A stretch of DNA of 64,000 nt from Phycisphaerae bacterium RAS1. Lineage in GTDB: Bacteria; Planctomycetota; Phycisphaerae; UBA1845; Fen-1342. The notes beneath the pieces were generated by a model. The model saw only the letters and a list, made by a program, of their open reading frames with translations, was not told where the DNA came from and ran no database searches. The position numbers and the translations under genes are program-made. Shown here piece after piece: positions 1 through 64,000 of the stretch. Position 1 is the first letter of the stretch. Each line of letters begins with the position of its first letter. The stretch covers positions 558,001-622,000 of the forward strand of contig SMLU01000001.1 of NCBI GenBank assembly GCA_007859745.1. The letters run 5' to 3'.

Positions 1-1686
1 GATGATCCGCCCGCCGCCGTTGCCGGCGTCCTGCGTCCAGTGTTCGGCGGGGATGTGCCCTGCGTTCACCATTGCGCAGATCGAAATCGGCTGCGATCGC
101 CCTGCCAGCAGCTCTCGAGCTTTCACCGTGTGCGGCGCAAAGCGACGATTGAACCCGACCATGAGCTGCCGATCGGGCCGCGCGGCATACGCCGCCCGCA
201 CCCGGTCCAGCCCTTCCGGATCGATCGCCAGCGGCTTTTCGACGAAGACGTGCTTGCCCGCCGCCAGCGCCTCGCACACCATCGACGCGTGCGCCCCGTG
301 CCGCGTCGTGATGAACACGGCGTCCACCTCCGGCGACTCGAACACCGCTCGATAGTCGGTGCTCGCCTCCTCCGCCTCGAATTTCCGCCCCGCGTGCAGG
401 CTCGTCACGCCGCCCGCGCTCGCCACCGATTTCAGCGCCGCGCCCGACGCCCGGATGGCCGGAAGCAGCATGATCTTCGTGAAATTCCCCGCCCCCACCA
501 CCGCCACCCGCGCTCGCCCGCCGCTCGCCGTGCTCTTCTTCCCCGCCAGCTTGATCGATCGCGACAGCGGCGGCGGCTGCTCCGGATACCGCAGCACAAC
601 CCCCAGAACGCTCGAATCCTTCAGAATCGAGTCATACGCTCCACCCGCATCCGCCAGCGGCAGCTTGCGCGTGATCATCGGCTCGACGTTCAGCCAGCCG
701 TTCGACATTCCGCCCAGAATCGCCTCCAGGTTGCGGGCCACCGTCCAGCGTACATACGGCAGCGGATAGTCGCGGTTCTGCCCCTCGTAGAGCGGGTCGT
801 AGCGGCCCGGCCCGTACGAACACGACACCTGAAAGCTGATCTCACGCTCGTAGAAATCGCTCCGCCGCAGGTTCAGCCCCACGACGCCGACCAGTACGAT
901 CCGCCCGCGCTTGCGGCACATCTGCGCCGCCTGGTGCATGATCTCGTCCGTCTTGGCCGACGCGGCGATGAGCACGCCGTCCACGCCGCGCCCGCCGCTG
1001 AACGCCTCCGCCGCCTTCACCGGGTCGGCCCCTTCGCTCGTGGCGAACGCCTCGCAGCCGAACTGACGGGCCAGCTCGCAGCGGGTCGGGTTGACATCGA
1101 TGCCGATCACCGTGCAGCCATGCGCCCGCAGAAGCTGCACCGAGACGATGCCGAGCAGTCCCAGGCCAATGACGGCGAACGTTTCGCCAAACGTCGGCTG
1201 CATCAGCCGGATGCCGTGCAGCGAGATCGAGCTGAGCACGGCGAAGCTGGCGGCCTCGTCGTTGACATTGTCGGGCACTTTCGCGGCCAGCGTCGCCGGC
1301 ACGCACACCATTTCCGCGTGCGGCCCGTTGCTGGCGACGCGATCGCCGACGTTGAACCCGCTCACGTCGCGCCCCACCTCGACCACGCGGCCGACGTTGC
1401 AGTAGCCCAGCGGCAGCGGCTCATCCAGCCGGCTGAAAACCGCCTCCAGCGTCGGCAACAGCCCGTCGGTGCGGATCTTCGTCAGCACCTGCTTTACTTT
1501 CTCCGGCTGCGATCGCGCCTTGGCCAGCAGGCTCGCCCGGCTGAATTCGACCAGCATCCGCTCCGTTCCGGCGGAAATCAGGCTGCACGCCGACTGCACG
1601 AGCAGATGGCCGGGGCGAACCGCCGGACAGGGCACGTCAGCGATCTCGATTTCGCCGCTGCGCAGGTGCTGGAGGATTTGTTTCAT
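1..1686 (-). CDS. Bi-domain oxidoreductase (zinc-type dehydrogenase + Gfo/Idh/MocA), partial
   Basis: The frame starts at ATG 1686 (MKQILQHLRSGE) and stays open through position 1, so the C-terminus lies outside the window; 562 codons are present. Residues 1 to about 345 read as a medium-chain dehydrogenase, with a Rossmann glycine motif (VIGLGLLG) near residue 169. From about residue 390 a second Rossmann domain begins (VAVVGAGNF), followed by the Gfo/Idh EKP motif (VFVEKPLA, near 482) and a segment near the window edge (VNAGHIPAEHW) typical of this fused family. Proteins with this architecture are often encoded in surface-polysaccharide loci; the substrate is unknown. It is downstream of hcp on the same strand, separated by a large palindrome, so co-transcription is doubtful. 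The long Arg-rich plus-strand frame over the same DNA is a shadow. Confidence 0.87.
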   Translation of the reverse strand, partial: MKQILQHLRSGEIEIADVPCPAVRPGHLLVQSACSLISAGTERMLVEFSRASLLAKARSQPEKVKQVLTKIRTDGLLPTLEAVFSRLDEPLPLGYCNVGRVVEVGRDVSGFNVGDRVASNGPHAEMVCVPATLAAKVPDNVNDEAASFAVLSSISLHGIRLMQPTFGETFAVIGLGLLGIVSVQLLRAHGCTVIGIDVNPTRCELARQFGCEAFATSEGADPVKAAEAFSGGRGVDGVLIAASAKTDEIMHQAAQMCRKRGRIVLVGVVGLNLRRSDFYEREISFQVSCSYGPGRYDPLYEGQNRDYPLPYVRWTVARNLEAILGGMSNGWLNVEPMITRKLPLADAGGAYDSILKDSSVLGVVLRYPEQPPPLSRSIKLAGKKSTASGGRARVAVVGAGNFTKIMLLPAIRASGAALKSVASAGGVTSLHAGRKFEAEEASTDYRAVFESPEVDAVFITTRHGAHASMVCEALAAGKHVFVEKPLAIDPEGLDRVRAAYAARPDRQLMVGFNRRFAPHTVKARELLAGRSQPISICAMVNAGHIPAEHWTQDAGNGGGRII

Positions 1687-1795
1687 TCAAGCTCTCGCCG
1701 CCGAGCCGAGCCGCGCGAGCCGGCCCCGCGCGGGAGAGAGAATATAGCCCAGCCGTGCGCCGCCCACCAATCAGCGCAGCGGCCGGGCGCCGCCG

Positions 1796-1947
1796 GCGTG
1801 CGTGACCGTTTTGGCGGCGGCCCACCGGGAACCGAGCCCCAAGCGCAAGCGCGTGGGCATTTTCTGGGATGGGTGACAAGCGCACGAATCCCCGCGCGCT
1901 CGCGCTTGGGGCTCGGATTGCGACGCCGCCAAAACGGTCACGCACGC
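1796..1947. repeat. Large nested palindrome between hcp and the oxidoreductase gene
   Basis: Outer arms 1796-1819 and 1924-1947 are perfect 24-bp inverted repeats. A second inner pair (about 1832-1853 and 1895-1916) contains the motif CCGAGCCCCAAGCGC and its complement. Transcribed RNA could fold into a hairpin of about 150 nt. It may terminate the hcp transcript or be a non-autonomous repeat. The rest of the 1687-2180 gap shows no gene. Confidence 0.8.
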
Positions 1948-2180
1948 GCACTGCCTCCGCGTCCCACGACTCCCTAAAAACACAGCGGTCGCCCGAGCCT
2001 TTCGACCCGGGCGACCGCCTGCTTCCTCGCCGTGTGCCGGATTCTCATCGCGGACGGCCGGCCGATGTGCGTGCGACGGTCAGTCATCCTCGTCGGCCCG
2101 GCGGCGGCGCCGATCTTTCGATGCGGCGCCGACGCACGAGCACGTAAATTCGGCGAGCGAGCGTTTCGTTGAAGCTCAAA

Positions 2181-2666
2181 CTACTTCGGGACGATCCAGC
2201 TGTCCTCGGACTCGATGCCGTCCACTTCCCAGGTCCAGCGGATCTTCTTGTAGGTGAAGGCCACCTCTTCCATGTGGGTGTAGGACTCAGTCGAGGCGTC
2301 CAGGCAGTTCGGCATCCACGGGCGGACGCTGACGATGATGGCATCTTCCAGCGTATGCGTGAAGTAATGCTCTTCCTGGCCGGTGGGGTCGATGCGGTAC
2401 CACTTGATCGTGACGTTCTTCATGTGCTCGCCGGTGCAGAGCGCCTGATACAGCTTGGGCGAGCTCTTGTCGTAGACCTTCACCACCGACAGGGCGTTGT
2501 GAACGCGCTTGCCGGTCGAAAGGCCGCTCTGCGGGTCACGCGGGATACGCACCTCGTGATTGAACGCCTCGATCAGGATCGTGTTTTCACGACCCGTCAT
2601 CTCGCACGATCCTTCGATGTTCCCCTGATTTTCGCCTTCCAGCGTCATGTGTGCCGGCATTGGCAT
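2181..2666 (-). CDS. hcp: Type VI secretion tube protein Hcp
   Basis: 161 residues from ATG 2666 (MPMPAHMTLEGENQG), preceded by GAGGAG at good spacing; an upstream in-frame start would add 17 residues that do not look like Hcp. Hcp forms stacked hexameric rings, the inner tube expelled by the contractile sheath. Recognisable features are the early GxxQGxxxG-like segment, the strand containing EAFNHEVRIPRD, the GKRVHNALSVVKVYDKSSP segment and the C-terminal ITWxW-like strand (IRWTWEVDGIESEDSW). Length fits the family (about 160-170). tssC and tssB lie upstream on the same strand, but a gap of 370 bp precedes hcp, so it may have its own promoter. No VgrG, baseplate or ATPase gene is in the window. 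Confidence 0.93.
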   Translation of the reverse strand: MPMPAHMTLEGENQGNIEGSCEMTGRENTILIEAFNHEVRIPRDPQSGLSTGKRVHNALSVVKVYDKSSPKLYQALCTGEHMKNVTIKWYRIDPTGQEEHYFTHTLEDAIIVSVRPWMPNCLDASTESYTHMEEVAFTYKKIRWTWEVDGIESEDSWIVPK

Positions 2667-3036
2667 GGTGCGTTCTCCTCGTTTAGCTGCTGTCCTCGGC
2701 GGCTGCGGCCGGCCCACACGGGCCGATCTTCCCTGCCGCGTCTGCCGAGTCGTCTATCAAACCTCGGCGAGTGGGTAATAGGCACACGCCGTGCCGATCT
2801 GAAAAACCCGACGCCGAAATTCTCTGCAAGTGCTACAAACGCCTGATTGAGCGAGAGTTACGACGCAAAAAAATAGAACAGACGGGGCCGGGCGGCGCAA
2901 TCGGGGGAGAGATTTGGGAACTCGCTGATACTTTCCCTACCCAACTCCCCCCTACGCGGTTCCCACGCGGCACCGCCGGGGGCGATTCGCCGGGGAGCAC
3001 CGGCCAGACGCCGATGCTCCCCTGCGAAACCGTGTA
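2667..3036. other. Intergenic region upstream of hcp
   Basis: 370 bp without a convincing gene. It has a locally AT-richer stretch around 2815-2880 (including a run of seven A) that could hold the hcp promoter. It also has a hairpin at 2992-3022 (GGGGAGCA / TGCTCCCC stem) just after the tssC stop. The hairpin shares the sequence GACGCCGATGCTCCCC with the palindrome at 27342-27423. Confidence 0.5.
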
Positions 3037-4509
3037 CTACTTGTCGAGCTTGCCGACCAGCGAGAGCGAGAAGTTGGCGCCCTCGAACTTAATGTGCGGC
3101 ATGATCTGCATGTCGACTTTGTAGAAGCCGACTTCGCCGGGCACTTCCTCGACCTTGATCGAGAACTTGCGGATCGGCCGGCGATTGGCGACCTCGGCGG
3201 TGGGGCTGTCCATATCCGCCGCGTATTGCCGCATCCAGTCGTTCAGCTCGGTCTGCATCTTGGTGGGTGACTGCCACGTCTGGAGGTTGTCGCGCTGGAT
3301 GACCTTCAGGTAGTGGGCCAGCCGCGCGATCATCATCATGTACGGCAGGCGCGTGCCGAGCTTGTAGTTGGTGGAGGAGGCCCGGCCTTCCTCCGTGTCA
3401 GGATAGGTCTTGGGTTTCTGCACCGAGTTGGCGCTGAAGAAGCAGGCTTTGTCGGTGTTCTTGTACATCGTCAGGCCGATGAAGCCCGACTCGGCCAGCT
3501 CGAACTCACGCCGGTCGGAGATCATCACTTCGGTCGGAATCTTGGTCTCGATGCCTTCCAGCGTCTTGTACTGGTGCAGCACCAGGTTTTCGACCATGCC
3601 GCCGGCCTGCGGACCGGTGCAGTTCATGGTCCAGCGCGTGTCGGCGAAGGCCGCCGTCAGGCGCGTGGCGAAGGCGAAGGCGGCGTTGCCCCACAGATAT
3701 TTGCTGTGGCTGTCGGTGACCTTCTCTTCGTAGTTGAACGCCTTGACCGGGTTGGCCGCCGGATCATACGGATGCCGCAGCAGGAAGCGCGGCATCGTGA
3801 GCGCCACGTAGCGCGAGTCGGGCGAGTCGCGGAAGCTGTTCCACTTGGTGTACTGCGGGCCTTCGAAGACGCTCTGCAGGTCCTTGACCTTGGGAAGCTG
3901 CTGAAAGTCGTCGATGCCGAACATGTCCGGCGCCGTGGCGGCGACGTAGGGACAGTGGGCCATGGCGCTGACCGCGGCGACCTTCTGAAGCAAGGCGATG
4001 TCGCGCGGGCCGGGACCGAACTCGTAGTTGGCGATCATGGCGCCGAAGGGCTCGCCGCCCGCCTGGCCGAACTCGGCCGTGTAAATGTGCTGGTACAGGC
4101 CGGACTTGGGGATTTCAGGGGCGTTCTCGAAGTCCTCGAGCAGCTCGTCCTTCGACACGTTCATGATGTCGATCTTGATGTTCTCGCGGAAGTTGGTCTG
4201 ATCGACCAGGAACTTGATCGAGCGCCACGAGGACTCGAGCTTCTGCACATCGGCGTGGTGCAGAATCTCGTCGACCTGCATGCTGAGCTTATGATCGATC
4301 TCAGCGATGTAGGCGTCGATCAGTTCCTTGTTGATCTTCTCCGCCGGCGACTTGAACAGGTGCGTCAGCAGCTCCTGCACGCCGCGCCGCGCGACGCGAT
4401 TGGCCTCGGCATCCTTGATGCCGGCGGCAACGGTTACTTCGTCGAGAAGCGACGAAATGTCTTCGGGAAGTGCTGCCTGTGCCGCAGCAGCCTGGGGTGC
4501 GTCCGCCAT
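3037..4509 (-). CDS. tssC: Type VI secretion contractile sheath large subunit TssC (VipB/ImpC)
   Basis: 490 residues, full length for the family. TssC pairs with TssB to form the contractile sheath around the Hcp tube. Family landmarks are visible in order: LESSWRSIKFLVDQT (about residue 90), ALLQKVAAVSAMAHCPYVA (about 175-190), the SFRDSPDSRYVALTMPRFLLRHPY block (about 220-245), MNCTGPQAGG, SGFIGLTMYKNTDKACFFS with NSVQKPK, and the C-terminal RPIRKFSIKVEEVPG. The start at ATG 4509 has a GGAG upstream. tssB precedes it by 162 bp, a spacer that carries a repeat. Regulation is not apparent. Confidence 0.96.
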   Translation of the reverse strand: MADAPQAAAAQAALPEDISSLLDEVTVAAGIKDAEANRVARRGVQELLTHLFKSPAEKINKELIDAYIAEIDHKLSMQVDEILHHADVQKLESSWRSIKFLVDQTNFRENIKIDIMNVSKDELLEDFENAPEIPKSGLYQHIYTAEFGQAGGEPFGAMIANYEFGPGPRDIALLQKVAAVSAMAHCPYVAATAPDMFGIDDFQQLPKVKDLQSVFEGPQYTKWNSFRDSPDSRYVALTMPRFLLRHPYDPAANPVKAFNYEEKVTDSHSKYLWGNAAFAFATRLTAAFADTRWTMNCTGPQAGGMVENLVLHQYKTLEGIETKIPTEVMISDRREFELAESGFIGLTMYKNTDKACFFSANSVQKPKTYPDTEEGRASSTNYKLGTRLPYMMMIARLAHYLKVIQRDNLQTWQSPTKMQTELNDWMRQYAADMDSPTAEVANRRPIRKFSIKVEEVPGEVGFYKVDMQIMPHIKFEGANFSLSLVGKLDK

Positions 4510-4565
4510 GATGTGTTCTCCATCCTACGTAGTGCCCGCGGCAGCGGCCGCCGGGCTGATGCGGT

Positions 4566-4672
4566 TGAATGTCGAATATCAAATAGCGAATTCAGAAAAA
4601 CGAACGAACGCTCGCGGGCGTCCCGGGGGGGGGAAACATTCGCAATTCTGAATTCGACCTTCTGAATTCACC
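4566..4672. repeat. ATTCGACATTCGA-type repeat between tssB and tssC
   Basis: This stretch contains TGTCGAATATC, GAATTCAGAA and the inverse TTCTGAATTC, with a run of nine G in the middle. Similar imperfect inverted repeats lie at 53174-53262 and 61138-61228. It sits within the otherwise tight tssB-tssC unit. Confidence 0.65.
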
Positions 4673-5172
4673 TACGCCTGTCCGCCTTCGCCGCCGCCCA
4701 TCAGCGCCTGCATCAGCTTCGCGCGCGTGGCCTCGTCCGTGACGATTTCCTGGATTTTCTTGGCGAAGTCACGCTTGTTGGAGAGCGGCGCCTTCAGCGC
4801 GTTGAGCGCCTCGCGCGTCTCGAGCAGCTGATTCAGTTCGGGCACCTGCCGGGCGATCTGCTCGGGCTCGAAGTCCTTGAGCGTGGCGAAGTTGAGCTTC
4901 ACGCCGATCTCGTCGCCTTCCTTGCCCGTGATCTGATTCTTGACGTTGACGGTCAGGCCCAACTTCTGGCTCTTCATCACGTCATTAAAGTTATCCTTGT
5001 CGACGCGGAGCATCTTCCGTTCTTCCAGAGGCGTCTCGTCCGGACGCATCGTGAAGTCGCCCATCACCGCCATCCGAAACGGCAACTCCTTCTGTTCCTT
5101 GGCGTTGGTGGCGGGACGGTACGTAATGTTGATTCGCTCTTTCGGCGCTTGCGACTGCGGTTTGCTGGCCAT
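4672..5172 (-). CDS. tssB: Type VI secretion contractile sheath small subunit TssB (VipA/ImpB)
   Basis: 166 residues from ATG 5172 (MASKPQSQAPKERINITY), preceded by AGAGGAAG; a longer frame to 5226 adds non-conserved residues. Family landmarks are the N-terminal RINITYRP, the segment ELPFRMAVMGDF (about residue 30-41), the basic KMLRVDKDNF, and FATLKDFEPEQIARQVPELNQLLETREAL in the C-terminal half, followed by an amphipathic tail that ends in a glycine-rich stretch. TssB interlocks with TssC in the sheath. It is the first gene of the tssB-tssC unit. Confidence 0.95.
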   Translation of the reverse strand: MASKPQSQAPKERINITYRPATNAKEQKELPFRMAVMGDFTMRPDETPLEERKMLRVDKDNFNDVMKSQKLGLTVNVKNQITGKEGDEIGVKLNFATLKDFEPEQIARQVPELNQLLETREALNALKAPLSNKRDFAKKIQEIVTDEATRAKLMQALMGGGEGGQA

Positions 5173-5340
5173 GACTTCCTCTGTTCTGCGACGTGGCGGG
5201 GCTTGGGTGCGCGTCGAGCCCCACACGGACTTACAACGCTCGCCCGAATCAGACTGTATCTCTATATCGGTCCCGGACTACTGTCAACAGCGAATCGCGG
5301 CGGTTCAAGCTCGCTGCACCCGGTTTCAGGCGGCGATGGG

Positions 5341-5440
5341 TCCGAACCCGCCGCGCCAAGCGGCGGGCTGACGTCTGTGCCCCGTGAGGCAGCCGGCTCC
5401 CAACGATCGTCAACCCGCCGCTTGGCGTGGCGGGTTCGGA
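5341..5440 (-). repeat. REP-like palindromic pair, copy 1 (GAACCCGCCGCGCCAAG family)
   Basis: Arms 5341-5372 and 5409-5440 are inverted repeats. Each arm is itself a hairpin with the stem CCCGCCGC, loop GCCAA and stem GCGGCGGG. The spacer is in the opposite orientation to copies 2 and 3 (50713-50815, 62098-62198). It lies in the 353-bp gap between rsmH and tssB, in which no gene was seen. Confidence 0.85.
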
Positions 5441-5525
5441 AAGACGCGGCGGATCAGGGGTATCCCGTCCTCCCGGCATGCTCTAAGGACCGATAAGTGT
5501 GCACCTCGATTTACCATGCGGCGAA

Positions 5526-6620
5526 TCAAGCCGGCGTTCGAGCCCAGCGAAGCTTGGCGGACGCGGAGCGAGGGTTCTCCCGCTGCTCCACGGGGCCGGG
5601 GCGGATGACTTCTTCGGAAATCACGGCAAACGTGCCGGCGTCGAGCCCGTCACGAAAAGCACGCTTCACAAGGCGATCCTCGCCGCTGTGGAAGCTGATG
5701 ATCGCGATCCGCCCGCCGGGCTTGAGGCAGTAGGGCGCCGCCCGGAGCAGCGCGGCCAACGCGGCGAGTTCGTCGTTAACCAGTATCCGCAGCGCCTGAA
5801 ACGTCAGCCCCGCCGGGTGCAGCTCGCGATCCGTGGAGCCAGCCCGTTTCCAGGCGTGACGGGACATGCCCTTGGCCGCAAAAACCGCGTCGACCAGGTC
5901 GAGCGTTCGCGTCAGCGGCCTGACGCGGCGGGCCGCGACGATCTGAGCTGCGATGGCATCGGCATCGGGTTCGTCCGCCAATTCGCGAAATGCGTCGGCC
6001 AGCTCCTGCTGTGGCAGCGCCTGCAGCAGGTCGGCGGCCGTACGCGGGCGGCGCTGGTCCATTCGCATATCAAGCGGACCGTCGTGCTTGTAGGAAAAGC
6101 CGCGGCCGGGATCGTCGATCTGCATGCTCGACAGGCCCAGGTCGGCCAGAATCGCGTCAGCGGCGACGATTTCGCAAGCCCGCAGCGCCTGCGCAAGGCC
6201 GGCGAAGTTCGACCGAAGCAGGCCGATCTTCACCGACGGCGGTGAATGCCCTTCCGCGGCGGCGCCCAGACGCTGCGGCGCGCAGGCGAGCTGCGCGGCA
6301 TCGACGTCCAGCCCGACAAAGACTCCGCCGGGCGAGAGGCGCTCTATGAGTGCGCGCCCGTGTCCGCCGTAACCCAGCGTGCAATCGACGACCACCTCGC
6401 CCGGCTGCGGCGCCAGACACGCGAGCACTTCAGCAAGCAGCACCGGCGTATGCGTCCCCGCGGGCGTGCGGCCCTGGTCGCGGATGTGCTGCTGGATGTC
6501 CGGGTAGCGCTGCGGATCTCGCTCTTTGTAGCGCTCGTCAAACGCCCGCGGGTGAGTTCCGGAATAGCGCCTTCGCCGCGGCGGGCGGGGAGCGTCGCCG
6601 TCGGGCCGCGCGGGGGTCAT
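5526..6620 (-). CDS. rsmH: 16S rRNA (cytosine(1402)-N4)-methyltransferase RsmH
   Basis: 364 residues. RsmH methylates the N4 position of C1402 in 16S rRNA using SAM. The core begins near residue 57 (THTPVLLAEVL) and shows the SAM motif VVDCTLGYGGHGRALIE, the LADLGLSSMQIDDPGRGFSY motif, and the C-terminal GGRIAIISFHSGEDRLVKR and RENPRSASAKLR. The first 56 residues are an Arg-rich extension (RRRRYSGTHPRAFDERYKE) beyond the usual start. ATG 6620 overlaps the stop of the upstream STAS gene (ATGA), so translation is probably coupled. No division genes (ftsL, ftsI, mur) follow, unlike the usual dcw context. Confidence 0.95.
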   Translation of the reverse strand: MTPARPDGDAPRPPRRRRYSGTHPRAFDERYKERDPQRYPDIQQHIRDQGRTPAGTHTPVLLAEVLACLAPQPGEVVVDCTLGYGGHGRALIERLSPGGVFVGLDVDAAQLACAPQRLGAAAEGHSPPSVKIGLLRSNFAGLAQALRACEIVAADAILADLGLSSMQIDDPGRGFSYKHDGPLDMRMDQRRPRTAADLLQALPQQELADAFRELADEPDADAIAAQIVAARRVRPLTRTLDLVDAVFAAKGMSRHAWKRAGSTDRELHPAGLTFQALRILVNDELAALAALLRAAPYCLKPGGRIAIISFHSGEDRLVKRAFRDGLDAGTFAVISEEVIRPGPVEQRENPRSASAKLRWARTPA

Positions 6621-6988
6621 CGGCCGGCGAGGGCGGCCAGCGCGGCGTCGACCGTGGCGTATTCGGAAAAGAGCCGCTCCACGTGCATCAGCCGCAGCAC
6701 GCGGGCGATCACCGCCGAAGGGCGAACGATCACGACGCGGCCGTTGTGCTCGTGTGTTTTCTTGTGAGCGTGCACCAGCATCGCGAGCACGGGCGAGTTG
6801 ATGAAGGTCAGCTTCGACAGATCGGCGACGACGTTGGGCGTTTCATCGTCAATCCGATCGAGCAATTGCTCGTGGTGCGGGTTGACGTTCTCCATCCCCG
6901 GCGTGCCGACCAGCCGGACGACGCACGCCCCGGGCACGTCCTCGAACGTGACCGACAGCGGCTGCGAAAACGTCTCGGCCGGATTCAT
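6617..6988 (-). CDS. STAS-domain anti-sigma factor antagonist
   Basis: 123 residues from ATG 6988 (MNPAETFSQPL). A STAS fold is indicated by VVRLVGTPGMEN, VVADLSKLTFINSPVLAMLVHAHKK and GRVVIVRPSAVIARVLRLMHVERLF. In SpoIIAA-like antagonists the Ser in the segment matching FINSPVL is phosphorylated by the cognate anti-sigma kinase; that Ser is present here. The start overlaps the stop of the upstream RsbW-like gene, and its stop overlaps the rsmH start, so the module is a tight operon. The controlled sigma factor or target is not visible in the window. Confidence 0.85.
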   Translation of the reverse strand: MNPAETFSQPLSVTFEDVPGACVVRLVGTPGMENVNPHHEQLLDRIDDETPNVVADLSKLTFINSPVLAMLVHAHKKTHEHNGRVVIVRPSAVIARVLRLMHVERLFSEYATVDAALAALAGR

Positions 6989-7464
6989 GGCAGCGTTTCG
7001 CCTGCGTTTTTCAGCATCCAGACTTCGTTGCCGGTGCTGTTGTACCAGACCTTGGACATGTAGCACTGCATCAGCATGATGCCGCGGCCGTTCGGGCGTT
7101 CGAGGTTTTCGTCGGCGGTCGGGTCGGGCACGTCCTGCGGACTGAAACCCGGCCCCTCGTCGCGCACCATGATGATCGCCCGTTGCGGATCGACGCGAAA
7201 ACGCAGAAAGACGCGCTTGGCCGGATCGTTGCGATTGCCGTGCTTGATCGCGTTGGTGAGCGCTTCTTCGAGCGAGAGCTTTACGGCGAAAGCGCAGTCG
7301 TCGTCATACTTGAGCCGCGCGAGCTCCGCCACGATGCGGTCGGCCACCGTCTTGGCGCTGCGCAGGTCGTTCGGGATGACGACGTCCGTAAGGGCGAGCC
7401 CCGCCGCGCCGAAGTCCGGCGGGGCGCTAGGCGAAGTCTCGTGCTCGCGGCCGGCGGGGGTCAT
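6985..7464 (-). CDS. Anti-sigma regulatory factor, RsbW/SpoIIAB-like Ser/Thr kinase (HATPase_c_2)
   Basis: 159 residues. The GHKL ATPase signature is clear: N-box EEALTNAIKHGN, G1-box DEGPGFSPQD, and GRGIMLMQCYMSKVWYN around the lid. Proteins of this family bind a sigma factor or another target and phosphorylate a STAS antagonist. This gene lies between two STAS genes (7483-7839 upstream, 6617-6988 downstream), the standard partner-switching arrangement. Start ATG 7464 lies 18 bp after the upstream stop. In planctomycetes and related groups such kinases may also control phosphatases or non-sigma targets, so the output is open. Confidence 0.88.
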   Translation of the reverse strand: MTPAGREHETSPSAPPDFGAAGLALTDVVIPNDLRSAKTVADRIVAELARLKYDDDCAFAVKLSLEEALTNAIKHGNRNDPAKRVFLRFRVDPQRAIIMVRDEGPGFSPQDVPDPTADENLERPNGRGIMLMQCYMSKVWYNSTGNEVWMLKNAGETLP

Positions 7465-7482
7465 TCAGCGTCTTGCCGTCGG

Positions 7483-7839
7483 CTAGAAGCCGGCCATGGC
7501 CTGGTCGGCGGTGTCGTGGATGGTGAAAACCTTGTTGAGCCGCGTGATCTTGAAGACCTCGTAGATCTGGCGGTTGATGTCGGAGAGCTTGAGCGTTCCG
7601 CTCTGGTCCTTCACCTTGTTGTTGAGCGTGATCAGCATTCCCAGCGCGGCGCTGGACAGGTGGTCCACGTTCTTGAAGTTCAGCAGCAGCTTGATCCGCG
7701 GCTCGGCCTCGACCAGCCGGTTGAGCTCCTCGCCGATCTCCTGGATCGAGAGTTCCTCGAGGATCTTGCGATCGGCGAACTCAACCACCGACACGCTCTC
7801 CTGCCGCTTCACCTTCAGATGTGACGACGGTTTTTCCAT
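7483..7839 (-). CDS. STAS-domain anti-sigma factor antagonist
   Basis: 118 residues from ATG 7839 (MEKPSSHLKVKRQES), with GGAGG 10 bp upstream; a longer frame to 7911 adds an Arg/Gly-rich lead without similarity. The fold is shown by VSVVEFADRKILEE, IKLLLNFKNVDHLSSAALGMLITLNNKVKD and GTLKLSDINRQIYEVFKITRL. The SS pair in HLSSAALG matches the phosphorylated Ser of SpoIIAA-type antagonists. It is the first gene of the STAS-kinase-STAS-rsmH unit. Confidence 0.9.
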   Translation of the reverse strand: MEKPSSHLKVKRQESVSVVEFADRKILEELSIQEIGEELNRLVEAEPRIKLLLNFKNVDHLSSAALGMLITLNNKVKDQSGTLKLSDINRQIYEVFKITRLNKVFTIHDTADQAMAGF

Positions 7840-7991
7840 CAGCGCCCGGCCTCCGCGGCCGCCGTGCTCGTGATCGCGGCGACGCGCGCTTGCACCAGTG
7901 TCCGTCCTCAATTCTAACCCGGATTCTTGCCGGTCGCGCGGGGTGTGTCAACGTCAGCGGGCGAAGGGTCGGCGTCACAATTGTGGGTAAG

Positions 7992-8150
7992 TCACGCGGC
8001 GGCGAGCGGGTGGGTTTGCCAGAGGCGCTCCCAGTCGCCGTTGAGCCAGGCGGTGCGAAGCGAGAGCACGGTCTGCGAGCCGCGTTCGGACCAGCGCATG
8101 CCGCTGCGTTTCATGCGCAACGCGACCACGTGCTTCCAGGTAAATCTCGA
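7992..8150 (-). pseudogene. Remnant of a transposase C-terminus (ISKra4-like)
   Basis: The minus-strand segment encodes WKHVVALRMKRSGMRWSERG followed by SQTVLSLRTAWLNGDWERLW and a stop at 7992. The block ACK-VVxxRMKRSGMRWS is the conserved C-terminal end of ISKra4-type transposases. No catalytic DDE region, terminal repeat or intact N-terminus is present. Upstream, an overlapping different frame (DFTDVAQAVLAVCAADG) looks protein-like but could not be assigned. The surrounding 7840-8390 gap holds no intact gene. Confidence 0.6.
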
Positions 8151-8390
8151 GCGCCTTGACGCCATCCGCCGCACACACCGCCAACACCGCCTGCGCAACA
8201 TCGGTAAAATCCACGATGGCCCTCCTTGGCCAATGGCTCGCAGCAAACCACAGGCCATTGAAACCAAGCACAGGGCCTTTGTCATTTACCCCTTCTGTTG
8301 ACGCCCACCCGCGGAGCCCGCCGGCGCCGACCGGGGATTGCAGCGGCAAGCGCGACAACCGATACTCCTGCGTAAGGAGGAATCGCCCCC

Positions 8391-9296
8391 ATGCCCCGTC
8401 CGCCCGCCTCGTCCCCGCTCGTGCTCGCGGCGCTCCTGCTTTGCGGTTCCGCCGGCTGCCGGCACGGCGGACTCCCGCTGATCAATCTGCTGGGCATCGA
8501 TAAACCGCTAGTGGTAGCGCTCGTCACCGAGAACGTCCTGGAAGCGATCAACCCCTTCACGCCCTATGAGCCGCTGCGGGCGGAGATGACCCGCTCGATG
8601 GGCCGGCAGGTGGCGCTTGACTTGTGCCTGCCGCTGCAGGTCGAGACCGGCCTGGACAATGGCATGTATCACGTCGCGATCCTCTCGCCGGCGGTCTATG
8701 CCCAGCTTCCGCATCGTGAGCGGTACTCCATTCTTGCCGTTCCCGTGGACGAGCGCGGCCGGACCGGGCGATCGGCGCTGCTGATCGCTCCTTTGGACGG
8801 ATCGGTCGGGACGATCGCGGACGTGCGCGGAAAGAGCGTCGCCTTCTGCCGCGCGGACTGCCCGCGTGCACACTTTGCCGCCATCGAATTGCTTAAGCGC
8901 AACGGAATCGAGAAATCCGACCTGGCGCTGGAGGTATTTCCGCTGCCCGGCTCGCTCAAGCACCTCCCCGATTCAGCCGCCGTGATCGAGCACGTCCGCA
9001 GCGGCGGCTCGGCGGCCGGCTTCATCGACGAGGACGCCGCCGGCGATCTGGCCGCGGCGAAACTGAAAGAGGTCGCCCGCACTACGCCGGTGCCCGACCG
9101 GCTCGTCGTCCGTTCGCCGAAGCTGGACGACGCAACGGCGGGCCGCGTGAGCGAGTTCCTGCTGCAAGTCGGCCAGAAGCACGCAGCAGCTCTGAGCGAG
9201 CTGCACCTGAAAGGCTACGCGGCCCCGCCGCCGGAGCTGACGACCGAGTGCATGAAGCTGGCGGCGCCCGGCGGGCAGGCGCCGGAGCCGAAATAG
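8391..9296 (+). CDS. Lipoprotein resembling PhnD-type phosphonate/phosphate-binding proteins
   Basis: 301 residues. A signal peptide ends in a lipobox (SAGC, Cys23), so the mature protein is probably a membrane-anchored lipoprotein. The body resembles a type II periplasmic-binding fold of the PhnD family: VVALVTENVLEAINPFTPYEPL at the N-terminal strand, MGRQVALDLCLPLQVETGLDNGMYHVAILSP, then GTIADVRGKSVAFCRADCPRAHFAAIELLKRNG, which matches the usual DLRGK-xAFxDP-S-SG region with the Ser replaced. AAGFIDEDAA replaces the typical VDAGAV motif. A good RBS (AAGGAGG) precedes it. No ABC permease or ATPase is adjacent, so a sensor or orphan binding role is as likely as transport. Confidence 0.7.
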   Translation: MPRPPASSPLVLAALLLCGSAGCRHGGLPLINLLGIDKPLVVALVTENVLEAINPFTPYEPLRAEMTRSMGRQVALDLCLPLQVETGLDNGMYHVAILSPAVYAQLPHRERYSILAVPVDERGRTGRSALLIAPLDGSVGTIADVRGKSVAFCRADCPRAHFAAIELLKRNGIEKSDLALEVFPLPGSLKHLPDSAAVIEHVRSGGSAAGFIDEDAAGDLAAAKLKEVARTTPVPDRLVVRSPKLDDATAGRVSEFLLQVGQKHAAALSELHLKGYAAPPPELTTECMKLAAPGGQAPEPK

Positions 9297-9338
9297 CCGC
9301 CGCAATCGCTTCGCGGCAGCCTGATCGAGGTGTGCGGC

Positions 9339-10568
9339 ATGTCGCTGGTGACGCGGCTGGTGTGCGTGCAGTGCTCCGGGCAGACCGCGGCCGAGGGTCC
9401 GTGGACTTGCCCGACGTGCGGTCCGGATGAGGGGATTCTGGATGTGCAATTCGACCTGCCAAGAGCCCGCGCGACGCTGACGCGGGCGAGCCTGGCGCAG
9501 CGCGAGCGATCACACTGGCGCTACCGCGAGCTGCTCCCCATCGATGCCAAATCGTTCGTGCCGGCCAGCGTCGGCTGGACGCCGCTGATCGAGGCGCCGC
9601 GGCTGGCAAAGGCGCTGGGCGTGCGGCGCGTGCGTCTGAAGGACGAGGGACGGAACCCGACCGGCTCGTTCAAGGACCGGCCCAGCAGCGTCGCCGTGAA
9701 TCACGCGCTGGCCCGCGGCGCCGCGACCGTGGCGTGCGCCTCGACCGGCAACGCGGCCAGCAGCCTGGCGGGCTGCGCGGCGGCGGCCGGGCTGGCGTGC
9801 AACATCTTCGTGTCGAAGCTGGTCCCGGACGCGAAGCTGGCCCAACTCCTGGCGTACGGGGCGCGGGTCTTCAAAGTTATGGGCAGTTACGCCGATGCGT
9901 ACGAGCTGTGCAGCCGGGCGTGTGCGCGCTACGGCTGGTACAACCGGAACGCCGCGGTAAACCCCTGGCTGGTGGAGGGCAAGAAAACCGGCGGGCTGGA
10001 GGTCGCCGAGCAGTGCGCAGACGACCCGCCCGACTGGGTGGCGTGCAGCGTCGGCGACGGCTGCTCCATCGCCGGCGTGCACAAGGGGCTGGCACAGATG
10101 CGTGAGATTGGCGTGATCGACTGGCGGACGAGGATGCTCGGTGTGCAGGCGGAGAGGGCCGCGCCGATTCTCCGCGCGTCTCGCGAGGGACGGCTGGATC
10201 GCAGCGGGACGGGCGGGACCTATGCCGACAGCATCGACGTGCCCGTGCCGCGCAATTGGCGCAAGGCCGTAAACGCGGTACGCGAGAGCGGCGGAGCGTT
10301 CGTCGCGGTGAGCGACGAGAAGATCATGGAAGCAGTGCGCCTGACCGGGGCGCTCACCGGCGTTTTCGCTGAACCGGCGGCGGGCGCGGCGGCGGCGGGC
10401 GTATCTGAAGCCCGGCGGCACGGCGTGCTGAGCGAAACGAGCGACGTGGTTGTGATGATCACGGGCAACGGGCTGAAGGACGTTGCGGGCGCGCTGCGGG
10501 CCGTCGGCAAGCCGCACGAAATTCCGCCCGAGTTTGACGCCGTTGTTCGGGTCGTTGAGGCGGGTTGA
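9339..10568 (+). CDS. thrC: Threonine synthase
   Basis: 409 residues from ATG 9339 (MSLVTRLVCVQCSG), with GAGG 8 bp upstream; a GTG at 9330 is an alternative. It is a PLP enzyme converting O-phosphohomoserine to threonine. An N-terminal zinc-ribbon-like segment (CVQC...CPTC) precedes the catalytic domain. The PLP lysine lies in NPTGSFKDRP, and the substrate-binding segment ACASTGNAASSLAGCAAAAG and the glycine motif SVGDGCSIAGVHKG are intact. The gene is convergent with the kinase gene at 10691, and a perfect 26-bp palindrome separates the two stops. Confidence 0.93.
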   Translation: MSLVTRLVCVQCSGQTAAEGPWTCPTCGPDEGILDVQFDLPRARATLTRASLAQRERSHWRYRELLPIDAKSFVPASVGWTPLIEAPRLAKALGVRRVRLKDEGRNPTGSFKDRPSSVAVNHALARGAATVACASTGNAASSLAGCAAAAGLACNIFVSKLVPDAKLAQLLAYGARVFKVMGSYADAYELCSRACARYGWYNRNAAVNPWLVEGKKTGGLEVAEQCADDPPDWVACSVGDGCSIAGVHKGLAQMREIGVIDWRTRMLGVQAERAAPILRASREGRLDRSGTGGTYADSIDVPVPRNWRKAVNAVRESGGAFVAVSDEKIMEAVRLTGALTGVFAEPAAGAAAAGVSEARRHGVLSETSDVVVMITGNGLKDVAGALRAVGKPHEIPPEFDAVVRVVEAG

Positions 10569-10611
10569 TTCGCGGGCGGGCGACCCCCGGGGCCATGGCC
10601 GGTCCCAGGTT

Positions 10612-10670
10612 AGAACGCGAAGCGCGAGCGAGCGCCTGCGCAAGAGGCGCTCGCTCGCGCTTCGCGTTCT
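10612..10670. terminator. Perfect 26-bp palindrome between convergent genes (AACGCGAAGCG family)
   Basis: Arms 10612-10637 and 10645-10670 are exact complements with a 7-nt loop. It lies between thrC (plus, stop 10568) and the kinase gene (minus, stop 10691), and probably acts as a bidirectional terminator. A related palindrome (22-bp stem) sits between the convergent genes at 46970-47027, and a weaker one at 45116-45164. No T-tract follows. Confidence 0.75.
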
Positions 10671-10690
10671 GACGAGGGCGTGAAGTCGAC

Positions 10691-13213
10691 TCAGGCAGGC
10701 GAACCGCGCCGCGCGCTCCATGCCGCGGCGTCGTCCGGTCGCCCCCACTCGTTGTACAGATCGACCAGATCGCGGATGACGCGGTCGCGCTCCGCCGCGC
10801 CGGCAGAGCCCAGGGCGGAAAACTCGCAATAGGCCTCGTAAAGCAGCGGCTCGGCTTCTTCGAACCGGCTCTGCCGCAGCAGCGCCACGCCGACCTTGCG
10901 CCGCGCCTCCGCAATCGCCGCGTGACCGGCGGGCATGCTCCGCAGACGAATGTCCAGCGCTTCGCGAAAGACGGCCTCGGCCTCCGCGAATCGGCGCGCG
11001 TCCGCGTAGATCAGGCCGAGATTGTTGAGCGACGTAGCCAATTCCGGATGATCCGGTTCGAGCGTCGCCTGCCGCCGCGCGAGTACATCCAGCGCCAGCG
11101 CCTCGGCGTCATCGGGCCGATTCAGCTTGCGGAGCAGCGCGACGCGGTTGTTCTCCGCGGTCGTCGTCAGCGGGTGGTCGTCGCCATAAAGCCGTCGGAA
11201 TGCCTCGGCCGCGGCAGAGAACAGCGGCTCGGCCTCGGCGAACTGCCCCAGGTAGAAACGGCAGGTTCCGCGGTTGTTGATGATCGTCGCCGCGTCCGGA
11301 TGGTCAGGCCCGTGCGCCCGCACGATCTGCTCATGCGCCGTGGCGAATTGCACATCCGCCTGCTCGTAGCGTTTCTGCCGCAAGTAAAGGACCGCCAGCG
11401 CGTTGTTGGCAACGCCGAGCAGGCCGTCGCCGGCGTCGTGCTCGATGAACCCGCGCAGCGCCGCGTCGAGCGCCGCCTCGGAGTCGTCCAGCCGTCCCAG
11501 CTCGCGCAACGCGACGCCGCGCTGCAGCGCGTGCCTCGCTGCCAGCAGCGGAAAGTCGGCTGACTCCCGCATCACCGTCTCGGCCATGCCGTCCGCGAGC
11601 GATCGAGCCTCGTCATACCGCCCGCGCAGAACCAGCAACTCGACCCGCTGAAGCCGGGCGCGCAGCACAGCCTCGGAATCCTCCGGTTGTTGCGACGTCA
11701 GCAGCGCCAGCGCCTGCTCGAAATAAGCGTCGGCCTCGGGGTAAGCCCCCAGCGACTGATACGCTTCGCCCAGCGCATCGCAAAACGCCGCGCGCAGCGC
11801 CGGGCGCTCCTCCAGCTTCGCATCCAGGAGGCGTTTCGCCCCGCGATCGAGCGCTTCGCGGAGGGTGAGCGTCTTTCCGCCGGTTTGTGCGGGGTCGGCG
11901 GCTTTGAAGAGCGAGAGGACAAAATCGCGAATCTCATCCGCCTCGGCCGCGCTGGATTCGGCCTGCTGGCGCGCCTCGCCCTCGGTTTGCAGGGCCGCGG
12001 CGAGCTGCCGGCTGCGCTGCTGCTCGGCCGCTTCCGCGAGTTGAGCGCGGTCGCGCTGCCGCGCGGCGTCGCGCCACAGCCACAGCGACACGGTCAGGCC
12101 CACGGCCACGATCGCGATCAGCAGCGAGGCGGCGCCCACCAGCGCCGCATGCCGCGCCAGCAGCTTGCGAGCCAGATAGGCCGACGAATCGCGCTTGGCC
12201 TCGATCGGCTCGTTCGCGACGTAGCGGCGCAGATCGGCGCTGAGCGCGCCGGCGGACTGGTAGCGGCGCTCCGGCTCTTTGGCCAGGGCGCGTTGCAGAA
12301 TCGTTTCAAGCTCGTGGCCGATCGCCGGGTTCAGTCCCCGCGCCGACGCGGGCGGGGCGGAGGCGATGCGCGACGCCAGCTCGCGCGAGCTGCCGCGCAC
12401 CTCGTACGGGAAGCGTCCGGTGAGCAGTTGATACAGAATGACGCCCAGCGAGTACACGTCGGTGCGGATGTCGACCTGCGGCTCGCCTGCGGCCTGCTCC
12501 GGGCTGGCGTAGGGCAGCGTCCCCAGGAATTGTCCCGTTTCCGTGGCGGCCGAAGACCCGTCCGACGCGCCGCGCGTGCTCTTGGCCAGACCGAAGTCGA
12601 GCACGTAGGGCGCGCCGTCCGGCGTCACACGGACGTTGCTGGGCTTCAAATCGCGATGCACCACACCCGCCAGGTGGGCCGCGTTGACCGCGTCGCACAC
12701 GCGCGCAAACAGCTCTATCGTCCCGCGCAGCGCATCGCGGCGGCGCCCGCGCGCGGACGGCGGCGCCGCGGCGTTCTTGCGGACGAACGCATCGAGCGGC
12801 TCGCCTGGGATGAAATCCATGACGACGTAGTCGCACCCAAGCTCGCAGCCGCTTTCGATCACGGTCACGATGCTCGGATGCCGCAACCCGCCCAGAATCT
12901 CCACCTCGCGCTCGAACCGCGCCCGATCCCGCGGCGTCGTGAACGGCCCGTCGCGAAGCACCTTGATCGCGACGGTGCGCTTGGTGCCCGCCTGCGTCGC
13001 CGTGTAGACGATGCCCTGCCCGCCGCGCCCGAACTCGCGCAGGTTCTGATAGCGGCCGCGCCACAAGGCGGCCGGCGGTCCGTCGCCCGCGCCGCGTGCG
13101 GCAACACCCGGCGATGCCGAACCGTCGCCAAGCCGCTCGGCCTGGCGGCGAGCCGCCGCGATGAGATCGGCGTTGGACTGCGAGTCGGCGCCGTCGGGCG
13201 AGCGCGGAGTCAT
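10691..13213 (-). CDS. Ser/Thr protein kinase with transmembrane segment and TPR repeats
   Basis: 840 residues. The Hanks-type kinase domain spans about 55-335, with GRGGQG (62-67), VAIK with catalytic Lys84, HRDLKPSN with Asp188, DFG at 206-208, and the GTLPYASPEQ activation-loop end, so it should be active. One transmembrane helix lies at about 357-379. The C-terminal half (about 430-840) is a run of tetratricopeptide repeats with recurrent ALxIRLxxxxxxHP-like units of the kinesin-light-chain type. It would place the kinase in the cytoplasm and the TPRs outside it. The next gene upstream, 58 bp away on the same strand, is an ECF-type sigma factor, a pairing common in planctomycetes. Confidence 0.93.
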   Translation of the reverse strand: MTPRSPDGADSQSNADLIAAARRQAERLGDGSASPGVAARGAGDGPPAALWRGRYQNLREFGRGGQGIVYTATQAGTKRTVAIKVLRDGPFTTPRDRARFEREVEILGGLRHPSIVTVIESGCELGCDYVVMDFIPGEPLDAFVRKNAAAPPSARGRRRDALRGTIELFARVCDAVNAAHLAGVVHRDLKPSNVRVTPDGAPYVLDFGLAKSTRGASDGSSAATETGQFLGTLPYASPEQAAGEPQVDIRTDVYSLGVILYQLLTGRFPYEVRGSSRELASRIASAPPASARGLNPAIGHELETILQRALAKEPERRYQSAGALSADLRRYVANEPIEAKRDSSAYLARKLLARHAALVGAASLLIAIVAVGLTVSLWLWRDAARQRDRAQLAEAAEQQRSRQLAAALQTEGEARQQAESSAAEADEIRDFVLSLFKAADPAQTGGKTLTLREALDRGAKRLLDAKLEERPALRAAFCDALGEAYQSLGAYPEADAYFEQALALLTSQQPEDSEAVLRARLQRVELLVLRGRYDEARSLADGMAETVMRESADFPLLAARHALQRGVALRELGRLDDSEAALDAALRGFIEHDAGDGLLGVANNALAVLYLRQKRYEQADVQFATAHEQIVRAHGPDHPDAATIINNRGTCRFYLGQFAEAEPLFSAAAEAFRRLYGDDHPLTTTAENNRVALLRKLNRPDDAEALALDVLARRQATLEPDHPELATSLNNLGLIYADARRFAEAEAVFREALDIRLRSMPAGHAAIAEARRKVGVALLRQSRFEEAEPLLYEAYCEFSALGSAGAAERDRVIRDLVDLYNEWGRPDDAAAWSARRGSPA

Positions 13214-13271
13214 CGGTGGCGTTTCCTGCGCGGGTTTCGGTTACGCTCCTAGCGAACGGGTGACGAAAAAC

Positions 13272-13886
13272 TCACGCCTGCGGCGCAGAAAAATCCAAAA
13301 CGCCGCTCAGGACCTCGCGCAGCCGTTCGAGGGCACGGGCCCGCAGCATGAAAACCGCCCCGACCGAGCGGCTCATCAGCCCGGCCACGTCTTCGGGGCT
13401 GCGGCCTTCCAGCTCGTAGAATTGGATGACGCGGCGGTAGTCTTCCGGGAGGCGCGCCAGTCCCCCGAGCACGAGATCACGCAGCTCTTCACGCATCATC
13501 GTGCGGCTGGGCGTCGTGCTCGTCCAGCCCAGGAGCGCCGCGAGATTGGCGGCCGAATCGCTGGGGTCGGCGTCCGCCCGGCGGGCCTCCTGCGGCCGGC
13601 GGGCGCGGACGCCGCGAAGAACGTCCGTCAGGTTGTTGTCCATGATCCGCGCCAGCCAGGCCCCGAACGCGCCGGCGCCGCGGTACTCGAAGCGGCTGAT
13701 TCGCAGAAATGCTTCCAGAAAGGTGACTTGCAGCACGTCCTCGGCGTCAACCATGGCCAGGCCGTCGCCGCGGATGCGGGCGATGCAGCGAGCCCGCAAG
13801 CCCGGCGCCGCCTCCGCCAACAGCGCGGCGAGAGCGTCGTTATTGCCGCCGCGGGCGAGTTCGACTTGTTCCTGCTCTTCGGCCAC
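13272..13886 (-). CDS. RNA polymerase sigma factor, ECF-like
   Basis: 204 residues from GTG 13886. Region 2 contains DAEDVLQVTFLEAFLRISRFEYRG (about 50-73) and GAFGAWLARIMDNNLTDVLR. Region 4 contains the helix-turn-helix LEGRSPEDVAGLMSRSVGAVFMLRARALERLREVL. A 30-residue linker includes RRADADPSDSAANLA. It is immediately upstream of the kinase-TPR gene and probably co-transcribed with it; the kinase may modulate this sigma factor, which is inference. No zinc-binding anti-sigma gene is adjacent. Confidence 0.88.
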   Translation of the reverse strand: MAEEQEQVELARGGNNDALAALLAEAAPGLRARCIARIRGDGLAMVDAEDVLQVTFLEAFLRISRFEYRGAGAFGAWLARIMDNNLTDVLRGVRARRPQEARRADADPSDSAANLAALLGWTSTTPSRTMMREELRDLVLGGLARLPEDYRRVIQFYELEGRSPEDVAGLMSRSVGAVFMLRARALERLREVLSGVLDFSAPQA

Positions 13887-14042
13887 GTCCGGTCCTGTGC
13901 CCTGATTCGCCGCAGCAGCGACGCCCGGCGCGATCGCGCAACACCCGTTGCTTACCTCGTTATTGTATCGTGGCGACCGCGCGATCGGGCGGAATGCGGA
14001 CGAGCGCCACGGTTTCGGTACGGCGCGCGTTGATGCCTGGTG

Positions 14043-14108
14043 GGGGACCGGCCTCTGGCCGGTCTCGCTCTGGTCAGACCGACAAAGACCGGCCGGAGGC
14101 CGGTCCCC
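14043..14108. repeat. Palindrome (GGGGACCGGCCTC family)
   Basis: Arms 14043-14065 and 14086-14108 pair over 23 bp with one mismatch. It lies in the 322-bp gap between the sigma-factor gene and the dockerin gene, which holds no gene. The gap also contains a terminator-like hairpin at 14141-14172. Confidence 0.7.
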
Positions 14109-14140
14109 GAAATAGGGGAGGCGACCCCAGCTAAACGACA

Positions 14141-14172
14141 GAAGCCCGCGCCGAGGAACCGGCGCGGGCTTC
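14141..14172 (-). terminator. Hairpin downstream of the dockerin-protein gene
   Basis: Stem GAAGCCCGCGCCG with its exact complement CGGCGCGGGCTTC and a loop of about six bases, starting about 36 bp beyond the minus-strand stop at 14209. The position suits a transcription terminator for that gene, although no clear U-tract follows. Confidence 0.7.
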
Positions 14173-14208
14173 GCATTGACGAATGTCAGACGGTCAACCG
14201 GTAATCGA

Positions 14209-15705
14209 CTAGCCGCCGATCGCCGCGACGAACGGATTGATATCGAGGATATCAGCCGCGCCGTCGTTGTTCAGGTCGCCCAGCAGGATATCGCAGGTCG
14301 GGTACGTGGCGGCGTAGCCGGCCGGATCAGCCAGAGCGAGCGTGAAGGCGTTGATGTCGAGGATGTCGACGTTGCCGTCGCAATTCATGTCGCCCGGAGA
14401 GGCCGGACCCTTGCCCGCCATCACGACCGAATCGGCCGTCTTGAAGCGGCCGAGCGACCAGATGCGGTCGATCGGCGGGCCCTTGGCGTCGAAGCGGAAG
14501 TTGTACATGGTGCCGAAACGCAGGGCGTTGGCGTTCGGGTTGCCCGCAAACGTCGTGGTGCTCCAGTCGAGCAGCCCGCCGGCGCCGGCATTGTCGGGCC
14601 AGTCCGTCAGGTCGTAGGGCATTCCGGCGCTGTGGTAGGAGACGTCCTTGAAGCCGATGTTCATCAGCGGGGACGTTCCGACCGGGACGCTCACCTGGCG
14701 CAGCGACGAATCGGAGTTGATGTTGAAGATCGCGATTTCGTAGTGGTACCAGCCGGGCATGCCGCTGATCTGGTTGACGCGGTAGCCGACGCGGAAGCGC
14801 CCGTCGGAAACATCCACATCCTGCAGCACCACGGTGGGATCGACGATACCGACGCCGCCGCCATGGGCGCGCCAGGCGTTGATCGCGGGTTCCTGCCGCG
14901 TGATGGTCCCGGTGAAACCGAGGGCATAGCCGCCGCCCGTGAAGGCGCCGACGTTCAGCCGCTTGTAGGAGGCGTTGTTGTTGTCGTTGTTGGCGGTCGC
15001 GTCGTCGTTCGAGACGTAGTGACCTTCGCCGAAGAAGAGGGCGCCGGGGTTCAGGGCCGGATTGAGGTCGTCGTTGTTGATCTGAATGCGGCCGTCAAGC
15101 GTGCCGCTTCCGGGCGTGGGGTGATTCTGCGGGAAGACGCCCGTGGTCGGGTTGACGACCCACTTCGGACCCAGCAGGCTCTGCGAGCCGTTACGGTCGG
15201 CCGTGTAGGGGTCGGAACAGCCCACGCCGAGGTGATCGCAGCAGCCGCCGCAATAGGGCGTGCAGGAGCCGCACACGCCGCCCTGGAGGGCGCAGAACGA
15301 CCACTTCATCCAACCCTGGCCGAGTTGCTCGAAGCGGCCGGCCTTCAGGCGATAGATGTTTTGCGAAATGACGGGGTGGAAGGGCGTGCCGTCGATCCAC
15401 TGGAGCGGAATCGTGCCGATGTTGCACGACGTGGTTCCGATCGAGTAGGACGTGACGGTGCCCACCGTACCCCACTTGCGCGGGCCGGACATTTCACCGA
15501 CAATGACGTCGGCGCCGGCGGACTGAATGATGCCGACAAACTCGCCTTCCTGGGAGATCAGCTTCTCTTCATTGCTCCAGTTCTCAACCGGAACGGAGCC
15601 GTCCGTCTCATCCGCAGCCTGCGTCGCGGTCGGCGTCGTGTTCGCCGCGGTGAACGCATAGATGAAGAGAGACAGACACGCGGGTGTACACAGCCAGAAT
15701 TTCAT
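14209..15705 (-). CDS. Secreted protein with C-terminal dockerin-type repeats
   Basis: 498 residues from ATG 15705 (MKFWLCTPACLSL), preceded by GGAGG. A signal peptide covers about the first 20-30 residues. The central body is not assigned; it has a Cys-rich patch (CGSCTPYCGGCCDHLGVGC, about residue 180-200) and many aromatic/Asn-rich strands, consistent with an extracellular beta-rich protein. The last 60 residues carry two dockerin-like calcium-binding repeats, GDMNCDGNVDILDINAF and GDLNNDGAADILDINPF. Planctomycetes use such repeats on many secreted proteins without a classical cellulosome. No PEP-CTERM tail follows, so the exosortase in this window is not its obvious processor. Confidence 0.85.
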   Translation of the reverse strand: MKFWLCTPACLSLFIYAFTAANTTPTATQAADETDGSVPVENWSNEEKLISQEGEFVGIIQSAGADVIVGEMSGPRKWGTVGTVTSYSIGTTSCNIGTIPLQWIDGTPFHPVISQNIYRLKAGRFEQLGQGWMKWSFCALQGGVCGSCTPYCGGCCDHLGVGCSDPYTADRNGSQSLLGPKWVVNPTTGVFPQNHPTPGSGTLDGRIQINNDDLNPALNPGALFFGEGHYVSNDDATANNDNNNASYKRLNVGAFTGGGYALGFTGTITRQEPAINAWRAHGGGVGIVDPTVVLQDVDVSDGRFRVGYRVNQISGMPGWYHYEIAIFNINSDSSLRQVSVPVGTSPLMNIGFKDVSYHSAGMPYDLTDWPDNAGAGGLLDWSTTTFAGNPNANALRFGTMYNFRFDAKGPPIDRIWSLGRFKTADSVVMAGKGPASPGDMNCDGNVDILDINAFTLALADPAGYAATYPTCDILLGDLNNDGAADILDINPFVAAIGG

Positions 15706-16049
15706 CCCATTCCTCCAGGGACAAGAGAAAAGATGCATTGTCCAAAGATTAGGTCGCCCATCCCGAGGCGATCCCAGCAGCGGCTCCTTGGCGACGACTA
15801 GTATATCGCGCGGTGATTTCCAGCGGAAGAATAATCTTCACAGAATGTGCGGAGCTTGCAGACGTTTGCCGCGTGCGCGCCCGCCGCCGCACGCAAGGTC
15901 TTATAACTTACAGCGCTTCGCGCTTGCGTATGGACCGTCCGCGTGTTAAAAGCCCGCGGCGCGGGCTGGGCTGGGTATCGTCGCAGAGCGGGCCGTGGGC
16001 CGACGCTCGTCGCTCCCCTGCACCTGCGTGTGCCCTGCCGGAGGAACAC
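15706..16049. other. Divergent intergenic region
   Basis: 344 bp between the minus-strand dockerin gene and the plus-strand histone-like gene. It should hold promoters for both. No strong consensus box, repeat or small gene was recognised. Confidence 0.4.
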
Positions 16050-16253
16050 ATGGAGGAGTACCAGAAACTCAAGCAACTCGTCGAAGAGGTCGCCGACGAC
16101 GTCTATAAGGCTGCGGGTGGAAACAAAGCCGCCGGCACCCGCGTGCGCAAGGCCATGCAGGACATCAAGAGCATGGCTCAGTCCGTTCGCGAGAAAATCC
16201 TCACGCTCCGCGAATCGGAACAGCCACCCGGCCCGCCCGCCGGAGCGTCCTGA
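16050..16253 (+). CDS. Histone H1/Hc1-like DNA-binding protein
   Basis: 67 residues from ATG 16050 (MEEYQKLKQLVEEV), preceded by GGAGGAACAC. The sequence EEVADDVYKAAGGNKAAGTRVRKAMQDIKSMAQ is split here as DDVYKAAGGNKAAGTRVRK and AMQDIKSMAQSVREKIL; both match the N-terminal part of chlamydial and planctomycete Hc1-like histones. The Lys-rich tail of longer members is missing; it ends in a short Pro-rich tail. It is a probable nucleoid-associated protein. A longer frame beginning at 15813 adds an Arg-rich lead without support. Confidence 0.85.
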   Translation: MEEYQKLKQLVEEVADDVYKAAGGNKAAGTRVRKAMQDIKSMAQSVREKILTLRESEQPPGPPAGAS

Positions 16254-16367
16254 GCTCTGCCGCCTGCGGATCGGGGTGCGCGACAAAACCGCGCGACATG
16301 CAGGGGGTGCAGAGTGAGCGAGCGGCGTGGTACGCCGAGTTGCCGTCCAATCCTTGCGGAGTAGGCA

Positions 16368-16841
16368 GTGCCCCCACCGGCGATACTTGATCCGGCTATG
16401 CTCGATTTGTCTCACATCGTCGTCGATCGAGCTGGGATCATGGAGCTCAATCCGCAACGGTTCGAATTGCAGTTGCTGGATGCAGTCGTCCTGCTGGATG
16501 ACGAGCGCGGCGTGTTCGCCGGCTACCACGACCTCTCGCCGGACGCCTGGTGGGCCCGCGGTCACATCCCGGGGCGTCCGCTGTTTCCTGGAGTGCTGAT
16601 GATCGAGAGCGCCGCGCAGCTCGCCGGGTTTGCCTACCAGCGGCGCTTCAAGTCGGGCCGCTTCCTGGGCTTTGCGGGCGTGGATTCGGTGAAGTTCCGC
16701 GATACCATCGTCCCGCCGGCGCGCTTCGTCGTCGTCGGAAAAGCACTCGAACACAAAACGCGCCGCACGATCACGCAAGCCCAGGGGTTCGTCGGCACGA
16801 CCATGGTCTTCGAAGCGGTGATCACGGGAATGCCGGTCTGA
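16368..16841 (+). CDS. 3-hydroxyacyl-ACP dehydratase, FabZ/FabA-like
   Basis: 157 residues from GTG 16368 (ATG 16398 is an alternative). It has the hot-dog-fold signature of the family: YHDLSPDAWWARGHIPGRPLFPGVLMIESAAQLAGF, given here in parts as GHIPGRPLFPGV with the catalytic His and LMIESAAQLAGF on the central helix. FLGFAGVDSVKFRDTIVPP forms the next strand. Such proteins dehydrate 3-hydroxyacyl-ACP in fatty-acid synthesis, or serve in polyketide and special lipid routes. The neighbours are not fatty-acid genes, so the pathway is open. Confidence 0.85.
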   Translation: MPPPAILDPAMLDLSHIVVDRAGIMELNPQRFELQLLDAVVLLDDERGVFAGYHDLSPDAWWARGHIPGRPLFPGVLMIESAAQLAGFAYQRRFKSGRFLGFAGVDSVKFRDTIVPPARFVVVGKALEHKTRRTITQAQGFVGTTMVFEAVITGMPV

Positions 16842-16906
16842 CCCTGTAACGAGTCGCCGGCGGGTTCGAGGACAACGCTCAGCCGTTCAACATCGGATCG
16901 TCGCTG

Positions 16907-17485
16907 ATGTCCCCCATGCCGCCTACGCTGCTCGACCTGTCCCTGCGAGAGTTCATCCAGCAACTGGCCGAGCCGCAGCCGACGCCCGGCGGCGGGGCCG
17001 CGGCCGCGTTGGTTGCGGCGCTGGCGGCCGCGCTGGGGCAGATGGTCTGCGGGTACACGATCGGGAAGGTGAAGTTCGCGGCCGTCGAGCCGCAGATGCG
17101 GGAACTGGCCGGCCGGTTGGAGCGCGCGGCGGAGCTGCTGACCTGCCTCATCGACGAGGATGCCCGCGCGTATCAGCAGCTTTCCGACGCGCTGAAACTC
17201 GACAAGACCGATGCGGGGCGCGCCGCGCAGGTGCAGGCGTCGGCCGAGCTGGCCGCGAGCGTCCCGTTTCAGACCTGCGCGATCAGCCATGCAGCGCTGG
17301 CCGACCTGAAGTCGCTGGCGGCCATCGGCAACCCGATGCTGAAATCCGACGCTCTGGCCGGCGCGCATCTCGCACAGGCCGCGTGCCGCGCCGCGGCCGA
17401 AAACGTCCGCGCGAATTTCGGGTTGATGTCAGCGGCCGCCGTCGCGCGGATCGAGCCGGAGCTGGAGCGGCTGCTCGCGGACTGA
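16907..17485 (+). CDS. Cyclodeaminase/cyclohydrolase (FTCD_C) family protein
   Basis: 192 residues, a stand-alone domain of the family that includes the C-terminal part of formiminotransferase-cyclodeaminase and clostridial methenyl-THF cyclohydrolase. The signature PTPGGGAAAALVAALAAALGQMV (about 25-47) is shown by PTPGGGAAAALVAALAA; the downstream LIDEDARAYQQLSDALKL helix and AAIGNPMLKSDALAGAHLAQAA are also typical. It likely acts on a folate one-carbon intermediate. Start ATG 16907; a second ATG at 16916 is possible. No formiminotransferase gene is adjacent. Confidence 0.88.
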   Translation: MSPMPPTLLDLSLREFIQQLAEPQPTPGGGAAAALVAALAAALGQMVCGYTIGKVKFAAVEPQMRELAGRLERAAELLTCLIDEDARAYQQLSDALKLDKTDAGRAAQVQASAELAASVPFQTCAISHAALADLKSLAAIGNPMLKSDALAGAHLAQAACRAAAENVRANFGLMSAAAVARIEPELERLLAD

Positions 17486-17571
17486 CGCCGAGGAGCTCGG
17501 ACGACCGCGAGGCTTATACTGCGCTGTACATGCGCGGCCGGACTCGCGGCGGCACATCGGAGGAATGAACC

Positions 17572-18012
17572 ATGAAAGCCCTCTTCGCACTCATCCTCGT
17601 CGGCGGTATTGCACTGGTTGGAGTGTACTTTTTTGGCGGAACGGCGTCATTTGACCCGGACCAGCAGGGGCGCGATGCGCGCGGGAAGATCAAACCGGGC
17701 ATGACCTGGCAGCAGGTGATCAAAATCGCCGGCGTGCCCAAGCGAATGCAGACCATCATCCGCATCGCGAAGAGCGGCGGCGAGACGCTTCAGCCGGGGC
17801 CGGCGGTGCCGTTCGACGCAAAGCAGCACGAACGGGACGTGAAAGCCGGTGCGTTTCCGCACGGTTTCGTGCTGCCGTACAACTTCTCGACCAGCGTCTC
17901 GTTCAATGTCCACTTTGACTCGACCGGCAAAGTGGAGTCGTTCTCCGACAACACGACAATGGCCGATCTACTCGACGGGAAACTGCCGGGCGGGTTGCCG
18001 AAGTCACGATAG
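17572..18012 (+). CDS. Membrane-anchored BamE/SmpA-like small protein
   Basis: 146 residues, with GGAGGA upstream. An N-terminal hydrophobic helix (about 2-22) acts as an uncleaved anchor or signal. The following IKPGMTWQQVIKIAGVPKR matches the start of BamE/SmpA-type domains (G-M-T-xx-V-xx-xG-P). The rest (FSTSVSFNVHFDSTGKVESFSDN) fits the second beta strand with a terminal F-D--G-V motif. There is no lipobox Cys, so it is not a typical BamE lipoprotein. Function unknown. Confidence 0.6.
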   Translation: MKALFALILVGGIALVGVYFFGGTASFDPDQQGRDARGKIKPGMTWQQVIKIAGVPKRMQTIIRIAKSGGETLQPGPAVPFDAKQHERDVKAGAFPHGFVLPYNFSTSVSFNVHFDSTGKVESFSDNTTMADLLDGKLPGGLPKSR

Positions 18013-18059
18013 TTGGCTCGCAGCGCGGCATCGTCGGCAATAATGCCCGTTCGGCTGCT

Positions 18060-18707
18060 CTACGGCGCCAGCCGCAACATTCGCCACCCATTCGCCCCGT
18101 CGAGCTCGTAGCGCAGCCGGTCGTGCAGACGGTGTTCTCGCCCGCACCAGAACTCCAGTGCTTCGGGACACAGGCGATAGCCGCCCCAATTCACCGGCCG
18201 CGGCACGTTCATTCCTTCAAAGCGCTGCGTAAGCTGCTCCAGGCGGTTTTCGAGCACGGCGCGATCGGCGATCACCCGGCTCTGGGCCGACACCGCCGCG
18301 CCGAGCTGGCTCTCGCGCGGCCGCGATCGGAAGTACGCGTCCGACTCCGCCGCGCTGACGCGCCCGACCGGCCCCTCGACGCGCACCTGCCGCTCCAGCT
18401 CGCCCCACCAGAAACACATCGACGCGTATGGATTGGCCGCCAACTCAACGCCCTTGCGGCTGTCGTAGTTCGTGAAGAACACGAAGCCGTGCGCATCGAA
18501 GCCCTTCAGGAGCACGATGCGGCAGGACGGTCGCCCCGCCGCGTCAGCGGTCGCCAGAACCAGCGCGTTAGGGTCCGGCTGGCTGGTGCGCATGGCGTCG
18601 TCAAACCAGAGACGGAACAGGTCGAGCGGGTCTTTTGGAACCTCGCTCTCAAGCAGGCGATGATGGCGGAATTCGCGCCGCAGGCCATGAATGGGATGAT
18701 CGGCCAC
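18060..18707 (-). CDS. pdxH: Pyridoxamine 5'-phosphate oxidase
   Basis: 215 residues from GTG 18707. It catalyses FMN-dependent oxidation of pyridoxine/pyridoxamine 5'-phosphate to PLP. Visible motifs are DPLDLFRLWFDDA, ALVLATADAAGRPSCRIVLLKGFD, FFTNYDSRKGVELAANP (FMN binding), the VEGPVGRVSAAESDAYFRSRPRESQLGAAVS block shown by YFRSRPRESQLGA, and the C-terminal WGGYRLCPEALEFWCGREHRLHDR. All are well conserved and the length is normal. The gene is convergent with the 17572 gene. Confidence 0.96.
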   Translation of the reverse strand: MADHPIHGLRREFRHHRLLESEVPKDPLDLFRLWFDDAMRTSQPDPNALVLATADAAGRPSCRIVLLKGFDAHGFVFFTNYDSRKGVELAANPYASMCFWWGELERQVRVEGPVGRVSAAESDAYFRSRPRESQLGAAVSAQSRVIADRAVLENRLEQLTQRFEGMNVPRPVNWGGYRLCPEALEFWCGREHRLHDRLRYELDGANGWRMLRLAP

Positions 18708-19174
18708 GTCTTCGTCCTTTCAGCGATGCGGTTTTGGCGTTTCGACCGCCCGTACGCCGGGAGTTTTACGCTTTCTTATCGCCGAGGCTGGCCCGGGCGG
18801 CAAGCGGTTCACGCGTTTTCGGACGTGCCGGATTTGGCTTGATGTCGGGCTGGAACGTGAGTATAAGCTGGTGTGCCGGGCTAGGTTTGCGCGTGTCTCG
18901 CGGCGGTGGTGCCCCTACAGGGTGTACCGCGGCCGGCTCCCGAGGCGGAGATTGGCGCGGACCGGAGGACGAGAGTTAACAGCCAGATCGAGTGACTCCA
19001 GGCGAGTCGAGTGCTCTGCGGTGTCCGGCTAGTGCCGCGAGCGATCGGGAAGAAAGCCAAAACAGGCGACGGAGTGCCGACGGACCTGCGGCGCAATTTC
19101 TGCGGCGCGGGCGATGGTCATTTGTCTCCGTTTCCGCCTACACGAGGGCGGATACGGTGCGAGGTTTGCGCACG
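18708..19174. other. 467-bp intergenic region before the polysaccharide locus
   Basis: Divergent gap between pdxH (minus) and the zinc-ribbon gene (plus). It should hold the promoter for the first genes of the polysaccharide locus. No repeat, RNA gene or convincing small gene was recognised; the frames crossing it are Arg-rich shadows. Confidence 0.4.
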
Positions 19175-19696
19175 ATGAACATCCAGGCCTGTCACGAATG
19201 TGGCAAGTCCGCCGCCGTACGGGTTTTACGGGGTTATTCGCACGGCGTCCCCGACTTCCGCGATCTGTGCCTGAGCTGCGCCGACGAGCGTGACCGCGCG
19301 GCGGTGCGCCAGCAACGGCGCGAAACGCAACTTCCCACCAAGGCACTGCTTCTGATGGCCGGATGCATGTTGATGCTGATTGCGCTGAGTTGGGATTTTC
19401 TGAGCCTCGCGACTCGACCGGGTTTCGGTGTCTTTCAGCGGTTGGGGACGGCGCTGGCGCTCGTGCTGGTGCTGCTGGGCGCCGTGTCGCGAACGGACGT
19501 GATCGCCATTATGGGCGCCGCAATGCTTGCGCTTTCCCTCGGCGCAGATGTTTTGGCTACCGACCATGTTCCGGGCATCGGATGGAAGCAACAATTCGTA
19601 TTACTTGTAGGGGTGGGCGCGTGCGGGCTGGCGGTCTGGCGCCCTTGGCGCTTGTCCGCCCGAACGCTGCTGGGCGTCGCTGAACGGACGACGTAA
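19175..19696 (+). CDS. Zinc-ribbon membrane protein, unassigned
   Basis: 173 residues from ATG 19175 (MNIQACHECGKSAAVRV). The N-terminus has two Cys pairs (CHECG and CLSCADE) forming a probable zinc ribbon. Four hydrophobic segments follow (about 66-80, 90-108, 114-130, 140-160), so the ribbon probably faces the cytoplasm. It ends 3 bp before the next gene, suggesting it opens the exopolysaccharide operon. I do not recognise a function. Confidence 0.7.
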   Translation: MNIQACHECGKSAAVRVLRGYSHGVPDFRDLCLSCADERDRAAVRQQRRETQLPTKALLLMAGCMLMLIALSWDFLSLATRPGFGVFQRLGTALALVLVLLGAVSRTDVIAIMGAAMLALSLGADVLATDHVPGIGWKQQFVLLVGVGACGLAVWRPWRLSARTLLGVAERTT

Positions 19697-19699
19697 GTT

Positions 19700-20713
19700 A
19701 TGAGAACCGCCGCGGTTATCCTCGCCGGGACGCACGAATGGCAGCGCGAGCTGTTCGACGCCCTCTGTCCGCGCCCGCTGATGCCGGTCGCGAACCGGGC
19801 GCTGGTCGCCCGCGCTCTCGACTGGGCGCGGGCCGGTGGGATTTGTGAAGCCGTCGTCTGTACCAATCGCTACGCGCCGCTCTTTCGCCGCACGCTAGGC
19901 GCGGGCGATCGGCTGGGCATGCAACTGCTCCACTACCAGGACGTGACGCCGCGCGGCCCGGCGGGGTGTGCGGCGGATGCCGCGCGGCTGATCGACGCGG
20001 ATCGTGTCCTCGTGATTGAGGGCACCGTGCTACCGGTGTGCGACGCGGCGGACGTGCTGTACACGCACGACGCCGAGCGCAATGCGGCGACGGTGGTGAT
20101 TGAAGACACAGACTACGGTTATTCGGCGCCGGCGGGCGTGTTCGTCTTGCAGGCGGCGGCGCTGGAGCGCGTCGGGCAGGCCGGCTACCACGACATCAAG
20201 GAGGGGCTGATTCGCGAGTTGCGCGAGGGCGGGCAGCGTGTCGGTTCGTACCGCGCGGTGGGCCGCGCGTCGCGCGTGCTGGATCGCGAGTCTTACCTGC
20301 ATGCGCAGCAGCCGGCGATTCGCGGCGTGCGGGCGGAACTGGAAGGTTACGATCGCGCCGGTGAAGCGCTGATTCACGAGACGGCCGAGGTGGATGCGTC
20401 GGCGCGTTTTTACGGCCCGGTGATGATCGGCCCCAGAGCGGTCGTCGAGCGGCGCGCCACGCTGATCGGCCCGGTCGTCCTGGGTAGCGGCGCGGTGTGC
20501 CGCGAACAGGCGATCATCGTCCGCACCGTGCTGTGGAGCGGCAGCGAAGTAGGCGCCGCAGCCCACGTGGATCACAGCATTCTGGCGGGCGGTTTCGCCC
20601 TCGCGCCCGAAATGAGCGCCACACACGAGATCTGCGTCAATATGCTGGGCGAGCGGCCGGCATCGGCCGGCGTTCAGAAGAAAGCCGCAACGGCGACGAT
20701 GACAGGAGTGTGA
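19700..20713 (+). CDS. Nucleotidyltransferase-like protein with left-handed beta-helix, degenerate active site
   Basis: 337 residues. The N-terminal half has the sugar-nucleotidyltransferase layout (AAVILAGTHEWQRELFD, CPRPLMPVANRALVARALDWA, VLVIEGTVLPVCDA). However, the nucleotide-binding signature LAGGxGTRL is replaced by LAGTHEWQREL and the usual PKP is PRP, so catalysis is doubtful. From about residue 225 hexapeptide repeats follow (ARFYGPVMIGPRAVVERRATLIGPVVLG). A related hexapeptide block occurs inside the sugar transferase gene at 23091. It is second in the exopolysaccharide operon. It could be a regulator or scaffold, or an active but divergent enzyme. Confidence 0.7.
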   Translation: MRTAAVILAGTHEWQRELFDALCPRPLMPVANRALVARALDWARAGGICEAVVCTNRYAPLFRRTLGAGDRLGMQLLHYQDVTPRGPAGCAADAARLIDADRVLVIEGTVLPVCDAADVLYTHDAERNAATVVIEDTDYGYSAPAGVFVLQAAALERVGQAGYHDIKEGLIRELREGGQRVGSYRAVGRASRVLDRESYLHAQQPAIRGVRAELEGYDRAGEALIHETAEVDASARFYGPVMIGPRAVVERRATLIGPVVLGSGAVCREQAIIVRTVLWSGSEVGAAAHVDHSILAGGFALAPEMSATHEICVNMLGERPASAGVQKKAATATMTGV

Positions 20714-20721
20714 GCACGAGC

Positions 20722-22989
20722 ATGAGTGAATCCGAAGTGCATGACACGACCCAGCCCGTACGAGCGCTGGCGAAGGCCGGCCCGATTGGCCCGGCCGGAG
20801 CGCTGGCTGCGCCGCTCATCATCGACGCGGACGCCGGTGCTGCGCCCTCGACGCCGGTTTCGCTGGCCATGCTGTGGCGCTTCAAGTGGACCATCGCCGG
20901 GACGTTTATGCTGTGTGCGGCGGCGGGGCTGGGCCTGATCTGGACCGCGATCCGCCCGGCCTATTCGGCCAGCGGGGTCATTCACATCAAGCCCGTGCGC
21001 GACGACCTGCTTTCCGGGCGGCAGGACGTCATGCCGATGTATGAGTCCTTCCGCCAGACGCAGGCGAGTTTCGTCACCAACGCGGAAGTGCGCAATGGCG
21101 TCTTGGAAGACAGCGCCGTGAAGGGACTGTCGTGGTTCGCCGCCAGGCCCCTGACCTTCTGGGACCGGCTGATTTCCGCGGACCCGGTCGAGCAGCGCTT
21201 TGATGACGACGTCAACGTGATCGTGCCGCCGGGCAAGCAGTTGATCGAGGTGTCCATCTCGACGCCCTGGCCCGGCGAGGCGGCGGTGCTGGTCAACAAG
21301 ATCCTCGAGAACTACAAGCGCAACTACGAAGATCGCCAGAGCGCCGAGGACAACACCGATGTGCGCGCGCTGGAGCGAGCGGCGGCAGACCTGAAGCGCC
21401 GCATCGAGGCCCGCGCCGATGAGATCAAGGTGGTCCGCAAGGACCTGAACCTGGGCGCCGGTTCGCCGGCCGAGGTCGTCGTCAAGCGCCAGGTCGCGCT
21501 CGATGAACGCCGCGCCGAGCTCTGGACGCTGCGCAAGGAAATCGCGCTGGATGAGAAGCGTCTGGAGCGGGCCAAGGCCCAGCATGCCGCGTCGACGGAC
21601 GCGGGCGACGCGGCGCCCGATCCGGCCGCGGCGGAAAAAGCCGCGTTCGAGCGCAACGCCGAGTGGCGCGGCCTGCGGCGGGAGCTGCAGACGGCGCGCG
21701 ACAACCTGGCCGCCGGCCTGCGGCGCTGGGATGAAGGCCACTACAAGATTCAGTCGCTCAAGAACGAAGTGACGCGCGTCGAGCAGCAGGTCGCGGCGCT
21801 GGAGACTGACCTGCGCGACCGGCTGACGAATGGCCGCGGCGACCCGGACACGGGCGACTTCGCCCTGACCGACCCGCGCGTGATCGAGCTGCGGCTGTCG
21901 CGGCTGCGCGACGAAGAGGCGGTTCTGGCGGGCCTGCTGGATGAAGAGGAAGCCCGCTACGAGAACGCCTCGCGCCTCGCCAGCCGGCTGGTCGAGGTAG
22001 AGCGCGAGGTCGAGGCCGACACGCACGAACTCGACAATCTCGAGAAGCAACTGAACATCCGCGAGATGCGCCGCGCGACCGAGGTGACGGTCGCCATGTC
22101 GACCGCCGTCGCCAAGCCGCCGGTGGACAAGCGCGTCAAGCTCTCGGCGGCGGCGCTTTTCGGGGCGCTCATCGCCGGGCTGGGCGCCGGATTCGTCCGG
22201 CTGCGCTTCAGCGCGACGGTGACGTCGATGCGGGACGTGTCGCGTCCGCTGCAGCAGACGCTGATCGGCTCCGTGCCGCTGCGGCGCGGCGTTTCGGCTG
22301 AAGTGCTGACGAACTGTCCCATTCAGACAGAATCGGTGCGCGTCCTGCGTACCGCGTTTCTGAACCGGCTGAAGCAGGCCGGCTGCTCGGTCGTGCAGTT
22401 CACCAGCGTCGGCCCGCGCACCGGCAAGAGCACACTGGTCGGCATGCTCGGCCGAAGCCTGGCAGCCGCGGGCAAGCGCGTCCTGCTGGTTGACGGCGAC
22501 GTCCGCCGAGGATCGCTCACCGCGGCGTTCCGCGCGGCGGGCACGGCCGGGCTGCTGGACGACCTGAGCGCGCCCAGCCCGACGGTCACGGTGCACTCGA
22601 CCGATACGCCGAACCTGAGCCTGGTGCCCGTCGGCCGGATCGCCAAGCCCGAAGACGCGGAGTTGTTCGCCAACGGGGCGTTCGGGCGGCTGCTGGAGGC
22701 GTGGAAGAAAGCCTATGACGTGGTGCTGGTGGACAGCGCGCCGCTACTGATGGCGTCGGAGTCGGTCATGCTCGCGCAGCGCGTGGATGGCACGATCATG
22801 GTGATCCGCGAGCAGCATTGCCGCCGCCACGGCCTTACGGAAGTGATCGAGCTGCTGGACAGCGCCGGCGGAACTCTGCTCGGAACGGTGTTTGTCGGCT
22901 CCACGACGCCATCGGGCTACGCGTCGTACAACTACTACGGCAGTTACGCTCAGTATGGTCGCTCGGCGTCGACGGACGCGACGGACTGA
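20722..22989 (+). CDS. Polysaccharide co-polymerase / bacterial tyrosine autokinase (Wzz-Wzc type)
   Basis: 755 residues from ATG 20722; a GTG at 20710 overlapping the previous stop is an alternative. A Wzz-type region has transmembrane helices near residues 55-75 and 475-490 and a long coiled-coil periplasmic part between them. The cytoplasmic BY-kinase domain carries Walker A (GPRTGKST, about 564), Walker A' (VLLVDGDVRRG) and Walker B (VVLVDSAP). The C-terminus has a tyrosine cluster (GYASYNYYGSYAQYGRS, about 733-748), the usual autophosphorylation site. It controls chain length and export of the polysaccharide. Confidence 0.92.
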   Translation: MSESEVHDTTQPVRALAKAGPIGPAGALAAPLIIDADAGAAPSTPVSLAMLWRFKWTIAGTFMLCAAAGLGLIWTAIRPAYSASGVIHIKPVRDDLLSGRQDVMPMYESFRQTQASFVTNAEVRNGVLEDSAVKGLSWFAARPLTFWDRLISADPVEQRFDDDVNVIVPPGKQLIEVSISTPWPGEAAVLVNKILENYKRNYEDRQSAEDNTDVRALERAAADLKRRIEARADEIKVVRKDLNLGAGSPAEVVVKRQVALDERRAELWTLRKEIALDEKRLERAKAQHAASTDAGDAAPDPAAAEKAAFERNAEWRGLRRELQTARDNLAAGLRRWDEGHYKIQSLKNEVTRVEQQVAALETDLRDRLTNGRGDPDTGDFALTDPRVIELRLSRLRDEEAVLAGLLDEEEARYENASRLASRLVEVEREVEADTHELDNLEKQLNIREMRRATEVTVAMSTAVAKPPVDKRVKLSAAALFGALIAGLGAGFVRLRFSATVTSMRDVSRPLQQTLIGSVPLRRGVSAEVLTNCPIQTESVRVLRTAFLNRLKQAGCSVVQFTSVGPRTGKSTLVGMLGRSLAAAGKRVLLVDGDVRRGSLTAAFRAAGTAGLLDDLSAPSPTVTVHSTDTPNLSLVPVGRIAKPEDAELFANGAFGRLLEAWKKAYDVVLVDSAPLLMASESVMLAQRVDGTIMVIREQHCRRHGLTEVIELLDSAGGTLLGTVFVGSTTPSGYASYNYYGSYAQYGRSASTDATD

Positions 22990-23090
22990 CCGGGCGCGGG
23001 CCGCGGTGCGGCGGGCGCCTGGCCCGCTCCGAAGTCGAACGGGACGAGCCGGAAGCCCGCCCCGGCGAAGTGAAGTAAGGGACCGAGGCG

Positions 23091-24917
23091 ATGGACATCA
23101 TCCCGGTGCTGATCGATTCGCGGCCGACGTGCCTGGCCGGCGCATCGCTCTTGGCGGCGCCGATCGGCGCGGGCACGCTCTACGCGCTGGTGCGCGAGGC
23201 GTTGCAGACGCTGCGGCGCGCTCCGCTGATCATCTCCAACGAGCCGATGGGCGATGAGTATCTTGCGTCGCTGCGCCGCGCCGCGCCGGATGCCGCGATC
23301 CACCACGTCCGCGACCTGGCGGGGTTAATCGAGACCTACGAGCCCTCGGACTGCCTGCTGCTGGTCAATCCCAGCGTCATCGCCGCCGCCGATGACTGTT
23401 TCGAGCCGCTGCTCGACCGGCAGGTGGACCATCGGCTGGCCAATCACATCGTGCTGCCGGACGCTCACACGAGCCACGCGCTTGAGCGCGTCGTGCTGGA
23501 CAGCGAAAACCAGGTCACGCGGATCGACCGCGTCTATCCGGGCGTGACCGACATTCGCACGCGCGACGTTTTGGCCTCGCTGGTTCCGATCCACGCGCTG
23601 CGCGGTCTCTCCTGGAGCGAACGCCCGCTCACGCTGCCGGGGCTGCGGGCCGAGCTGGTCACTTACGGGCTGCCCAGCCGCGACATCCCCGTGTCTCACG
23701 CCGCCCCGCGGCTTTCAACCGCTGACGGGCTGCTGCACCTCAATGAGCAGGTGTTGGCGCATGGCGGCAACGACCCACCCGAGGGATTCCGCGAACTGAA
23801 TGAGAACATCCTGGTCGACGCCGACGTCTCCATTCATCCCACGGCGCGGCTGCACGGACCGCTGGTCCTGCATCGCGGCGTAACCGTTCAGGAGGACGCC
23901 GTCCTGTTCGGTCCGGCGGTGCTGTGCGCCGGGGCCGAAGTCGGCCGCGACGCGCTGGTGGGCCACAGCGTCGTGCTGCCGGGAATGAAAGTGCCGCCGC
24001 ACAGCGCCACGCTCTACCAGGTCGGCCTGGCCGACGCGCACGGCGCCGAACAGGCGTCCACGGAGATCGAACTGCCCCTGCTACGGCGGGGCCGCGCAGC
24101 GCAGCAGCGACCCAGCGCGCGGAGCGCCGGGCTCTATCCAGCGTTGAAACGCGTGGTCGATTTTTCGGTGGCGCTTGTCGGACTGGCGCTTCTGCTCCCG
24201 CTGATGCTGGTCGTGGCCGTCGTGATCAAGCTGACTTCCCGCGGGCCGGTTTTCTTCGGCCACGGGCGTGAGGGGCGCGGCGGGCGCGTCTTCTGCTGCT
24301 GGAAATTCCGCACGATGGTGGACGGGGCGCACCAGATGCAGCGCCAGCTCTATGACGTCAGCCACGTGGACGGTCCGCAGTTCAAGATCGCCGCCGACCC
24401 GCGCGTCACGACGCTTGGCAAAATCCTGCGGGCTTCGAACATCGACGAGCTGCCGCAGCTCTTCAACGTGCTGCGCGGCGAGATGAGCCTGATCGGTCCG
24501 CGGCCGTCGCCGTTCCGCGAGAACCAGATCTGCGTCCCCTGGCGCGAGGCGCGCTTGTCGGTCCGGCCGGGCATCACCGGGTTGTGGCAGATCTGCCGGC
24601 ATGACCGCGACGCCGGCGATTTCCACCAGTGGATCTACTACGACACGCTCTACGTCCGGCACCTGTCCTTTGCCGCGGATGTGAAGATACTGCTGGCCAC
24701 GGTGCTCACGCTCGGCGGCCGCTTCAGCGTGCCGCTGCGCTTTATCATCTCGGCCAAACGAACGCGCGAATCGGAGACGCCGCTCCAGCTCCCCATCGAG
24801 GAAGTGGTGCGGCAGATTGAATCGCAGGAGCCGCAGCGCCCGGCAACCGGCGATCGCCGCGGCGCCGCGCCCGCCGCGCGACCGTCAAATCCGCTGATTG
24901 CCGCGCGGGGAGCCTGA
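23091..24917 (+). CDS. Polyprenyl-phosphate sugar transferase with N-terminal hexapeptide module
   Basis: 608 residues. The first 250 residues resemble a degenerate nucleotidyltransferase-like domain, and about 240-320 form hexapeptide repeats ([28 protein letters not shown]). The C-terminal domain (about 345-555) is a bacterial sugar transferase of the WcaJ/WbaP kind: one hydrophobic helix ([20 protein letters not shown]), then [44 protein letters not shown] and [10 protein letters not shown]. It would load the first sugar-phosphate onto undecaprenyl phosphate. The N-terminal fusion is unusual and parallels the separate protein at 19700. Confidence 0.9.
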
Positions 24918-25847
24918 ATGCCGACGCTCGCCGCCGGTTCGCGGGATTCGACGCGGTCTTCCGGCGTGCCGCGGATCGCCGTGATCGGCGCGATGGCGCT
25001 CTGGAGCTTTTGGCCCACCATCTCCGAATTGCTTGATTTCTGGAGCACCAACGAGGATTACTCGGTCGGCCTGCTCGTGCCGATCGTCGCGGCGTACTTC
25101 GCCTGGCGGCAGCGCGCGGAACTTGCCGGGCTCGATTCGCGGCCGAACGTCATCGGGCTGGGCCTGCTGCTGGCGGGGCAGGCGGCGCGGCTCTTTGCGG
25201 TTTACTACGGCTATGCGTCGGTCGAGCGCTACGCCCTTCTACTCTCCATTTCCGGGCTGATTCTCTGGCTGGGCGGATGGAAGCGCTGGCGGCGCCTGGC
25301 GTGGATTCAGGCCTTCGCGCTACTGATGGTGCCCCTGCCCAACAGCGTCCACAACGCCGTCACCGCCCCGCTGCAGCGCTGGGCCACGGCCCTGGCCGCC
25401 GCCGGCCTCGAGATGATGGGCTTTTTTGTCGCGCGCGAGGGAAACCTGCTGAGCCTGAACGAGCAGGCCAGCGTGATGGTCGCCGAAGCCTGCAACGGCC
25501 TGCGCATGCTGACGGCGTTCGTGTTCACCTCGGCGGTGCTGTGCTTCATGGTCAGCCGGCCGGTCTGGCAGAAGGCGCTGATGCTGGCGTCGAGCGTGCC
25601 GATCGCGATTCTGGTGAACGCGGCCCGCGTGCTGCTCACGAGCGTCGCCGTGTACTACTTCAAAAACCCGCGCATCGAGTCGAACGTGCACGACGTTGGC
25701 GGCTACCTGATGATTCCGGCGGCCCTGCTGCTGATGCTGGGCGAGCTGCGGCTGTTCCAGTTGATCGTCGAGCCGCCGCCCGCCGCCGCTGCACCGCGCC
25801 GCCACCGGCCGGCGCGAGTCAATTCGGCTGGAGGAGCGACCGCATGA
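24918..25847 (+). CDS. Exosortase (EpsH/Xrt family)
   Basis: 309 residues, with about eight transmembrane helices. The catalytic triad of the exosortase/archaeosortase family is present: Cys192 in EACNGLR, Arg237 in NAARVLL and His258 in NVHDVGG. Exosortases process PEP-CTERM-type proteins at the membrane, and their genes usually sit in exopolysaccharide loci, as here. The start codon directly follows the stop of the sugar transferase, and the stop overlaps the EpsI-like start. No PEP-CTERM protein was seen in this window. Confidence 0.94.
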   Translation: MPTLAAGSRDSTRSSGVPRIAVIGAMALWSFWPTISELLDFWSTNEDYSVGLLVPIVAAYFAWRQRAELAGLDSRPNVIGLGLLLAGQAARLFAVYYGYASVERYALLLSISGLILWLGGWKRWRRLAWIQAFALLMVPLPNSVHNAVTAPLQRWATALAAAGLEMMGFFVAREGNLLSLNEQASVMVAEACNGLRMLTAFVFTSAVLCFMVSRPVWQKALMLASSVPIAILVNAARVLLTSVAVYYFKNPRIESNVHDVGGYLMIPAALLLMLGELRLFQLIVEPPPAAAAPRRHRPARVNSAGGATA

Positions 25848-26542
25848 AACGCGCCTGGGCGCCCGCGGCGATCGCTTCACTCGTGCTGCTGGCCGGCGGA
25901 TGGCTGCATCGCGACCTGCAGGGTCGCGTCGAGCGCGCCCTGGGTCGCGTCGCGTCGCTTCGTGCGCCGCTGGACGGCCTGCCGTTTGAACTGGGCGAGT
26001 GGCGCGCCGAGGACATTCCCCTTGATCCGCGCGTGCTCGAAGTCGCCAACTTCGACGACGCCTGGGTCAGCCGCGTCTACCGCCGGGCGCGCGACGGCGC
26101 CGCGGTCACGCTCTTCGTCGGCTACGTCGGCCGGGCGCGGGCCCACCTGGGCCATCGACCGGACATCTGCATGGTCGCCCACGGCTGGGAGCAGCGCCTC
26201 TCGCAACCCCTCGACGTCGCCACCAGCGCCGGACCGGCCGCCTGCACGCTGCTCGAATTCTCCCCGCCGCGCGATTTCGGCAACCCCATGACCGTGATGG
26301 CGGCATACCTGGTGAATGGTCGATATCTTAAGGGCGATTCCGCCCTGGAGGGCTGGAATTCGCGCGCGCCGGACCTGGGCGGTTCGTCGGCCGCCGCGTA
26401 CATCGGTCGCGTGCAGGCGGCGGTCGTCGGCACGGGCGATCTCAAGCAGGATCAGGCGACGTTGTCCGAGCTGCTTGGACTGGTGCTTCCGAAAGTCGCC
26501 GGCATGATGCCATACTGGAATGACGACTCAAAAGGCCGCTGA
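25844..26542 (+). CDS. EpsI-family protein (DUF3485) partner of exosortase
   Basis: 232 residues from ATG 25844, overlapping the exosortase stop by 4 bp. An N-terminal hydrophobic segment is followed by LPFELGEWRAEDIPLDPRVLEV, VTLFVGYVGRARAHLGHRPDICMVAHGWE and a late NGRYL segment, the layout of EpsI/DUF3485 proteins. In other bacteria the domain is either fused to or encoded next to the exosortase; its role is not settled. The 3' end overlaps the next gene by 23 bp. Confidence 0.88.
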   Translation: MKRAWAPAAIASLVLLAGGWLHRDLQGRVERALGRVASLRAPLDGLPFELGEWRAEDIPLDPRVLEVANFDDAWVSRVYRRARDGAAVTLFVGYVGRARAHLGHRPDICMVAHGWEQRLSQPLDVATSAGPAACTLLEFSPPRDFGNPMTVMAAYLVNGRYLKGDSALEGWNSRAPDLGGSSAAAYIGRVQAAVVGTGDLKQDQATLSELLGLVLPKVAGMMPYWNDDSKGR

Positions 26543-27338
26543 ACTCGCGCCGTCCGCCGCAAGGGCCGCCCGCCGGGGCGGATACGCCTACGTCGGCGGC
26601 GTGCGGATTGACGCGGTCGATATGCGCGGGGCCCTGGAGCACATCGAACGGCTGGTCAGCGCGGGACGGTCGGCGTATGTCGTCACGCCCAACGTGGACC
26701 ATATCATTCGCGCCCAAACCGACCCGCACTACGCGCAGATTGTGCGCGGCGCCGATCTGGTGCTCGCCGATGGTCAGCCGCTGGTGTGGGCGTCGAAGCT
26801 GCGCGGCACGCCGCTGCCGGGCCGCGTGGCGGGATCGGACCTGTTCCCGCTGCTGTGCCAGCGGGCGGCGGCCCGCGGTTGGCGCGTTTTTTTCATGGGC
26901 GGGGCGCCGGGGGCCGCGGATTCGGCGAAGGACGTTTTGACGAAACGCCATCCGGGGCTCGATGTGTGCGGTACGTACTGCCCGCCGATGGGATTCGAAC
27001 AGGACGCGCGTGAATTGCGTAAGGCGATTGAGGCGGTGCGCGCCGCCGGCGCGCAGATCGTCCTCGTCGGGCTTGGCTCACCCAAGCAGGAGCGCTGGAT
27101 CGTCGAGCACCAGGCGGAATATGGACCGGCCGTGAGCATCGGCATCGGCGTCAGTTTCAGTTTCGTCGCCGGCGATGTCCGCCGGGCGCCGCGCTGGATG
27201 CAGCGTTGCGGGCTGGAATGGCTGCACCGCCTGCTGCAGGAACCGGGACGGCTCTGGAAGCGCTACCTGGTGAACGGCTGGCGATTTCTGCCGATCTTGC
27301 TCCGCGATCTGATGGGCCGATCGAACCCACGCGCGTGA
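26520..27338 (+). CDS. WecG/TagA/CpsF-family glycosyltransferase
   Basis: 272 residues. The family motifs are clear: YVVTPNVDHIIRAQTDP, VLADGQPLVWASKLRGTPLPGRVAGSDL (shown by LADGQPLVWASKL), FFMGGAPGAADSAKDVL, QIVLVGLGSPKQERWI and the C-terminal RAPRWMQRCGLEWLHRLLQEP. The enzyme adds a sugar (often ManNAc or a relative) to a lipid-linked acceptor. The start overlaps the EpsI-like gene, so coupling is likely. Confidence 0.93.
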   Translation: MTTQKAAELAPSAARAARRGGYAYVGGVRIDAVDMRGALEHIERLVSAGRSAYVVTPNVDHIIRAQTDPHYAQIVRGADLVLADGQPLVWASKLRGTPLPGRVAGSDLFPLLCQRAAARGWRVFFMGGAPGAADSAKDVLTKRHPGLDVCGTYCPPMGFEQDARELRKAIEAVRAAGAQIVLVGLGSPKQERWIVEHQAEYGPAVSIGIGVSFSFVAGDVRRAPRWMQRCGLEWLHRLLQEPGRLWKRYLVNGWRFLPILLRDLMGRSNPRA

Positions 27339-27341
27339 TGC

Positions 27342-27423
27342 CGGGGAGCATCAGCGTCTCGCCGGTGAGGTTGGCCGGTCGAAGGGATTCTCCGGCGCAC
27401 CGGCGAGACGCCGATGCTCCCCG
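27342..27423. repeat. Palindrome (GGGGAGCATCGGCGTCTC family)
   Basis: Arms 27342-27367 and 27398-27423 pair over 26 bp with one mismatch. The element fills the short gap between the WecG-like gene and the flippase gene inside the operon. Shorter relatives occur at 2992-3022 and 45031-45053. It could affect downstream expression or mRNA stability. Confidence 0.8.
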
Positions 27424-27435
27424 AAGGATGCGTGA

Positions 27436-28950
27436 ATGGCGGCGAGCTCGACACTGATGCCCGATACGCCCGCAACGGCTGCCGGCGGCCAACCCGACGC
27501 CTCCGCCGCGCCGCCGATCACGCGCCGCCGCGCATTTCACGGCACGCTCTGGATTCTGGCCGGCACGCTGGCGCAGCAGGCGATGCGTTTCGCCAGCTCG
27601 CTGGTCCTCACGCGCCTGCTCTTTCCCGAAGCCTTCGGCCTCGCCGCCACCGTCGGCCTCATCACCGCCGCGGTCGAGATGTGCTCCGACCTGGGCGTGC
27701 GGCCGGCCGCGATTCAGCACCCGCTGGGCGGCACGCTGCGCTATCTTCAGGCGGCCTGGACGATCTCGCTGGCCCGCGGCGTCGTCCTGGGCGGCGTGAT
27801 CGCGGCGCTGGCGTGGCCGATGGGGTGGTTTTTCAACGAGCCGCTGCTGGTGTGGATGACGCTGGCGCACGCGGTCGGACCGGTTTTGCGGGGACTTGCC
27901 AATCCCAACACGCTCCGCTGGGAGCGCGACCTGGCTCAGGGCAAGCTGACGCTGCTCGATCTCGGATGGGCCCTGGCGCGCATCGCGCTGACGATTCTCG
28001 CGGCAATCTGGCTGCAAAACGTGTGGGCGCTGGTGCTCGGCCTGCTGCTGGGCGAAGCGGCCCGCTCGTTGCTGTCCTACACGATGGATCCGCTGGCGCC
28101 GCGCTGGACCTGGGACCGCGAGGCCTTTTCGTCGCTCTATCGCTTTGGCCGTTTCGTGATGATGTCCAGCATTGTCGGGTTTCTCGCGACGCGCGTGGAT
28201 TCTCTCTTCGTCGCGCGGACGCTCGGAATGGAACGCGCCGGCGTGTATTACATCGCCGTCACGCTCGCGACGTTCACCGACCTGCTCTTTTCCCGCATCG
28301 GGCGGCAGATTCTCTTTCCGGCCCTCAGCCGCCGGGCGGATGATCCGCGCCTGCTGCGCGAGCGAACCGCGGAAGTGATCGGGGCCGCGGCGATCTTCAT
28401 CCTGCCGGGCGTGACGCTGCTGGCGCTGAACGCCGGCCTGGTCGTGCGCGTGCTGTACGATGATCGTTACCTGGACGCGGCCGCCGCCCTGCAGTGGCTG
28501 CTGGCCGGCTTCACGCTCAGCAGCCTGGCGGACGTGGTGAACGCACCGCTCATGGCGGCCGGCCATCCGCAATTCGGGACCGGCGCGACGGTCCTGCGCC
28601 TGGCGGTATTCTGCGGCGCCGCGCCGCTTCTGGGCGGGGCCATGGGCGTCGGCGGATACGCCGCGGCGGTGGCCGTTGCGGCCGCTGCGTTCCTGCTGTT
28701 GATCGCCGTCGGCGCGGCCCGAAACGGCCTGCTGGCGCTTGGGAGCATCGCGCCGGCGCTGGCGGTGCCGGCGCTGTATGCGGCGGCTGGGCTGACCGCA
28801 CGCGCAGCCGCCGAGCTGCACGTGCTTGCGCCGCCCGCGATTCAGACGCTGTTGTTGGCCGTCGTGATCTACCTGTATCGCGGCCGGTTGCTGCATCTGG
28901 CGGCGGTCCGCAAGCCCGGCGAATCCCGAAGGGATGTCGCGGCGCCATGA
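27436..28950 (+). CDS. Wzx-like polysaccharide flippase (MATE/MOP superfamily)
   Basis: 504 residues with about 12-14 hydrophobic helices. The N-terminal FHGTLWILAGTLAQQAMRFASSLVLTRLLFPEAFG (shown by LVLTRLLFPEAFGLAATV) is typical of polysaccharide export flippases, as is the middle repeat SLYRFGRFVMMSSIVGFLATRVDSLFV. It would move lipid-linked repeat units across the inner membrane. The stop overlaps the start of the following glycosyltransferase gene (ATGA). Confidence 0.9.
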   Translation: MAASSTLMPDTPATAAGGQPDASAAPPITRRRAFHGTLWILAGTLAQQAMRFASSLVLTRLLFPEAFGLAATVGLITAAVEMCSDLGVRPAAIQHPLGGTLRYLQAAWTISLARGVVLGGVIAALAWPMGWFFNEPLLVWMTLAHAVGPVLRGLANPNTLRWERDLAQGKLTLLDLGWALARIALTILAAIWLQNVWALVLGLLLGEAARSLLSYTMDPLAPRWTWDREAFSSLYRFGRFVMMSSIVGFLATRVDSLFVARTLGMERAGVYYIAVTLATFTDLLFSRIGRQILFPALSRRADDPRLLRERTAEVIGAAAIFILPGVTLLALNAGLVVRVLYDDRYLDAAAALQWLLAGFTLSSLADVVNAPLMAAGHPQFGTGATVLRLAVFCGAAPLLGGAMGVGGYAAAVAVAAAAFLLLIAVGAARNGLLALGSIAPALAVPALYAAAGLTARAAAELHVLAPPAIQTLLLAVVIYLYRGRLLHLAAVRKPGESRRDVAAP

Positions 28951-30278
28951 CAGCGACCATTGAACGACATTCCGCAGCGGCCGCGCGGCGCAGCGACGCG
29001 CTGCATGTGGCCTACGTCGTTCCCGGCTGGCCGAGCGCATCCTATCCCTCGGGAATTGTGACCTATTTCGCGGGGCTGCTGCCCGGCCTGAAGGAGCTCG
29101 GCGTCCGCGTGTTCGTGCTCGCCGGCGAGGTGCGCGGTTCCTCTGAAGAGCATGTCATCGATCTGGGCTACAAGCGGCCGGCCGCGACCGCACTCGGGCG
29201 ATTTTCCGAGGCTGCGCTCTGGAGGGTGGCCGGTCCGCGCTGGTCGCACCTCTGGCGGCAGGTTCCGGCGATCGTGAGCGCGGTCAGAAACCTGGACGCC
29301 GAGTTCGGTCTCGACTTGCTCGAAATGGAAGAATCGTTCGGCTGGGTCGGCGACGTGGCCGCCCGGCTCGACCTGCCGGTGATCGCGCGGCTTCACGGCC
29401 CGTGGTGCATCGTCGGCCCGCACGACGGGCAGGACATGACGCAATCGGCGAATGTCCGCCGCGTGGCGCGCGAGGGGCGGGCGCTGCGGCGGGTGGCGGG
29501 AGTCTCGGCGCCCTCGCGCGACGTCCTGGCGCGCGTGTCCGGGCAATATGGGATTTCGCTGGATCGGGCCGAGGCGACGGGCGGCGCTGTTCCGCGGCCG
29601 TCGATGCGATGGAATCCGGATGCGGCGGAGCCTGACAGCCTGCTCTTCATCGGCCGCTTCGACGACGTCAAGGGCGGCGACGTCATGCTGCGCGCGTTCG
29701 CAAAGCTGCTGGAGCGCAGGCCGGCGGCGCGATTGACATTCGTCGGCCCCGACCGCGGCGTCCGCGAGCCGCACGGCGCCGCACCCGCAGCGCCCGGGCC
29801 GGCGGACGAGCCGATCAAGCTGGCGGCGTATCTGAAATGGGCGTTGCCCTTGCCCGAGCGGCGCGCTCGCGTAAGCTGCCTCGGTTACCAATCGGCCGAC
29901 GCGCTGATGAAGCTGCGCGCCCGGCACGCCGTGTGCGTCGTGCCGTCGCGCTACGAAACTTTCGGCAATGTCGCGGTCGAAGCGATGGCGATGGGTTGCC
30001 CGCTCGTGGTTTCAAACGTCGGCGGGCTGGCCGAAATCGTCCAGCACGCCCGCAACGGCCTGGTCTTTGAAAGCGGGTCGCCGGCAATGCTGGTCGAATG
30101 CGTGGAGCGGCTGCTCGACGACCGGCCGCTGGCCGCTCGGCTCGGCGCGCAGGCCGCGATCGACGCCGCCGCGCAGTACGACCCGCTGCCGGTGGCCCGT
30201 CGCACGGTCGCGTTCTATCGTCGCGTGCTCGAGCGCGGCGGCGCACCGCGCGGCGCGGAAAAGGCGGCGCGGCCATGA
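28947..30278 (+). CDS. Glycosyltransferase family 4
   Basis: 443 residues from ATG 28947, overlapping the flippase stop. It has a GT-B fold: N-terminal HVAYVVPGWPSASYPSGIVTYF with the glycine-rich acceptor loop, middle SLLFIGRFDDVKGGDVMLRAF, and the donor-binding VVPSRYETFGNVAVEAMAMGCPLVVS with the EX7E-like motif (ETFGNVAVE). GGLAEIVQHARNGLVFE follows. The donor sugar cannot be read from the sequence. It ends 4 bp into the polymerase-like gene. Confidence 0.93.
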   Translation: MTATIERHSAAAARRSDALHVAYVVPGWPSASYPSGIVTYFAGLLPGLKELGVRVFVLAGEVRGSSEEHVIDLGYKRPAATALGRFSEAALWRVAGPRWSHLWRQVPAIVSAVRNLDAEFGLDLLEMEESFGWVGDVAARLDLPVIARLHGPWCIVGPHDGQDMTQSANVRRVAREGRALRRVAGVSAPSRDVLARVSGQYGISLDRAEATGGAVPRPSMRWNPDAAEPDSLLFIGRFDDVKGGDVMLRAFAKLLERRPAARLTFVGPDRGVREPHGAAPAAPGPADEPIKLAAYLKWALPLPERRARVSCLGYQSADALMKLRARHAVCVVPSRYETFGNVAVEAMAMGCPLVVSNVGGLAEIVQHARNGLVFESGSPAMLVECVERLLDDRPLAARLGAQAAIDAAAQYDPLPVARRTVAFYRRVLERGGAPRGAEKAARP

Positions 30279-31660
30279 ACGAAACGCTGCTCATTTCCGT
30301 GCTCGCGGGTTGGCTGATCATCACGCAGATCATCTTCATCGCGTTCTCGCCGCGACGGGCGGTGATTCTCGCGTTTCTGCTGGGGTGGATGTTTCTCCCG
30401 CCGGCCGGCATCGCGCTACCCGGGATGCCTGACCTGACCAAGGTCTCCGTGACGTCGCTCGCCGTGCTCATCGGCATCGCGTTTTTTGATCCGCTGCGCT
30501 ACTTGTCTTTTCGGCCGCGCTGGATCGACGTTCCCATGCTGGTCTACTGCCTGGCGCCGATCGCCAGCTCGGTTTCGAACCAGCTTGGCGTCTACGACGG
30601 ACTCTCGTCCGCAATGCGCCAGACGCTGCTCTGGGGCGTACCGTACTTCGTCGCCCGGCTCTACCTCACCAATTTCGCGGCCCTGCGCGAACTCGCCGTG
30701 CTCACCTTCGTCGGCGGGCTGATCTACATGCCGCTGTGCTGGTGGGAAATCCGCATGAGCCCCAACCTGAACTATCACCTCTACGGCTTCGGCGGCGCCG
30801 GCATCGAATACGTCAAGGAGCTGGGCGTGCTCGGCTCGCGCCCGCGCGTGTTCATGGGCAACGCCCTGGCCTGCGGGATGTTCCTCAGCGCGGCCTGCCT
30901 GTCGGGAATCTGGCTGTATAGCGCGGCGGGATTGCGCCGGCTCGGGCAATACTCCACCAAGCCGCTCGTCATTCTGCTCGTCATCACCGCCCTCCTGTGC
31001 AAGAACCTCGGGGCGCTTCTGATCCTGCTGATGGGCGCCGGCGTGTACCTGGGCTGGCGAAACGGCTTCAAGTCTGCGGCGCTCTACGCAATGATCGCCT
31101 TGCCGCCCGCTTACATGCTGATCCGCGCCAGCGGAAGCTGGGCCGCCGAGCCGCTTGTCACCGCCGTGGCGCAGTTCCATCAGCGCCGCGCAGAGTCCCT
31201 CCAAACGCGACTGATCAACGAGGACATGCTCGCCGCCAAGGCGCTCCAGCGGCCCTGGTTTGGCTGGGGCGGCTGGGGGCGCAACCGCATCGTCAATGAG
31301 CAAGGGCAGGACATCACCCTGATCGACGGCATCTGGGTCAACGCGCTGGGCATCAACGGCGTGATCGGGCTGGCGGCGCTGACGCTGGCCCTGCTGGGTC
31401 CGCCCCTGCTCTTTGTCCGGCGCTATCCCGCAGCCGCCTGGGGCGATCCCGACATCACGGTCGGCGCGCTGCTCGCGACGCTCGTGGTGATGTCCATGGT
31501 CGACAATCTGTTCAACGGATTTCCCAACCCGGCATTCCTGCTCGCCGCGGGCGGGCTGGTGTGCGTCGCCGCCAGCCAACCGCGCGACATCGCCGCGCGG
31601 ATCATGCAGAGTCGGCGCACAGGCGCCGCGGCGGCGTATGGCTGGCAGGTGGCGCCATGA
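30275..31660 (+). CDS. O-antigen ligase/polymerase-like membrane protein (Wzy-like)
   Basis: 461 residues from ATG 30275, overlapping the previous stop. There are about 11-12 hydrophobic segments with a larger loop near the C-terminal third (about 300-390), which has the PWFGWGGWGRNRI segment; in Wzy/WaaL-type proteins a comparable periplasmic loop carries the catalytic residues. It follows flippase and glycosyltransferase genes, so it is a probable polymerase of the repeat unit. Sequence identity in this family is low, so a ligase role is possible. Confidence 0.78.
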   Translation: MNETLLISVLAGWLIITQIIFIAFSPRRAVILAFLLGWMFLPPAGIALPGMPDLTKVSVTSLAVLIGIAFFDPLRYLSFRPRWIDVPMLVYCLAPIASSVSNQLGVYDGLSSAMRQTLLWGVPYFVARLYLTNFAALRELAVLTFVGGLIYMPLCWWEIRMSPNLNYHLYGFGGAGIEYVKELGVLGSRPRVFMGNALACGMFLSAACLSGIWLYSAAGLRRLGQYSTKPLVILLVITALLCKNLGALLILLMGAGVYLGWRNGFKSAALYAMIALPPAYMLIRASGSWAAEPLVTAVAQFHQRRAESLQTRLINEDMLAAKALQRPWFGWGGWGRNRIVNEQGQDITLIDGIWVNALGINGVIGLAALTLALLGPPLLFVRRYPAAAWGDPDITVGALLATLVVMSMVDNLFNGFPNPAFLLAAGGLVCVAASQPRDIAARIMQSRRTGAAAAYGWQVAP

Positions 31661-32805
31661 GCCGCGCGCAAATCACGCCCGCCGCCACCCGCGCCGATCA
31701 GCCGGCGACCGACACGCCGCGGCAGGCCGCGCCCACGCGGGCCGCGTCGCCGCGCGTGCTGATCGTGATTGTCAGCTACCGCGTCACCGAGCTGACGATC
31801 GACTGCCTTCGTTCGCTCGAAGCCGAGCTGCGCGCTGCGCCCGGCTTTCACGTCGCCGTGTGCGAGAACGGCACGGGCGGCGATGCGCCGCGGCGCCTGG
31901 CCGCGGCGGTCGCTGAAAATGGCTGGGACGCGTGGTGCACGGTCAGCGAGGTATTTCCAAATCGCGGCTTTTGCGGGGGAAACAACGTCGTTCTGCGTGA
32001 ATGGCTGAGCCGGCCTGAGCCGCCGGAGTTTTACATTCTGCTCAACGCGGACACGATCGTTCGACCGGGAGCCATGGGCGCGCTCGCGGAGTTCATGGAC
32101 GCCCACCCGACCGTCGGGATCGCCGGCAGCCGCTGCGAAGACCGGGACGGCAGCCCGCAGGTTTCGGCGTTTCGGTTTCAGACAGCGCTGAGCGAGCTGG
32201 AACGGGGCATGAAGCTGGGCATTGTCACGCGGATGTTGCGCCGCTGGGTTGTGCCGCAACCGATTCCGGCAGGCCCGATCTCCACCGACTGGGTGTCCGG
32301 CGCGAGCATGATCATCCGCCGCCGCGTGCTCGAACAGGTCGGCCTGCTCGACGAGGGGTATTACACGTACTTTGACGATATAGACCTGTGTTTTCGTGCG
32401 CGACGCAGCGGCTGGGACGTCTGGCATTTGCCGGCAAGCCGGGTCGTGCATCTCGGCGGTCAGTCGACCGGCGTGGATCAGCGCAATTGTCGCCCGAAGC
32501 GCGTCCCGCCCTATTATCATCTGGCTCGCCGGCGGTTTTTTCTGAAAAGCTACGGCCGGCTGCACGCGGCGCTGGTGGACGCGGCGTTCATTCTCGGCTT
32601 CGCGACGTGGCGGCTGCGGCGTCTGATTCAGCGCAAGCCGGACAACGACCCGCCGAAGCTGCTGTGGGACTCGCTGGTGTACAGCGTGTTTTGCACGGGA
32701 TTTGACGTGCGTGATGTGCCGAACCCGGCGGCGAATGCAATGGAACCACAGAGGCACAGAGACACAGAGAATGCGCAAAGAGCTCGTGACCGAGAATTGC
32801 GGTAG
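31657..32805 (+). CDS. Glycosyltransferase family 2, rhamnosyltransferase-like, with a repeat-derived tail
   Basis: 382 residues from ATG 31657, overlapping the polymerase stop. It has a GT-A fold: VLIVIVSYRVTELTIDCLRSLEAE, NRGFCGGNNVVLREW, the DxD-like NADT in YILLNADTIVRPGAM, WVSGASMIIRRRVLEQVGLLDE and YFDDIDLCFRARRSGW. The last 20 or so residues (MEPQRHRDTENAQR and on) are encoded by the CACAGAGGCACAGAG repeat at 32742, so the true C-terminus was probably overwritten or extended by that element. Confidence 0.9.
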   Translation: MSRAQITPAATRADQPATDTPRQAAPTRAASPRVLIVIVSYRVTELTIDCLRSLEAELRAAPGFHVAVCENGTGGDAPRRLAAAVAENGWDAWCTVSEVFPNRGFCGGNNVVLREWLSRPEPPEFYILLNADTIVRPGAMGALAEFMDAHPTVGIAGSRCEDRDGSPQVSAFRFQTALSELERGMKLGIVTRMLRRWVVPQPIPAGPISTDWVSGASMIIRRRVLEQVGLLDEGYYTYFDDIDLCFRARRSGWDVWHLPASRVVHLGGQSTGVDQRNCRPKRVPPYYHLARRRFFLKSYGRLHAALVDAAFILGFATWRLRRLIQRKPDNDPPKLLWDSLVYSVFCTGFDVRDVPNPAANAMEPQRHRDTENAQRARDRELR

Positions 32806-32897
32806 GCGGCGCGGCAGCGCCGCCAGCCCATTATGGCGTCTGACCTGCCATACCTCTCTTTTTGTCTTCTCTGTGCCTCTGTGCCTCTGTGGTTTCC
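32742..32897. repeat. CACAGAGGCACAGAG inverted repeat, copy a
   Basis: Left arm 32742-32770 pairs with right arm 32868-32897. The element spans the end of the GT2 gene and the upstream region of the cytidylyltransferase gene. Related copies lie at 33728-33885, 34937-35080, 36645-36782 and a half copy at 40892-41034. Confidence 0.85.
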
Positions 32898-32928
32898 TTT
32901 CTTCATCGCCGGAGCGGGAGAGAGCTCG

Positions 32929-33723
32929 ATGATCCAGCCCCGGGATGTGCCGGTCTTCGTGCTGTGCGGCGGGCTGGGGACTCGCATTCGCGAGGAGACC
33001 GAGTTGCGTCCCAAACCGATGGTGCCGATCGGGAACTACCCGATCCTGTGGCACATCATGCGCAAGTACTCGCGGCACGGCTTCAAGCGGTTCGTGCTCT
33101 GCCTGGGCTACAAGGCAGAAGTCATCAAGCAGTATTTTCTGAGCTACGACTCGATGAACAGTGACTTCACCGTGCATCTCAAGTCGCACGAGGTGAAGGT
33201 CCACTCCGTCGACCACGAGCACGACTGGGAGGTTACGCTGGCCTACACCGGCGAGGCGACCATGACCGGCGCCCGCGTCGCGCGGGCCGCCGCCCGTTAC
33301 CTCGGCGACGCGCCGATCCTGGCGGTGACCTACGGTGACGGCCTCACGGACGCCGACCTGGCGGCGGAGCTGCAGTTCCACGCGCAGCAGAATCGCATCG
33401 GCACGGTGCTGGGCGTCAATCCGCCGTCGCGATTCGGCGAGCTGCGCGCCGCGAGCGAGCAGGTGCTGGAGTTCGACGAGAAGCCCGAGTTTCACGACAA
33501 GTGGATCAACGGCGGCTATTTCTTCTTCAATCGCGTTTTTCTGAAGTACCTGTCGAGCGAGGAGAGCTGCGTGCTTGAACAAGCGCCCCTGGCGCAGCTT
33601 TCGCGCGATGGGCAGCTCAGCCTGTACCGCCACCGCGGCTACTGGGCCTGCATGGACACGCAGCGCGACCGTGAGCAACTGGAGAAAGTGTGGGCGTCGG
33701 GCGCGGCGCCGTGGACGAAGTGA
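32929..33723 (+). CDS. rfbF: Glucose-1-phosphate cytidylyltransferase
   Basis: 264 residues from ATG 32929 (MIQPRDVPVFVLCGGLG); an upstream in-frame start lies within a repeat and is unlikely. It makes CDP-glucose from CTP and glucose-1-phosphate. Motifs are LCGGLGTRIREETELRPKPMVPIG, KYSRHGFKRFVLCLGYKAEVIKQYF, VTYGDGLTDADL, INGGYFFFNRVFLKYL and the C-terminal GYWACMDTQRDREQLEKVW. CDP-glucose usually feeds a 4,6-dehydratase (RfbG), but no clear rfbG lies nearby, so the further route is open. Confidence 0.93.
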   Translation: MIQPRDVPVFVLCGGLGTRIREETELRPKPMVPIGNYPILWHIMRKYSRHGFKRFVLCLGYKAEVIKQYFLSYDSMNSDFTVHLKSHEVKVHSVDHEHDWEVTLAYTGEATMTGARVARAAARYLGDAPILAVTYGDGLTDADLAAELQFHAQQNRIGTVLGVNPPSRFGELRAASEQVLEFDEKPEFHDKWINGGYFFFNRVFLKYLSSEESCVLEQAPLAQLSRDGQLSLYRHRGYWACMDTQRDREQLEKVWASGAAPWTK

Positions 33724-33727
33724 GAAC

Positions 33728-33885
33728 AACCACGGAGTCACGGAGACACGGAGACATGCGTAAGGCAGGGATAGAGGGACAAAGGGATAAAGGGCGCACA
33801 GCGTGTGGCACGCCTCAGCGCCCTTGTCCCTTTGTCCCTTTGTCCCTCTATCCCCTCCTCTCCGTGTCTCCGTGACTCCGTGGTT
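33728..33885. repeat. CACGGAGTCACGGAG inverted repeat with nested second palindrome, copy b
   Basis: Outer arms 33728-33754 and 33859-33885 are a perfect 27-bp inverted repeat. A nested perfect 20-bp pair (GGGATAGAGGGACAAAGGGA and complement) lies at 33768-33787 and 33835-33854. The element fills the whole gap between rfbF and the epimerase gene. Confidence 0.9.
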
Positions 33886-33911
33886 CAATTGCTTTAGAAC
33901 AAAGGGTTGAC

Positions 33912-34931
33912 ATGAAGGTACTTGTCACCGGCCATCGCGGATACATCGGCGTGCACCTGGTGGACCTGCTCAAGCGCGCCGGCCACTCCGTGACCGGGTG
34001 CGATCTCAATCTGTATGAGGGCTGCGAGTGGGAACCCGTCACGCCGCCCGACCGGGAATTGGTGAAGGATGTCAATGACCTGACGGTGCGCGACGTCGCC
34101 GGCCACGACTGCGTCATGCACCTGGCCGCGATCTCGAATGACCCGATGGGCGAGCTTAGTCCGGCGATCACCCGCAAGGCGAACTATGACAGCTCGATCC
34201 ATCTCGCACGGCTCGCCAAGCAGAACGGGGTGCCGCGTTACCTGTTCTCAAGCAGTTGCTCGATCTACGGCGCCGGCTCCAAGCTGGACCTGGCCGAAGA
34301 AGATCCGCTGAACCCGCTCACGGCCTATGCGCGCTCGAAGATAGACACGGAGCGCACACTCGGCGAAATGGCCGACAATCAGTTCTGTCCGGCCTTTCTG
34401 CGCAATGCGACCGCCTACGGCCACTCGCCGATGCTGCGGATCGACCTGGTGGTCAACAACCTGCTCGGCTGCGCCGTGGCACTGGGAGACATTCGCATTC
34501 AGAGCGACGGCTCCCCCTGGCGGCCGCTGATTCATTGTAAGGACATCGCCCACGCATTCGTCGCGTTCATGAATGCGCCGCGCGAGGCGATATTCAACAA
34601 GGCGATCAACGTCGGTGCCAATGTGGAGAATTTCCAGGTGCGCGACGTCGCCGACCAGGTGCAGCGGCTCATTCCGGCCGCCAGGATTACGTACACCGGC
34701 GAGGTTGGCGCCGACCCGCGCAACTACCGGGTGAAGTTCGACCTGCTGAACCGGCTGATCCCGGCGTTCCGTCTCGAGTACACGCTGGCCTCCGGCATGG
34801 AGGAGCTGTATCGCAAATATCGCGAGCACAACTTCAGCGCCGCGGATTTCCAGGGCGACCAGTTCGTCCGCCTGCGGACGCTCAGAAAGCGAATGGACCG
34901 GCTGGGATTGCAACCGGCCGGCGCGACGTAA
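33912..34931 (+). CDS. NAD-dependent epimerase/dehydratase (extended SDR)
   Basis: 339 residues. It has the Rossmann motif VTGHRGYIG at the N-terminus, a conserved MHLAAIS segment, an SSSCSIYG strand and the catalytic YxxxK in AYARSKID. The C-terminal substrate domain follows the usual NVGANVENFQVRDVAD pattern of sugar-nucleotide SDRs. It lies between the cytidylyltransferase and the 3,5-epimerase gene, so it probably modifies a nucleotide-activated sugar; the substrate (CDP- or dTDP-linked) is not determinable here. Confidence 0.88.
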   Translation: MKVLVTGHRGYIGVHLVDLLKRAGHSVTGCDLNLYEGCEWEPVTPPDRELVKDVNDLTVRDVAGHDCVMHLAAISNDPMGELSPAITRKANYDSSIHLARLAKQNGVPRYLFSSSCSIYGAGSKLDLAEEDPLNPLTAYARSKIDTERTLGEMADNQFCPAFLRNATAYGHSPMLRIDLVVNNLLGCAVALGDIRIQSDGSPWRPLIHCKDIAHAFVAFMNAPREAIFNKAINVGANVENFQVRDVADQVQRLIPAARITYTGEVGADPRNYRVKFDLLNRLIPAFRLEYTLASGMEELYRKYREHNFSAADFQGDQFVRLRTLRKRMDRLGLQPAGAT

Positions 34932-34936
34932 TACAG

Positions 34937-35080
34937 AACCTACCACACAGGCGCAGAGGCACAGAGAATGCGTGAAATAGGGATAAGAGAACATAGAGAT
35001 AGAGGGCGACGCGGGCTGCGCGCGGCGAGTCGGCGCTTTCACGTCCCGTATTCTCTGCGCCTCCGTGCCTCTGTGGTTAG
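34937..35080. repeat. CACAGAGGCACAGAG-type imperfect inverted repeat, copy c
   Basis: Left arm about 34937-34969 and right arm about 35050-35080 pair with several mismatches. The GGGATAAGAG internal block is similar to copy b. It fills the gap between the epimerase gene and rfbC. Confidence 0.75.
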
Positions 35081-35104
35081 TCTTCTTCCGACGGAGCACA
35101 TGGC

Positions 35105-35659
35105 GTGATTTTTCACAGGACGCCGCTGTCCGGCGCGTACGTCATTGAACCGGAAAAGAAGGGCGATGAGCGCGGCTTTTTCGCCCGCGCGTTCTGCCAG
35201 AAGGAATTCGCCGCGCATGACCTCGTGACGTCTTTCGTGCAGGTCAACAACTCGCTCTCTGCGCAGAAAGGAACTCTGCGCGGAATGCACTACCAACTGC
35301 CACCGCATGCGGAAACCAAGCTGGTGAGGTGCATCCGCGGATCGCTTTACGACCTGATTCTTGACCTTCGCCCCGGCTCTCCGACCTTCGGCCAGAGCTT
35401 TGGCGCCGAGATTTCCGCCGAGAATCGACTAATGATGTACGTGCCCAAGGGCTTCGGCCACGGATTCATGACGCTGACGGACAATACCGAGGCGTTTTAC
35501 TTCGTGGACGACTTTTACGCGCCCGAACAGGAGCGCGGCGTCCGCTGGAACGACCCGAAGTTCAAGCTCCAGTGGCCGTTGGAGCCGACTGTGCTTTCGG
35601 ATAAAGACCGGGCGCATCGCGATTTTGATCCGGCGTGGCACCTGCCGCCGGGACATTAA
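35105..35659 (+). CDS. rfbC: dTDP-4-dehydrorhamnose 3,5-epimerase-like cupin
   Basis: 184 residues from GTG 35105, preceded by CGGAG. The cupin fold carries DERGFFARAFCQKEFAAH, VQVNNSLSAQKGTLRGMHYQ (catalytic-site His), LVRCIRGSLYDLILDLRPGSPTFG and VPKGFGHGFMTL, then YAPEQERGVRWNDP. These match RfbC enzymes. dTDP-glucose genes rfbA and rfbB are absent from the window, so it may act on a CDP-linked 4-keto sugar alongside RfbF. It is followed by another SDR gene. Confidence 0.9.
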   Translation: MIFHRTPLSGAYVIEPEKKGDERGFFARAFCQKEFAAHDLVTSFVQVNNSLSAQKGTLRGMHYQLPPHAETKLVRCIRGSLYDLILDLRPGSPTFGQSFGAEISAENRLMMYVPKGFGHGFMTLTDNTEAFYFVDDFYAPEQERGVRWNDPKFKLQWPLEPTVLSDKDRAHRDFDPAWHLPPGH

Positions 35660-35706
35660 ACCAGAGAGGCGCGGAGAACAGGCATTCAATCGCCGGGAGA
35701 ATCAAC

Positions 35707-36645
35707 ATGCGGATCCTCTTCACCGGCGCCAGCTCCTTCACCGGCTGCTGGTTCGTCGAGCAACTTGCGGCCGCGGGACATCGGGTCGTCGCCGTGTTTC
35801 AGAAGCCGCGCGGCGCCTACGATGGCGTGCGGAGGGAGCGCGTCGATCGCGCATGCAATCACGCCGCGCCTCAGTTCGAGCTGCAATTCGGCGATGAACG
35901 GTTCCTCGGGCTGATCGAGTGCGGCGGCCCATGGGACGTCCTGTGCCATCACGCCGCGGACGTGACAGACTACAAGAGCCCCGACTTCAACGTCGTGGCC
36001 GCCGTCGAAAGTAACACGCGCAGCGTCGCGCGAGTGCTCAAAGCGCTGCGGGACCGCGGCTGCCGGCGCGTCGTTTTGACCGGCAGCGTCTTCGAGCCCG
36101 GTGAAGGCGCCGGGTCCGAGGGTCTGCCCGCGTTCTCGCCCTATGGCCTCTCCAAAGGCCTGACGGCTGAGATGTTTCGCTACTACTGCGATCGTCAAGG
36201 CTGCGGCCTGACGAAGTTCGTGATTCCGAATCCGTTCGGTCCGCTCGAAGAGCCGCGATTCACCGCCTACCTGATGAAGACCTGGGCCGCCGGACAGGTC
36301 GCCGCGGTGAAGACGCCGGAGTACGTCCGCGACAATATCCACGTGTCGCTGCTGGCGCGGGCGTATGCCGTGTGCGTTTCGCAGTCGGCCGACCACGGCT
36401 TCGACAAGTGCGCTCCGAGCGCGTACGTCGAGTCGCAGGGCGCGTTTGCCGAGCGCTTCGCGGCGGCGATGCGGCCGCGGCTGGGATTGGCGTGCGGGTT
36501 GGAGCAGTGCCGGCAAACCGACTGGGCTGAGCCGCGAATTCGAATCAACACGACACCCGCCACGTCGCTGGTGAGCGAATGGCACGAACCGGCGGCGTGG
36601 GACGCCGTGGCCGAGTACTATTCGGGCTTGCTGAAGCTGAGGTGA
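35707..36645 (+). CDS. NAD-dependent epimerase/dehydratase (SDR), second copy
   Basis: 312 residues from ATG 35707 (MRILFTGASSFTG). The glycine motif is TGASSFTG, DVLCHHAADVTDYKSP holds the conserved HxA segment, and YGLSK carries the catalytic Tyr and Lys. The C-terminal half has NPFGPLEEPRF and YVRDNIHVSLLARAYA. Likely a nucleotide-sugar reductase or epimerase in the same deoxysugar route as rfbF and rfbC; exact product unknown. A half copy of the CAGAGAGGCGCGGAG repeat lies just upstream. Confidence 0.85.
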   Translation: MRILFTGASSFTGCWFVEQLAAAGHRVVAVFQKPRGAYDGVRRERVDRACNHAAPQFELQFGDERFLGLIECGGPWDVLCHHAADVTDYKSPDFNVVAAVESNTRSVARVLKALRDRGCRRVVLTGSVFEPGEGAGSEGLPAFSPYGLSKGLTAEMFRYYCDRQGCGLTKFVIPNPFGPLEEPRFTAYLMKTWAAGQVAAVKTPEYVRDNIHVSLLARAYAVCVSQSADHGFDKCAPSAYVESQGAFAERFAAAMRPRLGLACGLEQCRQTDWAEPRIRINTTPATSLVSEWHEPAAWDAVAEYYSGLLKLR

Positions 36646-36782
36646 TTGAACCACGGAGGCACAGAGGACTGGGAGGATGCGAAGCGAATGACCAGACGGA
36701 CACAGGTGTAAAGGGCGCACGGGCGCTTCCGCCCAAGCCGAATCACCGTGTTCTCTGTGTCTCTGTGCCTCTGTGGTTTGAT
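36645..36782. repeat. CACAGAGGCACAGAG-type inverted repeat, copy d
   Basis: Left arm about 36645-36668 and right arm 36750-36782 (TCTCTGTGCCTCTGTGG) pair imperfectly. It fills the gap between the SDR gene and the acetyltransferase gene. Confidence 0.8.
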
Positions 36783-36794
36783 TGAAAGAACGCG

Positions 36795-37367
36795 ATGACC
36801 TACGACGGCGACACAGTTCGGCAATGGGCCGGCGACAGCCAGTGGCGGGCCTGGCGGGCCGACCTGGCGCGCTTCCGCAAGGCCGGTTACAGCGGCTTTT
36901 TCAGCGAGGGGTTCTGGGCGCTCACGATCTACCGCATTCAGCGCAGCCTGCACACGGCTCGCCCGCGCGTGCTCTGGCTGCCGCTGATCGCGCTCGTCGC
37001 CCTCTGGCGAAAGATGTTCGTAACGGTCACGCACATCAACCTGCACCCCGCCGCCGAGATCGGCCCCGGCCTGCTCATTCCGCACGTCGGCCCGATTCAG
37101 ATTTTCCCCTGGGCCAGGATCGGAGCCGATTGTGCCATCCACCATGTTGTCACCATCGGCGCCGGAAACCGCCCCGGCGGCCCGCAGATCGGCGATCATG
37201 TGATGATCGGCTGCCACGCCTGCGTGCTCGGGCCGGTCCACGTGGGTGACGGCGCGCGGATCGGCGCCGGAGCGGTTGTCATCGACGACGTGCCCGCCTG
37301 GAGCACCGCCGTCGGCGTGCCGGCCCGCGTCGCAAAAATGAAGCAGCCCGCGTCGGAGTCGGTATGA
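36795..37367 (+). CDS. Serine acetyltransferase-like hexapeptide acyltransferase
   Basis: 190 residues. The N-terminal 75 residues are helical (FRKAGYSGFFSEGFWALTIYRIQRSL) and the C-terminal 110 form a left-handed beta helix with repeats such as IGPGLLIPHVGPIQIF, IGADCAIHHVVTIGAG and IGDHVMIGCHACVLGPV. The His in IHHVVTIG matches the catalytic His of serine acetyltransferases. In polysaccharide loci these proteins often O-acetylate the glycan. It ends 4 bp inside the next gene. Confidence 0.87.
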   Translation: MTYDGDTVRQWAGDSQWRAWRADLARFRKAGYSGFFSEGFWALTIYRIQRSLHTARPRVLWLPLIALVALWRKMFVTVTHINLHPAAEIGPGLLIPHVGPIQIFPWARIGADCAIHHVVTIGAGNRPGGPQIGDHVMIGCHACVLGPVHVGDGARIGAGAVVIDDVPAWSTAVGVPARVAKMKQPASESV

Positions 37368-39688
37368 GCACCGCGGCGCCCACCGCCGTGCGCGACGACG
37401 CGCAGCCGCGCGGTGCGACGCCGGCCGCCCGCGAGCGGGTCGGCGCCGTGTGCATCGGCCGCAACGAAGGCGAGCGATTGCTACGCTGCATTCGCGCGCT
37501 GCAAACCCGCGTTGGGCTGATCGTCTTCGCTGACTCCGGCTCAACCGATGGCAGCGCAGACGCCGCCGCCGCACTGGGCGCCGTCGTCGTCCGGCTCGAT
37601 CCGCGGCAGCCGCAAAGCGCGGCGCGAGCTCGCAATGCCGGCTTCGACCGGCTGCGCGAACTGCGGCCTGACTTGACGCTAGTGCATTTCGTCGACGGCG
37701 ACACGGAGATCGCACCGCAATGGCTGGATGCGGCGCTGTCCGAGTTTGACCACGATCCGACCCTCGTGATCCTCTGCGGGCGCCTGCGTGAAAAAGACCG
37801 GCAACATTCCATCTACCGCCGCCTGTGCGACATGGAATGGGATGGCCCGATCGGCGACATCGAGTCCTGCGGCGGAAACATGCTCGTCCGCGCGGTTGCA
37901 TTCGAGGCCGCCGGGCGGTTCGACATCTCGCTGATCGCCGGCGAAGAGGCGCAATTCTGCGCGCGCGTGCGCGCTTCGGGTGGGCGCATTCGTCGAATCG
38001 CGGCCGACATGGGCGTACACGACTCAGGCATGACGCGCTTCGGTGAGTGGTGGCGCCGCGCCGCACGCGCCGGATTCTGGGAGGCGGCGGCGTACTCGCG
38101 CGCCGCGTCCGGAATGCCGCGGCCCTACGCCCGGCGGATCGCCGCGCGCAGGCTGTGGGCGGGCGTGCTCCCACTGCTGCTGGTCGCATCGCTGACAGCG
38201 GCGGCGTGGTACTGGCCCGCGTGGCTTGCCGCGGCGGCCGGCCTGCTGGCGTATGCCGCCTCGTTCACTCGTATCCGGCGCTTCGCCCGCCGCCGCGGCT
38301 GGCCTCCCGCGGATTGCACGCTCTACAGTGCGTCCTGCATGCTGGCGAAGTGGCCGGAACTGCAGGGCCAGCTTCAGTTCGCCTTCTCCCGCGGTCAGCG
38401 GCGATCGACCGCGTTCAACGATCTCAAGACGTCGCTCCGCCGTGCGGAAAACTCAAGCGACGCGGCCGCGGCGTACACCATGAACCTGGCGTACCTGGCG
38501 ACGCAATACCCGGCGGTAAGCCATACGTTTATTCGTCGCGAAATTCTCGAACTGGAGCGTCGCGGGCATCGCGTCCTTCGCCTGGCGATCCGGCCGGCGG
38601 AGGGAAGGCTGGTCGATCCCGTCGACGTCGACGAGGCGGACAAAACCCTGCACTGCCTGTCACAGCCGCTCTGGCGATTGCTGCTGGCGAGTATCGTCGC
38701 CCCGCTGCGGCATCCGCTGCGATACTTTGATGCGCTTCGCGTCGCGATTCGCATGGGTCGCCGCAGCGAGCGCGGGTTGCTGATTCACCTGGTCTACCTC
38801 GTGGAAGCGGCCTACCTGCTGAGCGTGGTGCGCCGCGGCGGCGTGCAGCGCGTGCACGTGCACTTCGGCACGAACTCGGCCGCCGTCGCGCGGCTGATGC
38901 ACCGCCTGGGCGGGCCGCCGTACAGCTTCACGGTTCACGGCCCCGACGAGTTCGACGCGCCGCGCGCTCTCGACCTGGCCGGCAAGATCCACGACGCGGC
39001 GTTCGTCGTAGGCATCAGCGAATACACCGCCGCCCAACTCCGCCGCTGGGCGGCGCCGGCCGATTGGCCGCGGATCCAGGTCATTCGCTGCGGCGTGGAC
39101 GACGCGTTTTTCCGGACGGACGCGGCGTCCGTCGGCGACTCGCGGACATTTGTCTGCGTCGGCCGATTGTCAGCACAGAAAGGGCATCGCGTCCTCGTCG
39201 ACGCCTTCGCCCGGCTTATGCAAGCAGGCGGCGACGCGCGGCTGGTCCTTGCGGGCGATGGCGAACTTCGCGGCGCGATCGAAGAGCAGATCGACCGGCT
39301 CAAGATCGCGCCGTGCGTCGAGATCACCGGCTGGATCAGCGGCGCCGAAGTCCGCCGCCGCCTGGAAGCCGCGCGGGCGATGGTGCTGCCCAGCTTCGCG
39401 GAGGGCCTGCCGATGGTCATCATGGAGGCCTTCGCGCTGCGCCGCCCGGTGATCAGTACGTATGTCGCCGGGATTCCCGAACTCGTGCGCGATGGAGAAA
39501 ACGGCTGGCTCGTGCCGGCCGGCAGCGTCGAGGAGCTGGCCCGAGCCATGCGCGCCGCGCTGGATGCGTCCGCCGCACGGCTGGACGAGCTGGGCGCGGC
39601 CGGGGCCGCCCGAGTCCGCGACCGGCATTATGTGCCGACGGAGGTCGACCGGCTGGAGCGACTCCTGCGGGCAGTTAAGGCGGAGTGA
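37364..39688 (+). CDS. Bifunctional GT2-GT4 glycosyltransferase
   Basis: 774 residues. Residues 1 to about 260 form a GT2 domain (VGAVCIGRNEGERLLRCI, FADSGSTDGSAD, FVDGDTEI as the DxD). A hydrophobic segment near 265-300 (PLLLVASLTAAAWYWPAWLAA) follows. From residue 373 a GT4 domain begins with MNLAYLATQYPAVSHTFIRRE, which looks like a natural protein start, so two genes have fused. It continues with FVCVGRLSAQKGHRVLVDAFA and the EGLPMVIMEAF donor motif. The start overlaps the previous gene by 4 bp and the stop overlaps the next. The two activities probably act in sequence on one acceptor. Confidence 0.92.
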   Translation: MSTAAPTAVRDDAQPRGATPAARERVGAVCIGRNEGERLLRCIRALQTRVGLIVFADSGSTDGSADAAAALGAVVVRLDPRQPQSAARARNAGFDRLRELRPDLTLVHFVDGDTEIAPQWLDAALSEFDHDPTLVILCGRLREKDRQHSIYRRLCDMEWDGPIGDIESCGGNMLVRAVAFEAAGRFDISLIAGEEAQFCARVRASGGRIRRIAADMGVHDSGMTRFGEWWRRAARAGFWEAAAYSRAASGMPRPYARRIAARRLWAGVLPLLLVASLTAAAWYWPAWLAAAAGLLAYAASFTRIRRFARRRGWPPADCTLYSASCMLAKWPELQGQLQFAFSRGQRRSTAFNDLKTSLRRAENSSDAAAAYTMNLAYLATQYPAVSHTFIRREILELERRGHRVLRLAIRPAEGRLVDPVDVDEADKTLHCLSQPLWRLLLASIVAPLRHPLRYFDALRVAIRMGRRSERGLLIHLVYLVEAAYLLSVVRRGGVQRVHVHFGTNSAAVARLMHRLGGPPYSFTVHGPDEFDAPRALDLAGKIHDAAFVVGISEYTAAQLRRWAAPADWPRIQVIRCGVDDAFFRTDAASVGDSRTFVCVGRLSAQKGHRVLVDAFARLMQAGGDARLVLAGDGELRGAIEEQIDRLKIAPCVEITGWISGAEVRRRLEAARAMVLPSFAEGLPMVIMEAFALRRPVISTYVAGIPELVRDGENGWLVPAGSVEELARAMRAALDASAARLDELGAAGAARVRDRHYVPTEVDRLERLLRAVKAE

Positions 39689-40932
39689 TGGCGGCGATGA
39701 ACACCGTCATCGTCGTCGTCGCCGTGATCGGACTGGTTCCCGCGGGCATCGTCTTGCTTGAGACGCTCGCGTCGCTGTTTCCACGGCGGGCAGCACGCGG
39801 CACTGCGGCCGTTCGCCCAACCGTCGCCGTCCTGGTTCCGGCGCATGACGAGCAGACGGGCATCGCGCAGGCGATCGAGACGATTCGCAAGCAATGCCGC
39901 GAGTCAGACCGCATCGTCGTCGTCGCCGACAACTGCACGGACGCCACCGCTTCGCTGGCGCGCGCCGCCGGGGCCGAAGTCGTCGAAAGAGCGGACCTGG
40001 TTCATCGCGGAAAAGGCTACGCCCTCGATTTCGGCCTCCGCCATCTGGCGCCCGCCGCGCCGGGCGTCGTGGTCATCATCGACGCGGACTGCACGCTGCA
40101 TCCCGGCTCGCTCGACGCGCTGGCGATGGAGGCCGCGGCGCGGGACGGCGCCTGCCAGTCGCTGAACTGGGTGGAAGCATCGCCCGGCGCATCGCTCAAA
40201 CAGCGGATTTCGGCGTTCGCGTTCCGCTTCAAGAACCAGGTGCGGGCGACCGGTCTGGTGCGGCTCGGCGTTCCGTGTCTGCTGACAGGCACCGGCATGG
40301 CGTTTTCGTGGAACGCGCTGAGCCGCGTGTCGCTCGCCAGCGGCGAGATCGTTGAGGACATGGTGCTGGCGCTCGACCTGGCTCGGAAAGGCGAGGGCGC
40401 CACGCTGGTCGAAGGTGCGCGGGTGACGAGCCGCGTACCCGAAACCGACGCCGCCTGGCGCTCGCAGCGCACACGCTGGGAGCACGGACACCTGGCTGCA
40501 CTCATGCGGCATGCGCCGCGGCTGCTGCGGGAATCGATGTTCCCGCTTCGCCCGGCACTGGCGATGCTGGCGCTCGATCTGTCCGTCCCGCCGCTGTCAC
40601 TGCTGGTCGCGCTTCAGACGGCGATGCTCGCCATCGCGATCGCATGGGGTGTCGCCAGCGCGTTGTGGACGCCGAGTTACATCGCTTTCGCGGGTTTGGC
40701 GACGCTGTCGCTGGCGGTCGTGCTGGGCTGGCTGCGCTGCGGGCGCGAGATCATCTCGCTGGGAGCTCTCCTTTCCGCGCCGCTGTACGTGCTGGCCAAG
40801 TTGCCGCTGTACGTGCGCTTCCTGCTGCGCCCGCAGCGCGGCTGGGTGCGCACGGCGCGGACCGGGGAGATGCCCTCGTCTGCCAAGCAAACGAACCACA
40901 GAGGCACAGAGACACAGAGAAGACAGGGATAG
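39688..40932 (+). CDS. Glycosyltransferase family 2, membrane type, with a repeat-derived tail
   Basis: 414 residues from ATG 39688 (overlapping the previous stop; GTG 39685 is possible). An N-terminal transmembrane helix precedes a GT2 domain: VLVPAHDEQTGIAQAIE, VVVADNCTDATASLA, IIDADCTLHPGSLDAL with the DxD, and the SQRTRWEHGHL motif corresponding to Q-x-x-RW. Two to three C-terminal helices follow. The last dozen residues (NHRGTETQRRQG) are encoded by a half copy of the CACAGAGGCACAGAG repeat. It is the last gene of the locus. Confidence 0.88.
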   Translation: MAAMNTVIVVVAVIGLVPAGIVLLETLASLFPRRAARGTAAVRPTVAVLVPAHDEQTGIAQAIETIRKQCRESDRIVVVADNCTDATASLARAAGAEVVERADLVHRGKGYALDFGLRHLAPAAPGVVVIIDADCTLHPGSLDALAMEAAARDGACQSLNWVEASPGASLKQRISAFAFRFKNQVRATGLVRLGVPCLLTGTGMAFSWNALSRVSLASGEIVEDMVLALDLARKGEGATLVEGARVTSRVPETDAAWRSQRTRWEHGHLAALMRHAPRLLRESMFPLRPALAMLALDLSVPPLSLLVALQTAMLAIAIAWGVASALWTPSYIAFAGLATLSLAVVLGWLRCGREIISLGALLSAPLYVLAKLPLYVRFLLRPQRGWVRTARTGEMPSSAKQTNHRGTETQRRQG

Positions 40933-41034
40933 AGAGGCAGGCAACTCGGGCGTGAACGGTTGCCCAACCTCGCGCGCCCTCGATCCATCGATCCGCTGAT
41001 CCCTCTCTCCCTTTATCCCTTTTCCCTCTATCCC
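40892..41034. repeat. CACAGAGGCACAGAG repeat, half copy e
   Basis: Left arm 40892-40920 matches copies a-d, but no matching right arm is present. The internal CAGGGATAGAG block pairs loosely with CCCTCTATCCC near 41024-41034. It encodes the end of the GT2 gene. Confidence 0.75.
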
Positions 41035-41070
41035 CTTACAATGCCGCCGCCCACACCCATGAGGAGCTCC

Positions 41071-41865
41071 ATGCGCATCGCCCGCTTCGAATCATCCGAC
41101 GGCCGCATCCTGCACGGCAAGATGGAGTCGGATCGCGCCGCATACCCGGTCGTCGGGTCGATTTTCGACGCGCCGCTCCGCTTCGAATCGACGCCCGTGC
41201 CGATCCGGCGGTTGCTTGCGCCCGTCGTGCCGCCGAACATCTTCGCAATCGGTCGCAACTACAGAGCCCACGCCGAGGAGACCGGCTCGGCTGTTCCCGA
41301 GGCGCCGCTGATTTTCATGAAGGCCACCACCGCGCTGAACGACCCGGACGGTCGGATCGTGATTCCTCCGCCGGCGCCGGACGAGATCGACTACGAAGCC
41401 GAGCTGGCGGTGGTCATCGGGCGAACGGCCCGAAATGTAGATGCCGCCAGCGCGCTCAGCTACGCGCTTGGTTTCACCTGCGCCAATGACGTGTCGGCCC
41501 GCGACTGCCAGCGAAACGACAAGCAGTGGGCCCGAGCCAAGGGCTTCGACACGTTCTGCCCGCTCGGGCCGTGGATCGTCACGCGCGACAGCCTCAACCC
41601 CGACGACTGCCGCGTCACCAGCCGGCTCAACGGCCAGACCATGCAGGATTCGAATACGTCGAAGATGATCCATAGCGCCGCTGCCCTGATCAGCTACGTT
41701 TCGCACCAATTCACGTTGCTGCCCGGCACGCTCATCCTGACCGGTACGCCCGAAGGCGTCGGCATGGCCCGCAAGCCGCCGGTGTTTCTCAAGCCCGGCG
41801 ACACGATCGAGGTCGAAGTCGGCGGCATCGGTGTGCTGCGAAGCTCCGTCGTCAGCGCCGGTTGA
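41071..41865 (+). CDS. Fumarylacetoacetate hydrolase-family protein
   Basis: 264 residues from ATG 41071 (MRIARFESSDGRILHG), with GAGGAG upstream. FAH-family motifs are NIFAIGRNYRAHAEE, PLIFMKATTALNDPDGRI, the metal ligands in IDYEAELAVVIGR, the YALGFTCANDVSARDCQR segment and LLPGTLILTGTPEGVG. Members hydrolyse acylpyruvates or related diketo acids, using Mg or Mn bound by Glu and Asp. No catabolic cluster is adjacent. Confidence 0.93.
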   Translation: MRIARFESSDGRILHGKMESDRAAYPVVGSIFDAPLRFESTPVPIRRLLAPVVPPNIFAIGRNYRAHAEETGSAVPEAPLIFMKATTALNDPDGRIVIPPPAPDEIDYEAELAVVIGRTARNVDAASALSYALGFTCANDVSARDCQRNDKQWARAKGFDTFCPLGPWIVTRDSLNPDDCRVTSRLNGQTMQDSNTSKMIHSAAALISYVSHQFTLLPGTLILTGTPEGVGMARKPPVFLKPGDTIEVEVGGIGVLRSSVVSAG

Positions 41866-41911
41866 ATCGGCGCCGCGCGCCGGCGTCCAAGGGGCGACTG
41901 TCCACGTGCGA

Positions 41912-43471
41912 ATGGCGAATTCTCCAGCAAGCAGCGCCGCGATCCCCAACCCGGGCTCCTCGTCGCGCTGGATCATCGCGATCCTGCTGCCGGCCGCCGC
42001 GTGGCGCGGGGTCATCGCCTGGAATCTTCCGACCATCTCGCGCGACGGCGTCACCTTCTGCTGGTACGCCCGAGACCTCGGAACCAGCGGCCTGGACTAT
42101 CTCCGCAGCCCGGCGGCGATTCAGCATCCGCTCTACCCGGCGCTGATCCTGATGTTTGAGCGTCTCGCCGAATGGGTCGGCGCGGCGCCCTCACCGATGC
42201 TGTGGCAGCGAGCCGCACAGGTCGTCGCCATCCTTGCCGGGCTGGCGGTCGTGCTGTTGTCCGGGGCGATCGCCCGGCGAATCGCGCTCGTTTCACGAGC
42301 GGCTGGCGATCCCGGACGCGTCGGTCTGCTGGCGATGCTGATCGCCGCTCTGCTGCCGCTGAATATTGAGCTCTCGGCCGACGCCATGTCGGACCAACTG
42401 CACCTGGCCTTCTATCTGCTGGCGATCCGCTGCGCCCTGGCAGCTCCTGCCATCCCGGCCGCCGCCGCGTGCGGCGCGTTTTCGGGACTGGCGTTCCTCA
42501 CGCGCCCGGAGGGACTGGTCGCGGCGGCGGCGGGCCTGCTGACGAGCGCTCTGACGCGACAGAGCATTGCGAGGCGCGCGGCACAGGTTTTGGCGCTGCT
42601 GCTGGGCGCCGCCGTCATCGCATCGCCCTACTGGCTCCTGACCGGCAAGTTGTCCGCGAAGAAGAACCCGCTGGATTGGTTCGAACCGGCGCCTGCTTCG
42701 GCATCGCAACCGCCCTCGGGTTTCGCCATCGCGAAGCTCGAGCGGGTTGACCTGCGCTGGTTTGAACTAGCCCCGCGGGCCTTGTTGGAGATTTTCCGCG
42801 GCGGGCGCGTGATCGTCATCCTGCTCGCGATTCCGCTGCTCGTCCTTCTGGGCCGAAGCTGGCTGCGGCCGCCGCTTCTGATGCTGACGGCCTGCGCGCT
42901 GGGGCATTTCTCGCTGCTGATCGTCCTGCTGGAACGCGAAGGATATCTCGCGCCGCGGCACACGCTGGTCGTCGTCAGTCTGCTGATCCCGTCTGCCGCG
43001 GCCGCGCTGGACTGGATGATCGCGCGCGCGCGCCGCCCGCGCAGCGCCGTCTGGCGAGCCGCGGCGGTCGCCTGCCTGATCCCTCTGGCGGTGTATTCCC
43101 TGCGCCTCCCGAACCACGCTGAGCGCTGGATGCGAACGTCGGCGGATTGGCTGAAGAGCTACGATCCGTCCATCGCCGACAAGCGAATTCTCGGCGGCGC
43201 CAGCACGAAGCGGCTGGCCTTCTACGCGGGCGCCGCCTGGAGCGAATGGAACGAGCAGCCCCGCTATTACCCCGCGCTTTGCGATATGATCGTCAAGCAG
43301 CGGCCGGCCTACTTCGCGGTGGAAACCGGCGGTGGATTCGAGCGCGTCGGTAACCGGACGGTTCTTGATCGGTTGCTCAGCGACAGGCGTTTCGCGAGCC
43401 GGATGCGGGTCGTGCACACGGAGCACGACGGCCGCGGCAACGACTTGCATCTGCTCGCGTTCGACTGGTAG
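41912..43471 (+). CDS. GT39-like integral membrane glycosyltransferase
   Basis: 519 residues from ATG 41912 (MANSPASSAAIPNP). About 9-10 hydrophobic helices are followed by a soluble C-terminal part. The first periplasmic loop holds SRDGVTFCWYARDLGTSGLDY, where PMT/ArnT-type enzymes have their catalytic Asp. PMT_2-like enzymes transfer sugars from a polyprenyl-phosphate donor. A longer frame to 41831 overlaps the FAH gene and is unlikely. The acceptor is unknown. Confidence 0.75.
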   Translation: MANSPASSAAIPNPGSSSRWIIAILLPAAAWRGVIAWNLPTISRDGVTFCWYARDLGTSGLDYLRSPAAIQHPLYPALILMFERLAEWVGAAPSPMLWQRAAQVVAILAGLAVVLLSGAIARRIALVSRAAGDPGRVGLLAMLIAALLPLNIELSADAMSDQLHLAFYLLAIRCALAAPAIPAAAACGAFSGLAFLTRPEGLVAAAAGLLTSALTRQSIARRAAQVLALLLGAAVIASPYWLLTGKLSAKKNPLDWFEPAPASASQPPSGFAIAKLERVDLRWFELAPRALLEIFRGGRVIVILLAIPLLVLLGRSWLRPPLLMLTACALGHFSLLIVLLEREGYLAPRHTLVVVSLLIPSAAAALDWMIARARRPRSAVWRAAAVACLIPLAVYSLRLPNHAERWMRTSADWLKSYDPSIADKRILGGASTKRLAFYAGAAWSEWNEQPRYYPALCDMIVKQRPAYFAVETGGGFERVGNRTVLDRLLSDRRFASRMRVVHTEHDGRGNDLHLLAFDW

Positions 43472-43571
43472 GCCAGGTCGTAGGCGCGGCGGTCGGCGGT
43501 TCGGCTGCTCGGAAGATCGTCTCTGCCGGCGTTTGCGGCGGTCCGGTGTCCCGCTGGGCGAAGGAGATTCC

Positions 43572-45008
43572 ATGGTTCGGTGTGCTCTAAAGTCATTTGC
43601 TTTCGCAGCCTGCGTTCTCTGGGCTTCAGTCGTCGTGGCCCGCACCGACGAACCCGCTCAGCACGACATCGCCGCCTACCGCGACGCCGCAACCAGGATC
43701 ATCGCGCACTGCGAGAAGGGCACGGACGGCTATCGCAAGCTCGCGCACCTGTGCGACGACATCGGCCCGCGGCTCAGCGGCTCCGAGAACCTGGAAAAGG
43801 CCGTCGCCTGGACGCAGGAAGAGCTCCGCCGCGATGGCCTGGAAAACGTCCGCGCCGAAAAGGTGATGGTGCCGCGCTGGGTTCGCGGCCGGGAGTCGAT
43901 CGAAATGCTCGCCCCGCGGCGAGTCAGCCTGCCCATGCTCGGCCTGGGCGGCTCGGTGGGCACGCCGCCGGAAGGCATCGAAGCCGAAGTGATCTGCGTT
44001 CCGAACGAGCGCGAGCTGAAACGCATCGCCGAAGCGACGCCCGAAAAGGTCGCCGGCAAGATCGTGCTTTTCAATTTTCCCATGCCGCCCTACGACCCGG
44101 TCCGTGGCAGCGGCTATGGCGGCGCCGTGCGCTTCCGCTCGGTCGGGGCCCGCTGGGCCGCCGGATACGGCGCCGTCGCCTCGCTCATCCGCTCCTGCAC
44201 CGCCCGCAGCCTGCGTTCGCCGCACACGGGCGCGATGGATTACGGCGACGTGCGAAAGCGAATTCCGGCCGCCGCCCTCAGCATCGAAGACGTCGAGATG
44301 ATCGCCCGCCTTCAGGAGCGCGGCGTCCCGGTGCGCGTGAAAATCTCGATGGAGGCTCGCGACGAAGGCCTGGTCCCCTCGGCCAACGTCGTCGCCGAGC
44401 TGCGCGGCCGTGAGAAGCCGGATGAGATCGTCGTCATCGGCGGACACCTGGATTCGTGGGACGTCGGCCAGGGCGCGCTCGATGACGGCGGCGGCAGCGT
44501 CACGTGCATGGAAGTGCTCAACGTGCTCAAGAAACTCGACTTGACCCCGCGCCGCACCATCCGCGTCGTGTTGTTCACCAACGAAGAGAACGGCCTGGCC
44601 GGCGGCAAGCAGTACGCCGAAGACCACAAGGACGAACTGGCCCGCCACGTCGCCGCCATCGAGCACGACTCGGGCGTGTTCCAGCCGCAGGGCTTCGGCG
44701 TTTCGCTCGCCGATGAGGAAAAGCAGAAGAAAGCGGTCGAGCGGCTGGGACAGATCGTGAAATTGCTGGAGCCGCTGGGGCCGATGAAGGCCACGCCCGG
44801 CGGCGGCGGGGCGGACATCAGCGCCATGCGCCCGGCGGGTGTTCCGCTCCTCGGGGCTGACGTCGATGGCGCGACGTACTTCGATTACCACCACACGCAC
44901 GCGGACACGATTGACAAGGTCGATCCGAAGCTGCTCGACAAGAACGTCGCGGCGATGGCGGTCGTGGCGTACGTGCTGGCCGACATGCCGGAACGTCTGG
45001 GGGACTAG
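43572..45008 (+). CDS. M28-family metallopeptidase, secreted
   Basis: 478 residues from ATG 43572, AAGGAG upstream. A signal peptide covers about the first 24 residues. The zinc ligands of the M28 family are present: GGHLDSWD and ALDDGGG, the catalytic Glu in TNEENGLAGG, Asp in IEHDSG, and the C-terminal HHTHADTID. A PA-domain-like insertion (GIEAEVICVPNEREL to RSPHTGAMDYGD) lies between the N-terminal part and the catalytic core. It is probably an exo- or aminopeptidase acting outside the inner membrane. Confidence 0.93.
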   Translation: MVRCALKSFAFAACVLWASVVVARTDEPAQHDIAAYRDAATRIIAHCEKGTDGYRKLAHLCDDIGPRLSGSENLEKAVAWTQEELRRDGLENVRAEKVMVPRWVRGRESIEMLAPRRVSLPMLGLGGSVGTPPEGIEAEVICVPNERELKRIAEATPEKVAGKIVLFNFPMPPYDPVRGSGYGGAVRFRSVGARWAAGYGAVASLIRSCTARSLRSPHTGAMDYGDVRKRIPAAALSIEDVEMIARLQERGVPVRVKISMEARDEGLVPSANVVAELRGREKPDEIVVIGGHLDSWDVGQGALDDGGGSVTCMEVLNVLKKLDLTPRRTIRVVLFTNEENGLAGGKQYAEDHKDELARHVAAIEHDSGVFQPQGFGVSLADEEKQKKAVERLGQIVKLLEPLGPMKATPGGGGADISAMRPAGVPLLGADVDGATYFDYHHTHADTIDKVDPKLLDKNVAAMAVVAYVLADMPERLGD

Positions 45009-45030
45009 ACTCGCCCGCTTTTTCCATTCG

Positions 45031-45175
45031 CGGAGCATCGGCGTCTCGCCGGTTTGCGCCGCTGCGCACGCCGATGCGCTTCGCGCGCCGCTTGGGAGTT
45101 CCCCCAAACCCGTCTACGCGACGCGCACGCGCCCCCTGCTTTCGCGCTCGCTTGCGCGTCGCGTTCTGATTATAC
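45031..45175. repeat. Mixed repeat region between M28 and GT39-like genes
   Basis: 45031-45053 is a copy of the CGGAGCATCGGCGTCTCGCC repeat. 45116-45127 and 45153-45164 pair as a 12-bp hairpin whose 3' part (CGCTCGCTTGCGC) belongs to the AACGCGAAGCG family. It may act as an intergenic terminator for the peptidase gene. Confidence 0.65.
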
Positions 45176-46933
45176 ATGGCGCCGATGAACACCCTCGTCG
45201 TCGGCTCGCCGGGGCATGCTCACGCAAACGCATGTACGCCCGCCGCCAGCCCGTCGCCACGAACGGCGGGATATCTGCTGGCGCTGCTCGTCACAACCGC
45301 GGCCCTCGACTTCATCTATTACACCGGCTACTACGCCAGTGACGACATCGAGTACCTGACCGCCGCACACCAGATCTACCACCAGGCCTCGCTCCCGGCT
45401 GAGCCGACGCTCGGCCAGATTCGCATGACGCCGGTGCTCTACAACGTCGCCGTCGCGGCGCTGGCCGGATTCCGCACGCCCGTGATCGCCGGCAGCTACG
45501 TCCTGTTTCACCTGTTGCTCGTGCTCCAGACCTGGCACCTCGCGCGCCGCTGGCACGGCGACCCGACCGCGTGGCTGGCGGCGTCGGGCGTCGCCATCCT
45601 GCCGATGCTGGCGCTCACCAGCACCATGATCCTGCCCGACAATCCCATGGCCTGCTGTCTGCTCGCCGGCCTCGCGCTCTGCGACGGCGCCGCCCGCTCA
45701 CACGCCGCGGGTCGCAGCGCCGCGGCGGTCGCCAGGATGGCGCTTTCCGGCGTGTGCGTCGGCATCGGCTACGCCGCAAAGGAATCGGCCCTGGTTGTGC
45801 TCCCGCTCTTCGGCGCGGCGTGGCTCTGGGCTTCGCGGCGCGACGTGTGGCGCCGCGGGGCGACGGGCGTCATTGCGCTGGGCATCGGCGTCGCGGTCGT
45901 CTTCATCGTCGAGTGGGCGCTGCTCAGCACGTTCATCGGCCGCTCCTACACGCGCATGGCCTGGACGGTCGGCGAAGACTCATTCTCGAGCGGCCTTCAG
46001 AGTTTCCCATCCGGCGTCCACCCGTGGGAGCGGCTCAAGAACGTATGGGCCAACGTGACCGCCCCCTGGTTCTCGAAGGTTGACAAAGTGCTGCTCGTCG
46101 CCGGGCCGCTCGCATACGCCCTGCTGCGCGGCCGGCTGCTGCCGCTGCTGTTTGCGGCCTGGTTCTTCGCCTATCACACGTGGGGATCCACCAAGCTGAC
46201 GCAGTATCTGCCGACGACGCTCCAGGTGCGCTACTACACGCCCATCCTGCCGCTGATCGCGATCATGGTCGCGTTCGCGCTGGTGCGCGCGCATCGATTC
46301 ATCACGACCGGCGCGCCGCTCACCGTTCGCCGGGCTGTCGCGGCCGTGGCCGTGGTCGGCGGTCTGGCGTACTTCGCGCTGGAGCAACGCCGCGTCGCCT
46401 ACGGGGCCGAGTGGCTCTATCGCGGCGACATCGTCCGCCCTGCAATCCGCGCCGCGGAAACGAACTGGGCCAGGCCGGTCGTTTTCTCCGGCACGCTCAC
46501 GCGACATCTGCGAGCGCTCTACCTCGACACGTCGCCGCCGGCCGAATTCGGCGACGACCTGGACCCCGCTCGCGTGGACGAGTGGCTCGACCGCGGCGGG
46601 TTCGTGTATCTTGAGCTCTTCCCGGAGGCGCGGCTGCGAGCCGTGCTGCGCCGCGCGCCGCTCGACGCCCTGCTCCATCCGGTTCTGTTCCCGCGCGCCG
46701 CATCGCAGGCCGCTGCCACGCAGTCCGCCGCGACTGCCGGGGCACCGCCGGCGGACCAGCCGCAGGCGTTGACGCTGTACGGCCGTTCGGTCCTGGTAGA
46801 GCGTGTGGCCCATTTCTACTGTCCGAAAAGCCGCTGGCATTCGCTGCTCCGCGCCGCGGGCTGCGGCGCGGCGGAGAAGGTGGACAAGAACAAGCGCTCG
46901 ACCGTGGCCTACCGGGTCTACCCGGCCCCCTGA
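45176..46933 (+). CDS. GT39-like integral membrane protein
   Basis: 585 residues. About ten hydrophobic helices occupy residues 25-400, with a soluble C-terminal region of about 180 residues. The first loop contains YYASDDIEYLTAAHQIYHQ, with the paired acidic residues typical of PMT/ArnT-like enzymes, and ILPDNPMACCLLAGLAL lies later. It is probably a polyprenyl-phosphosugar-dependent glycosyltransferase, but the substrate is unknown. ATG 45185 is an alternative start. Confidence 0.72.
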   Translation: MAPMNTLVVGSPGHAHANACTPAASPSPRTAGYLLALLVTTAALDFIYYTGYYASDDIEYLTAAHQIYHQASLPAEPTLGQIRMTPVLYNVAVAALAGFRTPVIAGSYVLFHLLLVLQTWHLARRWHGDPTAWLAASGVAILPMLALTSTMILPDNPMACCLLAGLALCDGAARSHAAGRSAAAVARMALSGVCVGIGYAAKESALVVLPLFGAAWLWASRRDVWRRGATGVIALGIGVAVVFIVEWALLSTFIGRSYTRMAWTVGEDSFSSGLQSFPSGVHPWERLKNVWANVTAPWFSKVDKVLLVAGPLAYALLRGRLLPLLFAAWFFAYHTWGSTKLTQYLPTTLQVRYYTPILPLIAIMVAFALVRAHRFITTGAPLTVRRAVAAVAVVGGLAYFALEQRRVAYGAEWLYRGDIVRPAIRAAETNWARPVVFSGTLTRHLRALYLDTSPPAEFGDDLDPARVDEWLDRGGFVYLELFPEARLRAVLRRAPLDALLHPVLFPRAASQAAATQSAATAGAPPADQPQALTLYGRSVLVERVAHFYCPKSRWHSLLRAAGCGAAEKVDKNKRSTVAYRVYPAP

Positions 46934-46969
46934 CGATCGGACCCGGCGGCGCTACCTCGCGCACCGTCG

Positions 46970-47027
46970 GAACGCGAAGCGCAAGCGAGCGCACGTGGCG
47001 GTGGACGCTCGCTTGCGCTTCGCGTTC
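46970..47027. terminator. 22-bp palindrome between convergent genes (AACGCGAAGCG family)
   Basis: Arms 46970-46991 and 47006-47027 are exact complements. It sits between the GT39-like gene (plus, stop 46933) and the BI-1 gene (minus, stop 47059), like the palindrome at 10612-10670 between another convergent pair. Confidence 0.75.
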
Positions 47028-47058
47028 TGAAAGATCGAGCCAACTCGCCCACGCTGAT

Positions 47059-47802
47059 TCAGCGATTCGATCGGGCCTTGGCCAGCAGCCGCAGGATTTC
47101 GAAGTAGAGCCACACCAGCGTCACCAGCAACCCGAAGGCCGCGTACCACTCCATGTGCTTGGGCGCGCGGCGCTGCACGCCGGACTCGATGAAGTCAAAA
47201 TCGAGCACCAGGTTGAGCGCGGCGATGACCACTATTACCGCCGAGACGGCGATGCCGATCACGCCGCCGCTGTGGATGTACGGCATCTGGATTCCGAAGA
47301 AGCTCAGGACGAAGGTTGCCAGGTAGAGCATGAAGACCGCGCCGGTGGCGGCGGCCAGGCCCAGCTTGAAATTCTCCGTCGGCCGGATCAGGCGCGTCAC
47401 GTATGCCAGCAGCAGGCACAGGAGCGTGCCGAACGTCAGAAACACGGCCTGAAACGCGATCCCTTTGAAGCGCTCCTCGAGCAGGGCCGACACGCCTCCC
47501 AGGAACAGCCCCTCGGCGACCGCGTAGAACGGCGATGTGAAGGGCGCCCAGCCGCGCTGGAAGGACGTCACCAGCCCGAGGACCATCCCCGCCAGCGCCC
47601 CGCCCCAGACCCAGGGCACGACGGCCTGCAGGCCGGCGTTGAAGAAACGCTCCCAGGTGTAGGACGCGGACAGCACCACCAGCCCCAGCAGCACCAGCGT
47701 CTTGAACGCGCAGCCTTGGAGCGACATGGCGTCTGTGTCGCGCTCGGCATAGACGAGGTTGTCGAAGGTGGTCGAGTTCAGGGCCGGGTTGGCGGTTCGC
47801 AT
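47059..47802 (-). CDS. Bax inhibitor-1/YccA-family membrane protein
   Basis: 247 residues with about seven transmembrane helices. Family landmarks are the N-terminal TDAMSLQGCAFKTLVLLGLV, GGVSALLEERFKGIAFQAVFLTFG, and the C-terminal IAALNLVLDFDFIESGVQRRAP, with the paired Asp residues considered to form the pore or pH sensor in BsYetJ. Likely a calcium-leak channel or stress-related membrane protein; its physiological role in bacteria is unsettled. Confidence 0.9.
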   Translation of the reverse strand: MRTANPALNSTTFDNLVYAERDTDAMSLQGCAFKTLVLLGLVVLSASYTWERFFNAGLQAVVPWVWGGALAGMVLGLVTSFQRGWAPFTSPFYAVAEGLFLGGVSALLEERFKGIAFQAVFLTFGTLLCLLLAYVTRLIRPTENFKLGLAAATGAVFMLYLATFVLSFFGIQMPYIHSGGVIGIAVSAVIVVIAALNLVLDFDFIESGVQRRAPKHMEWYAAFGLLVTLVWLYFEILRLLAKARSNR

Positions 47803-47986
47803 GGACGTCTCCCTTTCGCGCGCGGGTATTCGGCCGCGGCGGGCAGGCAGGAATACTATCGGGCCGCGCGGCCCGCCGCGCCTGCTCTAGATATGGTAGA
47901 TGTTCCGAAGAATCAATCAAATATTTGCGCGGCGCTGGCTTGCAGGCTACATTTCATCCCGATACTGTCAGCAGGAGAGTGAGCGC

Positions 47987-48934
47987 ATGAACGACCTGCT
48001 GGCGCCTATCCTCGAATACGCCCGGCAGTGCGAGGTTGACCGGCCCCCTCACTGGGAAAAGGTCGCCGGCACGCGCATCGACCTGCATTGTCATTCGACC
48101 TACTCCGACGAAACGCTTCAATTCCTGCCCGGCATCGTCTATCACCCGCTGCTCACGCCGCACGAGGTTTACCGCCTGGCCAAATCGCGCGGCATGGACT
48201 TCGTCACAATCACCGACCACGACACCATCGACGGCTGCAAGGCCCTGCTCGACGAGCACGGCGACCTGGCTGACTTCATCGTCGGCGAGGAGGTCTCGGT
48301 CGAGTTTCCGGATGACGGCACGGTCGTGCACGTGAACGTGTTCGACCATACTGAGGCCCAGCATCGCGAAATCCAGCGTCTCCGCCGCAATATTCACGAG
48401 TTCGTCGCCTACGTCGGCGGCATCGGCAAGCTCTTCGTGCTCAACCACCTGACCTGGACCGAGCAGCACCGCGTGCTCACCTCCCGGCAACTGGAGACCA
48501 TGCTCGAGCTCTTCCCGGTTTTCGAGGGAATCAACGGCACCCGCAGCTACCCGCACAACGCCTTCGCCTGGTACGCCACCCGCGGCCGAAACAAGGTGCT
48601 GGTGGCCGGCAGCGACTCGCACACCCATCGCGTCGGCACCACCTACACCCTGACGCAGGGGCGCACCCGCCGCGAGGTCCTGTCCAGCATCCTCGCCGGG
48701 AAGGCCGCCATCTGCGGCGCCTTCGGCACGCCCGAAAAACTCCGCGAAGACGTGTGGATCGTGCTGCAGAAGAACGTGGAGCGCCGCTTGGCGGAGACCG
48801 GCAGTTTCTGGGAGAAAGTCATCACCCGCGCCGTCGGCCGCTTCGGCAAAACCGTCTACCCGCTGGTCTGCTTCGGCTACCACAAGCGGCAGAACGTGCT
48901 CATCCGCGGGTTCGTCGAGGCCCTACCGGCCTAG
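47987..48934 (+). CDS. PHP-domain metal-dependent phosphoesterase
   Basis: 315 residues from ATG 47987, AGGAG 9 bp upstream. Metal-binding motifs are DLHCHSTYSDETL, FVTITDHDTIDG and the later GSDSHTHRVG. The loop around HPLLTPHEVYRLAKSRGMD is also typical. It probably hydrolyses a phosphoester; the substrate is unknown. Its 3' end overlaps the convergent FHA gene by 12 bp. Confidence 0.88.
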   Translation: MNDLLAPILEYARQCEVDRPPHWEKVAGTRIDLHCHSTYSDETLQFLPGIVYHPLLTPHEVYRLAKSRGMDFVTITDHDTIDGCKALLDEHGDLADFIVGEEVSVEFPDDGTVVHVNVFDHTEAQHREIQRLRRNIHEFVAYVGGIGKLFVLNHLTWTEQHRVLTSRQLETMLELFPVFEGINGTRSYPHNAFAWYATRGRNKVLVAGSDSHTHRVGTTYTLTQGRTRREVLSSILAGKAAICGAFGTPEKLREDVWIVLQKNVERRLAETGSFWEKVITRAVGRFGKTVYPLVCFGYHKRQNVLIRGFVEALPA

Positions 48935-50611
48935 CAGCGTCATCCCCAGCCGCAGCAGCCCGATCAGCACCAGTCCGATCAGCAGCCAGGACGGCACGGA
49001 AATCTGCGCTCCCAGGCGGCGGGTGGCGCGCACCGCGCCCCCGATCTGGTCGATAATGATCGGCGAGAAGCTCTGGCTCCACAGCACCAGCGTCGGCCGC
49101 CGGCGCACCCTCACCACCGCGATGCGCGCGTTGGTGACGGTCTCGACCGCCGACTCCGCCACCGCGACTTTCAGCCGCCCCTGCTGATATACCACGTCGC
49201 CCGAGTGCGGCTTCGGCTGCCACGCGACCACCAGCACGATCCCGCCGGACGCGGACGTCGTCGACAGCCGCAGGCATTCGGCCCCGGCGGGGCGCGAGCG
49301 GCAGATGAACTCGACGGCGGCGTCCTCGAACTGAACCGGCTGGACGCGGAGCATGCGGGTTTCGTGAGAGGCGTCGATCAGGCCGCGCGACCACTCGGGT
49401 TCGTCGCGCGTCAGCATCTTGGCGACCAGCGAAACTTCGGTGACCAGGGCCGGATCGGCCCATGGCAAACCCGGCGCGACGACGCGCCGCTGCCTCGTCG
49501 TGCCGGTCGAACGGTCGATGATCTCCCAGCGCTGCACGAATTCGGCTTCCCCCGGCTTCTCGATTCGGCCCAGAAAGCGGAACTGCACGAAATCCTCCGG
49601 GCCGTAGACGTTGTTCGCCCGCGCCAGGAAAAACAGCAGCGCCTCGTCGCCGGGGGCGTCGGTGCGCAGCGGCGCCGGCTCAGCCGCGGCCGCGTCGGCG
49701 CGTGAACGGCTCGAAGCGATCGGCGCCGCGGCGGCGGCCTCGTCCAGCGCCAGCAGAGCCCCGAGCCGTGCCACGTGCAGCTCAAACAGGTCCACCACGC
49801 CCGCCGTCCGCTGCGCCCGCCGAAACGCCTCCGCCGCCTCTTGCCACTGCTTACGACGCAGCAGAGACATTCCGAGCCAGACCAGCAAGGGGGCGCTGTC
49901 CGGGTAGAGCGCGACCGCCTCGCGACAGAGCTGCTCGGCCTCGTCGGCTCGCTCGGCGCGCGATGCGGCGGTGATCCGCGCCCGCCAGAGAAACTGGCAG
50001 TAGCGGGAGAGCTGGTTCACCTCGTCGAGCCGGTCGATTCGACGCAGCTCGCGGGCCGCCTCGCGCTCGATGGCGTCGAAGTCCTTGGCCTGCCAGGCCG
50101 GCTGAGCGAGCGTCTGGAATTCGGTGGTGTAGGGCGAAGAGGCGTCCTCGATCTCGATTGACTCCCCGTGCTGGACGACGCCGGGAATGCGCAGCCGCCA
50201 GCGCAGGGGCGTGTCGAAGTGCATCTCGCCTTCGGGCAGCTCGCCCTCGTGAAACTGCAGGCAGTAGCCGTCGATGGCGATGATGTCGCCGTCGCGGAGC
50301 TCGCGCGGCGGATCGTCGAGTGGGTCGTCATTGACGCGGACGGCGTCGCCGGCGGCCTCGCGCTCGATGGTGAAGCGGCCGTCCGTATGGCCAATGATGG
50401 CGTATGAAACGCCGGCGGCGACGCCGGGCAGGCGCAGGTCGCTCGGGTTGCCGCCAATCGAGAGCGGGCGCACCGTGGGCAGGATGGCCACGAGGTGGAC
50501 ATCGCGGTCGTCGATGCGGCGCGTATATGTCAGCTCGATGAAGGCGTCCAAGCGTCGGCCTCGTGCGACCGATGCGGGCCCTCGGCGCGGCGCAGCGGAA
50601 TCGCATTCCAT
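48923..50611 (-). CDS. FHA-domain protein with TPR-like repeats and C-terminal membrane anchor
   Basis: 562 residues. About 45-120 form an FHA-like domain (LSIGGNPSDLRLPGVAAGVSYAIIGHTDGRFTIE with the Arg/Ser-type recognition region, then DGDIIAIDGYCLQFHEG). Residues about 185-290 have TPR-like helices (PLLVWLGMSLLRRKQWQEAAEAFRRA). The final 20 residues form one transmembrane helix (WLLIGLVLIGLLRLGMTLL), so the bulk of the protein is probably cytoplasmic. FHA domains bind phosphothreonine, so a kinase such as that at 10691 could be a partner (inference). The middle part is unassigned. Confidence 0.75.
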   Translation of the reverse strand: MECDSAAPRRGPASVARGRRLDAFIELTYTRRIDDRDVHLVAILPTVRPLSIGGNPSDLRLPGVAAGVSYAIIGHTDGRFTIEREAAGDAVRVNDDPLDDPPRELRDGDIIAIDGYCLQFHEGELPEGEMHFDTPLRWRLRIPGVVQHGESIEIEDASSPYTTEFQTLAQPAWQAKDFDAIEREAARELRRIDRLDEVNQLSRYCQFLWRARITAASRAERADEAEQLCREAVALYPDSAPLLVWLGMSLLRRKQWQEAAEAFRRAQRTAGVVDLFELHVARLGALLALDEAAAAAPIASSRSRADAAAAEPAPLRTDAPGDEALLFFLARANNVYGPEDFVQFRFLGRIEKPGEAEFVQRWEIIDRSTGTTRQRRVVAPGLPWADPALVTEVSLVAKMLTRDEPEWSRGLIDASHETRMLRVQPVQFEDAAVEFICRSRPAGAECLRLSTTSASGGIVLVVAWQPKPHSGDVVYQQGRLKVAVAESAVETVTNARIAVVRVRRRPTLVLWSQSFSPIIIDQIGGAVRATRRLGAQISVPSWLLIGLVLIGLLRLGMTLLGR

Positions 50612-50712
50612 ATGATACCCGCGCGACGCGCGGCGGAGGGAATGACGGGCGTGGGATGGCGAAGGCGGGCGTGGCCGAAGTTCCCTGGCAGACGCCGCGG
50701 GCCGGGCCGTTC

Positions 50713-50815
50713 TTTCCGAACCCGCCGCGCCAAGCGGCGGGTTGACGATCGTCAGCGATCGACGCCTGATAGGCCGCAGACGTCAACCCGCCGCTTGGCG
50801 CGGCGGGTTCGGAAA
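50713..50815 (+). repeat. REP-like palindromic pair, copy 2 (GAACCCGCCGCGCCAAG family)
   Basis: Arms 50713-50746 and 50782-50815, each with an internal CCCGCCGC-GCCAA-GCGGCGGG hairpin. It lies in the 297-bp gap between the FHA gene and the STAS gene. No gene was found in that gap. Confidence 0.85.
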
Positions 50816-50908
50816 GAAATTTCCGCGGAGCCTCCCAAGAACTTATGGTCAGACCCGCGACATTTGAATGGGAGCGCCGCGTTCAGTTGCACGAGGGTCG
50901 GCCGGGGC

Positions 50909-51247
50909 TTACTTCCCCATCTGCAGGGCGGCCAGGCCGCTGGGGACGTCGTCGACAAAATCGAAGATGCGGTCCAGCCCCGTGACCAGGAACACACCCC
51001 ACACGTGCGTATTCACGCCGCACAGCTTCAGCTTGCGCTGGTTCGTGATGGTCAGCAGCTTCCGCAGCTTCAGCAGCTTGGCGATATTCGAGGAATTGAG
51101 ATAGCTGACGCCGCCGAGGTTAAGCAGGACGTTGAGGCGGTTGTTGTCGGTGCACTGGTCGATGACCCCCTGGAGGTCGTCGGTAAACTGGGGGTCGTCC
51201 TGCAACTCGCCCAGAACGATCGTGTCGGACCACTGTTCGACTGCCAT
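50909..51247 (-). CDS. STAS-domain protein
   Basis: 112 residues from ATG 51247 (MAVEQWSDTIVLGEL). The fold is shown by RLNVLLNLGGVSYLNSSNIAKLLKLRKLLTIT, KLKLCGVNTHVWGVFLVTGLDRIF and the C-terminal FVDDVPSGLAAL. The segment YLNSSNIA carries the Ser at the usual phosphorylation site. No anti-sigma kinase is adjacent. It may act with the partner-switching kinase at 6985. Confidence 0.87.
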   Translation of the reverse strand: MAVEQWSDTIVLGELQDDPQFTDDLQGVIDQCTDNNRLNVLLNLGGVSYLNSSNIAKLLKLRKLLTITNQRKLKLCGVNTHVWGVFLVTGLDRIFDFVDDVPSGLAALQMGK

Positions 51248-51462
51248 TGGCGCTACCCTGATCTCGATGGAGCGTTCAAATCCGTACCATCTGCGGACCA
51301 TATGCGGCGGTTCACAGCGCTGTCAACGGCAGGGCACGGGGCACACGGCGCACGTTCCCACGCCCGTTCCCACGCCCGCGCCGCGCCGCTATATTAACCC
51401 CGTGTCAAGTTCGGGCGGCTTCGGCGCGGTCTGGCCGTCGCCGTTCTGGAGGGAGTGACGTT

Positions 51463-53175
51463 ATGAACGGCGCCGTTGCCACGACATCCACCGCCCTCCC
51501 TTCCGCGGCGCCGGTCCCCGCGCCGACCCCGGCGCCCGCCGCCAATCGTCCGCTGCGGGCGGTCGCGGCGAGGCAGCTCATCATCGGCCTCGATGGCGCC
51601 ACGTTCGATGTGCTCGACCCCATGATGGCCGCCGGGCGCATGCCGAACCTGAAGCGCTTCATTGAGACCGGCGTCCGCGGCATCCTCTATTCGACGCGCC
51701 CGCCGATCACGCCCGCCGCATGGACCACGTTCATGACGGGCAAGGGGCCGGGCCGGCACGGCATTCTCGATTTCGAGAAGTTTGATCCCTTCACGCACAC
51801 GCTATCGTTCAATAGCACGTACGAAATCCGCGAGAAAACGCTCTGGGAGCTGCTCACCGAGAAGGGCCTCCGCGTCGGCAGCATCAACGTGCCGATGACC
51901 TATCCGCCCAAGCCGGTCAACGGCTTCACCATCAGCGGCTTCGAGACGCCCAGCGTCGATTCCGAATTCACCTGGCCGCACGAGCTGAAGCAGGAGATAT
52001 TCAAAGTCCTGCCCGACTACAACTATCGCACCAACTGGAAGCGCAAGGCCCTCGGCGGCGACGCCACGCTCGCGGAGAACCTTGAGTACATCTGCCGCAG
52101 CTTCGACCAGGGCCTGACGCTTGCCCAGCATTGCGGCGACAAGTTCGGGTGGGACGTGCTCATGGTGCTCTTCAAGCTGGTCGACAACCTTCAGCACAAG
52201 GCCTGGAAGTATCTCGACCCGCGCACCGCGCCGCAGTACGGCCAGCGGGCGGACATGACCGCCGGCTGCTTCAACCGCCTCGACCGCGTGCTGGGCGAGC
52301 TGTTCAAGTACGCCGAGCGCAACGACGCCACCGTCATCATCATGTCGGATCACGGCCACGGCAGCCTCGACGGAAAGGCCCAGCCGAACCTGCTGCTCAA
52401 GAACTGGGGCTACCTGTCGCTGCGAAGCACCTGGGACCGGGCCGGCATCCGCGCCGGATACTGGATGCACCGCCTCACCAAGGGCAAGGTGACGCGCTTC
52501 GAGCAGGGCAGCCGCGGCATCGAGCGCGAGCTGGCGGTCGATTGGCCGCGCACCAAGGCCTGCGTGATGCACGCCGGCATCTACGGCTTCCTCTATCTGA
52601 ATCTCAAGGGCCGCGGGCCGCACGGCGTCGTCGAGCCGGGCGAGTATGAGCCGCTGCGCAGCGAAATCGCCGCCAAGCTCGCATCGGTCACGGCCATCGA
52701 CCCGCAAGGCAAGACGATCCGCGTCTTCCCGCAGATTTACAAGACCGAAGAGCTCTACGGCTGCCAGCGCGACGAGAATCCGAACCTGCCCGACCTGTTG
52801 CTCTCGCCGTATCCGGGGCTGGCCGTCGTCCGCAAGATTCGCGGCACGCAGGCCGTCCGCTGGATGCCCCCGCACCGCATGGAAGGCACGCACCGCGAGG
52901 AGGGCGTGCTGGCGGTCGGCGGGCCGGGCGTGCGCCGCGGGGCGCGGCTGGACGCGAACATCATCGACATCGCGCCGACGGTGCTGGCGGGGCTGGGGCT
53001 GCGCGTCCCGCTCGACATGGAAGGGCGCGTGCTGCGCGAGGCGTTCGTCACGGAGCCGACGGTCGAACGCGAGCCGCCGATCAAGAAAGTGTTCGAAGAG
53101 CAGGCCGAGGTCTACTCCGAGGCCGACCGCCGCATTCTCGAAAAGCGGCTCAGCGAGCTCGGATACCTCGAGTAA
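51463..53175 (+). CDS. Alkaline phosphatase-superfamily (type I phosphodiesterase) protein
   Basis: 570 residues. After a Pro/Ala-rich N-terminus, the AP-fold signature LIIGLDGATFDVLDP (metal Asp and nucleophile Thr region) and AAWTTFMTGKGPGRHGILDFEKF are present. A later IMSDHGHGSL gives the second metal site, and IIDIAPTVLAGLGL closes the fold. No signal peptide is obvious, so it may be cytoplasmic. Members cleave phosphodiesters or phosphomonoesters; the substrate is unknown. An ATTCGACATTCGA repeat follows the stop. Confidence 0.88.
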   Translation: MNGAVATTSTALPSAAPVPAPTPAPAANRPLRAVAARQLIIGLDGATFDVLDPMMAAGRMPNLKRFIETGVRGILYSTRPPITPAAWTTFMTGKGPGRHGILDFEKFDPFTHTLSFNSTYEIREKTLWELLTEKGLRVGSINVPMTYPPKPVNGFTISGFETPSVDSEFTWPHELKQEIFKVLPDYNYRTNWKRKALGGDATLAENLEYICRSFDQGLTLAQHCGDKFGWDVLMVLFKLVDNLQHKAWKYLDPRTAPQYGQRADMTAGCFNRLDRVLGELFKYAERNDATVIIMSDHGHGSLDGKAQPNLLLKNWGYLSLRSTWDRAGIRAGYWMHRLTKGKVTRFEQGSRGIERELAVDWPRTKACVMHAGIYGFLYLNLKGRGPHGVVEPGEYEPLRSEIAAKLASVTAIDPQGKTIRVFPQIYKTEELYGCQRDENPNLPDLLLSPYPGLAVVRKIRGTQAVRWMPPHRMEGTHREEGVLAVGGPGVRRGARLDANIIDIAPTVLAGLGLRVPLDMEGRVLREAFVTEPTVEREPPIKKVFEEQAEVYSEADRRILEKRLSELGYLE

Positions 53176-53262
53176 TGTCGAAGGTCGAAGGTCGAATTTC
53201 GAAGGGCGCTCCCGGGGCGAAATTCGCTATTCGACATTCGGCACTCGGCATTCGAGCGTGAG
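53174..53262. repeat. ATTCGACATTCGA-type repeat between AP-superfamily and gdh genes
   Basis: This contains GTCGAAGGTCGAAGGTCG and the inverse CGCTATTCGACATTCG. It is related to the repeats at 4566-4672 and 61138-61228. It fills the gap before glutamate dehydrogenase. Confidence 0.65.
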
Positions 53263-53289
53263 CCTTCCAATGACCGAAAGGAATCCGTC

Positions 53290-54570
53290 ATGCACAAGTC
53301 CATGCCCGACGTCGATCTGCTTTTCGGCGAATCCCCGGCCCTGAAACGCGCCCTGGTCAATTTCGAGGCCGCCGCGCGGGAGATCAATCTTGATCCGAAC
53401 GTTGCGGCCCGTCTGCGGCGGCCGGAACGTGTGCTGATCGTGTCCGTGCCGGTGCGGATGGATGATGGGCATGTCGAAGTTTTCACCGGCTTTCGGGCGC
53501 AGCACAACGACTCGCTCGGTCCTTTCAAGGGCGGCATTCGCTTTCATCCGGAGGTGGACCTGGGCGAGGTGACGGCGTTGGCGATGCAGATGACCTGGAA
53601 GTGCGCCCTGGTGGGGCTGCCGCTGGGCGGGGCCAAGGGGGCCGTCCGGTGCGACCCGATGCAACTCAGCTACACCGAGACGCAGCGGCTGACACGGCGC
53701 TACACGGCCGAGATTTCCGCGGTCATCGGCCCGCACGTCGACATCCCCGCGCCGGACATGGGCACGAACGAGCGCACCATGGCCTGGTTCATGGACACCT
53801 ACAGCCAGCGGGCCGGACGTTTCACTCCCAACGTCGTCACCGGCAAACCGGTCGACGTGGGCGGCTCGGCGCTGCGGCGCGAGTCGACCGGCCGCGGCGT
53901 GGTTTACTGCGTCGAGGAAGCGGCCGGCGAGATCGGGCTGAAGCTGGCCGGCGCCAGCGTCGTGCTGCACGGTTTTGGCAACGTCGGCACTTACGCGGCT
54001 GAAACGTTCGTCAAGCGCGGAGCGAAGGTCATCGGCGTGGCGGACATTTCAGGCGGCTATCTGAATCCGAAGGGGTTCGACGTGGCCGAGCTGATCCACT
54101 ACGCCGCCGAGAACCGCTCGCTGGCGGGCTACAAGAATGCCGACAAGATCGCCGGCGACGATGTGTTGACGGTCCCGTGCGACATCCTCGTGCCGGCGGC
54201 GACCGGGCACGTCATCACCGCCCAGAACGCGCCGAAGGTCCGCTGCAAGATTCTGGCCGAGGGCGCGAACGGTCCGACCATGCCCGACGCCGACGTGATT
54301 CTCGACCAGATGGGCGTCTTCACGATTCCCGACATTCTCTGCAATGCCGGGGGCGTGACCGTGTCCTACTTCGAATGGGTGCAGGGCGGCATGAACTTCT
54401 TCTGGAGTGAGGACGAGATCGACACGCGGCTCTCAAACGTGCTGCGGCCCGCCTTTCGCCGCGTGCGAGAGTTTGCGAAGAAGCGCAAGCTGAGCAATCG
54501 CGTGGCGTCGCAGTGCGTGGCGATCGACCGGGTCGATCGGGTGATGCGGCTGCGCGGGCTCTACGCCTGA
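53290..54570 (+). CDS. Glutamate dehydrogenase (Glu/Leu/Phe/Val family)
   Basis: 426 residues. It reversibly converts glutamate to 2-oxoglutarate and ammonia. Motifs are GPFKGGIRFHPEVDLGEVTALAM, MTWKCALVGLPLGGAKGAV with the catalytic Lys, PAPDMGTNERTMAWFMDTYS, VVLHGFGNVGTYAAETFVKRG for NAD(P) binding, and ILAEGANGPTMPDADVIL. The size fits hexameric enzymes. The stop overlaps the start of the LptF-like gene (TGATG), so the two may be co-translated. Confidence 0.95.
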   Translation: MHKSMPDVDLLFGESPALKRALVNFEAAAREINLDPNVAARLRRPERVLIVSVPVRMDDGHVEVFTGFRAQHNDSLGPFKGGIRFHPEVDLGEVTALAMQMTWKCALVGLPLGGAKGAVRCDPMQLSYTETQRLTRRYTAEISAVIGPHVDIPAPDMGTNERTMAWFMDTYSQRAGRFTPNVVTGKPVDVGGSALRRESTGRGVVYCVEEAAGEIGLKLAGASVVLHGFGNVGTYAAETFVKRGAKVIGVADISGGYLNPKGFDVAELIHYAAENRSLAGYKNADKIAGDDVLTVPCDILVPAATGHVITAQNAPKVRCKILAEGANGPTMPDADVILDQMGVFTIPDILCNAGGVTVSYFEWVQGGMNFFWSEDEIDTRLSNVLRPAFRRVREFAKKRKLSNRVASQCVAIDRVDRVMRLRGLYA

Positions 54571-56234
54571 TGACGACGCTGCACGGCTACATTCTGCGCG
54601 AGCTCGTCAAGACGTTCCTGCTCACGCTGCTGGCGCTGACGGCCCTGTTCAGCATGGGCGGCGGGCTGTTCAACCTGCTGAAATACGAGGGGGTGACGGC
54701 GGCGGACGTCGTGCGCGTCATGCCGATGCTGATCCCGATCGCATTGACGCTGACGATGCCGCTGGCGGCGCTCTTCGCCGCCACGATGACCTATGGCCGA
54801 ATGGCCGCCGACAACGAGTTCCTGGCGTGCAAAGCGGCCGGGATCAACCTGCACCGGCTGTTTCTGGCCGTGGCGCTGCTGGGCGTCTTCGTGGCGCTCT
54901 TTACGGCGGTTTTCGCCAGCTACGTGGCGCCGGGGCTGATGCGCGCGCTGGACCATTTCGCGCGGACGAACCTGCGCGACCTGGCGGCCGGACAATTGCG
55001 CTCGAAAGGGTACGTGCGGATCGAGCCGCCCGGCGGGGAGAAGTTCCTGATTACGGCGGAGGGGGTTGAGGCCGTCAGCGACGACGACCTGCGGACCAAG
55101 AATTTCCCGGTCGGACCGAAGATCAGCTATCTCTTCGTCAACGGACCGTCTTTCGTTCATCGCGATCGGCACGACAACCTGGTGCGCTTCACGTCGGCCG
55201 AGTGGGGGCTGTGCAAGTTCGACGCCGGGCACGATCCGATGCAGATTGCGCTGTACGTCGCCAAGGGCCGCGACTTCGACATCGGCAGAAGCGCGGCGCT
55301 GATTGATCAGCAGCAGATCGACGTGCTGGAGGTGCCGCTGCGGATCAAGGAGCGTCCGTCGTTCGTCGATCTGGATACGCTCATGCAGTGGCGCCGCGAG
55401 CCGGAGAACGCGGGCGAGATCCGGCTCGACGTGGACAGGTTCCGTCTCGCCATGGCGTGTGAGCTGTACTATGCCGAGGCGGCCCAGCGGCTGGCGAAGG
55501 GAGGGGTGGTTTCGCTGCCGGCCGAGGCGAATCACGTGTACGAGCTCTCGGCCGACGAGGCGGAGGCGACGCCGCGCTGCCTCAACCTGGCGGGTGTGCG
55601 CGTCATCGACGGCCGCAGCGACGGCGTGAAACTGCTGGAGTACCACGCGCCGCGCGGGCAGTTGGTGATCCGGCCGCAGGAATCGGGAGAGTTGCACGCC
55701 GCTGTGTCGCTGACGCCGAGCGGGTCGCAAAACGTCGTGGAATACAACCTGCGCTCGTCGAACCCGCGCGCCGGACGGAACAAGGCCGAGGAGACGCTGG
55801 CGGGCATCACGCTGTCGCCGGACGATGTCGCCGGGCTGAAGGCTTTTCCGCCGGCGGCGATGATCGATCCGCAGACGCCGATGCCGATCTCGGAGGCGCT
55901 GCGGGAACAGCGAAAAAAACTTCAGGCAAACGCGGCCCAGCTTCGCCGCAAGGTCACGTCGCAGATTCACTGGCGGCTGGCGTCGTCGACCAGCGCGATC
56001 GTGACGGTCGTGATGGGCGCCGTTCTCGGATTGATGTTCCGCGGGTCGCGGGCGCTGACGGCGTTCGCGCTGGCGTTCATCCCGTTCGGCGCGGTCGGCG
56101 TGGTCATCGCCCTCGGGCGGCAACTCACGGAAAAAGGCGGAACCGAGCAGATCGGGCCGTTTGTGATTTGGGGCGGACTGGTGCTCGTGGCGGTCGCGGA
56201 CGGCGTTCTGCTGCGTTTCGGGGTGCGACGATGA
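54570..56234 (+). CDS. lptF: LptF/LptG-family permease, LptF-like
   Basis: 554 residues from ATG 54570. The N-terminal LHGYILRELVKTFLLTLLAL with the second helix VVRVMPMLIPIALTLTMPLAALFA and the cytoplasmic TYGRMAADNEFLACKAAGINLHRL match the family, which moves LPS from the inner membrane with the LptB ATPase. A large periplasmic beta region (about 130-440) is longer than in E. coli LptF, and three helices close the C-terminus (WRLASSTSAIVTVVMGAVLGL). The start overlaps the gdh stop, and lptG follows. Confidence 0.88.
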   Translation: MTTLHGYILRELVKTFLLTLLALTALFSMGGGLFNLLKYEGVTAADVVRVMPMLIPIALTLTMPLAALFAATMTYGRMAADNEFLACKAAGINLHRLFLAVALLGVFVALFTAVFASYVAPGLMRALDHFARTNLRDLAAGQLRSKGYVRIEPPGGEKFLITAEGVEAVSDDDLRTKNFPVGPKISYLFVNGPSFVHRDRHDNLVRFTSAEWGLCKFDAGHDPMQIALYVAKGRDFDIGRSAALIDQQQIDVLEVPLRIKERPSFVDLDTLMQWRREPENAGEIRLDVDRFRLAMACELYYAEAAQRLAKGGVVSLPAEANHVYELSADEAEATPRCLNLAGVRVIDGRSDGVKLLEYHAPRGQLVIRPQESGELHAAVSLTPSGSQNVVEYNLRSSNPRAGRNKAEETLAGITLSPDDVAGLKAFPPAAMIDPQTPMPISEALREQRKKLQANAAQLRRKVTSQIHWRLASSTSAIVTVVMGAVLGLMFRGSRALTAFALAFIPFGAVGVVIALGRQLTEKGGTEQIGPFVIWGGLVLVAVADGVLLRFGVRR

Positions 56235-56235
56235 G

Positions 56236-57387
56236 ATGCCCATCTGGTTGGCTGACTCAGAAGTCGGCCCCGCGTTCGTGGAGCGATGCACGTTGACCGT
56301 CATTGACCGCTACATCATTCGCAGCTTTCTCGGCGGCTACAGCGTGCTGATGTTCGTCGGCATCGGGCTGTACATCCTGAGCGATCTGCTTTTCAACTTC
56401 GACGAGTTCACCGAGAACGCCACGCTGCCGGTGGGGGCCGTGCTGGCGGCGATCGCCGATTACTACTGGTACAATATCCCCCTTTATTTCTCCCAGCTCA
56501 ACGGGCCGGTGATGGCCATGGCCGGCGCCTTTGCGCTCGGGCTGATGCTGAAGGGCAACGAGTTGGCGCCGCTGATCACCGCCGGCGTGCCGCTGCCGCG
56601 CCTCGCGGCGCCGATTCTGGGGGCGGCGCTGGTGATCGTCATCGTGTGGATGGCCAACCGCGAGATTCTCATGCCGCGGATCGCGGGCAAGATCGCGCGG
56701 TCGCACGATGACCTGACCGGTACGCGAACCCAGGCGGTTCACTGCGCCCGCGACGAGAGAAACGTGATCCTCACCGCCGCCCGGTTCTATGCCCGCGACG
56801 GCGGCCTGGCCAAGGTGCTGCTGATCGAGCCGGACGACGCCGGACGCCCCGTTTCGCTGATTCAGGCCGATTCGGCGGACTACGACGCGTCGCGCGGCGT
56901 GTGGCGGCTGAGCAACGGCTTTCGCGTTGCGATGGGCGATCCCGCCGCGGATGAGGGGTTGGGCCGCGGCATTCGGCGCGAACCGCTCGTGGAGTACGCC
57001 TTCGGGCTCACGCCGGCACAGGTCCTGTTGCAGCAGTCCGGGCAGTGGGCCGACCTGATGAGCCTCGCGCAGATGAACGAGTTGCTGTCCACCGGCAACC
57101 TGCCCAACCGGGCCGCGGTGGTTCACAGCCGCGATGGGCGGTTCATGCAGCCCCTGCTTCAGTGGATCCTGCTTGCCCTGGCGGTTCCGGCGTTTCTATG
57201 CCGCGCGCCGACGACGGTGGTAAGCGCCGGAGGAAAAGCGCTGCTGATGTGCGGGGCGCTGTTCTTTGCCGCGTTCGTGATGCAGACGCTGAGCGGCGAA
57301 GACATGCTGACGCGCTTCGCGACCGCGTCGCCGGTGATCATCTTCGGGTCGCTGGCCGTGTATAAGCTGGCGAGCGTGCGGACGTAG
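56236..57387 (+). CDS. lptG: LptF/LptG-family permease, LptG-like
   Basis: 383 residues from ATG 56236; a start closer to VIDRYIIRSFLGGYSVLMF (TTG near 56293) is possible. The helices and segment GLMLKGNELAPLITAGVPLPRLAAPIL match the family. The C-terminal VVHSRDGRFMQPLLQWILLALAVP precedes the last helices. It pairs with the LptF-like protein to form the transporter with LptB (not in the window). Confidence 0.85.
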   Translation: MPIWLADSEVGPAFVERCTLTVIDRYIIRSFLGGYSVLMFVGIGLYILSDLLFNFDEFTENATLPVGAVLAAIADYYWYNIPLYFSQLNGPVMAMAGAFALGLMLKGNELAPLITAGVPLPRLAAPILGAALVIVIVWMANREILMPRIAGKIARSHDDLTGTRTQAVHCARDERNVILTAARFYARDGGLAKVLLIEPDDAGRPVSLIQADSADYDASRGVWRLSNGFRVAMGDPAADEGLGRGIRREPLVEYAFGLTPAQVLLQQSGQWADLMSLAQMNELLSTGNLPNRAAVVHSRDGRFMQPLLQWILLALAVPAFLCRAPTTVVSAGGKALLMCGALFFAAFVMQTLSGEDMLTRFATASPVIIFGSLAVYKLASVRT

Positions 57388-57404
57388 TTCACCGGGAGGG
57401 GAGA

Positions 57405-57487
57405 ACTCCTGGGAAACAGGACAGGGAACGAACCTCGCCAGGCGAGGCCGTTCCCTGTCGTCCTATTCGCTGTTCCCTGTTCCCTTC
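57405..57487. repeat. GTTCCCT repeat hairpin between lptG and LolA-like genes
   Basis: GGGAACA/GTTCCCT units are arranged as an inverted pair between the convergent stops of lptG and the LolA-like gene. The same 7-bp unit is tandemly repeated inside purH at 58744-58796. It may serve as a terminator here. Confidence 0.6.
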
Positions 57488-57488
57488 G

Positions 57489-58385
57489 CTACGGCTTCTT
57501 TCCCGGCAGTTTCGGCAGCTTGGGCTTCTTGTCGTCCTTCTTCGGCTCTTCCTGCTTCGGTTCTTCCTTCTTGGGCTGGTCCTTTTTCGGCTCCTCCGCC
57601 TTCGGCTCGGCGGCGGGCTCTTCGGTCTTCGGCTCGGCGGCCGGCTGGGCGCCGGTTTCGGTCGCGGCCGGTTCCTTCGTCAAGTCCTGGACCGTGACAC
57701 CCGCGGGCGGCGTGAACTTGTACTGGCTCTCGTCGCCGCCGGCGTTGAGCTTGATGTCCGTCAGGAGCGTCGTGCCGACCTGCTTGTCGTTGCCGTCGAA
57801 CTGCACGACTTTTGACGCCAGGCCCGAGTCCTTGCGGTAGTACATCACGCTGCGGCCGGCCGGGGGTGTGCCGGCGGGCATGTTGACCTTGGCTTCGACC
57901 ACCCAGCAGTCGACCCCGTCGACCTTCTCGTCCGGCAGGGCCTTGAGCGTCATCATCTGCTTCATCTCTTTGAAGCCGTTCGTGTCGGGCGTGGCCTTGG
58001 TCTTGGTGCAGGTTTTGGTACCCTTGTTTGCGCCGGCCAGCTCCTCGCGCAGCATCCAGGTGAACTCGCCGTCGCCGATGACCAGCGATTTGGCCTCGGT
58101 CTTCTCCTCCTTGCCGCTCATGTTGGTGGTGGTGGCGTCCTGCGCTTCATAGCGGTAGTAGAGCTTGCCGCCCTTGCGCAGGAACTCCTGCGAACCCTTG
58201 CTCTGGTAGGCGAAGCTCATGCCCTGGCCCGAATCCGTCTTGCTGTCGATCGTCATCTTCGCGCTGTACGACGTGATTTTCTTGTACGCCTCGTCGATTT
58301 TCTTCTCGATGTCCTCGAGCGTGTCGGCCATCGCCGTTGTCGCAAGCAGGACGAGGGTCGATCCCAGCACCTTCCGTAGCGTCAT
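57489..58385 (-). CDS. LolA-like outer-membrane carrier protein with Lys/Glu/Pro tail
   Basis: 298 residues. A signal peptide covers about the first 20 residues. The body resembles LolA/LolB-type folds (IDEAYKKITSYSAKMTIDS, GKLYYRYEAQDA, GLASKVVQFDGNDKQVGTTLLTDIKLN). The last 60 residues are a Lys/Glu/Pro-rich tail (EEPKKDQPKKEEPKQEEP). The neighbouring LptF/LptG genes suggest an envelope role. It is not a typical LolA in detail, and another secreted carrier function is possible. Confidence 0.72.
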   Translation of the reverse strand: MTLRKVLGSTLVLLATTAMADTLEDIEKKIDEAYKKITSYSAKMTIDSKTDSGQGMSFAYQSKGSQEFLRKGGKLYYRYEAQDATTTNMSGKEEKTEAKSLVIGDGEFTWMLREELAGANKGTKTCTKTKATPDTNGFKEMKQMMTLKALPDEKVDGVDCWVVEAKVNMPAGTPPAGRSVMYYRKDSGLASKVVQFDGNDKQVGTTLLTDIKLNAGGDESQYKFTPPAGVTVQDLTKEPAATETGAQPAAEPKTEEPAAEPKAEEPKKDQPKKEEPKQEEPKKDDKKPKLPKLPGKKP

Positions 58386-58547
58386 CGATGTTGCTCCTCG
58401 CCAGAGTGGCGTTTGTGCGGCGGTCGAAAACGGCCGACCGTGTGCCGTGGTTTTGGGCCGCGGACTAGGACGATCGCGGTCCGCGTCCTATTCATACGCA
58501 ATCCGAGCCGGCGGCCCTCAAATAATAATCGCTTCTTCCACCGCCCG

Positions 58548-61103
58548 TCAGTGCCGGAAATGGCGCGTGCCGGTGAAGATCATGGCCACGCCGCGCTGGT
58601 TGCACAGGGCGATCGTCTGCTCGTCGCGCTTGCTCCCGCCGGGCTGAATGATGGCGGTGACTCCGGCGTCGATGAGCAGCGTCGGGCCGTCCGGGAAGGG
58701 GAAAAAAGCATCGGAGGCGGCCACCGGAGCGACCCCAACCGGCCTGTTCGCTGTTCCCTGCTCACTGTTCCCTGTTCCCTGTTCCCTGTTCCCTTCCCCC
58801 AAATGCCCATTCTCGCGCGCCAGCCACACCGCAACCCGGCAACTCATCACCCGGCTCATTTGCCCCGCCCCGTTTCCGATCAGCATTCCGTCGCGGACGA
58901 TGCTGATCGCGTTCGACTTCGTGTGCTTGCAGATCAGCCACGCCAGCCGCAGGTCGGCCAGCTCCGCCTCGGTCGGTGCGCGCTCCGTCACAACCTTCCA
59001 CTCTTCCTCATTCAGGCCGAGCAGGTCCGGCGTCTGTACCAGCATCCCGCCGGCGATGCTGCGGTATTGCAGTTCGTTCGGGTCGAGCGGCTGGGACATA
59101 TCGCCGACGGCCAGAAGTCGGACGTTCTGGCCCCATTTCTTGGGGGCTTGCACCGCCGGCAACTCGCGGAGCGCGCGGATTCGATCCTCGTCGATCGCGG
59201 CGCCGCCGCGATCCTGCGCCGCGGCTAACAGCTCCGCGTTTCCGCGGATCACCGCGATCGCCGCCTCGGTGAAGCTCGGCGCGATCCAAACCTCCACGAA
59301 AAACCCGCCCGGCGCATTCGCCGCGCCCGCTTCCTTCAGTGGCTTTCCGAGGCGGTCGTAGGTCTCCATCACCGCCGCCGCGAACTCGGCGTCGATCTCG
59401 AAGTTGCACGCCAGCACCCCGCCCATCGCGGCATTTGGATCGGCGAGATAGGCCTTGCGATACGCCTCAATCGCGCTCGAACCCACGGCCGTCCCGCAGG
59501 GGTTGTTGTGCTTAACGAAAACGCACGCAGCTACTCCGGGGCCGGCTCCTGTCGCACCCGTTCCAGTGGCACCGGTTCCTGTGGCACCGGTTCCTGTGGC
59601 ACCGGTTTCCAACCGGTGACTGTTTTCACGGGTTTCCAACCCGTGCCTCCGCGGGTTGCCCGCCCATTCCTGAAACCCATAATCCGACCGCCAAAACCAC
59701 TGATATGGCAACCGCTCGATGATCCGCGCAGTAACAGGATTCGCCTCGATATACTCCCACGTCTCGCCGAATTCCTTTTCATTGCGCATCACTCGATCAA
59801 ACGCCTCGTCCATCCACATCGCCCCGGTCACGCCCCGTTGCAGGTTGATCTCCTTGGCGCTGTACCGCTTGATGCTGTGCAGCAGCTCCCCGAGCGACAC
59901 CCACCGGCCGGGCGCGACCTCATGCGGCGTCAGCAGCAGATGCACGTGATCGGGCATGACGCTGGCGCAGTGCAGCGTCAGCTTCTTGCCGTGCCAATAT
60001 GTGCAGGCTGCGAGGACGACGTCGCGTTCGGCCGGGTTGAGCTGGCCTTGGCGGAGCCGGAAGGTGACGAAGTAGGTGGCGCCGGGAACCTGCAGGTGCG
60101 GCAGGTTGCGCTCGGTCCATTGCTCCTGCGAGATGCGGTTTGCAACGGGGCGGCCTTCGGCCGCGGCACGGGTTGGAAACCCGTGAAAACAGTCACCGGT
60201 TGGAAACCGGTGCCACAGGGACCGGTGCCACAAGTTCTTCCCCGTCGCCGCGGCGCGGGTCAGCTCGGCGCACAGGCCGAGGGCGGCGTCGGCGTCGAGG
60301 TAGTTGTTGTACGACAGCTTGGGTTGACCGCTGCTGTCCGTGGTTTCGGCGTCAGCGACTGCCAGATCGAACACCCCTTCGATCTGAACGGCATCGGCCG
60401 ATTGAGGCGGGTTCTCGCCGTATCGCAGCCGGTCGACGACAACGCCCGCCGCGCCGCGGACAAACGGCTGCGCTTGGGGATCAAGCGCGCGGCTGAGCCA
60501 CGCCGCGATGTCCCAGTCATAGTCGGAAGTGGCGTAGTACGCGGCGAATGCACCGATATCTCGGCCGGCAAGAAACAGCTGCTCCGGCTCGCCGAGTCGC
60601 AGCTTCGCAAGCAGGCCATTCGGGTCGCGAAGCGCCTCCAACACGACGTGATACGAATCGGCCGCACACGCAACCAGCACATGCCTGTGATTCTTCGCCG
60701 CCGCGCGGAGCAGCGCCACGCCGCCGATGTCGATCATCTCAATCGCCTGCTCGAACGTGCAGTTCGGATCGGCGATGGTCTTTTCGAACGGGTAGAGATT
60801 CACGACCACCATGTCGATCGGCTTGATCCCCGCCGCCGCGAGCTGCCGCATGTGCTCCGCGTTGTCGCGGTCGGCCAGGATGCCGGCGTGGATCGCCGGG
60901 TGCAGCGTCTTGACCCGCCCGTCCAGCATCTCCGGAAAACCGGTGATGACCTCGATCAGCGTGACCGGAATCCCCGCCTCGCGAAGCGTTTTGGCCGTCC
61001 CGCCGGTGCTAATGATCTCAATGCCGAATTCCTCGTGCAGGGCGCGGGCGAAATCGACGATCCCGGTCTTGTCCCAGACGCTGATCAGCGCGCGGCGGAT
61101 CAT
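58548..61103 (-). CDS. purH: Bifunctional purine biosynthesis protein PurH with an in-frame RAYT insertion
   Basis: 851 residues from ATG 61103 (MIRRALISVWDKTGI); a longer frame to 61421 is not supported. PurH carries out AICAR formyl transfer and IMP cyclisation. The cyclohydrolase part (STGGTAKTLREAGI, DMVVVNLYPFEKT) covers about residues 1-200. The transformylase part begins with LSYNNYLDADAALGLCAEL and is cut at about residue 289 by a 235-residue IS200-like transposase insertion, then resumes near 525 with ACVFVKHNNPCG (Lys531, His532) and ends with IIQPGGSKRDEQTIA and RHFRH. A second insertion of about 20-25 residues (EGNREQGTGNSEQGTANR) lies near 768-787. No stop or frameshift is present. 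The family is normally about 510-540 residues. Confidence 0.9.
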   Translation of the reverse strand: MIRRALISVWDKTGIVDFARALHEEFGIEIISTGGTAKTLREAGIPVTLIEVITGFPEMLDGRVKTLHPAIHAGILADRDNAEHMRQLAAAGIKPIDMVVVNLYPFEKTIADPNCTFEQAIEMIDIGGVALLRAAAKNHRHVLVACAADSYHVVLEALRDPNGLLAKLRLGEPEQLFLAGRDIGAFAAYYATSDYDWDIAAWLSRALDPQAQPFVRGAAGVVVDRLRYGENPPQSADAVQIEGVFDLAVADAETTDSSGQPKLSYNNYLDADAALGLCAELTRAAATGKNLWHRSLWHRFPTGDCFHGFPTRAAAEGRPVANRISQEQWTERNLPHLQVPGATYFVTFRLRQGQLNPAERDVVLAACTYWHGKKLTLHCASVMPDHVHLLLTPHEVAPGRWVSLGELLHSIKRYSAKEINLQRGVTGAMWMDEAFDRVMRNEKEFGETWEYIEANPVTARIIERLPYQWFWRSDYGFQEWAGNPRRHGLETRENSHRLETGATGTGATGTGATGTGATGAGPGVAACVFVKHNNPCGTAVGSSAIEAYRKAYLADPNAAMGGVLACNFEIDAEFAAAVMETYDRLGKPLKEAGAANAPGGFFVEVWIAPSFTEAAIAVIRGNAELLAAAQDRGGAAIDEDRIRALRELPAVQAPKKWGQNVRLLAVGDMSQPLDPNELQYRSIAGGMLVQTPDLLGLNEEEWKVVTERAPTEAELADLRLAWLICKHTKSNAISIVRDGMLIGNGAGQMSRVMSCRVAVWLARENGHLGEGNREQGTGNSEQGTANRPVGVAPVAASDAFFPFPDGPTLLIDAGVTAIIQPGGSKRDEQTIALCNQRGVAMIFTGTRHFRH
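58744..58796. repeat. Tandem GTTCCCT heptamer repeats inside purH
   Basis: Five or more near-exact copies of the 7-bp unit GTTCCCT, with one variant ACTGTTCCCTG boundary, are read in frame as GNREQGTGNSEQG. They separate ENGHLGE from the conserved ASDAFFPFPDG of PurH. The unit resembles the repeats at 57405-57487. Confidence 0.85.
59546..59605. repeat. 15-bp tandem repeats at one end of the RAYT insertion
   Basis: About four copies of the unit TTCCTGTGGCACCGG occur; the first is diverged. Read on the minus strand they encode a GATGT pentapeptide repeat. They sit between the 3' inverted repeat and the resumed PurH sequence. Confidence 0.8.
59593..59647. repeat. REP-like double hairpin, arm 1 of the RAYT element
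   Basis: Two stem-loops at 59600-59618 and 59627-59645, each with a 7-bp stem and loop TTCCA, spaced by ACTGTTTT. It is the exact complement of 60165-60219. Confidence 0.9.
60165..60219. repeat. REP-like double hairpin, arm 2 of the RAYT element
   Basis: Exact reverse complement of 59593-59647 over 55 bp. It marks the 5' end of the insertion relative to purH and is read as FPTGDCFHGFPTR in the fused protein. Confidence 0.9.
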
Positions 61104-61137
61104 GGGCGCGTTATAGCAGATGGGGCGCTTCGCAGGC

Positions 61138-61228
61138 AAAATGTCGAATGTCGAATTCAGAAGGTCGCCGCGCGAAAGAGGCGTGAGCGGGGCATTCGAT
61201 CTTCGCCATTCGACATTCGAGATTCTCA
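61138..61228. repeat. ATTCGACATTCGA-type inverted repeat upstream of purH
   Basis: TGTCGAATGTCGAATTC and the inverse ATTCGACATTCGAG bracket a GC-rich middle. It lies in the divergent gap between purH (minus) and the BtpA-like gene (plus), so it could overlap promoters of either gene. Confidence 0.7.
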
Positions 61229-61254
61229 CCGCCTCACGCCGTATCATCCGCCGC

Positions 61255-62055
61255 ATGAACCTCTTCTCCGGTGCGAAGGCGCTGCTCGCCATGATCCACG
61301 TCGGCGCCCTGCCGGGCACGCCGCGGGCGACACGTCCGTTGAGCGAAGTCGTTGCGCAGACCGTGGACGAAGCGCGCATCTTCACCGACGCCGGCGTCGA
61401 TGGCCTCCTGATCGAGAACATGCACGACGTGCCCTACCTGTGCGGCTCGGTCGGGCCGGAGATCGTCGCGGCCATGACCGCCGTCGGCGTAGCCGTTCGG
61501 GCCGCCTCACCGTTGCCGCTGGGTGTGCAAATCCTGGCGGCCGCCAATCGCGAGGCGCTGGCGGTCGCACACGCCTGCGGAGCGGGCTTCGTGCGCGTCG
61601 AGAATTTCGCCTTTGCGCACGTCGCCGATGAGGGGCTGATGCCCACCGCCGACGCCGGGCCGCTGCTCCGCTATCGGCGGCAGATCGGCGCCGACGCCGT
61701 CCGCATCCTCACCGACGTGAAGAAGAAACACAGCAGCCACGCCATTACGGCGGACATCTCGCTTGACGAGGCGGCGTCGGCGGCGGAGTTTTTCGGCGCT
61801 GACGGCGTGATCGTCACCGGCTCGGCCACCGGCCGGCCCACCTCGCCGGAGGACGTGGCCGCCGTGCGGCAGGCCGTGAAGTGCAGCGTGTGCGTCGGCT
61901 CCGGCGTGACGCCGCAAACACTGCCGGCCCTCTGGCCGCACGCGGACGTGTTCATCGTGGGGTCCTATCTCAAGCAGGCGGGCGTCTGGTCCAATCCGGT
62001 CGATCCGGCGCGGGTAGGCCACCTCGTGGATGCCGCCGCGGCGCTGCGGCGGTAG
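61255..62055 (+). CDS. BtpA/SgcQ-family protein
   Basis: 266 residues from ATG 61255 (MNLFSGAKALLAMIHVGALPG); a longer frame to 61120 passes through a repeat. A TIM-barrel of the BtpA family is indicated by AMIHVGALPGTP, DAGVDGLLIENMHDVPY, GVQILAAANREALAVAHA, FVRVENFAFAHVADEG and VIVTGSATGRPTSPEDV. In cyanobacteria BtpA affects photosystem I stability, but members in non-photosynthetic bacteria have no settled role. Confidence 0.88.
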   Translation: MNLFSGAKALLAMIHVGALPGTPRATRPLSEVVAQTVDEARIFTDAGVDGLLIENMHDVPYLCGSVGPEIVAAMTAVGVAVRAASPLPLGVQILAAANREALAVAHACGAGFVRVENFAFAHVADEGLMPTADAGPLLRYRRQIGADAVRILTDVKKKHSSHAITADISLDEAASAAEFFGADGVIVTGSATGRPTSPEDVAAVRQAVKCSVCVGSGVTPQTLPALWPHADVFIVGSYLKQAGVWSNPVDPARVGHLVDAAAALRR

Positions 62056-62097
62056 CGCGCGGATCACGCGGCGATCAAAGTTGCGAGCAACGGCATC

Positions 62098-62198
62098 TTT
62101 CCAAACCCGCCGCGCCAAGCGGCGGGTTGACGATCGTGGGCGATCGGTGCTACACGTGCCGGAGACGTCGACCCGCAGCTTGGCGCGGCGGGTTCGGA
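62098..62198 (+). repeat. REP-like palindromic pair, copy 3 (GAACCCGCCGCGCCAAG family)
   Basis: Arms 62098-62131 and about 62167-62198 pair with a few mismatches; each holds the CCCGCCGC-type hairpin. The spacer matches copy 2 (GATCGT...GGCGATCGGTGC). It fills most of the gap between the BtpA-like gene and nuoH. Confidence 0.83.
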
Positions 62199-62334
62199 CA
62201 GTCAGGCGCGCCAAGACTGCCAGAGACTCTGGTCACAGCACCGCAGGCACCGCCGTAAGCCGCGCCGCCGCGGGGCGCTTTACGCTCGCGCGTCGGCGCT
62301 ATAGTCTGGCACTGCGGTTTGAAACGAGTGGAAG

Positions 62335-63864
62335 ATGGCCGCTGTCTATCAGCCTTGGCCGCAGCGCCCAGCCAAGCGGTTTTCCGGCTTCTCGGCCGGC
62401 ATCGCCGACATGGCGCTCGCGCTGTATCGCGCGACGGCGCCGCTCGTGCAGCGCTTCGCCGCGGGAATTCTGGCGGCCGCGACCATCGCTGCCTGCCTGC
62501 TGGCGTGGGCCGTCGCGCTGCTGTTCCGAGCGGTTGCGGATGTGCAGGGACACGCCGGATGGGGTCAGAGCGGCGGGGCATCATGGCTGACGCTTGACGC
62601 CGTTCGCGACGGTCTGGCGAAGTCCGGATGGAGTCTGCCCGCGCCGCTGGTGTGGTTGTTCCAATCGCTGCTGCTGCGCGACGTGGTCGGCATCACCGCC
62701 GTGATCGGATTTGTGTCCGTGCTGGCGATGTACGCCATCTGGTGGGAGCGCAAAGTCGCCGGGCATATTCAGTCTCGGCTCGGGCCGATGAGGGTCGGCG
62801 GCTGGCATGGCTGGTCGCAGTCGTTGGCGGACGGCGTCAAGCTGATCGCCAAGGAAGACCTCGTCCCGGACAAGGCCGACCGGCTTCTGTTCCGTCTCGC
62901 GCCCTACCTGTCGTTCGTGCCGGCGCTGCTCGCGTTTGTGAGCCTGCCCTTCGGCGTGTCGTGGGTCTTTCGCGACCTTGATGTCGGTCTCTTGATGATT
63001 CTCGCGGTTCTGGGGCTTGAGATTCATGGCGTGCTGCTGGCGGGGTGGGCGAGCAACAACAAGTGGAGCGTCTACGGGGCGATCCGCGAAGCGTGCCAGG
63101 TCGTCAGCTATGAAATCCCGATGGGGCTGACGCTGCTGGTGCCGGTGATGGTGGTCGGCTCGCTGCGATTCAATGACATCGCGGCGCACCAGGCCGGCGG
63201 GTGGTTCAACTGGCTGGCGTGGCACAGTCCGTGGACATTCATGGCGACGTTCATCTATTTCATCGCGTCGCTGGCCTCCTGCAAGCGGGCGCCGTTTGAT
63301 CTGCCCGAGGCGGAGAGTGAGCTCGTCGCCGGCTTTCACACCGAGTACAGCGGCTTCCGCTGGTCGCTGTTCTTCTTCGCCGAATACGCGTCGATGTTTG
63401 TTGTCAGCGGGGTTTTGGTGATCCTGTTCCTGGGCGGTTGGGACGCACCCTGGGCCGGCGGACGGCTGGCGCCGGCGGCGAGCGGTTCGCTCGGGCGGCA
63501 ATTCATCGACGGAATCTTCCTCAGCGGGCCGATCTGGTTCGTGCTCAAGTGCATGTTCCTCGTCTACGTGCAGATGTGGCTGCGCTGGACGCTGCCGCGG
63601 CTGCGCATCGACCAGGTGCTCTACTCGTGTGTGCAGGTGATTCTGCCGCTGACGCTCGTCGTTCTGCTGGGCTGCATGTTCTGGGAACTGGGACTGCCGC
63701 GGAGCCGCGTGTTCGCCGGGTTCGCGTGGGGTATCAGCGTTGTACTCGCGATCATCGGGCTGTGCGGCGCGATCGGCGTGCTGGCGCTGGCCTTCGCCGG
63801 GTTCAGCCGTGCGCGGCAACTGGTCGGGACGCTGGCGGTGTCCAAGCCGCTGGCGGGAGGATAG
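62335..63864 (+). CDS. nuoH: NADH-quinone oxidoreductase subunit H
   Basis: 509 residues, well above the usual 320-400. It is the membrane subunit that lines the quinone site of complex I. Motifs are YAIWWERKVAGHIQSRLGPMRVG, WSQSLADGVKLIAKEDLVPDKAD, NKWSVYGAIREACQVVSYEIPMG and CKRAPFDLPEAESELVAGFHTEYSG, all well conserved. The first 110 residues form an extra N-terminal extension with one or two helices, and the C-terminal part is also longer. The following gene appears to encode another Nuo subunit. Confidence 0.95.
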   Translation: MAAVYQPWPQRPAKRFSGFSAGIADMALALYRATAPLVQRFAAGILAAATIAACLLAWAVALLFRAVADVQGHAGWGQSGGASWLTLDAVRDGLAKSGWSLPAPLVWLFQSLLLRDVVGITAVIGFVSVLAMYAIWWERKVAGHIQSRLGPMRVGGWHGWSQSLADGVKLIAKEDLVPDKADRLLFRLAPYLSFVPALLAFVSLPFGVSWVFRDLDVGLLMILAVLGLEIHGVLLAGWASNNKWSVYGAIREACQVVSYEIPMGLTLLVPVMVVGSLRFNDIAAHQAGGWFNWLAWHSPWTFMATFIYFIASLASCKRAPFDLPEAESELVAGFHTEYSGFRWSLFFFAEYASMFVVSGVLVILFLGGWDAPWAGGRLAPAASGSLGRQFIDGIFLSGPIWFVLKCMFLVYVQMWLRWTLPRLRIDQVLYSCVQVILPLTLVVLLGCMFWELGLPRSRVFAGFAWGISVVLAIIGLCGAIGVLALAFAGFSRARQLVGTLAVSKPLAGG

Positions 63865-63869
63865 CGGGC

Positions 63870-64000
63870 GTGTCGGATGTGCGGACATTGCTGCGGATCG
63901 GCGCGGCGACGGCGGTTGTGCTCGCGCTAATCTGTGCGCTGGCGCTGCTGTCGGCGCACCCGCTCGAAACATTCGGTTTCTACTTCTTCGCGGCGCTGAC
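63870..64000 (+). CDS. NADH-quinone oxidoreductase subunit J-like, partial
   Basis: GTG 63870 starts a frame, with GGGAGG 9 bp upstream, that runs off the window after 43 codons. It reads VSDVRTLLRIGAATAVV, a hydrophobic stretch, then HPLETFGFYFFAALT. The FYFFAALT motif matches the start of the first transmembrane helix of NuoJ. NuoI would usually precede NuoJ, but it is not between nuoH and this gene. The call rests on a short segment. Confidence 0.6.
   Translation, partial: MSDVRTLLRIGAATAVVLALICALALLSAHPLETFGFYFFAAL

Follow-up and report, generated by a model that had tools for sequence, protein, structure and literature searches.

Free and transferase-borne pseudo-nucleotidyltransferase modules paired in a Phycisphaerae polysaccharide locus: candidates for a regulatory or scaffold role

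Introduction

Why should a polysaccharide gene cluster encode two proteins with a nucleotidyltransferase-like/hexapeptide module, one of them free and seemingly unfit for catalysis and the other joined to a sugar transferase? The question is raised by a locus of Phycisphaerae bacterium RAS1 lying in the 64,000-nucleotide stretch of DNA that was analysed (the window). An earlier note on this DNA had read the two as a pseudoenzyme and a fused copy in one operon, suggesting a regulatory or scaffold role in starting polysaccharide assembly.

Results

Organisation of the locus

The free protein, P0001 (337 residues; 19700..20713), and the phosphoglycosyl transferase (PGT) P0002 (608 residues; 23091..24917) are encoded in one run of genes on the + strand, the strand of every feature given here as a coordinate range, and between them lies the gene for a Wzz/BY-kinase-type chain-length tyrosine kinase (20722..22989, start approximate; TIGR01007 score of 108.7 bits against a cut-off of 108.05). 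Directly 3′ of the PGT gene is an exosortase gene (24918..25847; PF09721, E = 1.1e-57), followed by genes for an EpsI/DUF3485 exosortase-associated protein (25817..26542, start approximate) and a WecG/TagA/CpsF-family glycosyltransferase (26520..27338). Another nucleotidyltransferase of the cluster, at 32833, has the GGxGTR signature and scores 292 bits as a glucose-1-phosphate cytidylyltransferase, for which the cut-off is 300.

The stand-alone protein

Pfam and an AlphaFold2 model divide P0001 into a nucleotidyltransferase-fold part without catalytic loops (residues 1–220; 19700..20359) and a left-handed β-helix (LbH) of hexapeptide type at about residues 223–304 (20366..20611). The former matches NTP_transferase (PF00483) with E = 1.1e-5 and 25.6 bits, the cut-off being 21.2; this is one of five PF00483 places in the genome, the others being ManC-like (L141), glucose-1-phosphate cytidylyltransferase-like (L142), GlmU-like by eye (L143) and L144. 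The nucleotide loop reads LAGTHEWQREL, with LAGTHEW at residues 8–14 (19721..19741) where active enzymes have LAGGxGTR. The earlier note was thus right that the signature has been lost and the hexapeptide helix kept. GG.GTR is found in none of 75 distinct stand-alone-type modules, and an LAGxHxW-type pattern occurs in 52 of 75 homologues. A stray GxGTR string turns up in one open reading frame (ORF) of the stand-alone type and in one of the fused type, in both cases outside the loop.

Residue counts for the two families were made on sets of 68 rows each, obtained at 90% identity from 75 stand-alone and 80 fused ORFs with profile scores above 100 bits; the divergent PGT modules found beside exosortase fusions score below 100 bits and lie outside the fused set. 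Alignment to 8x7s and to the active nucleotidyltransferase L155 puts Thr109 (20024..20026) where the first metal-binding Asp (GD) would stand, and Arg192 (20273..20275) is likewise aligned with the second (DIG/DTG). Asp is present at neither position in any of the 68 stand-alone rows; residue 192 is Arg in 58, and the catalytic-Lys position is occupied by Arg in 56 and by Lys in two. These losses support the assignment of the stand-alone family as probable pseudoenzymes. Pro84, Gly86, Ala88, Gly89, Asp165, Lys167 and Glu168 are invariant in all 68 rows, and His12 and Trp14 are found in 46 and 56, respectively. The GxAG loop, in the Gly86–Gly89 region of P0001, binds the base in active members. 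The family thus has invariant residues of its own and is not simply in decay.

The module fused to the phosphoglycosyl transferase

The strong Pfam match in P0002 is to the monotopic PGT catalytic domain at residues 353–540 (24147..24710; Bac_transf, PF02397, E = 2.8e-59). Its catalytic dyad, Asp452–Glu453 (24444..24449), is intact, and Asp-Glu is found in 64 of the 68 fused rows, three of the remainder being gapped and one having other residues. Matches to known families in the N-terminal module are limited to weak hexapeptide matches in the LbH part (residues 233–312; 23787..24026), which is also seen by BLASTP and in the model, while the nucleotidyltransferase-fold part (residues 1–232; 23091..23786) is assigned by profile–profile comparison and the model. 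No catalytic motif of the nucleotidyltransferase fold was recognised in the fused module, and comparison of its nucleotidyltransferase part with L155 as a single sequence gave an hhalign probability of 0.5%, so that the pocket may be gone. To judge from sequence, erosion has gone much further in the PGT-borne module than in the stand-alone protein; Asp9, Pro24, Glu132, Arg147 and Asp198 of the fused module are invariant in 68 of 68 rows. The first hydrophobic segment of P0002 begins at about residue 351, with none earlier, and the protein therefore has no four-transmembrane bundle; Pfam gave no match to the PF13727 DUF at E ≤ 1. As modelled, P0002 consists of an extra domain joined to a PGT core, the arrangement by which bifunctional monotopic PGTs (Bi-PGTs) are defined in the available text of PMC10942596.

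Relationship of the two modules

BLASTP aligns P0001 and P0002 over the LbH only (27% identity over 98 residues, E = 9e-7). Profile–profile comparison of the modules extends the match to 274 columns with E = 3.7e-24, and the nucleotidyltransferase parts alone match over 179 columns with a probability of 78% and E = 1.8e-5. Control pairs containing a nucleotidyltransferase part gave E values of 0.25, 0.4 and 0.56, and a PGT-versus-LbH control gave 0.079. The AlphaFold2 models, with mean pLDDT values of 83.3 for P0001 and 79.7 for P0002, have an identical order of strands and helices in the two modules. Structure prediction, which the earlier note had proposed as a check, returned the same fold for both: the P0001 model superimposes on the GDP-mannose pyrophosphorylase 7x8j with a Z-score of 29.5 (306 residues aligned, 2.6 Å), and residues 3–326 of the P0002 model match GDP-mannose pyrophosphorylase with a Z-score of 21.6 (292 residues, 4.3 Å). 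Both modules are thus predicted to have the GDP-mannose-pyrophosphorylase fold, a nucleotidyltransferase domain followed by an LbH. They are divergent paralogues and not recent copies, and the note's suggestion that the transferase bears a related N-terminal module holds. The pseudoenzyme and its fused counterpart in one operon are likewise supported, by sequence, homology and the same-strand run.

Conservation of the pair

The stand-alone paralogue lies just upstream of the fused PGT in 41 of 42 cases in relatives, the exception falling at a contig end. The 42 fused PGTs come from 69 listed rows, the 27 set aside being 24 matches to the LbH of stand-alone genes and three that fall in other genes of G015, G018 and G023; the stand-alone side of the count comprised 44 rows with E ≤ 1e-27. 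Among the matches listed, the best 80 of 175, the pairing also holds in 59 of the 61 named loci whose upstream sequence extends for 5 kb or more. Partial correlation of evolutionary distances over 36 loci gave 0.35 for the stand-alone protein with the fused module and 0.38 for the stand-alone protein with the BY kinase; this comparison is not decisive, as the stand-alone protein tracks the kinase equally and the two modules are not singled out.

Over the phylum, profile A3 matched 168 of 294 genomes, mostly through the LbH only, and this is not a count of the system. A stricter search with profile A2 (E ≤ 1e-20) gave 23 rows in 22 of 288 genomes. The 12 with E values below 1e-30 are the window itself, eight exosortase fusions (L183–L189, L191), the stand-alone L182 and the PGT-fused L190 and L192; nine of the 11 weaker rows lack an LbH, and these rows were taken as ordinary nucleotidyltransferases. 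The GDP-mannose pyrophosphorylase (GMPP) search found a single active nucleotidyltransferase with a recognisable LbH, L155.

Association with exosortases

Beyond what the earlier note had described, the stand-alone-type module is fused N-terminally to an exosortase in 13 distinct ORFs from other lineages and directly to another PGT in two. The exosortase family is present in 31 of the 33 relatives with a fused PGT. When coordinates were compared by eye, at least seven of these 33, and the window as well, had an exosortase no more than 10 kb from the pair; many of the relatives' contigs are short, which makes this count a lower bound. Among the matches listed, single-sequence search placed an exosortase at 12 of 80 named loci, six of them as fusions. 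Ten ORFs downstream of the PGT at nine other loci include no exosortase by Pfam; two encode OPX export proteins, one an acyltransferase, and seven are without a match. Adjacency of an exosortase to the pair is a weak association and not a general one. The RAS1 genome contains both an exosortase and PEP-CTERM matches, 54 of the 58 listed exceeding the cut-off of the 24-position model, a short model that also matches in seven of 14 control genomes and exceeds its cut-off in two.

Discussion

Comparison with known systems

The nucleotidyltransferase–LbH fold is common to the modules described here, to GMPPA of the human GMPPA/GMPPB pair and to Arabidopsis KONJAC KJC2 (8yre), which we take to be a regulatory pseudo-subunit like GMPPA. 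The available text of PMC11228364 describes GMPPA as a non-catalytic, GDP-mannose-binding inhibitor of GMPPB. As in GMPPA, catalysis appears to have been lost in a protein with the GMPP fold and a short LbH that would act beside a partner; here, however, the proposed partner is a PGT and not an active pyrophosphorylase, and a second copy is fused to it. The ε and γ subunits of eIF2B are also dead nucleotidyltransferase–LbH proteins, regulating translation, although their partners and process differ. P0001 matches the eIF2B ε profile with E = 3.3e-27 and the eIF2B-ε LbH family PF25084 with 6.3e-5, below cut-off, and its Arg at the second metal position recurs in yeast eIF2B alignments. eIF2B has a guanine-exchange domain, whereas Pfam search found none here.

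The PGT domain of P0002 is 37% identical to that of WbaP over 163 residues (Z-score 20.2) and, as in the large monotopic PGTs (WbaP, WcaJ, EpsZ), the Asp-Glu dyad is kept. The N-terminal region differs, a pseudo-nucleotidyltransferase module standing in place of the four-transmembrane bundle and the PF13727 DUF; the available text of PMC10942596 links the WbaP DUF to the binding of uridine nucleotides and to stability of the dimer. The difference from Bi-PGTs is that the domain joined to the PGT seems to have no catalytic function left and that a free paralogue of it is conserved. The company of exosortase, EpsI-like protein, BY kinase and PGT recalls exosortase/EpsH clusters of the XrtA type, but P0002 is not an EpsB_2-type PGT (145 bits against a cut-off of 393), and it is in the 13 ORFs elsewhere that an exosortase itself bears the module.

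A model and its alternatives

Conserved pairing (41 of 42) together with the PGT and exosortase fusions is explained most economically if the modules serve in regulation or as a scaffold. Our favoured version, to which we give somewhat better than even chances, is that two dead nucleotidyltransferase–LbH modules enter a mixed assembly and make the PGT an oligomeric, ligand-responsive enzyme that gates polysaccharide initiation. The free member encoded at 19700 and the PGT-borne member encoded at 23091 would form a cytoplasmic complex, as GMPPA and GMPPB do; the modules would hold the PGT in an oligomer, replacing the four-transmembrane/DUF part of WbaP-type PGTs, and a nucleotide or nucleotide-sugar in the old substrate pocket would tune the first PGT step. 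We infer the ligand binding, the hetero-assembly and the control of PGT activity by the modules, whose invariant residues could be contacts only. Control of this kind is kin to the known pseudo-GMPP regulator and to the bifunctional PGT.

The main competitor, with perhaps one chance in four, is a purely structural role, in which the modules oligomerise the PGT (elsewhere the exosortase) or position it at the membrane and sense no ligand. The heavy erosion of the fused nucleotidyltransferase part suits this, as do the multi-subunit complexes formed by the fold relatives GMPPA/GMPPB and eIF2B and the lack in P0002 of the DUF that dimerises large PGTs (PMC10942596, available text); invariance of PxGxAG and DxKE throughout the stand-alone rows is more than a scaffold seems to need. 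That the strongly conserved polar residues at the places of the lost catalytic ones form a different active site, built from His12/Trp14, Asp165/Lys167/Glu168 and Arg192, is unlikely, given that His12, Trp14 and Arg192 are conserved only in part and that the LbH is short, as in GMPP-type structures. Acyltransferases have a longer LbH.

It is more improbable still that P0001 is an active, atypical sugar nucleotidyltransferase feeding the PGT. The fold and the place in the operon would allow it, and there are nucleotidyltransferase profile matches, below curated cut-offs except for PF00483, but the P-loop, both metal-binding Asp residues and the catalytic-Lys position are all changed, on which grounds we reject the activity, and the cluster has a separate GGxGTR enzyme at 32833. 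Least credible of all is that the likeness amounts to a common hexapeptide helix, with the nucleotidyltransferase part of the PGT unrelated. BLASTP aligns only the LbH, and a probability of 78% for the nucleotidyltransferase parts is not near 100%; their E value is nevertheless far from the 0.25 or more of the control pairs with a nucleotidyltransferase part, and the P0002 model follows nucleotidyltransferase–LbH chains over residues 3–326 with the same order of secondary structure. A chance hexapeptide resemblance is rejected by these two results and by the 274-column profile match.

Significance

We found no open-access paper on a PGT or an exosortase that bears a nucleotidyltransferase-like module, though the subscription literature may list one. 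In the available text of PMC12802240, post-translational control of the first Wzx/Wzy polysaccharide step is described as incompletely understood. The paired-regulator reading offers a candidate, conserved and genetically linked, for such control of initiation: the initiating transferase bears a nucleotide-sugar enzyme that is dead, and a free partner accompanies it. More tentatively, the module may be a common cytoplasmic adaptor that joins an exosortase, on it or beside it, with the initiating PGT, the BY kinase lying between, in a hetero-oligomer that senses nucleotide-sugar supply and permits PEP-CTERM processing only during synthesis of the matching glycan. If true, this would explain why exosortases sit among polysaccharide genes. 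The exosortase fusions themselves provide a direct and testable physical link from glycan initiation to exosortase sorting.

Gene organisation

In the window (G000:C1:558001–622000), the genes from 19700 to a WecG-family transferase all lie on the same strand. The run opens with the stand-alone protein (19700–20713, +, 337 aa), for which Pfam returns a weak NTP_transferase match (1.1e-5), and continues through a Wzz/BY-kinase gene (20722–22989), the fused phosphoglycosyl transferase (PGT; 23091–24917, +, 608 aa), an exosortase (24918–25847), an EpsI-like gene and the WecG-family transferase. The fused PGT has a strong Bac_transf match at residues 353–540 (2.8e-59, Pfam), and its N-terminal 340 residues give hexapeptide signals alone, all of them weak. 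Gene 18992–19696 (+) stops 3 bases short of 19700; it has no Pfam match and no NCBIfam match above that database's own cut-off, and its product, judged by eye, looks to have a Cys-containing head and membrane helices. The protein encoded at 14209–15738 (−) seems, by eye alone, to carry a C-terminal pair of dockerin-like repeats.

Relationship of the two modules

A BLASTP comparison of the two proteins aligns the hexapeptide left-handed β-helix alone (27% over 98 aa, E 9e-7). Homologues were drawn from the window's own genome and those of 60 relatives (61 in all), and profiles of 26 stand-alone proteins and 27 fused PGTs matched over 274 columns (E 3.7e-24, probability 99.6%), bearing out the earlier note's claim that the PGT has a related module on its N-terminus. 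Without the helix, 179 columns matched (E 1.8e-5, probability 78%); four control profile pairs gave probabilities below 1% and E values of 0.079 to 0.56.

AlphaFold models built from alignments of such homologues have a mean pLDDT of 83.3 for the stand-alone protein and 79.7 for the fused protein, whose N-terminal module is mostly at about 90, dropping to 63–78 at residues 101–160. The order of strands and helices is identical in the two modelled modules, and both are predicted to adopt the GDP-mannose pyrophosphorylase (GMPP) fold, so that the structure prediction called for earlier agrees with their kinship. The top solved structure for the stand-alone model is the Arabidopsis enzyme 7x8j (Z 29.5, 306 aligned, 2.6 Å); residues 3–326 of the fused model likewise resemble GMPPs (Z 21.6, 292 aligned, 4.3 Å) and residues 337–545 resemble WbaP (8t53; Z 20.2, 163 aligned, 2.1 Å). 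Matches listed for both models include human GMPPA/GMPPB, eIF2B and the Arabidopsis VTC1–KJC2 complex.

Loss of catalytic residues

The stand-alone protein was aligned to the solved uridylyltransferase 8x7s and to L155, a nucleotidyltransferase (NTase) with catalytic motif and helix. The GGxGTR loop is matched by its LAGTHEWQREL segment; Arg25 falls on the position that we take to be the catalytic Lys, and Thr109 and Arg192 on those of the presumed first and second metal-binding Asp. The signature is lost, as the earlier note had it, and GG.GTR occurs in none of 75 distinct stand-alone-type modules; stray GxGTR strings in one stand-alone and one fused ORF lie outside the loop. Among the 68 stand-alone-type rows remaining after 90% identity reduction, Asp is never found at position 109 (Thr 32, Ser 14, Ala 12, Gly 5, others 5) or 192 (Arg 58, others 10); at position 25, 56 rows have Arg and 2 have Lys. 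Where yeast eIF2B epsilon is aligned to the segment around the second metal Asp (residues 185–204 of the stand-alone protein; window 20252–20311), it too has Arg at that place, a likeness that may be convergent or ancestral.

The stand-alone family is nevertheless not in decay. Pro84, Gly86, Ala88, Gly89, Asp165, Lys167 and Glu168 are invariant in 68/68 rows and Trp279 is kept in 66; the LAGxHxW loop signature is less strict (His12 46/68, Trp14 56/68). Because the PxGxAG stretch falls on what is presumably the base-binding loop of active enzymes, we think that the stand-alone module may still bind a nucleotide or nucleotide sugar.

Erosion has gone further in the fused module. Similarity of its NTase part to active NTases was undetectable by Pfam, NCBIfam or alignment to L155, and its invariant residues (Asp9, Pro24, Glu132, Arg147, Asp198, Gly274 and Pro275, 68/68) differ from those of the stand-alone module. 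The PGT domain itself is intact; its Asp452–Glu453 dyad is kept in 64 rows out of 68, with a gap in 3 and other residues in 1. The PF13727 DUF was not found at E≤1 and there is no hydrophobic segment N-terminal to residue 351, so the pseudo-NTase module occupies the position of the four-TM and DUF parts of large PGTs.

Conservation of the pair

The set retained from these 61 genomes comprises 42 fused PGTs, spread over 34 of the genomes. For 41 of them the stand-alone gene lies upstream in the same orientation, adjoining the PGT gene in 11 cases and separated from it by a single gene-sized gap of 2.2–3.4 kb in 30. The exception lies at a contig edge, and its genome has a stand-alone copy on another contig; two further genomes have the stand-alone gene without a fused PGT. 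In a second scan, of the best 80 of 175 relatives, the helix is present in all but one of the 80 PGT ORFs (that one begins at contig base 1) and 67 exceed 50 bits with the NTase profile; the stand-alone gene is present at 59 of 61 loci with at least 5 kb upstream, and a BY kinase lies between the two genes at 47 of 64 loci with both. Record labels in this set are mainly Phycisphaerae/Planctomycetota, with Acidobacteria (L070, L091, L107, L111, L118, L121), Vicinamibacteria (L093) and Gemmatimonadaceae (L083); the labels Alphaproteobacteria (L113) and Pelotomaculum (L139) are doubtful, since the loci look planctomycete-like and the bins are probably mislabelled. L070 also has a 656-aa ORF (9634–11601) ending in a WecG-family domain, a possible fusion.

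Partial correlations of evolutionary distances at 36 loci gave 0.35 for stand-alone against fused module (reached by 0/500 permutations), near the 0.38 of the fused module with its own PGT domain. The stand-alone/BY-kinase value is also 0.38, and the test therefore backs operon co-inheritance, not specific contact.

Fusions to exosortase and to other PGTs

Single ORFs of 659–702 aa with the module N-terminal to an exosortase occur at six loci (L131:3224–5230, L133:2884–4986, L134:2879–4876, L135:2679–4655, L138:3113–5122, L139:3048–5153), and eight further genomes have such ORFs (L183–L189, L191). Two of the 14 are identical, leaving 13 distinct sequences, among which one pair shares 90% identity. 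The D[IL]KE motif occurs in all 14, and none has GxGTR within its first 120 residues. The six are among the 68 stand-alone-type rows, so loss of the catalytic residues is common to them. Three of five regions retrieved (L206–L208) have the order module–exosortase, BY kinase, helix-bearing PGT. In these three regions and at the six loci, profiles recognise nothing but the helix in the module of the PGT, whose NTase part has diverged too far. The remaining two regions have a stand-alone-type module joined directly to a PGT in a single ORF (L204:6568–8676; L205:7592–9520, −), and within the 16–17 kb retrieved neither a second module nor a BY kinase or exosortase was detected.

Linkage to an exosortase does not hold everywhere. 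The family occurs in 31 of 33 relatives carrying the pair, and by coordinate comparison the distance between exosortase and pair is no more than 10 kb in at least 7 of the 33, a lower bound because contigs are short, as well as in the window. Ten ORFs sampled downstream of the PGT at nine other loci showed no exosortase, and a single-sequence search saw none at the Acidobacteria loci. The window's own genome has three exosortase-family places, one under cut-off, and 54 of its 58 PEP-CTERM matches listed are above cut-off.

One dead-enzyme module thus occurs free, on the exosortase or on the PGT, as would be expected if it were a shared adaptor.

Proposed role

The ingredients, pseudo-GMPP regulators and bifunctional PGTs, are of known kinds. 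For their combination, a pseudo-NTase module joined to a PGT or an exosortase, no description was found in the open-access literature searched.

Three papers offer precedents. The WbaP DUF is implicated in dimer stability and uridine-nucleotide binding, with allosteric control by UMP proposed (PMC10942596); a small partner stimulates EpsZ and, according to modelling, favours the EpsZ dimer (PMC12802240); and GMPPB is inhibited by GMPPA, a dead GMPP that binds GDP-mannose (PMC11228364). Our proposal builds on the predicted fold and on the homology, catalytic-residue loss, pairing and fusions; ligand, complex and control are steps that we infer. By analogy, the simplest synthesis would be that this lineage has swapped the DUF for a GMPPA-like dead module on the PGT and added a free partner protein alongside it, and that through a mixed pseudo-NTase oligomer the initiation of polysaccharide synthesis may read the supply of nucleotide sugar.
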